A model generated the notes under the pieces. The model did no database searches and had not been told where the DNA came from. It saw only the letters and a program-made list of their open reading frames with translations. The position numbers were made by a program, and so were the translations under genes. A DNA stretch of 36,521 bases from Deltaproteobacteria bacterium (GTDB lineage: Bacteria; Desulfobacterota; Desulfobacteria; Desulfobacterales; C00003060), in assembly GCA_016930875.1 (NCBI GenBank), contig JAFGFW010000157.1:1-36521 (forward strand), written 5' to 3'. Shown in pieces: positions 1 through 36,521 of this stretch. Each line of letters opens with the position of its first letter. Within the stretch, counting starts at the first letter, position 1.

Positions 1-1081
1 GAAGCGTAAAACCCAACAGCTGGCCTAGACGTTATCAAATTGTCAAAGAGCAAAAACAGCTTGTTTACTTGTTTACAAGACTACCGCGAAGCGGTTTCGT
101 TCAACTAATAATTGACGGACAAAAAAGACCCTATAGCCAGACGACAAACGCACCAGTTTTGGTGTATAAAACTCATTTTCTCTTTGATAACATACTGATT
201 TAATTAGGGGCCGATTTTATCGTATGATGTATAAAATGCCAAAATTCTGCGTGGATTGCACCAAAAACGATGAAATTTGTGACCCAAAATCAACATTGGT
301 GCATAAATACATAAAACGTTTCATGAATAACACCAATGTTGGTGCATAAATCACATTGTTTTGTTTGTAACCTGCTGATTTACTTCAATGCCAAGTTCAT
401 CAAATGGTGTATAAATGCATAAAGCCACACATGAATCACACCAGTTTTACAAATGTGCACTTTGTCCACTGTTTTTTGTTCAGTTACCACATGTTATCAA
501 CAATAACAATCTTCAATGCCCACACCCACCACAAGCGATGCTCACCAGACGCAAAGACCGCAGAGAGAGTCTTATTCTTGTCCTATCCCGCCAAAGGCCG
601 GGCGATTGGACAAGACCACTCGTGACGTTAAGGGGGACATCCTGCTTTTCGTTACAATACGATTCCAAAACCCACCCTTTACAATCCTCATAAATATTGA
701 TAAGTTCACTCCCGGCTCAGTTCAATCCCACCTTCGGCAGGATCATCCCGCTAGCGCAAACGACGAAAGAATGTTATCCAAGTTGCTCTCAAAAGATGTG
801 TGATCGAACCATATATATGTTCTGTTCTTGCCAATACTGAAGTTAACAGTTCTTATGACAAAAGGTTTGACAAGTGCGGGCAAAGAATTATCATTAACAT
901 TGGTGTCTAGCTCGCCGCCAGTTCGCTTCAAGTCTGTTCGCCTGCCCCCCCAGCAAGACAATTGCCGATTAGCAGAGCATCAGAGAAGATTGAGTGGGCT
1001 GTCTCTTTTTTCGGAAAGTCAGATTCTTTGGGCAGGGCTTGCAGGTGGAGACACGGAAGTCAAAAAGAGAGAGGTCTTACG
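1..1081. other. Left-end region without a convincing gene
   Basis: The short open frames here are overlapping, low-complexity and lack ribosome binding sites, so none is called. The region is A+T-richer than the rest at 1-520. It holds the direct repeat at 151-455, a stretch at 547-566 resembling the widespread intergenic motif CGCAAAGAC-CGCAGAGA, and a possible stem-loop at 577-614 with 7-bp outer arms CTTGTCC/GGACAAG. A DnaA-box-like TTATCAACA lies near 493, but it stands alone. Confidence 0.5.
151..455. repeat. Degenerate direct repeat, 180-bp period, with CACCA/TGGTG inverted repeats
   Basis: The stretch 151-275 is repeated in degenerate form at 331-455, an offset of exactly 180 bp. CACCA occurs at 151, 259, 331 and 439 (spacings 108, 72, 108). 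Two of these form short inverted repeats: CACCAGTTTTGGTG at 151-164 and CACCAATGTTGGTG at 331-344, each followed by a TATAAA- or CATAAA-like tail. The central block around CTGATTTA is also shared at the same offset. A longer-range pair, AACATTGGTG near 292 and CACCAATGTT at 331, gives an alternative hairpin. AACATTGGTG appears again near 895. No coding function is apparent; operator array or decayed mobile-element end are both possible. Confidence 0.6.
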
Positions 1082-1840
1082 ATGAAAAGAATGGTCGCAA
1101 TCACGTTGCTGGTCGTCATGCTGACCATGTCGGCATTGGCAGCAGGAGCCTATCTTGCCACAAGGTTTTTTGTTGATCCGGCATTAAAGGATCTCAACAG
1201 GGCTGTAGCTGCCGTACAGCCCGAGGCCCAAAAACAGTTAATGCCTTATCTGCAACAATTGCAAGAACTTCGCGATACAGGAGGCTTCTATGTCCCCTGT
1301 GTTCTATTCCTGGCAGGTTTAACGGCGACCTTGATCCTTTCTCCGTTGCTACGCAGCTCGGCCAAGCGCCTTGTGGTCACGCGCAAGGAAACACCCAAGG
1401 CGGCGGCAAACATTTTAGCAGAACAAGAAAGACCGATAAAAGCTGTTGGTGATGACCCTGTAGATGTGGGCGCGTGTCGGATACTGTCCATTCTTCAAAA
1501 CAAAGGGAGACTGATCGATTTCCTACAGGAAGATATCACCGCATATCCGGATGCTCAAATTGGTTCGGCTGTGCGCCATATTCACGAGGACTGCAGGAAC
1601 GCTCTCAGCGCATATATCAGCCTGGCTCCGGTCATGTCTGAAAAAGAAGGGGAGACAGTGGTGGTCTCCGAAGGGTTTGATCCTTCCGAGATCCGGCTCA
1701 CAGGGCAACTAACACAGAAGGCGCCTTTTGAGGGAGTTCTCCAGCACTCTGGCTGGAAGATCACCCAGATAGATCTGCCTGAGCAGCCCAAAGGCCAAAA
1801 GCATAGAGTAATAGCCCCGGCTGAGGTGGAAATCGGTTAG
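1082..1840 (+). CDS. DUF2760 domain membrane protein
   Basis: A protein of 252 residues of unknown function. The start at 1082 is preferred over an upstream ATG at 962 because it follows an AGAGAGAGG stretch and begins directly with a hydrophobic segment (residues about 4-24); a second hydrophobic segment lies near residues 70-85. The C-terminal 125 residues match my recollection of DUF2760: a GRLIDFLQEDI motif, PDAQIG, a GFDPSEIRLTG motif and a terminal APAEVE. It is followed 16 bp later by two Hsp70-family genes on the same strand, and I recall this neighbourhood recurring in other Desulfobacterota. The plausible role is a membrane-anchored partner of these chaperones; this is inferred from context only. 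Confidence 0.75.
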   Translation: MKRMVAITLLVVMLTMSALAAGAYLATRFFVDPALKDLNRAVAAVQPEAQKQLMPYLQQLQELRDTGGFYVPCVLFLAGLTATLILSPLLRSSAKRLVVTRKETPKAAANILAEQERPIKAVGDDPVDVGACRILSILQNKGRLIDFLQEDITAYPDAQIGSAVRHIHEDCRNALSAYISLAPVMSEKEGETVVVSEGFDPSEIRLTGQLTQKAPFEGVLQHSGWKITQIDLPEQPKGQKHRVIAPAEVEIG

Positions 1841-1856
1841 ATAGTGTAGACAACCC

Positions 1857-3668
1857 ATGGAACCATCAAGATATATCGTTGGCATAGATCTGGGGACCAC
1901 CAACTGTGCGGTCGCTTATGTGGATACCCTTGCACAGGAGGAGGACGATAGGCCCAAGATCCGTCTTTTTCGCATTGCCCAAGTAGTAGCCCCTGGCACG
2001 GTGGAAGAGCGGCAACTTCTGCCGTCCTTTTCTTATCAGCAGGCCACAGGAGAATTCCCTCAAGGGAGCCTGGATCTACCGTGGCAAGAGGAGTTGGGGT
2101 TTGCGGTGGGAGCCTTTGCCAGAGAACGAGGCGCTGAGGTCCCTGATCGGGTCATCTCATCGGCCAAATCGTGGCTCAGCCATTCCGGTGTGAATCGCAC
2201 TGCGGCGTTACTACCATGGGGGGGCGCAGAAGAAATTCCGCATATCTCTCCGATTGAGGGCTCATCCAGATTGCTAAAACATATTCGTGATGCGTGGAAT
2301 CACGTGATCGCAGGCCAAGACCCGAGTCTTTTTCTGGAATCCCAGGAGATATTCTTGACAGTCCCTGCCTCCTTTGATGCGACAGCGCGGGAGCTAACAG
2401 TCCGTGCCGCAGAGATGGCAGGGATATCGCGGGTTACACTTTTAGAAGAGCCCCAAGCCGCCTTTTATGCCTGGATCGAAAGCGCCCAAAACGCATGGCA
2501 AAAGGAAGTGCGCGTGGGCGATGTAATCCTTGTCTGCGATATCGGCGGCGGCACCACTGATTTTAGCCTTATCCTGGTCTCGGAAAGGGAAGAGGAACTC
2601 GTTCTTGAACGGATTGCTGTGGGAGACCATATCCTTCTGGGTGGAGACAACATGGATCTCACGTTGGCCTATGCCATTAGAAATCGTTTGGCAGGTGAAG
2701 GAACCAGGCTGGACAACTGGCAAATGAGAGGGCTCCTGCACTCCTGCCGGCGGGCCAAAGAGGAGATCTTTCAGAATCCTGATTGCCGTTCCTGTCCGGT
2801 CACGATCCTGGGGAAGGGACGACGACTTATTGGAGGTACAATCAGCACGGAGCTTACCAGCCAGGAGATAGAAGAGGTCATCCTGGACGGTTTTTTTCCA
2901 AGGTGTGGTGAGACTGACCGGCCACGGGAAAGGCATCAGGCCGGGCTGAAAGAGTTAGGGCTTCCGTATGCTTCAGATCCTGCTGTGACAAGGCACATGG
3001 CATGGTTCCTTCAAAGGCACAGCAATGACGGCAATCTCGCAGGCGAGACCCTAAGGCCCACGGCCGTCCTGTTTAACGGAGGGGTCATGAAGGCCGGGCC
3101 CTTGCAGCAGAGGCTGGTGGAAATCCTTGAAAGCTGGGACAAGGGTAAAAAAGAGTTAAAGGTGCTTTTTTCCCAATCGCTTGATCTGGCAGTGGCCTGT
3201 GGGAGCGCATATTACGGCTTGGCCCGACGCGGCCGTGGGATACGAATCCGCAGCGGCACTGAGAGGTCCTACTACATAGGAATCGAAACCGCCATGCCCG
3301 CAGTTCCCGGGATGCTCGCCCCGGTTAAGGCGCTCTGCGTGGTACCCTTTGGTATGGAGGAGGGGACTGAGGCAGATCTGCCGGATCAGCACTTTGGCCT
3401 GGTGGTGGGAGAAGCGGTATCTTTTCGTTTTTTTGGCTCGACTACTCGACACGACGACAGGATCGGAGACGTTATAGAAGACTGGGAAGAGACAGACATT
3501 GAGGAACTCGTCCCGTTGGAAACACGGCTTGCAGCTGAAGAGGGTCTCGAAGGGAGCCTGGTACGAGTGCGGTTGCGCATAAAGGTGACCGAGATAGGAA
3601 CACTGGAACTTTGGTTTGTCTCCGAGATCAAGCGTTGGAGACTTGAATTCAATGTTCGGCAACCGTGA
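1857..3668 (+). CDS. Hsp70-family (DnaK-like) chaperone, short form
   Basis: A 603-residue Hsp70-family ATPase. The phosphate-1 motif GIDLGTTNCAVAY lies at residues 9-21, the phosphate-2 motif DIGGGTTDFSL is near residue 229, and GGDNMDL follows about 35 residues later. LLEEPQAAFYAW matches the actin-fold connect region. A beta-rich C-terminal part is present, but the protein ends at RWRLEFNVRQP without the helical lid and acidic tail of true DnaK. It is therefore an Hsp70 homologue, not the housekeeping DnaK, and no dnaJ or grpE is nearby. No clear ribosome binding site precedes the start. It is clearly paralogous to the next gene, sharing motifs such as SLDLPW, SSAKSWL and RDAWNH. Client and partner are unknown. 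Confidence 0.88.
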   Translation: MEPSRYIVGIDLGTTNCAVAYVDTLAQEEDDRPKIRLFRIAQVVAPGTVEERQLLPSFSYQQATGEFPQGSLDLPWQEELGFAVGAFARERGAEVPDRVISSAKSWLSHSGVNRTAALLPWGGAEEIPHISPIEGSSRLLKHIRDAWNHVIAGQDPSLFLESQEIFLTVPASFDATARELTVRAAEMAGISRVTLLEEPQAAFYAWIESAQNAWQKEVRVGDVILVCDIGGGTTDFSLILVSEREEELVLERIAVGDHILLGGDNMDLTLAYAIRNRLAGEGTRLDNWQMRGLLHSCRRAKEEIFQNPDCRSCPVTILGKGRRLIGGTISTELTSQEIEEVILDGFFPRCGETDRPRERHQAGLKELGLPYASDPAVTRHMAWFLQRHSNDGNLAGETLRPTAVLFNGGVMKAGPLQQRLVEILESWDKGKKELKVLFSQSLDLAVACGSAYYGLARRGRGIRIRSGTERSYYIGIETAMPAVPGMLAPVKALCVVPFGMEEGTEADLPDQHFGLVVGEAVSFRFFGSTTRHDDRIGDVIEDWEETDIEELVPLETRLAAEEGLEGSLVRVRLRIKVTEIGTLELWFVSEIKRWRLEFNVRQP

Positions 3669-3715
3669 AGATTTGGTTTGCCGATTTTGCCCGTTGAGCC
3701 ATACCCCGAGTACAG

Positions 3716-6577
3716 ATGAAACAGGGTGCACAAAAAAGATCCCGGTACGTCATAGGGATAGACCTTGGCACAACAAATTCCGCCATTTCATATATCGATA
3801 CCCGCAGATATCCGACCGGTGGGGTCAATGCCGTTCAAACCTTTCCTGTCCCCCAGTTGACCGGCGAGGGGGAAATTGCACAGCGCAAGGGGCTTCCCTC
3901 TTTCTTATATCTTTCAACCGGTCACGATCTACCCGCAGGAAGCCTTGATCTGCCCTGGGCAGAAAACAGAGATCTTGCAGTTGGAGAATTTGCCCGCATC
4001 CAAGGGGCAAAGGTCCCAGGGCGCCTTGTTTCCTCTGCAAAATCGTGGCTATGTCACTCAGGTGTGGATCGCAAGGCGCCTATTCTTCCGTGGGGAGATG
4101 TGGGAGAGATTTCAAAGCTCTCCCCTGTGGAGGTCTCCTCCCTTTATCTCAGGCATATGCGTGACGCATGGAACCATACAGTAGCTGTCGGCGATCCTGC
4201 TAAGCGGTTTGAGGAACAGGACCTAATCCTCACCGTGCCGGCCTCTTTTGATCAAGTTGCCAGAGAACTCACCTTAGAGGCAGCAAAAAAAGCAGGTCTT
4301 GCCCATGTTACGCTCCTTGAAGAACCTCAGGCTGCATTTTATTCGTGGATAGCCTGTCACGAGAAAGATTGGCAACAAACCATTGGTCCGGGAACGGTCG
4401 TCCTCATTTGCGACATTGGAGGGGGGACCACCGACTTTACCCTGATCCGTGTAAAAGAGGGGGAGACTGGGCCGGTCCCCGAACGCAGCGCAGTGGGAGA
4501 ACACCTCCTCCTTGGTGGCGACAATATGGATCTGGCCCTGGCCCGTTTGGTTGAATCCCGGATGATGGGTGGCAGTGAAAAAAGGCTTGATTCTCTTCGC
4601 TGGCAAATGCTGACCTCCCTTTGCAGAAGCGCGAAAGAGAAAATTCTCACAGAAGGAGAGCCTCAATCCGTTCCGATCAGCCTTCCAGGGCGTGGCAAAG
4701 GAATCGTTGCCGGGGCTTTGTCCGGCTCACTCGATTCGGAGGATGTACAAGATGCTATTATCAAGGGCTTTTTCCCGTTTACACAAGCCGATGAAATGCC
4801 GATCCCAAGGACTGGCAGCGGTATTCAGGAGTGGGGGCTCCCGTTTGCTGCAGATCCTGTTGTTCCACGTCATCTCGCGGCGTTTTTGAAAAGACACCAG
4901 GCGGCCGATTCTTCCCAAGCCGATGATTCCCTGTCACTACGACCAGGCGCTATTCTTTTTAATGGCGGAGTGTTTACGCCCAAGGGCATTAGACAACGTG
5001 TGGTAGATATCGTGTCGGGATGGTTTTCAAAGGCCGGAGGGGTCAAGTGGCGTCCTGTGGTGCTTGAAAATGAGCTCCCTGCCGTGGCAGTAGCACGGGG
5101 TGCCGCATACTACGGCATGGTGCGCCGGGGCCGCGGAATCCGCATTGTGGGTGGAAGCCCGCGCTCCTATTACGTAAAGGTCGTAACCACGGGTGAGACT
5201 GAGAAATCGCCCGGACAAATCAAGGCCGTATGCGTCATACCCAGGGGCATGGAAGAAGGGGAAAAGGCAGAGATAGAATCTCCAGTATTCAAGGTGCTGC
5301 CAAACCAGCCGGTCTCTTTTTCGCTTTACAGTTCTAATGCCAGAAAGGGCGATCAACTCGGCCAAGTTCTTGCTCTGCAGGAAGATTCATTGTTTAAGCT
5401 CCCTCCACTTCATACAATCTTGCGGTTTGGGAAAAAAGGGGCTGTCCGAAAAATACCGGTCTACCTTTGTGCTCGCCTCACAGAGGTCGGGACCTTAGAC
5501 CTTGCTTGCCATTCCAGGGAAACCGAGCATCGATGGAGGCTCGAATTCAATATCCGACCAGCCGTAAGTGAAAAAGTAGAGGATAGAGAGCGGCTCAAGA
5601 AGAAGGGACGGAAAGAATCAATTTCAGAAAAGTCAATAGCAAGGGCCTTGAAGACCCTGGGGGCTGCATTTAGCGCTGAAGGGCCTCTTTCAGATGATCA
5701 GGCCACGCCCGCCACTGTCATGAAAGCGTTGCGCGACCATCTTCGTACGAGCAAGGAGAAGTGGCCGGTTCCGGTCTTGAGGCGTCTTGCTGATGCCCTC
5801 CTTACAGAGCCAGACCGGCGAAAAATAAGCCCCAGACATGAAGAAAGGTGGCTGAATCTTGTCGGGTTTTGTCTCCGGCCCGGCTATGGTGACGTGGCGG
5901 ATAGCTATCGAATGCAGCAGATATGGAAAGTCTATCATGCCGGTGTTATCTTTTCCCGTGACCGACAATGCCGGGTGGAGTGGTGGATCCTGTGGAGACG
6001 TGTGGCCGGCGGCTTGAGCCAGAAGCAACAGATGGCCCTTTTCCGCGACCTCTGTCCGGCTCTTCTGCCCGGGAAAAAGAAAGGAACCAAGCAACACCGC
6101 CTTGCCGCGCCGGAGCGGACCGAGATGTGGCGCACCATGGCCAACCTAGAGAGACTTCCAGTTGAGAATAAGGAAAAGATAGGCAAAACGCTCATAAAGC
6201 AAATCGGGACCTCCCGCGGTGAAGGGCTTAATATGTGGGTTCTTTCGCGTATTGCCTCACGCATTCCTCTCTACGGCCCTCTAAACGAAGTGGTTTCTGC
6301 CAGAACGGTCACACGCTGGATAAGACGGATACTTGAAACAGAGTGGAAGAAACCGGATCAGACAGGGTTTTGTGTAGTTCAAATGGCGTGTTTTTCCGGA
6401 GACCGGGAAAGGGAACTCGATGCGAATCTCAAAGATCGCATTGAAGAAAGACTGAGCGGATTGGAAGACAGCGAGCGTTTGTCTCAAAGATTGCACGAAA
6501 TGGTTTCTCTGAGCACTACTGAACAAGGCCGCGTCTTTGGCGAAGGCCTGCCAGGGGGGCTCCATTTGGCAGAATAG
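3716..6577 (+). CDS. Hsp70-family protein with long C-terminal extension (DUF3731-like)
   Basis: A 953-residue protein. Residues 1-600 are a full Hsp70-family unit: GIDLGTTNSAISY near residue 14, DIGGGTTDFTL near residue 233, GGDNMDL, and a closing HRWRLEFNIRP block like that ending the preceding protein. Residues 600-953 are an additional, mostly helical, Trp- and Arg-rich region that I associate with DUF3731 (motifs such as WLNLVGFCLRPGYG, VEWWILWRRVAGG and LWVLSRIASRIPLYGPLN-like segments). The gap from the upstream paralogue is 47 bp, and uvrA starts 28 bp downstream. The pair looks like a tandem duplication in which one copy gained or kept the extension. The extension may bind a client or the DUF2760 protein; this is speculation. 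Confidence 0.85.
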   Translation: MKQGAQKRSRYVIGIDLGTTNSAISYIDTRRYPTGGVNAVQTFPVPQLTGEGEIAQRKGLPSFLYLSTGHDLPAGSLDLPWAENRDLAVGEFARIQGAKVPGRLVSSAKSWLCHSGVDRKAPILPWGDVGEISKLSPVEVSSLYLRHMRDAWNHTVAVGDPAKRFEEQDLILTVPASFDQVARELTLEAAKKAGLAHVTLLEEPQAAFYSWIACHEKDWQQTIGPGTVVLICDIGGGTTDFTLIRVKEGETGPVPERSAVGEHLLLGGDNMDLALARLVESRMMGGSEKRLDSLRWQMLTSLCRSAKEKILTEGEPQSVPISLPGRGKGIVAGALSGSLDSEDVQDAIIKGFFPFTQADEMPIPRTGSGIQEWGLPFAADPVVPRHLAAFLKRHQAADSSQADDSLSLRPGAILFNGGVFTPKGIRQRVVDIVSGWFSKAGGVKWRPVVLENELPAVAVARGAAYYGMVRRGRGIRIVGGSPRSYYVKVVTTGETEKSPGQIKAVCVIPRGMEEGEKAEIESPVFKVLPNQPVSFSLYSSNARKGDQLGQVLALQEDSLFKLPPLHTILRFGKKGAVRKIPVYLCARLTEVGTLDLACHSRETEHRWRLEFNIRPAVSEKVEDRERLKKKGRKESISEKSIARALKTLGAAFSAEGPLSDDQATPATVMKALRDHLRTSKEKWPVPVLRRLADALLTEPDRRKISPRHEERWLNLVGFCLRPGYGDVADSYRMQQIWKVYHAGVIFSRDRQCRVEWWILWRRVAGGLSQKQQMALFRDLCPALLPGKKKGTKQHRLAAPERTEMWRTMANLERLPVENKEKIGKTLIKQIGTSRGEGLNMWVLSRIASRIPLYGPLNEVVSARTVTRWIRRILETEWKKPDQTGFCVVQMACFSGDRERELDANLKDRIEERLSGLEDSERLSQRLHEMVSLSTTEQGRVFGEGLPGGLHLAE

Positions 6578-6605
6578 TCCCTTTTGGAGAAGGGAGCCAC
6601 AACGC

Positions 6606-9600
6606 GTGAAGAACCAAGCCATCCTGATCAAAGGGGCCAGGCAGAATAACCTCAAGAACCTGGATCTGGAAATCCCCCTGAACCGTATCACCGTCGTCAC
6701 AGGCGTGAGCGGTTCGGGAAAGTCTTCTCTGGCCTTTGATACGCTCTATGCTGAGGGCCAGCGCCGGTATGTGGAGACCTTTTCCCCTTATGCCCGGCAG
6801 TTCATGGATCGCATGGACCGCCCCCAGGTGGATCGCATTGAGGGTATCCCGCCTGCCATTGCCATCGACAGAAAAGACCCGGTGCGAACATCCCGCTCCA
6901 CTGTGGGCACCATGACCGAAATCACGGACTATGTTAAACTCCTTTACTCCCGCCTGGGCCAACTCCACTGCAAGAAATGCGGCAAGCCCGTAACCCCCGA
7001 AACCCCGGACCATGTATGGAAGGTCCTAAAGAACCGTGCAGCGGGGTCTGAGATCGTGATCACCTTCCCTGCTCCTGCAAATGGCGCAAGCGCCGATCAA
7101 GTGCGCAAAAGATTAGCGCGGATAGGCTTTGACCGTTTCTTTTCAGACGGCAAGATTAGACCTCTAACGGACTGGGAGGCAAGCGATGATGCAACAGAGC
7201 TTAATATCGTGGCAGACCGGGTTTTGCTGCAAGGCAAGGATCGGAAGCGTATTGTGGATTCCCTGGAGCAGGCCTTTCGTTTTGGAAGGGGTACGCTCGA
7301 TGTGTGGATCAAGCCGGACCAGCGCCTTGCATTCAGCAACACCCTTGAATGCGCTGACTGCAAAATTCCTTACGTCGCCCCCCAACCGAACCTCTTTTCT
7401 TTTAACAGCCCGCTTGGGGCCTGTGAGTCCTGTCGGGGATTTGGCCGAATCATTGATATAGATCAGGACCTCATCATCCCGGACCACGCCCTTTCCCTGG
7501 AAGAAGGGGCCATTAAGCCATGGGGAGACTGGGAAGACCACCGCACGGAATATGACGACATGATGGCCTTTTGCCGGCGCAAGAAAATACCCACAGATAT
7601 CCCCTTTGATCATCTGACACAAGATCAGAAAAGGGCAATTATTGAAGGAACACCCAGCTATTATGGGGTGCGGGGTTTTTTCAAGTGGCTTGAATCCAAG
7701 ACCTATAAGATGCACGTCAGGGTTTTTCTCTCCCGATACCGGACCTACAAAATCTGCCCTGACTGCAATGGCGCCCGTTTCAAGGAAGAGGCCTTGCTGT
7801 ATCGACTTGGTGCGCTGAACATCGGCCAGGTCTATGCCTTGAACGTGGATGAGACGAGCAGATTCTTTGACGCACTCAATGTCCCAACCAGGGATGAAGC
7901 CAGCCAGATCCTTCTTGATGAAATTCGCGGCAGGCTCAAATACCTTCGGAACGTGGGACTCGCGTATCTCACTCTGGATCGGCAATCCCGCACCCTTTCC
8001 GGTGGCGAGGTACAGCGCGTTGCTCTGGCTTCAGCCCTCGGCTCTTCCCTGGTAAACACCCTCTACATTCTGGATGAGCCGAGCATCGGCCTTCACCCCC
8101 GGGACAACCACCGTCTCATCCGCATCATGAAGGGCCTCAGGGATCTGCAAAACACCTTGGTCGTAGTTGAACATGATCCGGAAATCATCAGCCAGAGCGA
8201 CTTTATGCTGGACCTCGGGCCCAGGGCCGGCGAGCACGGCGGCCAGGTGATGTATTTTGGCCCCACTATGAGCGTAAACGGCTCCCTCACCGGGCAATAC
8301 CTTAAGGGTGAGCGGCATATCTCCATACCCAAGAAGCGGCGAAAGCCCAAAGAGGGCCGATGGCTGGTAATCGAGAAGGCGGCCGAACACAATTTGCGGG
8401 ACATCGATGTTCATATTCCCCTCGGCCTCCTGGTCTGTTTGACAGGGGTCTCGGGCTCAGGCAAATCGACCCTGGCAGAAGAGATCCTGTACAAGGCCAT
8501 CAAGTGGGTCAAATGGGACCCCCAGGGCAGACCCGGTTGCCACAAGACGATCACAGGCCTGGAACAGATCGTCGACGTCGTGCTGGTAGACCAAAGGCCC
8601 ATCGGACGCACCCCCAGGGCCAATGCCTTAACGTATACCAAGGCCATGGATCCCATCCGCCGCGTGATGGCCAACACATCGGAGGCCCGTGCCAGGGGGT
8701 TTGGGCTGAGCCATTTTTCTTTTAATGTGGCAGGAGGACGGTGCGAAACGTGCCGGGGAGAGGGGTTTGAAAAGGTGGAGATGCAGTTTCTTTCCGATGT
8801 CTTTATTACGTGTCCGGACTGCGGTGGAAAGCGCTTCAAAAAGGAAATCCTGGAAGTGACCTACAAGGGCCAGAACATATACAACATCCTATCCATGACC
8901 GTTGATCACGCCCTCGCTTTTTTTGATGACCAAGCCAAAATAAAGGCCGCGCTTGAGCCCATGGTAGATGTGGGCCTCGGTTACATTCGGCTTGGCCAGC
9001 CCATTAACACCCTTTCAGGAGGCGAGGCCCAACGTCTTAAGCTCTCTCGATATCTAAAGGCCGGAGACAACGGCTTGCGGCTTTTTATCTTTGACGAACC
9101 CACCACCGGACTCCACTTTGACGACATAGAAAAACTCCTGGCAGCCCTCCAGCGGCTTGTTTCTGAAGGCAACACGGTGCTGCTGATCGAACACAACATG
9201 GATGTTGTCAAGGCAGCAGACTGGGTGATCGACCTGGGTCCTGAAGGTGGAGATGAGGGCGGCCAGGTCGTTGTGGCAGGCCCAGCGGAAGAAGTGGCAA
9301 AGCACAAGAAATCTCATACAGGCCGGTTCCTAAAGGAGTATCTGGCCTGCCGAGGGCGGTTGGCGCCGTGCAAGTCCTTGCCTTCTAACATAGAACCAAT
9401 TCGATCAACCATTTCCTCCGCTACCCTTCCCTCTGCCTCGTCAAAGACCCGCCGTGTTTCTGGCGCAAAGGGGGAGTGTTTGGGAGTGGGTGAGGCCATC
9501 ACAATAAGAGGCGCCCGAGAACACAACCTGAAAAATTTAAGCCTTTCCATCCCCCGCAACCAGCTCGTGGTACTCACAGGGGTATCCGGCTCGGGCAAAT

Positions 9601-11984
9601 CTACTCTGGCTTTTGACATTCTCTTTGCCGAGGGTCAACGCCGTTATCTGGAAAGCCTAGCGCCTTATGTCAGGCAATATGTAAGGATCCTTGAACGGCC
9701 TGATGTGGATGTCGTGACCGGCCTTCCACCCACCGTGGCCATTGAACAGCGCGTCAGCCAGGCCGGTCGCCGGTCGACTGTTGCAACGCTGACCGAGATC
9801 TATCATTTCCTCAGGCTCTTATACAGCAAGCTCGGTTCCCGGCACTGCTCACGTTGCGGCCGCAAGTTGACAACCCAAACCGCGGACCAAATCGCGGATC
9901 AGATACGGGATCGGTTCGAAAAAAAGCAGGCCATGGTCCTGGCCCCCAAGGTGGCAGGGCGAAAAGGGTTTCACAAGGCTGTGTTGGCCCAGGCCATGCT
10001 CAAGGGGTACAGGGAAGCGCGTATCGACGGCAGCTTGACAAGACTGAAAAGGAACATGGCCCTGAGCCGCTTTCATGAGCACACTATTGAGCTTGTGGTG
10101 GGACGCCTCCCAACAGAAGACATTTGCGGGCTGGTGGCCCGTGGCCTGAAAGAAGGGGGCGGAAGCCTTTTGGTTCTAGACCCCAAAGGGAAGGAAGAGG
10201 TGTTCAGTCTGCTGGGCATCTGCCCGGACTGCGGCATAGGCTTGCAGGCCCTGGACCCGCGACTCTTTTCCTTTAACAGCACACACGGGGCGTGTCCCCT
10301 GTGTGACGGACTGGGTGAAATAGAGGTTCCGGACTCAGATGAACACAAGGTGTGCCCTCAATGCCAGGGAAGTCGCCTAAAGTCTGAAGCCCTGGCCGCA
10401 AAAATCGGGGGCCATTCCATCTGGGACCTGGTGCAGCAGCCGGCTGACCGGATGCATAGCACTCTCAAAGGGTTTTCCTTCGGCCCCCAGGAATCGCCCA
10501 TAGCCGTACCAATTTTGGCTGAGATCCTGACACGCCTTTCCTTGCTCGACCGGCTCGGGTTGTCCTATCTTGCCCTGAGTCGAAGCGGTCAGACCCTGTC
10601 CGGGGGCGAGGCCCAGCGTGTCCGGCTGGCAGCCCAACTTGGATCAAGTCTTACCGGTGTCTGCTACATTCTGGATGAACCTACTATCGGCCTCCACGCC
10701 AGGGACCACAGGATGCTCCTTGATGCTCTCAAAGAACTCAAAGAACGGGGCAATTCGATCCTGGTCGTGGAGCATGATGAGGATACTATCCGCGAGGCTG
10801 ACTGCCTCATCGATCTGGGCCCCGGAGCCGGACAGGACGGTGGCGAGGTTGTAGCCCGTGGCCAATTGGCAGACCTGAAAAAAGTCTCTGCATCCGTTAC
10901 TGGCGCCTTTTTTGACGGGCACCCGCACCGAATTACTTCCCGTCTTAGGCCTTACAAAGACCGCCCATGCATCACAGTTCGCGGGGCAACACAACACAAT
11001 CTGAAAGGCATCGACGTTGCGTTTCCTCTTGGTGCGCTGATCTGCGTCACAGGGGTCTCGGGTTCCGGCAAGTCCACGCTTCTTAAAGAGACCCTATACT
11101 ATGAGGTGAGCAACGGGATTCTGAAACAACACCATGGCACGAGGCGGTGCAAAAAAATCGAGGGATGGGAAACCCTGGAAAGGGTTCTGGAAGTGGACCA
11201 CAGTCCCATTGGCCGCACCCCTCGCTCTGTGCCTGCCTCCTATGTGGGATTCCTGTCTGAAATACGCAAGCTATTTGCCATGACCCCGGAGGCCAGGGCC
11301 AGAGGATATGATGCCGGCCGGTTTTCATTCAACGTAAGACGGGGCCGCTGCGAGGCGTGCAAAGGGCACGGCAGCCTGAAAGTCGCCATGAGCTTTCTCC
11401 CTGATGTCTATGTTCACTGTGAGGCCTGTAGCGGACAACGCTTCAACCATGAGACCCTGGCGGTCACCTACAAAGGAAAAAACATCTCTGAGGTCCTGGA
11501 GCTTACTTTTGAGGAGGCAGCAAGCTTTTTTGCTGCCGTCCCGTCTATTCGCCGTCCGATCCGGGTTGTCTCCGATGTCGGCCTTGGATATCTGCGCCTG
11601 GGACAGCCCAGCCCCACCCTTTCAGGAGGCGAGGCCCAGCGCATAAAGCTGGCCGAAGAACTGGCCAAGCCTTCCAAAGGCCGCACTCTTTACCTCTTGG
11701 ATGAGCCGACTACAGGGCTTCACGTGGCTGATGTCCAGAGGCTCTTGATAGTGCTGCAAGCATTGGTGGACGAAGGCAACACCATAGCTGTGATTGAACA
11801 CAATATGGAGGTGATAAAGGATGCCGATTACATTATTGACCTTGGCCCGGAAGGGGGCGATGAGGGGGGGCACATGGTGGCAGCAGGGTCCCCCGCGGAG
11901 CTGATAGCCCATCCAAACGAGTCTCACACGGCCCACTATTTGAGGAAACACCTTTTTCCCGAGCAGGTTCACAAGAATTTCTGA
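6606..11984 (+). CDS. uvrA: UvrA, tandem-duplicated (double-length) excinuclease ATPase
   Basis: The damage-recognition ATPase of nucleotide excision repair, here 1792 residues, about twice the usual 940. A GTG at 6606 is chosen as start because GGAGAAGGGAG at 6587-6597 lies at good spacing and the conserved N-terminus begins there. Four Walker A motifs (GVSGSGKS) occur near residues 33, 613, 990 and 1482, each with its LSGGE signature (LSGGEVQR, then three LSGGEAQR) and a DEP-S/T-x-GLH Walker B. Zinc-finger CxxC pairs are present in both halves, including CETCRGEGF...CPDCGGKRF and CEACKGHGS...[10 protein letters not shown] Ser/Pro-rich linker at about residues 925-960 joins the halves. The same architecture is known from Chlamydia. 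uvrB and uvrC are not in the window. Fusion rather than assembly error is supported by the divergence of the two halves. Confidence 0.95.
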
Positions 11985-12476
11985 CTCTCGCGTTCACTTT
12001 TTTGCATTTTTTGCTTGACAGACACCATATCTTGTGGTGATAGAATGAGACTGGTGGAATATATAGTAGAAAGAGGTATTTGATCAATACCTTGGCACAA
12101 AGACGGTGACAAAAGCGGTTGGCCTATGTATATAGGGGCCTGTGGTTTTGAGTAACAGCATTCAGTCCCAACGGGAACAACATGTATTGTGCTCACGCCA
12201 TGGTAAGTAGACTGCCGGACCCGGATCAGAGGTGGATGCAAAGCTCGACATCTGCAGATGATATCGCCCTCACACGGATGCACGAATCAAGCAAATCTCT
12301 CAATCTCATCCCACAGCTCCTTGTGGTTCTCTCCAACCAGAACAAGCCAACAGTCGAACTCAAACTGCATAAAGAGATCATCTGCGAAGAAACCTTGAGA
12401 TTCGAAAGCAGGTGTAAAGAAATCCTCGTTTGTACGAAAGCTGGCGCTAAGCAGAAAAAGGCAAGGAGGATGCACC
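11985..12476. other. Long intergenic region upstream of the response-regulator cluster
   Basis: This 492-bp stretch separates uvrA from the next cluster. It contains TTGACA at 12015-12020 with TAGAAT at 12041-12046; the 20-bp spacing is too long for an ordinary sigma-70 promoter, so this is a weak candidate. Between them lies the inverted repeat CACCA-N7-TGGTG at 12023-12039. At 12278-12502 a plus-strand frame and at 12287-12481 a minus-strand frame ending in a KELWDEIERFA stretch both look somewhat protein-like. Neither has a convincing start, and they overlap the start of the next gene, so neither is called. Confidence 0.4.
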
Positions 12477-12902
12477 ATGCCCAACATTTTGATTGTAGAT
12501 GACCAGCCATGTATTCGGGAACTGATTTCAGAAGAACTCATCTACGAGGGGTATGAGGTTGAGAGGGTGGGTGATGCAGAATCGGCGAGGGCCTATATCA
12601 AACGGTCACGACCGGATCTTGTGCTTCTCGATCTATATCTTGACGGACCTGATGGATGGGATGTGTTGCGTGATATCAAGAGGCAAGATCCCCATCTACC
12701 CGTCCTTATCGTGACCGCTTATGACAGCTTTCAGGATGATCCCCGCCTGTCTCGGGCAGATGGCTACGTGATAAAGAGTACAGACTTCTGGGAACTCAAA
12801 CACCAAATAACCAATGCCCTCAGGCAGAAGCAGGAGCCTCAAGGCAGGGTGGAGGCAAAGAAGGGGTTCTTCCCCGAAGTCGGTGTGGCACAGCTTCTTT
12901 GA
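12477..12902 (+). CDS. Single-domain response regulator (CheY-like receiver)
   Basis: A 141-residue protein made almost entirely of one receiver domain. The acidic pocket D8-D9, the phosphoacceptor D52 in LVLLDLYLDGPDGW, T80 in VLIVTAY and K100 in GYVIKS are all present, so phosphorylation should be possible. There is no DNA-binding or enzymatic output domain; the last 25 residues are low-complexity. The start is supported by AAGGAGG 9 bp upstream. No histidine kinase is in the window, so the phosphodonor is encoded elsewhere. It heads a same-strand cluster with a SAP-like small protein, a ParA/glycogen-binding fusion and two uncharacterised proteins, suggesting it passes a signal to one of them by protein-protein contact (inference). 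Confidence 0.92.
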   Translation: MPNILIVDDQPCIRELISEELIYEGYEVERVGDAESARAYIKRSRPDLVLLDLYLDGPDGWDVLRDIKRQDPHLPVLIVTAYDSFQDDPRLSRADGYVIKSTDFWELKHQITNALRQKQEPQGRVEAKKGFFPEVGVAQLL

Positions 12903-12944
12903 GGCTATTTTATTCAATTAAAACACAAGATAAGGGAGGATAAG

Positions 12945-13151
12945 ATGAGATTTCAAGAGATCCAAAAGATGGCCAAGGAAATGGGTATTAACACATACAG
13001 GATGAAAAAGGCAGATATCATCCAAGGTATTCAAAGAAAAGAAAGCAATATCGACTGCTACGGCACGAGCAGGGTGGACTATTGCGAAGAGGCACGGTGC
13101 TTGTGGAGAAGCGACTGTCTATCCTCGAATAGTAACGGAAACGGAAGATAA
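12945..13151 (+). CDS. Small SAP/Rho-N-like protein with four cysteines
   Basis: A 68-residue protein preceded by a good ribosome binding site (GGGAGG 6 bp before ATG). Residues 4-32 (FQEIQKMAKEMGI...KKADIIQGIQ) resemble the short helix-extended-helix of SAP or Rho N-terminal domains, which usually bind nucleic acid. The C-terminal half has cysteines at 38, 47, 52 and 58, enough for a metal site, then a Ser/Asn/Gly tail. It lies 42 bp after the response regulator and 48 bp before the ParA-like gene, so it is probably cotranscribed with both. The function is unknown; the nucleic-acid-binding idea rests only on helix pattern. Confidence 0.75.
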   Translation: MRFQEIQKMAKEMGINTYRMKKADIIQGIQRKESNIDCYGTSRVDYCEEARCLWRSDCLSSNSNGNGR

Positions 13152-13199
13152 GTCTCAACTTTCCCGCAGTGGTCTTCGTGAAGTCAAGGAGGCAGAGCC

Positions 13200-14282
13200 A
13201 TGAGAAAAATTGCTCTGGTCAATCAAAAAGGCGGCTGTGGCAAAACGACAACAGCCATAAACCTGGCTTGTTGTTTGGCGGATGACGGCAAAAAGGTCCT
13301 CTTGATTGATCTGGACCCGCAAGGGCATTCAGCTTTGGGCCTGGGAGTGGAGTCCGACCAGATCGAAAACAGCATCTACGAGGTCCTCTTAGGCGAAATA
13401 CCGATAACCAAAGCCGTTCTGACCTTGAATAAGAACCTTGACGCCATTTTTTGCAATGTCGTCCTGAGCGCCTTTGAGCAGGTCATGGCCGGCGCCCCGG
13501 AGCGGGAATACAAACTCGCACGGAGCCTTGAGGGGATTGAGAACGACTACGACTATCTCATCATTGACAGTCCTCCCAGCGTGGGTCTCTTGACTTTTAA
13601 TGGTCTCATGGCCTGTGAGGAGGTGATTATTCCTGTTGACTCGAGTTCGTTTTCTCTTCACGGGCTGGGGAAACTTCTGGATACTATCCGGATAATCGAA
13701 GAAAAGGCGGGGCACGAACTCTCCGTTAAGATCCTGGCCACAAACATTGACCGCAGGACCAATTTTTGCAGGGGTGTGGTGGAGGCGTTGAGGGCTCACT
13801 TCCCTGAAAAATGCTTTGAGACCGTTATTCACACATGCACCCGATTAAGAGAAGCTGCAAGCCACGGGGAGCCCATTAGTGAATACGACAGGCATTGTGT
13901 GGCCTTTCGCGATTATCAAAATCTCACCCACGAAATTTTGGACGTTGAAGATGCAATGCAGGCTAGGATTGCGACCCTTGAACTTTTTTCGGAAGGCAAG
14001 GAGCTTTTTGGGAAACTTGGGGAAAGGACGGTCACGTTTACGTTTGAGGCCCCCGAGAACGCCGTGGTTCAGATCGCCGGCGATTTCAACAACTGGAGTG
14101 CCGAGGACCTTCGCTTCATGGATTCTCCCGGCAGTCCGGCTTGGCAGAAACCCATTTTGCTCAAGCCTGGCTCCTACCAATACAAGTACCTGATTGATGG
14201 GCACTGGATTACTGATCCAGCAAACCGGAAAACGGTTGACGATTTTTTCGGAGGCGCCAATTCCGTCATAGACGTCTCGTGA
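13200..14282 (+). CDS. ParA-family ATPase fused to AMPK-type glycogen-binding domain (CBM48)
   Basis: A 360-residue two-domain protein. Residues 1-255 are a ParA/Soj-type ATPase: the deviant Walker A KGGCGKTTT begins at K10, with K15 as the P-loop lysine; LLIDLDPQGHSALGLG follows, then LIIDSPPSVGLLT and a D-rich end. Residues 277-360 match the E-set carbohydrate-binding domain of AMPK beta subunits and CBM48: AGDFNNW, GSYQYKYLIDGHWITDP and a closing GGANSVIDV. ParA proteins normally move plasmids, chromosomes or protein cargos along the nucleoid; CBM48 domains bind alpha-glucan. The fusion suggests a ParA whose cargo is a glycogen or polyglucose granule, or whose activity senses glucan. This is inference. 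GGAGG precedes the ATG. There is no ParB gene adjacent. Confidence 0.9.
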   Translation: MRKIALVNQKGGCGKTTTAINLACCLADDGKKVLLIDLDPQGHSALGLGVESDQIENSIYEVLLGEIPITKAVLTLNKNLDAIFCNVVLSAFEQVMAGAPEREYKLARSLEGIENDYDYLIIDSPPSVGLLTFNGLMACEEVIIPVDSSSFSLHGLGKLLDTIRIIEEKAGHELSVKILATNIDRRTNFCRGVVEALRAHFPEKCFETVIHTCTRLREAASHGEPISEYDRHCVAFRDYQNLTHEILDVEDAMQARIATLELFSEGKELFGKLGERTVTFTFEAPENAVVQIAGDFNNWSAEDLRFMDSPGSPAWQKPILLKPGSYQYKYLIDGHWITDPANRKTVDDFFGGANSVIDVS

Positions 14283-14329
14283 GGCTAAACTCGCCAACAG
14301 CCCGAAAACGGATGGCACAGTCAACGGTT

Positions 14330-14452
14330 TCAGGTGCAAGTTCCGCCTGCGGCGGGATTGAGGAATGAGTCGGACTTGAAGTACGCTGCAATGACTGAAA
14401 ATGAATCCCGCTGCAGCGGAACGTAGATGGCCATCTTGCGAAGCCATCAGGG
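14330..14452. repeat. Dispersed structured intergenic repeat, copy 1
   Basis: Arms at 14341-14359 (TTCCGCCTGCGGCGGGATT) and 14404-14421 (AATCCCGCTGCAGCGGAA) are near-perfect reverse complements separated by 44 nt. The loop contains GAGGAATGAG and GTACGCTGCAATGAC, and the 3' end CTTGCGAAGCCATCAG runs into the next gene's start. The copy at 16745-16851 shares these blocks in the same order while its arms differ in sequence but still pair. Confidence 0.65.
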
Positions 14453-15103
14453 ATGGATTTGTCCCGAATGGAAGAGAAGAGAAAACTGGGCAGAGGGTTA
14501 GAAGAAGTATCTCATTTGTTCCTGTCCGGCCACCCTCAGCCGCATGATGCAAAAGCATGCACAAAAAAAGAGGTTCAGGTCGACACCGGACAAAGCAGCG
14601 TTTTGCCTTCTGACACAGCAGAAAAAGAAGGACTCAATGAAGCCTTCTCCACTGTGCGGGTAAAGCGCAAGCCGCCGTTGGTTTTTGTCTCTTCAGAGAG
14701 CCTTCTTGCCAAAAAGCCTCTTCTTGTGAATGCTTTTTTCATAGTTCCCACGATTGTACGTTCAGAGGAACTATTGAACTCATATTTGTTGATCAAGCAG
14801 ATTTCCCAAGGCATGTCTTGCAAAGAGGTAGGGCTCTTGATATTGGAGGAAGATCTTCCTGAGAAGGCTGAGGCAGCTTTTAGAGTGATCACGGAGATGG
14901 CGCACAAGTTTCTCTCGTGCAAGATACGCCTGGTGGGGACCACTCCCAAAGGGGAAGGGTTGTTCCCCTCGATCCTTGGCAGGGCTCCTTTACTGCCTGA
15001 GGCGGAATCGCCCGTTTCTCAGACAATGGGCAAGCTGGCGGACAGACTGATCCAGGAGAACACTCATCTGAAAGGAATCAACAATGGCAAAGACAGTCTA
15101 TGA
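14453..15103 (+). CDS. MinD/FlhG-like protein lacking the P-loop half (uncharacterised)
   Basis: A 216-residue protein that I do not recognise by name. Residues 1-80 are charged and probably flexible. Residues about 90-210 resemble the C-terminal half of MinD/FlhG/ParA ATPases: a VNAFFIVPTIVRSEELLNSY segment, then a VITEMAHKFLSCKIRLVGTTPK segment like the FLGxxxxYLGxIP strand-turn, and finally LPEAESPVSQTMGKLADRLIQ, like the PDSPASRALRRLAERLL ending typical of FlhG. No Walker A or Walker B is present, so it should not hydrolyse ATP. An alternative start at 14468 (MEEKRKLGRGLEE) is equally possible because neither has a good ribosome binding site. It overlaps the next gene by 20 bp. It might act as an inactive partner of the upstream ParA (inference). 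Confidence 0.7.
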   Translation: MDLSRMEEKRKLGRGLEEVSHLFLSGHPQPHDAKACTKKEVQVDTGQSSVLPSDTAEKEGLNEAFSTVRVKRKPPLVFVSSESLLAKKPLLVNAFFIVPTIVRSEELLNSYLLIKQISQGMSCKEVGLLILEEDLPEKAEAAFRVITEMAHKFLSCKIRLVGTTPKGEGLFPSILGRAPLLPEAESPVSQTMGKLADRLIQENTHLKGINNGKDSL

Positions 15104-15695
15104 CGCTGTTTCCACAGCGATTACAAGAGACGAATTGGTGGATGCGGCAAAGAGATTCTTGATGCATTCCGGCTCGAATAAAGACCTCGTTCTCCTAGAC
15201 AACATTGAATCTCCCCAGTTCGGCTCATCAGATCTTGCATTTGTAAATGGCGAGAAAACGCTCTTGATGGTCGCCCGGATAAATGACGCAAGGGATACTG
15301 AGAAGTTCATTGTTTCGTCAATGTCCTACTATTGGTGGCTTGAGCAATTCCTCACAATCAGCGAGGTTTTTCACAACGGAAAGACCGGATTGGATATGCA
15401 TCTTTTCTCTAATGATTTTTCTGCTGCAATCGAGTGCGTGATGGATAAGCTGGGCGGAAAATTCAATGTTCACCTTGTCAAATACAACATTCTGCAGGTT
15501 GAAGGCCTTGATGAGCCCGCAGCATACTTTCAACGTATGACACCTGGGGACCTTGCCCAAGATGCGCCGCCGGAAAAGCATGGAAGTCAAGAAGAAGCGC
15601 CGCCAACAGAGGAAACAGAGACATCAGACGCCCTTGAAATCTCGGCCCCGGAGTTAGAGGAATTCTACCGCCTGAAGGAGCATTACCTTGAGTGA
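15084..15695 (+). CDS. Uncharacterised protein with PD-(D/E)XK-like core
   Basis: A 203-residue protein of unknown function, translationally coupled to the preceding gene by a 20-bp overlap. Residues 45-120 (DLAFVNGEKTLLMVARINDA, then MSYYWWLEQFLTISEVF) have the layout of the restriction-endonuclease fold, in which an Asp-containing strand is followed by a hydrophobic strand with (E)xK and a helix with YxxWL. Here the expected E-x-K is replaced by V-A-R, so nuclease activity is unlikely if the fold is right. Residues 150-190 are acidic and Pro/Glu-rich, ending in a short helix (APELEEFYRLKEHYLE). It closes the five-gene cluster that begins with the response regulator. Confidence in the gene is good; confidence in the fold is low. 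Confidence 0.75.
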   Translation: MAKTVYDAVSTAITRDELVDAAKRFLMHSGSNKDLVLLDNIESPQFGSSDLAFVNGEKTLLMVARINDARDTEKFIVSSMSYYWWLEQFLTISEVFHNGKTGLDMHLFSNDFSAAIECVMDKLGGKFNVHLVKYNILQVEGLDEPAAYFQRMTPGDLAQDAPPEKHGSQEEAPPTEETETSDALEISAPELEEFYRLKEHYLE

Positions 15696-15712
15696 GAAGA
15701 CACGTTAGCCCC

Positions 15713-16360
15713 CTATTTGTCCCCCTCATATTCCTGGGTAAACCTTTGAAAAAATGTATCCATGAATCTGTGTCTCTCTTCGGCCATGCGTCGACCTTCT
15801 GCTGTTAGCATACGGTCTTTGATCCTGGAAAGTTTCAGCCTGTATTCCCGATATCCAGTGTCTTCCTCTGTGTACGGTTCCGTATCCTCCGGTTCCACAT
15901 GAGGATTATGGAGCTTGGCCCCCACCTCTCCGGCGAAGAGAAAAGCCCTGGCAATCCCAACAGCGCCAATGGCATCCAGTTTATCGGCATCAAAGAGCAC
16001 CCGGGCCTCCAGGGTTTCAGGATGGTGGTTTCCGCGGAACCTGTGCGTTCGGATACAGTGGATGATGTTGGCCTTTTGCTCCTCGGCAATTGAGTATTTT
16101 GCCAAGACCTCACGGGCCATCTCGGCCCCTTTTTCCGCGTGGCAAACCCCTCCTTTTGATTCATCCTCACAGGAGCGCCCAACATCATGAAGGTAAGCCG
16201 CAATCTCCAATACCTCCAAATCCGCCCTCTCAACCCGGCCTATATGCATACACAGGTTATAGACTCGCTGGCTGTGTTCCCAGTCATGGCTGCCTCGGGC
16301 ATGAGAAAAACACCTTGCAGCAAAGGCCTTGATCTGCTCAATAGTAGACATCACTGACAT
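15713..16360 (-). CDS. HD-domain phosphohydrolase (YedJ/YpgQ type)
   Basis: A 215-residue HD-superfamily hydrolase. The metal site is visible: H25/H29 in SHDWEHSQRV, H58-D59 in AAYLHDVGR, and D124/D129 in LFDADKLDAIG, which is typical of the YedJ/YpgQ subgroup acting on nucleotides such as dNTPs. No signal peptide or second domain is seen. Initiation could also be at the Met four codons in (16351); neither has a strong ribosome binding site. The gene converges with the uncharacterised-cluster gene ending at 15695 and diverges from the GDT1-like gene at 16402. The substrate cannot be told from the sequence. Confidence 0.88.
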   Translation of the reverse strand: MSVMSTIEQIKAFAARCFSHARGSHDWEHSQRVYNLCMHIGRVERADLEVLEIAAYLHDVGRSCEDESKGGVCHAEKGAEMAREVLAKYSIAEEQKANIIHCIRTHRFRGNHHPETLEARVLFDADKLDAIGAVGIARAFLFAGEVGAKLHNPHVEPEDTEPYTEEDTGYREYRLKLSRIKDRMLTAEGRRMAEERHRFMDTFFQRFTQEYEGDK

Positions 16361-16401
16361 TCTTTTTTGGTTCCGGTTTATCTGGGTTAGGAGGTTACCA
16401 T

Positions 16402-16680
16402 ATGGATCTAAAGGTATTGTTCACAACGTTTGGAATGATCTTTCTCGCCGAGCTTGGAGATAAGACGCAGCTCGCCACTTTGTCTTTTGCCGCCGAAAGC
16501 GAGTCTCGGCTTGCCGTGTTCCTCGGCTCTGCAGGGGCTCTTGTGGTAACCTCCTTGCTGGCTGTCGTGGTTGGCGCCGGGCTGGGCAGGCTTGTTCCGG
16601 CAAACTACGTGAAGACAGGGGCAGGGGCACTCTTTGTCTTACTGGGCATATGGATGATAGTCTCTTCAGGAAGTAGATAG
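16402..16680 (+). CDS. Half-size GDT1/TMEM165-family (UPF0016) membrane transporter
   Basis: A 92-residue membrane protein with the signature E-L-G-D-K-T-Q motif at residues 17-23 and three hydrophobic segments (about 5-22, 36-60 and 70-88). The family exports Mn2+ or Ca2+, and usual members have two copies of this motif in about 190-240 residues; single-repeat bacterial members exist and are thought to work as dimers. TTAGGAGG sits 7 bp before ATG. No second half-size partner lies next to it, so it may homodimerise or pair with a copy elsewhere. Divergent from the HD-domain gene. Confidence 0.88.
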   Translation: MDLKVLFTTFGMIFLAELGDKTQLATLSFAAESESRLAVFLGSAGALVVTSLLAVVVGAGLGRLVPANYVKTGAGALFVLLGIWMIVSSGSR

Positions 16681-16744
16681 AAAAAGGGGCACTTGCCATA
16701 CTGGTTCCCCCAAAAGTTCGCATTAGACGGCAAAGCAAAAAGTT

Positions 16745-16851
16745 CCAAATTCAAGGCGCGCAAATCCTGAGGAATGAGGCGTACATATGGTACGCCGCAG
16801 TGACGAAGGATGCAGCGCAACGCAGAAGTTGGACTTTTTGCGAAGCCGTCA
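16745..16851. repeat. Dispersed structured intergenic repeat, copy 2
   Basis: This shares GAGGAATGAG, a GTACGC-GCAGTGAC block and a TTTTTGCGAAGCCGTCAG end with the copy at 14330-14452. Paired arms lie at about 16756-16768 and 16807-16818 (AATCCT/AGGAT with GCGC outside), and an inner hairpin GGCGTAC/GTACGCC lies at 16778-16796. The last bases of the element include the serC stop codon at 16849-16851. Confidence 0.65.
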
Positions 16852-17934
16852 GCCATGCTTTCGGGCAAATTCCTCCATGAAATCCACCAGGGCCCTGACC
16901 GCCTCAGGAGAGGTTGAATTATAGATCGAGGCCCGACACCCTCCCACGGAACGGTGCCCTTTCAGTCCGCCCATGCCATTGTCCAGGGCTTGCTGGACAA
17001 AGTCTCTTTCCAGTTCCTCACTTGGGAGGCGAAAGGTCACGTTCATGAGCGAGCGGCTATCCTTTTCGGCGGCGCCCGAATAAAACCCTGTTTTGTCAAT
17101 GGCATGATAAAGGAGATCTGCCTTTTGCCGGTTCAAGACCGCCATCTTTTCAAGCCCCCCAACTGTCTCTTCCAGCCATTTTAGCACCAGTTGAATCGTG
17201 TAAATGGCAAAACAGGGGGGGGTGTTGAACATAGAATTTTTCTCCACAAAAGTCGTATACTTGAGCATGGTGGGAAGATCCTGGGGCACACGTTCCAGCA
17301 TGTCCTGGCGAATAATGACCAGGGTGGCTCCTGCCGGGCCGAGGTTCTTTTGAGCTCCGGCATAAATCAAGCCAAAAGGAGAAGGGTCTAGGGGTCTGCT
17401 CATGATGTCCGAAGACATGTCACTGATCAGGGGGATTCCTGTGGTGTCGGGAAAAGATGCCCATTGGGTACCCTTGATTGTATTGTTGGAAGTAATGTGC
17501 GCGTAGGCGGCATGCGGACTAAAGGATATATCTTTGGGGATACACAAAAAATTCTGCTCCTCCGAGGTGGCAACCACATTGACCTCCTTTGCCTGAATCC
17601 TTGCCTCTTTGATCGCCTTGGTGGCCCAGGTGCCGGTGTTCACATAATCAGCAGACTGGCCATCGGGTAACAGGTTCATGGGAACCATGCAAAACTGCAT
17701 GCTTGCCCCCCCTTGCAGAAATACCACATGAAAGCGCTCATCCAGATCAAGGAGCCGCCTCACACGGACCACAGCATTCTCAATAACGTCATCAAACCAT
17801 TTCGATCGATGGCTCACTTCGGTGATGGACATGCCGGAGCCTTTGAAATCCAGAAACTCTGCCTGAATTTCCTCTAAAACCGGCAACGGAAGAGCCGCCG
17901 GCCCCGCGTTGAAGTTATGGATTCTCCCTTTCAT
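16849..17934 (-). CDS. serC: Phosphoserine aminotransferase
   Basis: A 361-residue class V aminotransferase that converts 3-phosphohydroxypyruvate and glutamate to phosphoserine and 2-oxoglutarate, the second step of serine synthesis; it also serves pyridoxal phosphate synthesis. The N-terminal IHNFNAGPAALP, the HRSKWFDD substrate loop, LQGGASMQF (phosphate binding) and GLIYAGAQKNLGPAG with the PLP-binding lysine are all present. The C-terminal HRSVGGCRASIYN is characteristic. AGGAGG precedes the ATG. It is divergent from serA, the previous enzyme of the pathway, with 222 bp between them. The stop codon lies inside the conserved end of an intergenic repeat. Confidence 0.97.
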   Translation of the reverse strand: MKGRIHNFNAGPAALPLPVLEEIQAEFLDFKGSGMSITEVSHRSKWFDDVIENAVVRVRRLLDLDERFHVVFLQGGASMQFCMVPMNLLPDGQSADYVNTGTWATKAIKEARIQAKEVNVVATSEEQNFLCIPKDISFSPHAAYAHITSNNTIKGTQWASFPDTTGIPLISDMSSDIMSRPLDPSPFGLIYAGAQKNLGPAGATLVIIRQDMLERVPQDLPTMLKYTTFVEKNSMFNTPPCFAIYTIQLVLKWLEETVGGLEKMAVLNRQKADLLYHAIDKTGFYSGAAEKDSRSLMNVTFRLPSEELERDFVQQALDNGMGGLKGHRSVGGCRASIYNSTSPEAVRALVDFMEEFARKHG

Positions 17935-17957
17935 TTCAACCTCCTGATTGCATCGAA

Positions 17958-17985
17958 GCTATAAAGAAAAGGTCGCAGGTGTCAA
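17958..17985 (-). promoter_or_regulatory. Probable serC promoter
   Basis: On the minus strand a perfect -35 TTGACA (17980-17985) is followed after 16 bp by TATAGC (17958-17963), giving a short leader before the AGGAGG of serC. The -35 lies inside one arm of a perfect 10-bp inverted repeat shared with the serA side. Confidence 0.6.
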
Positions 17986-18022
17986 GAGGAAAACCCTCAA
18001 ACAAGGATTCAGCCTCTTGACA
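17980..18022. promoter_or_regulatory. 10-bp inverted repeat containing both -35 boxes of serC and serA
   Basis: TGTCAAGAGG at 17980-17989 and CCTCTTGACA at 18013-18022 are exact reverse complements with a 23-bp spacer, so the arm centres are 33 bp apart, about three helical turns. Each arm contains a TTGACA facing outward towards serC or serA. The serA-side -10 is weak (TAAGAA at 18041). The symmetry may reflect a shared operator or simply mirrored promoters. Confidence 0.5.
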
Positions 18023-18156
18023 AGTTATTCACTTTAGAAGTAAGAAATATGCCTGATGTGGTCAAATTATGACGGTTTCGCGAGAAGTCTCAACCACGCC
18101 GATGGCGCGGTCATTTTCATCAATGATGATGAGGAATCGTTGAAGGAGAGAGAAAA

Positions 18157-19737
18157 TTGAAAGTCCTGGTAAGTGATAAGCTTGCAGATGTCGGCATCAA
18201 GATGTTCGAAGAAGCAGAGGGCATTGAGGTTGACGTGAACGTTGGCCTGGCGCCAGAGGAGCTAAAGGCAATCATAGGTGACTACGAAGCATTGGTCATC
18301 AGAAGCGCCACTAAAGTGACCGGGGAGATCATTAAGGCAGCTTCCCGGCTGAAAGTGATAGGGCGGGCAGGTATCGGGCTCGATAATGTGGACATACCGG
18401 CAGCCACGAAACAAGGCATCGCTGTCATGAACACCCCAGAGGGAAATGTCGTGACCACTGCCGAGCATGCCATTGCCATGATGCTTGCCCTTTCGCGCAA
18501 CATCCCCCAGGGGACAGCGTCCTTGAAAGCTGCCAGGTGGGAAAAGAAACATCTGCAAGGCAAAGAAATCTTTAACAAAACCCTGGGAGTCCTTGGCTAC
18601 GGCCGGATCGGGAGTATTGTAGCTGACCGCGCCAGGGGACTTAAGATGCAGGTGATAGTGCACGATCCCTACGTAAACAAAGCACTGGTAGAGCAAGCCG
18701 GGTTTGAGGTGGTCTCCCTGGAAGACCTTTACAGACGTTCGGACTACATCACCGTTCATGTGCCCAAGCTGAAAGACACAATCAACCTGGTCAACAAGCA
18801 AGCCTTCGAACGGATGAAGCCCGGCGTGATGATAATCCACTGCGCCCGTGGCGGTATTGTGAACGAAAAGGACCTGACCGAGGCCCTTCGAACGGGCAAG
18901 GTGGGAGGCGCCGCCCTGGATGTCTTTGAGACTGAGCCTCCGGGCCCCTCACCTTTGTTTGAATTCGACAACGTCATTTGCACTCCTCACCTGGGGGCGT
19001 CCACGGCTGAGGCCCAGACCAACGTGGCGGTGGCAGTGGCTGAACAGATCATCTGTTACCTTCAAACAGGAACAATAATGAATGCCGTAAATGTCCCCTC
19101 TGTCACCGGTGACTTGTTGGCCAAGCTCAGGCCTTACTTGAGCTTGGCCGAACGTATGGGTAACCTCCAGGCCCAGCTTGCCGAAGGGGCCATACAGGAG
19201 GTCACCATCATGTATTCGGGAGATTTTGTGGGCTTCGACATGGCCCCTGTCACAACGGCTGCTTTGAAAGGGTTGCTCTCTCCGTTTCTCAAAGATGAGG
19301 TCAATTTCATCAATGCCCCTGTAATCGCTAAAGAACGGGGCATTAGAATCGTTGAGTCTCGGAGTGTCGAGACTGAAGACTACACGAATCTTGTCACCAT
19401 GAACGCTGTGGCCGCCGAAGGATCCAACACGGTCTCCGGAACCATATTTGGCAAGCACGAACCGAGGATTGTCAGGATCAACAACTTCAGGCTGGAAGTC
19501 ATTCCCGAAGGCCACCTTCTTCTCATCCATAACGTAGACAAGCCCGGCGCCATCGGGAGCATCGGAACGGTACTCGGCAAACACAACGTAAATATTGCTC
19601 GGATGTACGTGGGTCAGGAGAAAGATGGCGGCCGAAATGTGATCTTCCTGGATACAGATACTCCCGTAGCGCCAGAGACCCTTGAGGAGCTGCAAGCCCT
19701 TCCCTTGATTAAGTCGGTCACGCCACTGGAATTGTAG
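18157..19737 (+). CDS. serA: D-3-phosphoglycerate dehydrogenase
   Basis: A 526-residue long-type enzyme that oxidises 3-phosphoglycerate to 3-phosphohydroxypyruvate with NAD+, the first step of serine synthesis. TTG at 18157 is the start: AAGGAGAG lies 6 bp upstream and the protein begins KVLVSDKLADVG. The Rossmann motif GVLGYGRIGSIVADRA is near residues 143-158; catalytic R, E and H fall in CARGGIVNE, the downstream acidic stretch, and CTPHLGAST. After about residue 310 come the intervening ASB domain and a C-terminal ACT domain (HLLLIHNVDKPGAIGSIG), which usually mediates serine feedback. Divergent from serC. Confidence 0.97.
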   Translation: MKVLVSDKLADVGIKMFEEAEGIEVDVNVGLAPEELKAIIGDYEALVIRSATKVTGEIIKAASRLKVIGRAGIGLDNVDIPAATKQGIAVMNTPEGNVVTTAEHAIAMMLALSRNIPQGTASLKAARWEKKHLQGKEIFNKTLGVLGYGRIGSIVADRARGLKMQVIVHDPYVNKALVEQAGFEVVSLEDLYRRSDYITVHVPKLKDTINLVNKQAFERMKPGVMIIHCARGGIVNEKDLTEALRTGKVGGAALDVFETEPPGPSPLFEFDNVICTPHLGASTAEAQTNVAVAVAEQIICYLQTGTIMNAVNVPSVTGDLLAKLRPYLSLAERMGNLQAQLAEGAIQEVTIMYSGDFVGFDMAPVTTAALKGLLSPFLKDEVNFINAPVIAKERGIRIVESRSVETEDYTNLVTMNAVAAEGSNTVSGTIFGKHEPRIVRINNFRLEVIPEGHLLLIHNVDKPGAIGSIGTVLGKHNVNIARMYVGQEKDGGRNVIFLDTDTPVAPETLEELQALPLIKSVTPLEL

Positions 19738-19828
19738 TCCACCGCTCAGGATTCCAACAACGCACTTCCTGCTTGATCTTATCAATCGGGAGAGCAGAAA
19801 CCAAAGGATTTGGAAAGGAAACACAATC

Positions 19829-19857
19829 TTGACAACGTGGTTTAGAGTACGTATTAA
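19829..19857 (+). promoter_or_regulatory. Candidate promoter of the DUF1844 gene
   Basis: A perfect TTGACA at 19829-19834 is followed by a 17-bp spacer and TATTAA at 19852-19857 (4 of 6 to consensus) in an A+T-rich tract. The predicted transcript would start about 65 bp before the gene. Confidence 0.45.
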
Positions 19858-19929
19858 TATAAGATATATCATCTCGTGAAACCATTGTCTCGTCAGGCTA
19901 TAGACAGTAGTGAAAGCAAGGAGGGGAGC

Positions 19930-20349
19930 ATGGCGGAAGAAGAAAAGGGATTTGTCATAAAGGACAAGCGAGCTTTTTCCTCAGAATCCGGAGAACCCAC
20001 ACCTGATGCAGCGCCAGAAACCAAAGAGGACAAGGCAGAACAAGCTCCAGAAGAGGGCGCTCCCAAGGCTGAGGGAAAAACAGCAGCGGATGAGGAGATC
20101 CGGCTTCCTGAAGTCAATTTTTCTACGTTTGTTTTTTCACTCAGCTCATCAGCCATTCTCCATTTTGGGGAAATACCGGATCCTGCAACGGGTTCGAAAC
20201 GCAAAAGCCTCCCCATGGCCAAACATACGATTGATATCCTCGGGATGTTGGAAGAAAAGACCAGGGGAAACCTGACCGATGATGAAGAAACCCTTCTGAC
20301 AAACATTCTTTATGATCTAAGAATGCGATATGTGAAAGAAGCCTCATGA
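19930..20349 (+). CDS. DUF1844 domain protein
   Basis: A 139-residue cytoplasmic protein of unknown function. The start at 19930 is chosen over an upstream in-frame start at 19876 because AAGGAGGGG lies just before it. Residues 1-62 are charged, with repeated Glu, Ala and Pro, and are probably disordered. Residues 65-139 match DUF1844: FSTFVFSLSSSAILHFGEIPDP, then AKHTIDILGMLEEKTRGNLTDDEE and LLTNILYDLRMRYV. The family is common in Desulfobacterota and some other phyla. It stands alone between serA and htrA; no partner is suggested by context. Confidence 0.85.
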   Translation: MAEEEKGFVIKDKRAFSSESGEPTPDAAPETKEDKAEQAPEEGAPKAEGKTAADEEIRLPEVNFSTFVFSLSSSAILHFGEIPDPATGSKRKSLPMAKHTIDILGMLEEKTRGNLTDDEETLLTNILYDLRMRYVKEAS

Positions 20350-20639
20350 ATTGAAACCGTAATAGTTCACCTGCTTTGTCATTTCGAACGAATGTGAGAA
20401 AGCTTAGCCAATATAGCGCACGGTCAGGACATTACAAGATTTCTCCCTGGCCCAGACCAGGTTCTTAAATAGCGCCGGTTATTATTCTCATGTCGCGCCC
20501 CTGGCCCAGACCGGGTTTTTCTCTCCTGGGCACTGTCCAACTTCTGTCGCGCCAGGGCGGGCAGGGCGGACGCTTCACTCGAAATGGCAGCTTATTGAGA
20601 TTTTTTACGAAACCATCAACCGTGGAAGGAAAAATGTAA
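20350..20639. repeat. Intergenic region with short repeats and repeat fragments
   Basis: CCTGGCCCAGACC-A/G-GGTT occurs twice, near 20447 and 20501, about 54 bp apart. TGTCCAACTTCTG at 20534-20546 is the reverse complement of the CAGAAGTTGGAC block of the repeat at 16745-16851, and TTTTTTACGAAACCATCAA at 20601-20619 resembles that repeat's end. The region therefore looks like scrambled pieces of the same element. No gene is seen. Confidence 0.45.
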
Positions 20640-22115
20640 ATGAGACCGATAGACCCAACTAGCACGAATACACGACGCCTGGCCTTGCTGTCTGTTGCGC
20701 TGGTTTCTGCACTGGCAGGCATGCTCCTTGCCGCAGGCCTTGACATTACCGAGAATACCACGGCTTCGAGTCCATCTCCGACGGCAATCGTGCCGGGCAG
20801 TTTTACGGAAATAGCACAGGCGGTTAGTCCGGCCGTGGTCAATATTAGCACCGAAAAGGTAATAAAAAGGACTGGGCCGGCCTTCAGACATTTTCAAAGC
20901 CCCTTTAGCAAGGATGACCCCTTTCATGATTTTTTTGAGAGGTTTTTCGGAGACGGAAGACAAAAGGAGTTCAAACAGCGCAGTCTTGGTTCTGGCTTCA
21001 TCATTGACGAGGAAGGGCATATCGTAACCAACAATCACGTGGTAGAAAATGCCGACAAGATCAAAATAAAGCTCAAAAACGGCAAAGAGTATAATGCTGA
21101 AATCGTTGGGCGAGACCAAAAAACCGATATTGCCTTGCTTAAGGCCAAGGGGCTGAAAGGTTTTCAAATCGCCAAGTTGTGCGATTCGGACGACGTGAAG
21201 GTAGGTGAATGGGTCGTGGCCATTGGAAGCCCCTTTGGGTTGGAACACACTGTCACCGCAGGTATTGTCAGCGCCAAGGGCCGGGTTATCGGCTCCGGTC
21301 CTTACGATGATTTTATCCAGACCGATGCCTCCATCAATCCCGGAAACAGCGGCGGACCCCTGGTTAACATGAAGGGCGAGGTAGTTGGCATCAACACGGC
21401 CATTGTCTCCAGGGGCGGTGGCAATGTCGGAATTGGGTTTGCAATCCCCGTAAATCTGGCCCGCGGCATTATCGGACAGCTTGAGGCCTCCGGCGTGGTA
21501 ACGCGTGGCTGGCTCGGTGTGAGCATTCAGGATCTGACTCCGGAACTCGCCGATTATTACGGTGTGAAGGACGGCAAGGGGGCGCTGATCGGAGAAGTCT
21601 TCGAGGGCGACCCTGCGGACAAGGCGGGCATCCGTGCAAAAGACGTGATCATTGCAGCGGATGGGAAGAAGATTGAAAGCAGCAGGGATTTGTCCCGAGC
21701 TATCGCAGAGACCTCTGTTGGCAAGCGAGTCACGCTCAGGGTGCTTAGAGAAGGAAAAGAGCGCACTTTCAGTGTCAAGATCGTGAAACGCACTGATGAG
21801 AAAGAGGCGCTGACCACAAAGGGGGCCACAGAAGAGACCGAGCTGGGCATGACAGTATCTCCGCTCACCCCGGAGCTGGCGAGACAGTTCCGGATCCCTG
21901 ATGCTGAAGGTGTTGTGGTAATAGGCGTTGAAGAGGGTGGTCCGGCGGACGAGGCCGAAGTCCGTGAAGGAGATCTTATCCTGGAGATAGGTCATGAGCC
22001 AATTAAAACCCTTGAGGATTATCAGAGACACATAGGAAAGGTGAAAAAAGGCGAGACCGTTCCCCTCCTGGTAAGGAGAAAGGCCGGCTTTGTTGCACTG
22101 AACATTACAAAATAG
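20640..22115 (+). CDS. htrA: HtrA/DegP-family periplasmic serine protease
   Basis: A 491-residue envelope protease and chaperone that degrades misfolded periplasmic proteins. An N-terminal hydrophobic segment at residues 13-34 after TRR is a signal peptide or anchor. The trypsin-like domain holds the catalytic triad H133 (VTNNHVVEN), D163 (KTDIALLK) and S237 (NPGNSGGP). Two PDZ domains follow, about residues 280-375 (GWLGVSIQDLTPELADYYG) and 400-488 (ELGMTVSPLTPELARQF, then EGGPADEAEVREGDLILEI). The length and two-PDZ layout match the Do/DegP subfamily. A GGAAGGA stretch lies upstream of ATG. Confidence 0.95.
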   Translation: MRPIDPTSTNTRRLALLSVALVSALAGMLLAAGLDITENTTASSPSPTAIVPGSFTEIAQAVSPAVVNISTEKVIKRTGPAFRHFQSPFSKDDPFHDFFERFFGDGRQKEFKQRSLGSGFIIDEEGHIVTNNHVVENADKIKIKLKNGKEYNAEIVGRDQKTDIALLKAKGLKGFQIAKLCDSDDVKVGEWVVAIGSPFGLEHTVTAGIVSAKGRVIGSGPYDDFIQTDASINPGNSGGPLVNMKGEVVGINTAIVSRGGGNVGIGFAIPVNLARGIIGQLEASGVVTRGWLGVSIQDLTPELADYYGVKDGKGALIGEVFEGDPADKAGIRAKDVIIAADGKKIESSRDLSRAIAETSVGKRVTLRVLREGKERTFSVKIVKRTDEKEALTTKGATEETELGMTVSPLTPELARQFRIPDAEGVVVIGVEEGGPADEAEVREGDLILEIGHEPIKTLEDYQRHIGKVKKGETVPLLVRRKAGFVALNITK

Positions 22116-22137
22116 GTTAGTCGGTTGAACCTGTTGG

Positions 22138-22187
22138 GCCCGTTGATCTGGTTCCTAAACACATGACCGGCACACCGGCCAACGGGC
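22138..22187. repeat. Hairpin between htrA and ispE
   Basis: GCCCGTT (22138-22144) pairs with AACGGGC (22181-22187), and an inner CCGGCACACCGG forms a second small stem. It lies 12 bp before the ispE start and has no T-run, so it may act on ispE translation rather than as a terminator. Confidence 0.35.
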
Positions 22188-22199
22188 TAAACCGGGAAC

Positions 22200-23051
22200 A
22201 TGACTACACTCGCTATATCATCGCCTGCTAAGATAAATCTTTTTCTTAGAGTAGTCGGAAAACGGGAAAATGGCTTTCATGACATCGTGACCCTCATGTG
22301 CCGTGTTGATCTGTTTGACACGGTAACCCTTTCTTTTGACAAACCATCCATAAGCGTCCATTGCGTCCATCCCGGGGTCCCGGAAGGGGAAACCAACACA
22401 GCTTTCAAGGCGGCTGCCTTGTTTTTTGAAGCCGTATCAAGAGATGATGGTGCGGGCATCTCCATAGAGAAGGTGATCCCGGTAGCTGCAGGTCTGGGTG
22501 GTGGGAGCAGCAATGCGGCTGCCGTGCTAATGGGATTGAACGAGCATTACGGGTTTCCTCTAAATGACAAGGAGCTTATGGACATGGGACTAAAGGTGGG
22601 CGCAGATGTCCCCTTTTTTCTCTTCAGACATACGGCTGTGGCTAGAGGAGTTGGGGAGCATTTGGAGCCCTTTGACAGGATGCCGCCATTTTGGGCCGTC
22701 TTGGTGTGCCCAAAATTCCAGATATCTACAGCATGGGCCTACGAACACCTAAATTTACGATTGACAAATTGTGAAGAAAATTATATGGTTTCTGAGTTTT
22801 TGGAGGACCTTTCCAAGCTCAAGGGCCTTTTGTGTAATGATTTAGAGCAAGTAACCGTTGAGAAGTTGCCTGAGATAAACACCATCAAAAAGGCCCTTCT
22901 TGATCTCGGCGCGAGGGGAGCGCTCATGTCCGGAAGCGGCCCTACAGTTTTCGGGCTTTTTCATACCCTGCAAGAGGCCTCTGAGACGTTTCGAAGAGTA
23001 CAGCATCTGCGGCGTTGGAATACTTTTCTGGTGAAGTCGTTGCTCCCTTGA
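22200..23051 (+). CDS. ispE: 4-diphosphocytidyl-2-C-methyl-D-erythritol kinase
   Basis: A 283-residue GHMP kinase that phosphorylates CDP-ME in the non-mevalonate isoprenoid pathway. SPAKINLFLRVVGKR carries the catalytic K11; the ATP-binding glycine loop PVAAGLGGGSSNAAAVL is at residues 94-110; D137 lies in GADVPFF; and the C-terminal GARGALMSGSGPTVFGLF is the third GHMP motif. The ribosome binding site is poor. It is the first gene of the ispE - tRNA-Gln - prs - rplY - pth order common in this and related groups. Confidence 0.95.
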   Translation: MTTLAISSPAKINLFLRVVGKRENGFHDIVTLMCRVDLFDTVTLSFDKPSISVHCVHPGVPEGETNTAFKAAALFFEAVSRDDGAGISIEKVIPVAAGLGGGSSNAAAVLMGLNEHYGFPLNDKELMDMGLKVGADVPFFLFRHTAVARGVGEHLEPFDRMPPFWAVLVCPKFQISTAWAYEHLNLRLTNCEENYMVSEFLEDLSKLKGLLCNDLEQVTVEKLPEINTIKKALLDLGARGALMSGSGPTVFGLFHTLQEASETFRRVQHLRRWNTFLVKSLLP

Positions 23052-23060
23052 TGACTATGT

Positions 23061-23135
23061 TGGGGTGTCGTCAAGTGGTAAGACACAGGATTTTGGTTCC
23101 TGCATTCGGAGGTTCGAATCCTCCCACCCCAGCCA
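23061..23135 (+). tRNA. tRNA-Gln (anticodon TTG)
   Basis: A 75-nt cloverleaf: acceptor arms TGGGGTG (23061-23067) and CACCCCA (23125-23131), discriminator G, and an encoded CCA at 23133-23135. The anticodon stem CAGGA/TCCTG encloses the loop TTTTGGT, giving anticodon TTG. The T arm holds GGAGGTTCGAATCCTCC. It lies 9 bp after ispE and 65 bp before prs. Confidence 0.97.
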
Positions 23136-23136
23136 T

Positions 23137-23155
23137 AAAATCGCTTCGCGATTTT
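23137..23155. repeat. Palindrome between tRNA-Gln and prs
   Basis: AAAATCGCTTCGCGATTTT can fold with 8-bp arms. The same palindrome core follows the prs stop codon at 24140-24154 and, in the reverse loop form, precedes rplY at 24283-24305. It could terminate the tRNA transcript, since it starts 2 bp after CCA. Confidence 0.6.
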
Positions 23156-23200
23156 GTACCATCATAATTTGGACGTGGTGCCAAGTGTGGGCTGTCATTA

Positions 23201-24139
23201 ATGCATAGTCTTATTCTGTTTGCGGGAAACTCTAATCGTGACCTGGCCAAGCATATTTGCCATCACATAGGGATCAGGTTGGGCGAGGCCGAGGTAAAAA
23301 CGTTCAGCGATGGTGAGATCCAGGTAGAAATCAGTGAGAATGTGCGAGGCAAGGACGTTTTTGTCTTGCAGTCCACTTGCGCCCCTGTGAATGACCATCT
23401 GGTGGAACTCCTGTTGATGCTGGATGCCTTCAAGCGCGCATCAGCGCAGAGAATCACAGCAGTCATGCCCTACTATGGCTATGCCCGGCAGGACAAGAAG
23501 GTTGCGTCTCGCGTGCCCATTAGCGCAAAACTGGTGGCCGACATACTCACGGTAGCGGGCGCTGACCGCGTCATCACCCTGGATCTTCACGCCGGGCAGA
23601 TCCAGGGGTTTTTCAATATTCCAGTGGACAACCTCTTTGCAGCGCCGGTCCTCCTAGAGCATATTAGACAGGAGCTAAAAAACGATACGGTCATCGTCTC
23701 TCCCGACGCAGGAGGTGTCGAACGTGCCCGGGCCTTTGCCAAGCGTCTCCACACCCAACTGGCCATTATCGACAAACGACGGGTGGCGCCCAACCAGGCC
23801 GAGGCCATGCATGTGGTCGGTGATGTCCAGGGAAAAGTGGCCGTTATACTTGATGATATGGTGGATACCGCAGGGACTATCATCGAAGCGACTTCGGCCC
23901 TAAGGGAGCACGGCGCTTTGGAGGTTCATGCTTGTTGCGCCCACGCAGTACTGTCAGGTCCTGCTGTAGACCGCATTGCCAAGTCAGACATAAAGACGCT
24001 CGTGGTGACCAATACCAACCCCTTAAATGGAAAGGCCAAGGCGTGTGACAAGATCCGTGTGCTATCCGTATCCAAGCTTTTGGCAGAGGCAATTCACCGC
24101 TCTCATACGGGCAGTTCTGTGAGTTCCCTCTTCGTATAG
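23201..24139 (+). CDS. prs: Ribose-phosphate pyrophosphokinase (PRPP synthase)
   Basis: A 312-residue class I enzyme that makes PRPP from ribose 5-phosphate and ATP for nucleotide, His and Trp synthesis. [10 protein letters not shown] at residues 35-44 begins the ATP-binding region, [10 protein letters not shown] at 91-100 the flexible ATP loop, and H130 lies in [13 protein letters not shown]. The PRPP-binding motif [12 protein letters not shown] occupies 215-226. The start is taken at 23201 because the protein begins with the usual LILFAGNSN; no strong ribosome binding site is visible. Flanked on both sides by the same palindrome. Confidence 0.97.
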
Positions 24140-24306
24140 AATCGCTTCGCGATTTTATGACTATTGTGGGACTTTTCTTAATACAAGCGGCGAATTCAGC
24201 CGTCGTAGCCGCCGACTTCGCCATAGTAGCCTTGGCTACGACGGCTGAAAAGGCTACTATGGCGAAGTCGGCGCCGCGTTATATGAAATCGCGAAGCGAT
24301 TTCATG
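24138..24306. repeat. 168-bp element with interleaved inverted repeats before rplY
   Basis: Bounded by palindromes at 24140-24154 and 24283-24305. Inside are two perfect inverted repeats: a 14-bp pair A (24197-24210 with 24234-24247, CAGCCGTCGTAGCC and its complement) and a 21-bp pair B (24211-24231 with 24252-24272). Their order is A1-B1-A2-B2, so they cannot both form simple hairpins; the choices are alternative folds or a pseudoknot. An imperfect outer stem (near CGGCG at 24188 and CGCCG at 24271) may close the whole element. Confidence 0.75.
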
Positions 24307-24319
24307 GAGGAAGGCATAA

Positions 24320-24976
24320 TTGGAAACATTTCAGCTTGAAGCAAGTCAACGTAAAAGCACTGGAAAGGGCCAGGCGCGGGCGCTCAGGCGGCAAGGCCTG
24401 ATTCCGGCCGTCCTGTACGGCCCTAAGACTGAATCGATACTCCTGACCATATCAGACTTTGATCTTGGCAAGATCCATAAGGAAAGCGGGGGCGAACACG
24501 CTATCCTGGATTTAGTTATCAAGAACGGGGGCACGCAGAATAGAACGGCCATGATAAAAGATATGCAGACTGCTCCTGTAACCAGGCAGTGTCTTCATGT
24601 CGACTTCTATGAAATATCCCTGGATGAGGAAATTACACTAGAGGTCCTGGTTGAGCTAACCGGAAAATCCATAGGCGTCGAGCGCGGAGGTTTTCTACAA
24701 CTGGTTAGCCACCGATTGGAGGTCTCCTGCCTGCCTGCGGATATCCCGGACAAGATTAGCATTGATGTGTCCGATCTCGACATTGGGGATTCCGTGCACG
24801 TAGAGGATATTAGTTTAGGAGAGAAGCTAACGCTCCAGTTTGATACCAATTTTACCGTGGTCACGGTTGTAGCGCCTGTTGTGGAGGAAGAAGAAGTCCC
24901 AGCAGAAGAACTCGAAGAAGCTGAAGAGGCCCCAGGCGAGGAAGCCAAAATTGCCGAAGAAGGGGCTGACAAGTAG
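24320..24976 (+). CDS. rplY: Ribosomal protein L25, long TL5/CTC form
   Basis: A 218-residue 50S protein that binds 5S rRNA. TTG at 24320 is the start, with GGAGGAAGG 6 bp before it. The N-terminal L25 domain begins LEASQRKSTGKGQARALRRQG and contains VLYGPK; the C-terminal TL5 beta domain covers about residues 100-190 (VHVEDISLGEKLT), followed by an acidic Glu/Ala-rich tail. The longer form is usual in this group. The ribosome binding site directly abuts a 10-bp-arm hairpin at 24283-24305, so translation could be affected by folding. Confidence 0.95.
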   Translation: METFQLEASQRKSTGKGQARALRRQGLIPAVLYGPKTESILLTISDFDLGKIHKESGGEHAILDLVIKNGGTQNRTAMIKDMQTAPVTRQCLHVDFYEISLDEEITLEVLVELTGKSIGVERGGFLQLVSHRLEVSCLPADIPDKISIDVSDLDIGDSVHVEDISLGEKLTLQFDTNFTVVTVVAPVVEEEEVPAEELEEAEEAPGEEAKIAEEGADK

Positions 24977-24983
24977 AGGCTAA

Positions 24984-25595
24984 ATGCCGGAGGATCGGGT
25001 TCGCTTAATTGTGGGGCTGGGCAACCCGGGCGAACAGTATCGGTTCACCCGCCACAACATGGGATTCAGGGTGGCGGATCAACTGGCACAGGCCCATGAG
25101 ATTTTACTCGATAAGCGTAAGTTTAAGGTTATTTTCGGGCGGGGCAAGGTGGAAGGGCAAGCGGTCATACTGGCCAAGCCCATGTCCTTTATGAATCGGA
25201 GCGGGCCGGCAGTCAGGGATTTGGCTCACTTCTACAAAGTAGGGACGCAAGATATCTTAGTCATCCACGATGACACAGATCTTGTATTTGGCAAACTAAA
25301 GATTAAGCAGAAAGGAGGGGATGGAGGACATAATGGCGTGAAGTCTCTGATCGAGGCGTTGGGGAGCGGTGCATTTGCCCGCCTCCGTATCGGCATTGGG
25401 CGTCCCGAATCCCGGCAGGGGGTCAAAGAGTATGTGCTGGGAAGATTTGATGCCCAACAGGAACCATTCTTGGAGGAGGTTATCTCTGCGGCACAGGGTG
25501 CGGTGGAGACGATACTCTTCCAAGGGGTGAGAGAGGCGATGAATCGATTTCATGGCAAAACAATTACAGAAAGTAATGTTGGGAGGAGACTATGA
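24984..25595 (+). CDS. pth: Peptidyl-tRNA hydrolase
   Basis: A 203-residue enzyme that recycles tRNA from peptidyl-tRNA released by stalled ribosomes. The hallmark N-terminus [20 protein letters not shown] includes N14 and catalytic H24; [10 protein letters not shown] and [16 protein letters not shown] follow, then [17 protein letters not shown] and RLRIGIGRP. It starts 7 bp after rplY, the usual pairing, and its TGA overlaps the hppA ATG (ATGA), indicating coupled translation. Confidence 0.96.
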
Positions 25596-27634
25596 CTAAA
25601 TTTATTAGTAATGCGGAGCTTTATTGTGCACTGGTAGGCCTTGCCGGTGTAGTTTACGCCTTGTTGTTGGCCAGTGCGGTAAAAAGCGCCCCTGCCGGGG
25701 ACGAGAAAATGGGCGGAATCGCCGCCGCAATCAAGGAAGGCGCTATTGCGTATCTGAACCGCCAGTTGAAAACTGTTCTTGTAGCCGCTGGCGTCATCGT
25801 GGTTATTATCGGGGCGACCCTTGGCATCCAGACTGCCGTCGGCTTTATTATCGGCGCCACTGCTTCTTATTGTGCAGGCTATATTGGCATGCGCGTGTCG
25901 GTCCTTGCAAATGTGCGAACGGCAGAGGCCGCCAAGAAAGGGATGGCAGCCGGGCTCTCCCTGGCCTTTAAAGGAGGCTCTGTAACGGGCATGATCGTGG
26001 CCGGTCTGGCCCTGGCATCTGTGGCCGGCTATTATACCATCACACATGACATCAGGGCCCTGATAGCCCTCGGATTTGGCGGCAGCTTGATATCCATCTT
26101 TGCCAGGCTCGGTGGCGGGATTTTCACCAAGGGCGCTGACGTTGGCGCGGATCTCGTCGGCAAGGTCGAAGCCGGAATCCCGGAAGATGATCCCAGAAAC
26201 CCTGCAACTATTGCCGACAACGTGGGTGACAATGTGGGCGACTGCGCAGGCATGGCCGCAGACCTCTTTGAGACCTATGCTGTGACAGCCGTGGCTGCCA
26301 TGCTCCTGGCCCACCTCCTTTTTCCGGAGTCCAAAGTTGGACCGGAAGTTTACCACAAGGCAGTTACCTTCCCGCTCGTGCTGGGCGCCATCTCCATTTT
26401 TGCGTCTATCATTGCAAGCTGGTTTGTAAAGCTTGGCTCCAGCGGGTATATCATGGGCGCCCTTTACAAGGGGATGTTCGGATCAGCCATTCTTGCGGGC
26501 GCTGCCTTTTACCCGGCAACCAAGGCCATGATGAGCGAACTCGGTATGCCCTTTATGAACATTTATCTGGCTACCCTGATCGGTCTGGTCCTCACAGTCG
26601 GCATCGTGATCATAACCGAATACTATACGGGCATTCGAGCTCCTGTTAAGGGTATTGCCCAGGCTTCGACTACGGGCCATGGCACCAACATCATCGCAGG
26701 CCTTGCAGTGAGCATGCAGTCCACGGCCGTTCCGGTTTTTCTGATCTGTGCCGCTATTTTCACCTCATATCAGTTGGCAGGCCTGTTTGGCATCGCCATG
26801 GCGGCCATGAGCATGCTGTCGATGACCGGCATGGTTATAGCCATTGACGCCTACGGGCCTATCACCGACAATGCAGGCGGTATCGCCGAGATGGCAGATA
26901 TGGATGAAAGTGTGCGCGCAGTGACCGATCCCCTGGATGCCGTTGGAAACACCACCAAGGCCGTTACCAAGGGCTATGCCATCGGTTCTGCCGGCTTGGC
27001 AGCCCTCGTGCTCTTTGCCGCCTACATTCAGGACCTCACCGAAGCCTCCCATGCCGCAGGCGGAGCGGCCGAGGCGTTGTCTTTTGAGCTGGGCAACGTG
27101 TACGTGATCATCGGTCTTTTCATCGGAGGGCTCCTTCCCTATCTCTTTGCCTCCATTGCCATGATGGCAGTCGGAAAAGCCGGTGGCCAGGTCGTCATTG
27201 AGGTAAGGCGGCAGTTCAGGGAAATTCCCGGAATCATGGAAGGCACTGGGAAACCCGATTATGGCGCCTGCGTGGATATCGTGACCCGTTTTGCCCTTAA
27301 AGAGATGGTAGTTCCGTCCCTTATCCCAGTGGTCACGCCGATTATCGTCGGGTTTTTCCTTGGACCGGTTGCCCTGGGAGCTGTGTTGATCGGTAGTATC
27401 ATCACGGGTGTTTTTGTCGCGATTTCCATGACCACAGGAGGCGCGGCCTGGGACAATGCCAAGAAGTACATCGAAGACGGCCATCTTGGCGGCAAAGGAA
27501 GCGAGGCCCACAAGGCTGCGGTCACCGGTGACACGGTTGGCGACCCGTACAAAGACACAGCAGGTCCTGCCGTAAACCCGATGATCAAGATCCTGAACGT
27601 CGTAGCCCTTTTGATGGTGCCGTTCCTGATCTAA
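25592..27634 (+). CDS. hppA: Membrane-bound proton-translocating pyrophosphatase
   Basis: A 680-residue integral membrane enzyme with about 16 helices that couples pyrophosphate hydrolysis to ion pumping. The PPi-binding motifs [21 protein letters not shown] and [20 protein letters not shown] lie at about residues 180-230. K456 in [15 protein letters not shown] is the residue that, by family knowledge, marks the K+-independent H+-pumping class; K+-dependent forms have Ala there. It overlaps pth by 4 bp, and GGGAGG lies inside pth before the start. In sulfate reducers such a pump recovers the energy of PPi released by sulfate activation (established for the group; applied here by inference). 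Confidence 0.95.
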
Positions 27635-27663
27635 GAAAAGTACAACATATTTAACCCATTATG

Positions 27664-27701
27664 AAAAGGATTGGTGTGGCGTTCACACCAATCCTTTTTT
27701 T
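27664..27701 (+). terminator. Rho-independent terminator after hppA
   Basis: A 15-bp perfect stem (27664-27678 with 27684-27698) with loop GCGTT is followed by a T-run, TTTTTTT. It lies 29 bp after the hppA stop and probably ends the ispE-to-hppA transcription unit. Confidence 0.93.
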
Positions 27702-27717
27702 GTGATGGCTCTTTTTG

Positions 27718-27769
27718 CCTCTCCCCTGGGGGAGAGGGATAGAGCCTGCCCCGCACTTGATGCGGGGGT
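27718..27769. repeat. Intergenic hairpin pair before carD
   Basis: Two adjacent inverted repeats: CCTCTCCCCTGGGGGAGAGG at 27718-27737 and CCCCGCACTTGATGCGGGG near 27750-27768. They resemble common G+C-rich intergenic repeats in proteobacteria. No T-run follows. Confidence 0.55.
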
Positions 27770-27812
27770 GAGGGGAAAAACATGCGTTAGCAGTCAAGGA
27801 AAGGGTTATGGG

Positions 27813-27841
27813 TTGATTGTGCCACAAAAAAGTGGTATAAG
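27813..27841 (+). promoter_or_regulatory. Candidate carD promoter
   Basis: TTGATT at 27813-27818, a 17-bp spacer, then TATAAG at 27836-27841 (5 of 6 to consensus). Transcription would start about 50 bp before the carD ATG. Confidence 0.5.
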
Positions 27842-27897
27842 AAGATGCCTAATAACGAAAATACTCCTACCCTTTGGAGAAGACGGGAGCTTTTAGC

Positions 27898-28392
27898 ATG
27901 TTTAAGATTGGCGACCTGGCAGTCTATCCTGCCCACGGCGTGGGGCGCATCGAGTCCATCGAGACACGGAAAATCTCGGGGGAAGAACAAGATTTCTATA
28001 TCATGAAGATCCTTGATAATAATATGATTATTATGATCCCCGTAAGCAACGTTGAGTCAGTGGGGTTGCGGGATATCATAGACGTAGGGGACGTGGCAAA
28101 AGTCTATGAGATTATGAAAAAGCGCGACATGCCCGCGGATAATCAGACTTGGAATCGACGATACCGCGAATACATGGAAAAGATCAAGACCGGTTCAGTC
28201 TACGAAGTGGCTGAAGTGCTCCGCGATCTGTACCTGCTCAAGGAAGACAAAGACCTCTCTTTTGGGGAACGCAAGATGCTCGATACCGCTCAAAGTCTTC
28301 TTCTCAAAGAGCTTTCAATCTCCAAGAAGACGGACGAGGGCGCTATCATGTCGGATATTAACTCCATATTTGATCTGGAAGAAAATGACTGA
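27898..28392 (+). CDS. carD: CarD/CdnL-family transcription regulator
   Basis: A 164-residue RNA polymerase-binding protein. The N-terminal RNAP-interacting domain is clear: FKIGDLAVYPAHGVGRIESIETR, then EEQDFYIMKILDNNMIIMIPV and NVESVGLRDII. The helical C-terminal domain (residues 75-150) includes WNRRYREYMEKIKTGSVYEVAEVLRDLY and LSFGERKMLDTAQSLLLKEL. CdnL proteins stabilise the open promoter complex, notably at rRNA promoters. ATG at 27898 is preferred over an upstream TTG at 27874 because GGGAG lies 8 bp before it and the conserved domain begins there. The RluD-like gene follows after 8 bp, so the two are likely cotranscribed. Confidence 0.94.
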   Translation: MFKIGDLAVYPAHGVGRIESIETRKISGEEQDFYIMKILDNNMIIMIPVSNVESVGLRDIIDVGDVAKVYEIMKKRDMPADNQTWNRRYREYMEKIKTGSVYEVAEVLRDLYLLKEDKDLSFGERKMLDTAQSLLLKELSISKKTDEGAIMSDINSIFDLEEND

Positions 28393-28400
28393 GGGGCGGG

Positions 28401-29375
28401 GTGCCTGTTTTCAGTCTTACGGCAACAGAAAAGGAAGCAGGACGCCGCCTCGACACGGTCATAGCAGCACGAATTCCTGCCCTGTCCCGGTCCTATGTGG
28501 GGCGATTGATTCGAGAAGGGCGCGTTACGGTCAATAGCCTGACGACAAAACCCGCGTATGTCGCCAGACGCGGCGATGTTGTCCGGTCTGAAATCCCAAT
28601 CCCACAGCCCATTACCTGTAAGCCCGAACCGATTCCTCTTGCTATCCTTTATGAGGATTCGGAGATCATTGTATTGAACAAACCTCCCGGCCTTGTAGTC
28701 CACCCTGCGGCGGGTCACCAGAGCGGAACCCTTGTAAATGCATTGCTCTACCATTGTCGGGACCTGCAAGGCATCGGGGGTGATCTCCGGCCAGGCATCG
28801 TCCACCGTCTTGACAAGGACACTTCCGGGACCCTGGTGGTTGCAAAAAATGACATGGCCCACGACTGCCTGAGCCGCCAGTTTAGAAAGCGCCAGGTGCA
28901 GAAACAATATCTGGCCCTGGTTTGGGGAGATATGAAGGCATCGGCAGGGGTCATCGACTTGCCTATAGGTCGCCATCCTGTCGATCGGAAAAAGATGTCC
29001 ACAAAGAGCAGGAGAAGTCGGTCTACGGAGACCGGCTGGAAGATCAAAGAAGCCCTTTCCGGCGTGACTCTACTTGAGCTTGATCTGAAGACCGGACGGA
29101 CTCACCAGATTCGGGTCCACTGCGCGGCCACAGGTCATCCCGTGGTTGGAGACGCTACATACGGCGGGACGAAAAGATGGAAGGACGCGCCATTGCGCGA
29201 TGTCAGGCATATCCTCAGGTCCGTGAAGCGGCAAATGCTCCACGCCTGGAAGCTTGCCTTTGCACATCCCCGCACAGGGGAATTGATGAGACTTGAATCC
29301 CCTTTGCCAGAGGATATGGCCTCGGTGCTGGAGTCCCTTCGGGCCCTCACCGGACAAGGAATGCAGAGTATTTGA
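28401..29375 (+). CDS. rluD: RluD-family 23S rRNA pseudouridine synthase
   Basis: A 324-residue enzyme. An S4 RNA-binding domain at residues 14-70 (RLDTVIAARIPALSRSYVGRLIREG) is followed by the RluA-type catalytic domain with D138 in VHRLDKDTSGTLVVAKN as the catalytic aspartate. NKPPGLVVHPAAGHQSGTLVNALL is typical of the RluD branch, which modifies helix 69 of 23S rRNA. GTG is the start, right after GAGGGGCGGG. Gene order suggests cotranscription with carD. Assignment to RluD rather than RluC rests on this motif and the S4 domain. Confidence 0.92.
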   Translation: MPVFSLTATEKEAGRRLDTVIAARIPALSRSYVGRLIREGRVTVNSLTTKPAYVARRGDVVRSEIPIPQPITCKPEPIPLAILYEDSEIIVLNKPPGLVVHPAAGHQSGTLVNALLYHCRDLQGIGGDLRPGIVHRLDKDTSGTLVVAKNDMAHDCLSRQFRKRQVQKQYLALVWGDMKASAGVIDLPIGRHPVDRKKMSTKSRRSRSTETGWKIKEALSGVTLLELDLKTGRTHQIRVHCAATGHPVVGDATYGGTKRWKDAPLRDVRHILRSVKRQMLHAWKLAFAHPRTGELMRLESPLPEDMASVLESLRALTGQGMQSI

Positions 29376-29408
29376 TGCTCTCAGTAAGTAACTGTTAGAT
29401 GTTTGACA

Positions 29409-29678
29409 ATGAAGCTTGAAACATATAAGAAGTTGACCCATGCGGTATTTGAAGTGTTGGGATCTGCCCGCCAATTGACGATCATGCCCTCAGCCGGTGG
29501 CAAATCACCTGTTATCTCTTTCCAAATGCCAACGTTGGCTCTCCTCCCGAGTGCCCCCTTCCATCCCGCACATACATTTTGTGCCGCCTGTCAGTTTAGG
29601 CAGCAGCTTTTGTCAACAATGGGGGGGCGGTCTCTGAATGGCGCTGGTTTGTGCCAACAGGCGTTTGCAAAATGTTGA
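29409..29678 (+). CDS. Doubtful small protein, about 89 residues
   Basis: An open frame in the 361-bp gap between the RluD-like and inositol-phosphate synthase genes. It starts MKLETYKKLTHAVFEVLGSARQ-like and carries a CxxC pair (FCAACQ) near residue 60 and two further cysteines at the end. There is no clear ribosome binding site and no family I recognise; composition in the second half (Pro, Leu, Cys) is unconvincing. It may be chance. Confidence 0.2.
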   Translation: MKLETYKKLTHAVFEVLGSARQLTIMPSAGGKSPVISFQMPTLALLPSAPFHPAHTFCAACQFRQQLLSTMGGRSLNGAGLCQQAFAKC

Positions 29679-29736
29679 TCTGTTGTGTTTGTGAAGTCCG
29701 CGCGAATCTGATGATGTGAACAAGGGAGGCAAACAA

Positions 29737-30903
29737 ATGATGCAAAACATTCGGATCGGTATTGTTGGGGTCGGCAATTGCGCCAGTTCGTTGGTTCAAG
29801 GAATAAGTTATTACAAGCACAAGAATGGTGAAGACGCCATAGGCTTGATGCATTGGAACATCGGGGGATACAGACCGTGCGACATCGAGGTAGTGTCAGC
29901 GTTTGACATTGACAAGCGAAAAGTCGGCAGGGACGTGGCAGAGGCCATTTTTGCCGCCCCGAATTGCACCACCGTATTTTACAAGGACGTTCCAAAAACA
30001 GGCACTACTGTGAGGATGGGCAATATCCTGGATGGTTTTTCTGAACATATGCGGGATTATGATGACAAATACACCTTTGTCTTGGCCGACGAACCCGGAC
30101 CTGACATGGAAGAAGTCGTCCGCATTCTCAAGGAATCCGGCACGGAGATTTTGTTGAACTACCTTCCTGTTGGGTCCGAAGATGCGACTCGCTTCTATGC
30201 CGAGTGCGCCTTGGAGGCAGGGGCTGCCTTAGTAAATAACATGCCTGTATTCATTGTCAGTGATCCTTTCTGGGCCAAACGATTCGAGGAGAAGAACATT
30301 CCCATCATCGGAGACGACATCAAGGCCCAGCTCGGAGCCACCATAACCCATCGGACCCTGACCGACCTGTTCAAGAAAAGGGGTGTCAAGCTGGAGCGCA
30401 CCTACCAGCTCAATACGGGCGGCAACACCGACTTTCTGAATATGCTTGATCGCACCCGCCTTCTCTCCAAGAAAGAGTCAAAAACAGAGGCAGTCCAGTC
30501 GGTTGCGGCCAAACGGTTGGACAATGAGAATATCCATATTGGCCCCAGTGATTATGTGGCCTGGCAAAAGGATAACAAGGTATGCTTTATTCGAATGGAG
30601 GGCAAGCTGTTCGGCGATGTGCCCATGGACCTGGAGTTGCGCCTTTCAGTGGAGGATTCTCCCAATTCCGCCGGCATTGCCATTGATGCTATCAGGTGCA
30701 GCAAGTTGGCCCAGGACCGGGGGGAGGGCGGCGTCCTGTACGGGCCATCGGCCTATTTCATGAAACACCCGCCCCGGCAATACACAGATGACCAGGCCTA
30801 CACGATGACCGAGGCCTTTATCGACGGAACCGAAGGAAAGAAGCCGGATGAAATACTTGATTATCGCCGCCGGCAAAGGCAGCAGGCTGTGGCCGAAGGG
30901 TAA
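29737..30903 (+). CDS. ino1: Inositol-3-phosphate synthase
   Basis: A 388-residue NAD-dependent enzyme that cyclises glucose 6-phosphate to L-myo-inositol 1-phosphate. The Rossmann glycine motif IRIGIVGVGNCASSLVQG is at the N-terminus. NYLPVGSEDATRFYAECALEAGAALVNNMPVFI and the core GDDIKAQLGATITHRTLTDLF with LNTGGNTDFLNM are diagnostic; D and K residues in the latter form the active site. AAGGGAGG lies 8 bp before the ATG at 29737, which is chosen over a GTG at 29716. The size is that of the short prokaryotic type, used for inositol lipids or compatible solutes such as di-inositol phosphate. Confidence 0.95.
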   Translation: MMQNIRIGIVGVGNCASSLVQGISYYKHKNGEDAIGLMHWNIGGYRPCDIEVVSAFDIDKRKVGRDVAEAIFAAPNCTTVFYKDVPKTGTTVRMGNILDGFSEHMRDYDDKYTFVLADEPGPDMEEVVRILKESGTEILLNYLPVGSEDATRFYAECALEAGAALVNNMPVFIVSDPFWAKRFEEKNIPIIGDDIKAQLGATITHRTLTDLFKKRGVKLERTYQLNTGGNTDFLNMLDRTRLLSKKESKTEAVQSVAAKRLDNENIHIGPSDYVAWQKDNKVCFIRMEGKLFGDVPMDLELRLSVEDSPNSAGIAIDAIRCSKLAQDRGEGGVLYGPSAYFMKHPPRQYTDDQAYTMTEAFIDGTEGKKPDEILDYRRRQRQQAVAEG

Positions 30904-31379
30904 AAGCAAACCCCTCATTTCCATTTTAATGTCTTAGGGTATAACTTATCCGCTTCACTATGGCGTACCTAATGAAAGCATTCCCATTAGAAAGTGCAGT
31001 GAAGAGAAACACGCAGAAAGCCGACGCGAAATGAACACGTATTGTGTGGATTGCGGCAAACAGCTTATCAGGGGATATGACAGTAATGAGGCCCGTGTCT
31101 GAGAACCAAAGCACGGATAAACATCTGAATGGCTCATGGAAAAAAGATGGTCCCCGAAGCGTAGGATAAACCTAAAACAATGGCTCCTGTTCACAGTGGT
31201 GGGCATATTGTCAGCGGCAATATAGTTGACATAATAAAAGGGGCGTATTGTGATCATTTGAAATTTGTTTCATTGTCTGATAGATGAAAGGCTGAAAAAG
31301 CAAAAACAAGACTGGGATCCTGGAAACATGGGCTAGACCAAGGACGCCTGCATGGACTAGCCCAGGGGAAGGAAACCAA
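30904..31379. other. Intergenic region before the radical SAM gene
   Basis: No convincing gene. A 23-codon frame beginning at 31031 encodes YCVDCGKQLI and could be the remnant of a zinc ribbon. A possible promoter has TTGACA at 31226-31231 and TGTGAT at 31249-31254 with a 17-bp spacer, leaving a leader of about 120 nt. Confidence 0.4.
31330..31363 (+). promoter_or_regulatory. Leader stem-loop upstream of the radical SAM gene
   Basis: GGGCTAG-A-CCA (31330-31340) pairs with TGG-A-CTAGCCC (31353-31363), a stem of 10 pairs with one A-A mismatch and a 12-nt loop. The ribosome binding site AGGGGAAGGA begins directly after it, so the structure may modulate translation. Confidence 0.5.
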
Positions 31380-32858
31380 ATGAACGTTCTGTTAATCTAC
31401 CCGGAATTTCCGGACACATTTTGGAGTTTCAAGCACGCACTAAAGTTCATTCGCAAAAAAGCAACCTTGCCGCCACTGGGCCTGCTGACGCTCGGGGCGA
31501 TGCTCCCGGCAGAATGGTCCAAACGGTTATTCGATCTCAATGTGACAAAGCTCACTGAACAAGGCCTGACGTGGGCTGATTGCGTGTTTATCAGCGCCAT
31601 GGTGGTGCAAAGAGAGTCAGCACGTCAAACCATTGCACGGTGCAAGGAGGCGGGCCTCAAGGTCATAGCTGGTGGACCGCTTTTTACGAGCGAGTACGAG
31701 GAATTTGAGGATGTCGATCATTTTGTGCTCAACGAGGCCGAACTGACCCTGCCTTCTTTTCTGGCGGATTTGGAAATGGGATGTGCCAGGCGCGTCTACG
31801 AAACATCCGAGTTTTGTGACATCCGGCAGACGGCTGCTCCTATGTGGGAGTTGGCCGACCTGAAACGGTATGCCTCAATGAGCATCCAGTTTTCCAGAGG
31901 CTGCCCGTTTGATTGCGAGTTTTGTAATGTGACGGCGTTATTCGGGCACCGGCCGCGTATCAAGAGCGCCGAGCAGATTGTTGCCGAACTGGATGGCCTC
32001 TATAATCTGGGATGGCGTGGGCAGGTTTTCTTCGTGGATGACAACTTCATTGGCAACAAAAGGTATCTTAAGACCCAGCTCCTGCCTGCGTTAATCGAAT
32101 GGCAGAAAGACAAGAGAGGGATACCGTTCTATACGGAAGCTTCTGTCAATCTGGCCGACGACAACCCATTAATGGAGATGATGGTCGAGGCCGGCTTTGA
32201 CGCGGTCTTTATCGGGATTGAAACGCCGGATGAGCAAAGTCTGGCTGAATGCAACAAAATGCACAACAGAAACCGTGACCTAATCGAAGACGTCAAACGG
32301 ATCCAACGAACCGGCTTGCAAGTACAAGGTGGCTTCATTGTCGGCTTCGACAGTGACACCCATTCCATCTTCCAACGGCAAATTGATTTTATCCAGAAAA
32401 GCGGGATCGTGACTGCAATGGTCGGTCTGCTTCAGGCTCCTGCCGGCACAAGACTTTATGAACGCTTGAAACAAGAGGGCCGCCTGCTAGGTGATATGTC
32501 GGGCGATAACGTGGATGGCACAACCAACATAATCCCTAACATGGACCTTAGTGTGTTAAATGAGGGGTACAAGAATATAATGAGCCACATCTATTCACAC
32601 AAATACTACTATAAACGCATTAAGACCTTCCTGCGAGAATACAAGGCCCCAAGGATTGAAATTCCGCTCGACTTTCAGCGTTTTCTGGCGTTCTTTCGTT
32701 CCAACGTACATTTGGGTATTTTTGGCAAAGAGCGATTCCACTATTGGAGGCTGTTGTTGTGGACGCTTTTTCGCCGCCCCGAGCTGTTCTCACTGGCCGT
32801 TACATTGGCGATCCAAGGCCATCATTTCCGCAAAATCTGCGAATTGCACATCTTTTGA
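31380..32858 (+). CDS. B12-binding-domain radical SAM enzyme (DUF4070 type)
   Basis: A 492-residue protein. Residues 1-135 resemble a cobalamin-binding Rossmann domain (MNVLLIYPEFPDTFWSF, PPLGLLTLGAML, VIAGGPLFTSEYEEF) but without the classic DxHxxG, so binding may be base-off without a His ligand. The radical SAM core has C175, C179 and C182 in SRGCPFDCEFCNVT, binding the [4Fe-4S] cluster, and FFVDDNFIGNK and FIGIETPDEQSLAECNK follow. The C-terminal region (about 350-492) resembles DUF4070. Relatives include methylases of hopanoids and other lipids, but the substrate cannot be stated here. Strong ribosome binding site at 31364-31373. Converges with the hydrogenase genes. Confidence 0.9.
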   Translation: MNVLLIYPEFPDTFWSFKHALKFIRKKATLPPLGLLTLGAMLPAEWSKRLFDLNVTKLTEQGLTWADCVFISAMVVQRESARQTIARCKEAGLKVIAGGPLFTSEYEEFEDVDHFVLNEAELTLPSFLADLEMGCARRVYETSEFCDIRQTAAPMWELADLKRYASMSIQFSRGCPFDCEFCNVTALFGHRPRIKSAEQIVAELDGLYNLGWRGQVFFVDDNFIGNKRYLKTQLLPALIEWQKDKRGIPFYTEASVNLADDNPLMEMMVEAGFDAVFIGIETPDEQSLAECNKMHNRNRDLIEDVKRIQRTGLQVQGGFIVGFDSDTHSIFQRQIDFIQKSGIVTAMVGLLQAPAGTRLYERLKQEGRLLGDMSGDNVDGTTNIIPNMDLSVLNEGYKNIMSHIYSHKYYYKRIKTFLREYKAPRIEIPLDFQRFLAFFRSNVHLGIFGKERFHYWRLLLWTLFRRPELFSLAVTLAIQGHHFRKICELHIF

Positions 32859-32950
32859 TCACTGGACCGTTTAGACTCAACAGCCCTAGAAATAGCTCCA
32901 CGTGAGGCAGAAGCAAGAGGGGATGTTATGCAGAGGTCTTGTTTAATGAG

Positions 32951-32976
32951 CTTGGGGGGCATTCCGGCCCCCCAAG
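32951..32976. terminator. Hairpin between convergent genes, probable terminator
   Basis: CTTGGGGGGC (32951-32960) and GCCCCCCAAG (32967-32976) form a perfect 10-bp G+C-rich stem with a 6-nt loop. It lies between the radical SAM gene and hynA, which converge. There is no T-run on either side, so it may be a weak bidirectional terminator. Confidence 0.55.
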
Positions 32977-33009
32977 TCATATGGAGATTCTAGATTTGGT
33001 TTGGCCTGA

Positions 33010-34572
33010 TCATTCCACAAGGAATTTCTTGATCTCATTGGTTTGCGGATCAATCAGGTGAATGGCACAGGCCAGACAGGGGTCAAAAGAACGGATGATA
33101 CGCACCACATTAATGGGGTTATCTGCATCAGGGATCGGTGCCCCGATGAGCGATTCCTCGTACTGGCCGCGATACTTTTTCTCGCACCTAGGCGATGCAT
33201 TCCAGGTTGAAGGAACCACACACTGATAATTGGCAATCTTCTTGTCCTTGACTTTGACCCAATGACCTAACGCACCACGGGGCGCTTCAAAGAAACCGGC
33301 CCCCTCGCCCTTTTCGGGCGGCTCATAGTGGGCCGAGTCATGGATCTTGAACCCCGGTTTGGTCATTTCCGCAAGCAACTCATCGCACCACTTGTAGCAC
33401 GCGTTTACGAGCAGCTTGGTTTCTATGGCCCTGGCCGCATGACGTGCCACTGCCCCGGGTTTTGCGCCCTTCTTGACCAACCCCAGGACATCAGGATTCT
33501 TGGCCACAAGCATCCTTGCAAGCGGGCCGACCTCCATGGGCTTGCCTTTGTACCGAGGCGCCTTGACAAAGGTGTAGGCCTCCTTCTTATCAAGGTCAAA
33601 GACCTGCTCGCCATTGTAAGGATGCTGCGGTTTATCATCTTTGTACCAGCCGTATTTGACGGATTCGGTGATCTTGCCGGGATCAAATCTGCGAACCTTG
33701 ATATTGGTCGGGTCCAAGTTCTCGATCGCCCCGGCAGGGAACACCAGGTTCTTGCCCGCCTTATCCAACTCAAGGGCGCCATAAGACAGATAGTTGTAAT
33801 GGCCACCACCCAGACCCATTTTGGCCAATGGAAATAGAGGGCCTGTCCCAAAGGCAAGCACATCCGGGATATAGACCTCGTTAACGAACTTGGCCTGCTC
33901 ATCCAGCATGGTGCGAAATTTCGCCACCATATTGACGTCAGGATACTGCGTACAGCCACCAACCACAAGGCTTTGGTAATGAGGCTGCCTGCCGCCGAAG
34001 ATCGCACCCATATTCCTGGCCCTGGCCTGCATGGCAAGGGCATCAATGTAGTGCTTGACTGCCGAAATGACCATGTCCGGGTCCTTCACACAGAACTCGT
34101 CCGGCTTATACCGGGGGGTGAGAGGAAAGGTATCATTTGACTTGACTAAACCGACTATTTTGTCTTTCACAGCATTCAGGGCCTTGTCATTTCCCTTGTA
34201 AGCGGCCACTGCCATGATATCAAGATAGTCAAGGGCACTGAGGTGGTAAAAATGGAGAACATGGTCATAGATAAATTGTGCTCCCATGGCCAGGTTCCTC
34301 AAAAGGGTCCCGCCCCAGGGAACATTAGCCCCAAAGGCTTCATCAAGAGCCCTTATACTTGCCATCTGATGAACGCTGTAACACACGCCACAAAAGCGGC
34401 TCGTTACAAAGGGCGCATCTCTTGGATCTCTTCCCTGAAGAAGGGCCTCAAACCCGCGGGCCATGGTGCCGGTGCTCCACGCGTCTTTGACTTTGCCGTT
34501 TTCGATCTCGACTGTTATGCCGAGATGTCCCTCAATTCTGGTAATCGGATCAACAGTAATCTTTTTTCCCAT
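33010..34572 (-). CDS. hynA: Periplasmic [NiFe] hydrogenase, large subunit
   Basis: A 520-residue catalytic subunit. The L1 motif SRFCGVCYSVH supplies C61 and C64, and the C-terminal L2 motif DPCLACAIH supplies C499 and C502 as Ni ligands, with all four being cysteine and no selenocysteine codon. H505 is the expected cleavage point, leaving a 15-residue tail for removal by a maturation endopeptidase that is not in this window. The N-terminal DPITRIEGHLGI is typical. AGGAGG lies just upstream of the start. It is cotranscribed with hynB, 16 bp upstream, and reaches the periplasm through the small subunit's Tat signal. Confidence 0.97.
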   Translation of the reverse strand: MGKKITVDPITRIEGHLGITVEIENGKVKDAWSTGTMARGFEALLQGRDPRDAPFVTSRFCGVCYSVHQMASIRALDEAFGANVPWGGTLLRNLAMGAQFIYDHVLHFYHLSALDYLDIMAVAAYKGNDKALNAVKDKIVGLVKSNDTFPLTPRYKPDEFCVKDPDMVISAVKHYIDALAMQARARNMGAIFGGRQPHYQSLVVGGCTQYPDVNMVAKFRTMLDEQAKFVNEVYIPDVLAFGTGPLFPLAKMGLGGGHYNYLSYGALELDKAGKNLVFPAGAIENLDPTNIKVRRFDPGKITESVKYGWYKDDKPQHPYNGEQVFDLDKKEAYTFVKAPRYKGKPMEVGPLARMLVAKNPDVLGLVKKGAKPGAVARHAARAIETKLLVNACYKWCDELLAEMTKPGFKIHDSAHYEPPEKGEGAGFFEAPRGALGHWVKVKDKKIANYQCVVPSTWNASPRCEKKYRGQYEESLIGAPIPDADNPINVVRIIRSFDPCLACAIHLIDPQTNEIKKFLVE

Positions 34573-34588
34573 CTCTTACCACCTCCTT

Positions 34589-35563
34589 TCATGCCTTTTT
34601 TTCTAATGGCGGAATCAACCCGGCTTTTTTTCGGGCCATGATATTTCGCGAGCGCTCGCTTTCAGCCGTGTACAGAGGCGACATGCCGTCATAAAAGTCC
34701 GGCTCTGCACAGCCCATGCAACCGGCCCCACAGTCGATGCAGTAGTTCTGCCCGTCGTTCCACCGACGAACAGCACAGTCCGCGTAGGTGTCCGGCCCTT
34801 TGCAGCCCTTTTCGTAAAGGCACCAGTTCTTCTGTGCCGGATCGTTCCAGTCTGTTAAGAACATCTCATTGTCAAAGTAGTATCGCCGCCGGCAGTTGTC
34901 GTGAATCAGTTCGCCAAAATACATCTTGGGACGGCCGATGTCATCCAGGGGCGGAGCCTTCCCGGTAGTCAGAAAATAAAGGACCGTTCCCACCAAATGA
35001 TCCACATGTACTGGGCAGGTGGGAAGATTGATGACCGGTTTGTGCTTGATGATCTTGTTGACACCAACAGCGCCTGTTGGACCGGCCGCGGGGATGCCAC
35101 CGTATGCGGCGCAGGCGCCAACAGCAATGATAGCAGCGGCCTTCTCGCCGGTTTCTTCAACCATTTCCCTGAAGGGCCGCCCGCCTACCATGCAAAACCG
35201 GTCATCGGCTGTGGGAATCGACCCTTCCACACAAAGGACATAGCCTCCAGCCTTAACCGTCTCCTCGTAGGTCGCTTCTGCCAGATACCCAGCACCAGCC
35301 ATAAGGGTTTCATGGTATCGGATGGATAACTTGTCCAGAATCAGGGAGGACGCAGGCGGGTTCAGGGCCCCGGCAAACGAGATGGTGCACCCTGCGCAGT
35401 CCTGCCCTTCAAGCCATATAACCGGCGGTTTGGCGCTGGATGCTGCAAGGGCCTCGGAAACTTTGGAGAATAGCTCCAACTCTGAAAGGCCGAGCACGGC
35501 TGCCGTTCCTGCGCAGTACTTCATGAAGTCTCGGCGTGATATGTCACCGAATAGTCTGTTCAC
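34589..35563 (-). CDS. hynB: Periplasmic [NiFe] hydrogenase, small subunit (Tat-exported)
   Basis: A 324-residue iron-sulfur subunit. GTG at 35563 is chosen as start: AAAGGAGG lies 7 bp upstream and a Tat signal follows at once (SRRDFMK at residues 9-15, hydrophobic stretch, ALA cleavage near 40). Proximal cluster ligands include C56 and C59 (GQDCAGC), then GACAAYGG and TCPVHVDH; the distal cluster uses H and C of ELIHDNC and the C-x5-C of WCLYEKGC. Around the medial cluster, C263, C275, C282 and C285 give four cysteines where most such enzymes have Pro at one position, so a [4Fe-4S] cluster is likely; C278 is extra. The proximal site lacks the additional cysteines of O2-tolerant enzymes. No membrane cytochrome gene is adjacent, so a soluble cytochrome c is the probable acceptor. 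Confidence 0.96.
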   Translation of the reverse strand: MNRLFGDISRRDFMKYCAGTAAVLGLSELELFSKVSEALAASSAKPPVIWLEGQDCAGCTISFAGALNPPASSLILDKLSIRYHETLMAGAGYLAEATYEETVKAGGYVLCVEGSIPTADDRFCMVGGRPFREMVEETGEKAAAIIAVGACAAYGGIPAAGPTGAVGVNKIIKHKPVINLPTCPVHVDHLVGTVLYFLTTGKAPPLDDIGRPKMYFGELIHDNCRRRYYFDNEMFLTDWNDPAQKNWCLYEKGCKGPDTYADCAVRRWNDGQNYCIDCGAGCMGCAEPDFYDGMSPLYTAESERSRNIMARKKAGLIPPLEKKA

Positions 35564-35851
35564 TTTGAAACCTCCTTTCGTAGCATTGTTGTACAATCTG
35601 TGATTGGTGAACGCTTTCTTAGCACCCCCTTTTTCGTCAATTGATGCATCGCATAGACTTGTGACCGAAATTGCTGAGGCAAAATGGAAACACTCAAACA
35701 AGTATCTTTTATTATCGTCATTTCAGGCACATCCCTTGATAATATTCTTAATCGAATTCTTGCAAATGTTGTACCATGTGACGGCCTATACTTTCATCCA
35801 ACAAATCCGGAATTCCCAAAAGGCTGAGAGCTAATATGGGACAGGTGTTGA
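35564..35851. other. Region upstream of hynB
   Basis: No gene is supported in this A+T-rich stretch of 288 bp. On the minus strand I looked for sigma-54 (GG-N10-GC) and sigma-70 promoters for hynBA and found nothing better than a partial TTGACG near 35638. Confidence 0.35.
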
Positions 35852-36000
35852 CTATAACCGGTTCAGATGTTTGGTCAGGCATTTTCGATCTCGGCCTTGC
35901 ACTCTATAGAAGTGTTTACGTTTAAACTGCCCTCTACCTTTCCCTTTGCCCCCTATTTCAATAACGACCCTTTCATTTCCATGTTCTACAAGGAAATTGG
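35852..36000 (-). pseudogene. C-terminal remnant of a DUF4143-type ATPase (minus strand)
   Basis: About 48 codons in an open frame ending at a stop at 35852. NFLVEHGNERVVIEIGGKGKGRGQFK resembles, in part, the FLxxxxKYxFEIGGKxKxxxQ segment near the C-terminus of AAA-ATPases with a DUF4143 domain. Similarity stops abruptly near 36000, and the frame beyond 35918 no longer matches, so this is a fragment with a decayed end rather than a gene. Confidence 0.5.
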
Positions 36001-36002
36001 GA

Positions 36003-36245
36003 GTTTCATGGGCTGAAAGGAAATCTGAAATTGAATTTTTATACGTCACCGGCGAGTCCGAAATCATGCCTGTAAAGGTTAAAAGAGGAGGTCGGACAAA
36101 GGCAAAGAGCCTTAAAAGCTATATAGAGCGGTATTCACCGGAGAGGACGGTAAAGCTTGTCGGCAAGGTTGGCGGGAGTGACAGAAAAAACCCGTTATTG
36201 CCGCTATACTATGCTGGAAAGCTCAATAAGATACTTGATTCCTGA
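36003..36245 (+). pseudogene. C-terminal remnant of a second DUF4143-type ATPase (plus strand)
   Basis: An open frame of about 80 codons (part of a longer frame from 35946). SWAERKSEIEFLY, then MPVKVKRGGRTKAKSLKSY and IERYSPERTVKL match the nuclease-like end of DUF4143 proteins, normally EIDF...PIEVKSG. Both acidic residues of that motif are altered here (EIEF for EIDF, VKVK for IEVK), and the ATPase and DUF4143 core are absent. The end LLPLYYAGKL is the usual C-terminus. It is a truncated, probably inactive remnant. Confidence 0.6.
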
Positions 36246-36521
36246 CAAGACCTACACATTTGACAAAAAAATGGAATTCTGTAAAAAGTGTAGTTCTTAG
36301 CCTCATTGGTTGCTCGTGAAGGAACTGCCTTTGTCAATGACAAGAAAAGGGGACAGGCAAATAATGCTTGATTTCCCTATACTCCAGACACAAAAAAGGA
36401 AGTTCTTATCAACCAACCTATACTCCTTGCCCGAAAAGCGAGTTCTGCTATCAAACAAATCAAACTAATTTTGTCCTGACAACAGCCATCTCCTAAAGAA
36501 CGGATCGTGGATCTTCCATTC
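36246..36521. other. Right-end region without a convincing gene
   Basis: A degenerate tandem repeat of period 41 begins CTATACTCC at 36377 and 36418. A 34-codon frame from 36364 runs through it. TTGACA at 36260-36265 with TAAAAA at 36282-36287 could be a promoter. None of this supports a gene call. Confidence 0.35.

Follow-up and report, generated by a model that had tools for sequence, protein, structure and literature searches.

A DUF2760 protein and a DUF3731-bearing Hsp70 as the constant core of a candidate dedicated Hsp70 system in Desulfobacterota

The eukaryotic Hsp70-Hsp110 pair consists of two diverged Hsp70s, one of them with a long helical C-terminal part. For prokaryotes, a 2021 review (PMC8215388) lists DnaK, HscA and HscC as the Hsp70 types, HscA and HscC having coevolved with specialised J-proteins. 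The switch through which J-domains act comprises R167 and the linker residue D393, as described in PMC7289447.

The window (the whole stretch of DNA that was analysed, 36,521 nucleotides) carries three genes at 1082-6577, designated here D (the DUF2760 protein), A (the lidless Hsp70) and B (the Hsp70 carrying DUF3731), with the following features:

867..894, plus strand: uncertain promoter-like site before D (TTGACA, 16 bp, TATCAT; consensus scan, 11/12)
1082..1840, plus strand: D, DUF2760 protein, 252 aa, ATG at 1082 (PF10816, E 2.1e-47)
1857..3668, plus strand: A, lidless Hsp70 paralogue, 603 aa, NBD and SBD-beta-like part (PF00012, E 4.2e-14)
3716..6577, plus strand: B, Hsp70, 953 aa, with a C-terminal DUF3731 replacing the lid (PF00012, E 1.2e-15)
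5828..6568, plus strand: DUF3731 domain of B, a helical array (PF12531, all 248 model positions matched)

The location of the three genes and the DUF2760 and Hsp70 identities given in the first-pass annotation were borne out. D belongs to DUF2760 (PF10816, 160.4 bits; cut-off 25), A and B to the Hsp70 superfamily (PF00012 above the cut-off in both), and residues 705-951 of B to DUF3731 (PF12531, E 2.5e-84, 283.4 bits; cut-off 25). All three genes lie on the same strand and are separated by 16 bp (D-A) and 47 bp (A-B). The promoter-like site is unproven, since the scan gave three sites of the 11/12 type versus 3.9 in shuffled sequences. The gene uvrA is located downstream of B in the window. 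Neither DUF2760 nor DUF3731 was named in any paper found by the literature search.

Among 297 Desulfobacterota genomes D and B were found together in 39 (22 families), B without D in one and D without B in three, and these four genomes with D or B alone are assemblies of 570-740 contigs. The same nine of 198 Nitrospirota genomes carry D and B. D was present in 11 of 72,556 plasmid records, which were identical to the 11 top Hsp70 matches; ten of them contain full-length B and one has D-A only. The two genes were unclustered in 17 of the 39 Desulfobacterota and three of the nine Nitrospirota genomes carrying both, including the single-contig genomes G161, G204 and G269, and their link therefore exceeds map position: gain or loss of the one goes with gain or loss of the other, also when they are unlinked. 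A was absent from six of the 39 Desulfobacterota genomes with D and B, and it adjoined D in 36 of the 42 D-bearing genomes of this phylum and in all nine of the Nitrospirota. D and B form the constant core, and A is dispensable and keeps company with D rather than with B. The direct D-A-B order, present in 19 of the 39 Desulfobacterota genomes with D and B, is a common arrangement, yet not the main fact.

The first-pass annotation had proposed a specialised chaperone machine encoded by the three genes. Instead of independent occurrence in most genomes, near-perfect co-occurrence of D and B was found in two phyla and on plasmids, by which the proposal holds as far as a dedicated Hsp70 unit with a D-B core is concerned; the three genes are, however, not of equal standing. 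The co-occurrence could also stem from a shared pathway, with no contact between D and B required.

A phage-defence or mobile-element module would agree with the patchy distribution of the unit, with the position of D-A amid genes annotated as anti-phage on a Thiodictyon plasmid and with the presence of D-A-B on two conjugative Bradyrhizobium plasmids. This explanation is hardly probable at all, as the ten neighbour proteins scanned are housekeeping, HEAT-repeat or unknown proteins, the PADLOC matches were weak and restricted to the ATPase fold, and D occurred in none of 50,697 phage records. Identity as a defence system was rejected on the last two grounds.

The ATP-site residues D8, T11, K70, E171, D194 and T199 are invariant in all 45 A and all 49 B sequences. 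R167, the J-domain docking residue, was found in 0/45 A and 5/49 B sequences (5/94 together) versus 15/15 DnaK sequences and the HscA control, and N170 is replaced by Glu in all 94. The VLLLD linker of the DnaK type is missing from all 94 sequences as well, the gap being a region unalignable with DnaK in which another linker is possible. The IIB loop region spans 37-53 residues in A and B, compared with 36 in DnaK and 26 in HscA; neither Hsp70 has the shortened GrpE-signature loop of the HscA type. The NCBIfam equivalog model for HscA (TIGR01991) gave 79.1 and 75.3 bits for the two Hsp70s, the cut-off being 708.55. The features of the HscC type were taken as an absent GrpE signature, a second NBD deletion (residues 76-101) and a lid; A and B deviate from this type in their unshortened IIB loop region and in having no lid. 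By these comparisons, A and B have lost residues for J-domain docking and signalling but retain the tested ATP-site residues. This combination suggests, if indirectly, that A and B do not simply work with the housekeeping DnaJ and GrpE, and because the usual J-protein docking site is lost in both Hsp70s, the three-gene set probably works with an undescribed helper.

Locally built profiles were used to scan 74 loci, including the whole window, for co-chaperone genes. One J-domain ORF was found, located about 1 kb upstream of D in a relative (L019) and not in the window, and no GrpE gene, in agreement with the earlier statement that DnaJ and GrpE are not neighbours of the Hsp70 pair. In the genome to which the window belongs GrpE adjoins DnaK on a different contig, and none of the ten J-domain matches is on this contig. 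This housekeeping set, together with the five B sequences that keep R167, would allow A and B to be ordinary accessory Hsp70s that use DnaJ and GrpE, with D as a bystander. We regard this as quite improbable given the loss of R167 in 89/94, of N170 in 94/94 and of the VLLLD linker in 94/94 sequences, and given a near-perfect D-B co-occurrence that includes unlinked cases.

The lack of a DnaK-like lid claimed for both Hsp70s was likewise confirmed. A terminates immediately after the SBD-beta-like region, and the AF2 model of B matches DnaK residues 1-512 with its residues 8-618, the match stopping where the DnaK lid begins, with DUF3731 following instead; a DnaK-type alpha-helical lid after SBD-beta was found in neither. 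Residues 618-941 of B form a helical array at the lid position of the model. An extension on one of the Hsp70s had been put at 350 residues; it is present in B, and its size is about 335 residues (619-953). Near-full-length DnaK and BiP mostly aligned to the B model at 3.5-4 Å over 463-482 residues with Z about 30, a few rows having higher rmsd. When the complete B model was searched against solved structures, Hsp70s filled the results, among them Sse1, which ranked under DnaK and BiP, and the B profile had no match among PDB sequences at 1e-10. The reading of DUF3731 as a HEAT domain was rejected at the level of sequence profiles, no similarity to the five HEAT-repeat neighbours being found. 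In a tree with a DnaK/HscA outgroup A formed a single clade (45/45, support 0.94) nested within B, the very long outgroup branch making the root of the A/B tree unreliable.

D, modelled by AF2 with a mean pLDDT of 85 and a pTM of 0.47, is composed of a hydrophobic helical hairpin (residues 2-101), a linker and a conserved C-terminal alpha/beta domain (126-252), and all 19 columns that are invariant among 48 homologues fall in the C-terminal domain. The membrane anchor assigned to D in the first-pass annotation is supported by two hydrophobic segments in the protein of the window (about residues 4-22 and 71-89) and by at least one TM-like segment in 43 of the 48 homologues, most having two. Such a segment is missing from L070 through the chosen start codon, and from L081, L084, L085 and L086, which are beta- and gammaproteobacterial D proteins without a clear TM segment, so that the membrane tether is not universal. 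In comparisons with solved structures the leading sequence matches of D cover the hydrophobic hairpin or the linker, and no co-chaperone is among them; Foldseek with the D model returned nothing at E 0.001, the second-look rows mostly spanning residues 1-105. The J-domain family PF00226 had no match in D, and homology to J-domains was rejected after hhalign to four J-domains of the same genome aligned 12 columns (P 0.12).

The two TM-like segments in most homologues, the constant co-occurrence with B and the lack of similarity above threshold to a co-chaperone family could also be read as D being a non-regulatory membrane receptor or client-handling part, with A and B recruited for a specific membrane process. 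This is unlikely, as the soluble domain is the most conserved part of D and no further gene cluster recurs in most loci by which a process could be named.

Homology of D to GrpE was suspected by eye ahead of any test, the two proteins having a similar element order, with helices first and a small beta domain after them. PF01025 (GrpE) had no match in D, and no significant similarity between the D and GrpE profiles was obtained (hhalign P 0.32, probability 0.2%), the score being no better than that of about 30 unrelated families. The local hhalign alignment is colinear across 97 columns with the FDP and PA motifs in step, but falls to 35 columns once gappy columns are trimmed, and permuted controls scored at least as high in 123/124 circular shifts, 182/200 block shuffles and 95/200 column shuffles. 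Homology was rejected on the grounds of hhalign, the trimmed alignment and these 524 controls. D might still act as an exchange factor anchored in the membrane and be the counterpart of GrpE by divergence or convergence, for which the element order, the colinear alignment, a weak second-look row with Thermus GrpE (3a6m; Z 3.3, 107 residues) and the long IIB loop of A and B, missing in HscA and making slow nucleotide exchange plausible, can be cited. With the hhalign P value, permutations that mostly score as well and an rmsd of 14.7 Å for 3a6m, this is distinctly unlikely.

We favour, with a probability of about 0.5, a dedicated Hsp70 system in which D and B are the invariant core, D acts as partner or regulator and A is usually added. 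In such a system A and B would not receive clients from ordinary J-proteins. D, in most cases held in the membrane through the helical hairpin and with a probably cytosolic C-terminal domain, would bind B, and A where present, would tether the ATPase at the membrane and, as an activator or a nucleotide-exchange factor, would set the cycle of the Hsp70. The two Hsp70s may act as a pair, and at a guess the likely class of clients would be membrane or envelope proteins under stress. The five B sequences with R167, the J-domain gene near D in L019 and the four D proteins with no clear TM segment speak against this reading. A J-protein-independent bacterial Hsp70 machine, with an ATPase-competent B, D as an obligate co-chaperone replacing both J-protein and exchange factor, and sometimes A as Hsp110-style partner, is a tentative and on balance doubtful extension. 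If D is a regulator of A and B, the system would be a bacterial exception to the dependence of Hsp70s on J-domain proteins, and two Pfam DUFs would acquire a function testable in a cultured relative, e.g. Desulfoluna.

A and B share with the DnaK/DnaJ/GrpE system the NBD and SBD-beta fold, the tested ATP-site residues and the long IIB loop region; they differ in having no lid and no VLLLD linker, in the replacement of R167 and N170, in the addition of DUF3731 to B and in having no J or GrpE gene alongside. HscA/HscB is similar in that one operon encodes a specialised Hsp70 and a partner of its own, and HscA is the best NCBIfam similarity for A and B, though far under its cut-off. Unlike A and B, HscA keeps R167, N170 and the linker, its IIB loop is shortened and its partner is a J-protein. 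HscC with DjlB/DjlC resembles the present case as a divergent Hsp70 tied to membrane-bound partners, but according to the review (PMC8215388) it is stimulated by a J-protein and keeps its lid, whereas A and B have lost the residues for J-domain docking. D resembles GrpE in its helices and small beta domain and differs from it in the lack of significant profile similarity. With the Hsp70-Hsp110 pair the unit has in common two diverged Hsp70s, one of which (B) has a long, predicted helical C-terminus, but B occurs without A in six genomes and the relation shown is that of the Hsp70 fold. By the features tested, neither A nor B belongs to the DnaK, HscA or HscC type.

The genome to which the window belongs comprises 3.68 Mb in 212 contigs. 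The following features of the window are considered here:

1082-1840, + strand: D, DUF2760 protein, 252 aa
1857-3668, + strand: A, Hsp70, 603 aa, 16 bp after D
3716-6577, + strand: B, Hsp70 with DUF3731, 953 aa, 47 bp after A
6606-11984, + strand: double-length UvrA-like protein, 1,792 aa, apparently two UvrA units in a single chain; starts 28 bp 3' of B
13200-14282, + strand: ParA/MinD-type ATPase (AAA_31) unusually fused to a glycogen-binding domain of the AMPK type (AMPK1_CBM)

The first-pass annotation had described the two Hsp70 genes A and B as following D, correctly so, and the three-gene unit is real. The closest named record to B (96% identity) is a metagenome-assembled genome labelled Proteobacteria bacterium, followed by relatives labelled Desulfobacterales or Deltaproteobacteria at 69-77%, on which basis the window is assigned to the phylum Desulfobacterota. 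The other strong Hsp70 match of the genome is DnaK, located on a separate contig with GrpE adjoining, and a fourth frame with a PF00012 match (348 aa) was read as MreB.

The distribution of D and B was determined using PF10816 and PF12531, respectively. Among 297 Desulfobacterota genomes PF12531 was present in 40, PF10816 in 42 and both in 39, across 22 families (Fisher value 4.6e-44, ignoring kinship). The exceptions were B without D in G041 and D without B in G042, G078 and G275, all four being assemblies of 570-740 contigs. The pattern was repeated exactly in a Nitrospirota set centred on the genome of Candidatus Magnetomicrobium (G297), where D and B occurred in the identical 9 of 198 genomes. 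D was present in 11 of 72,556 plasmid records, and these were also the 11 best matches to B; ten of them covered at least 80% of B, and the eleventh (Thiodictyon) was D-A. Five of the ten were inspected, of which three were annotated in the order D-A-B and two were unannotated and contained D, A and B frames. Neither family was detected in 14 control genomes. D and B are thus inherited together, and this near-perfect coupling is one of the strongest new points.

Physical linkage does not explain this co-occurrence, since D and B were separate in 17 of 39 Desulfobacterota and 3 of 9 Nitrospirota genomes (clustered in 22 and 6, respectively), including single-contig cases. A contig break could account for some of the 17; in the single-contig genomes G161, G204 and G269 the distance was 0.25-0.56 Mb, and in the Nitrospirota genome G382 D and B lay 0.6 Mb apart on one contig. 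The 22 clustered Desulfobacterota genomes consisted of 19 with direct D-A-B, G134 with D-B lacking A, and two, G001 and G077, in which additional DNA separates A from B.

Two conjugative Bradyrhizobium plasmids (L082, L083) carry D-A-B, in one case near groES-groEL, and the D-A pair of the Thiodictyon plasmid (L085), without B, lies among genes with anti-phage, toxin-antitoxin and TIR annotations. One close relative has a J-domain ORF (L019:1459-1857, + strand) some 1 kb 5' of D, the sole case in 74 neighbourhoods scanned.

A adjoins D in 9/9 Nitrospirota and 36/42 D-bearing Desulfobacterota genomes, a count in which the neighbouring Hsp70 of G181 and G078, cut by a contig end, was assigned to A by position, and A of G156 was recognised initially from a PF00012 match and later from its complete frame. 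Examination of PF00012 matches revealed no A in G134, G155, G204, G228, G248 and G269 (completeness 99-100%); the matches were read as DnaK, B and a MreB-like frame of 343-378 aa, besides a single Hsp70 match within a frame of 1,399 aa (G134) and one match below the cut-off (G269). A is therefore an optional part of the unit, and its dispensability is among the strongest new points. Another long Hsp70 architecture was noted within open frames of 1,399-1,608 aa in G134:C10, G161:C1:1364488 and G275:C503. Five genomes whose B is at another site (G029, G205, G249, G270, G290; loci L123, L131, L196, L197, L198) have a HEAT-repeat gene directly 3' of A, assigned by Pfam in two and by similarity to those two in the other three; its product is a possible additional partner of A.

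In the AF2 model of D (mean pLDDT 85, pTM 0.47) a long helical hairpin is followed by a linker of low confidence and then by an alpha/beta domain. One or more TM-like segments were predicted in 43 of 48 D homologs; four of the remainder are beta/gamma sequences and the fifth was shortened by the choice of start. All 19 columns invariant across the 48 sequences fall within the C-domain, for which structure and sequence searches returned no confident match to a solved structure. A GrpE homology of D was rejected, as it did not pass a permutation test. The most economical reading is that D would be a partner that couples B and usually also tethers it.

None of the terms DUF2760, DUF3731, PF10816 and PF12531 was found in any paper of the open-licence PMC library searched. 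Vibrio cholerae VC1373-VC1375, annotated as 'DnaK-related', may be a unit of the D/A/B type. HapR activates the VC1375 promoter both in vivo and in vitro (PMC10328515). VC1374 figures in an in-biofilm-repressed screen (PMC9201469) and, in work on polymyxin B, among the transcripts that distinguish a vc1639 mutant from the wild type (PMC5636140). We regard these reports as leads to function, not as evidence for the mechanism.

An alignment was made of 45 A, 49 B and 15 DnaK sequences and one E. coli HscA; the A and B sequences were frames of >560 and >880 aa, respectively, among the fetched loci, a non-random sample including close relatives and a few duplicate genomes. Modelled with AF2 (mean pLDDT 77, pTM 0.63), B matches DnaK at residues 8-618 and is helical beyond them. 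In the alignment all six tested ATP-site residues were conserved in every A and B. The arginine R167, on which the J-domain HPD acts (PMC7289447), was retained in 5 of 49 B and in none of the 45 A, where it is T, V, I or H; position N170 was Glu in 94/94, and the VLLLD linker was not found in any of the 94 in the alignment. That the J-domain docking signature has been lost while the ATP site is intact is likewise one of the strongest new points. Unlike A and B, all 15 DnaK sequences retained every feature. HscA also differs from A and B in retaining R167, N170 and a MLLLD linker, and the IIB loop region, shortened in HscA, is not shortened in A or B.
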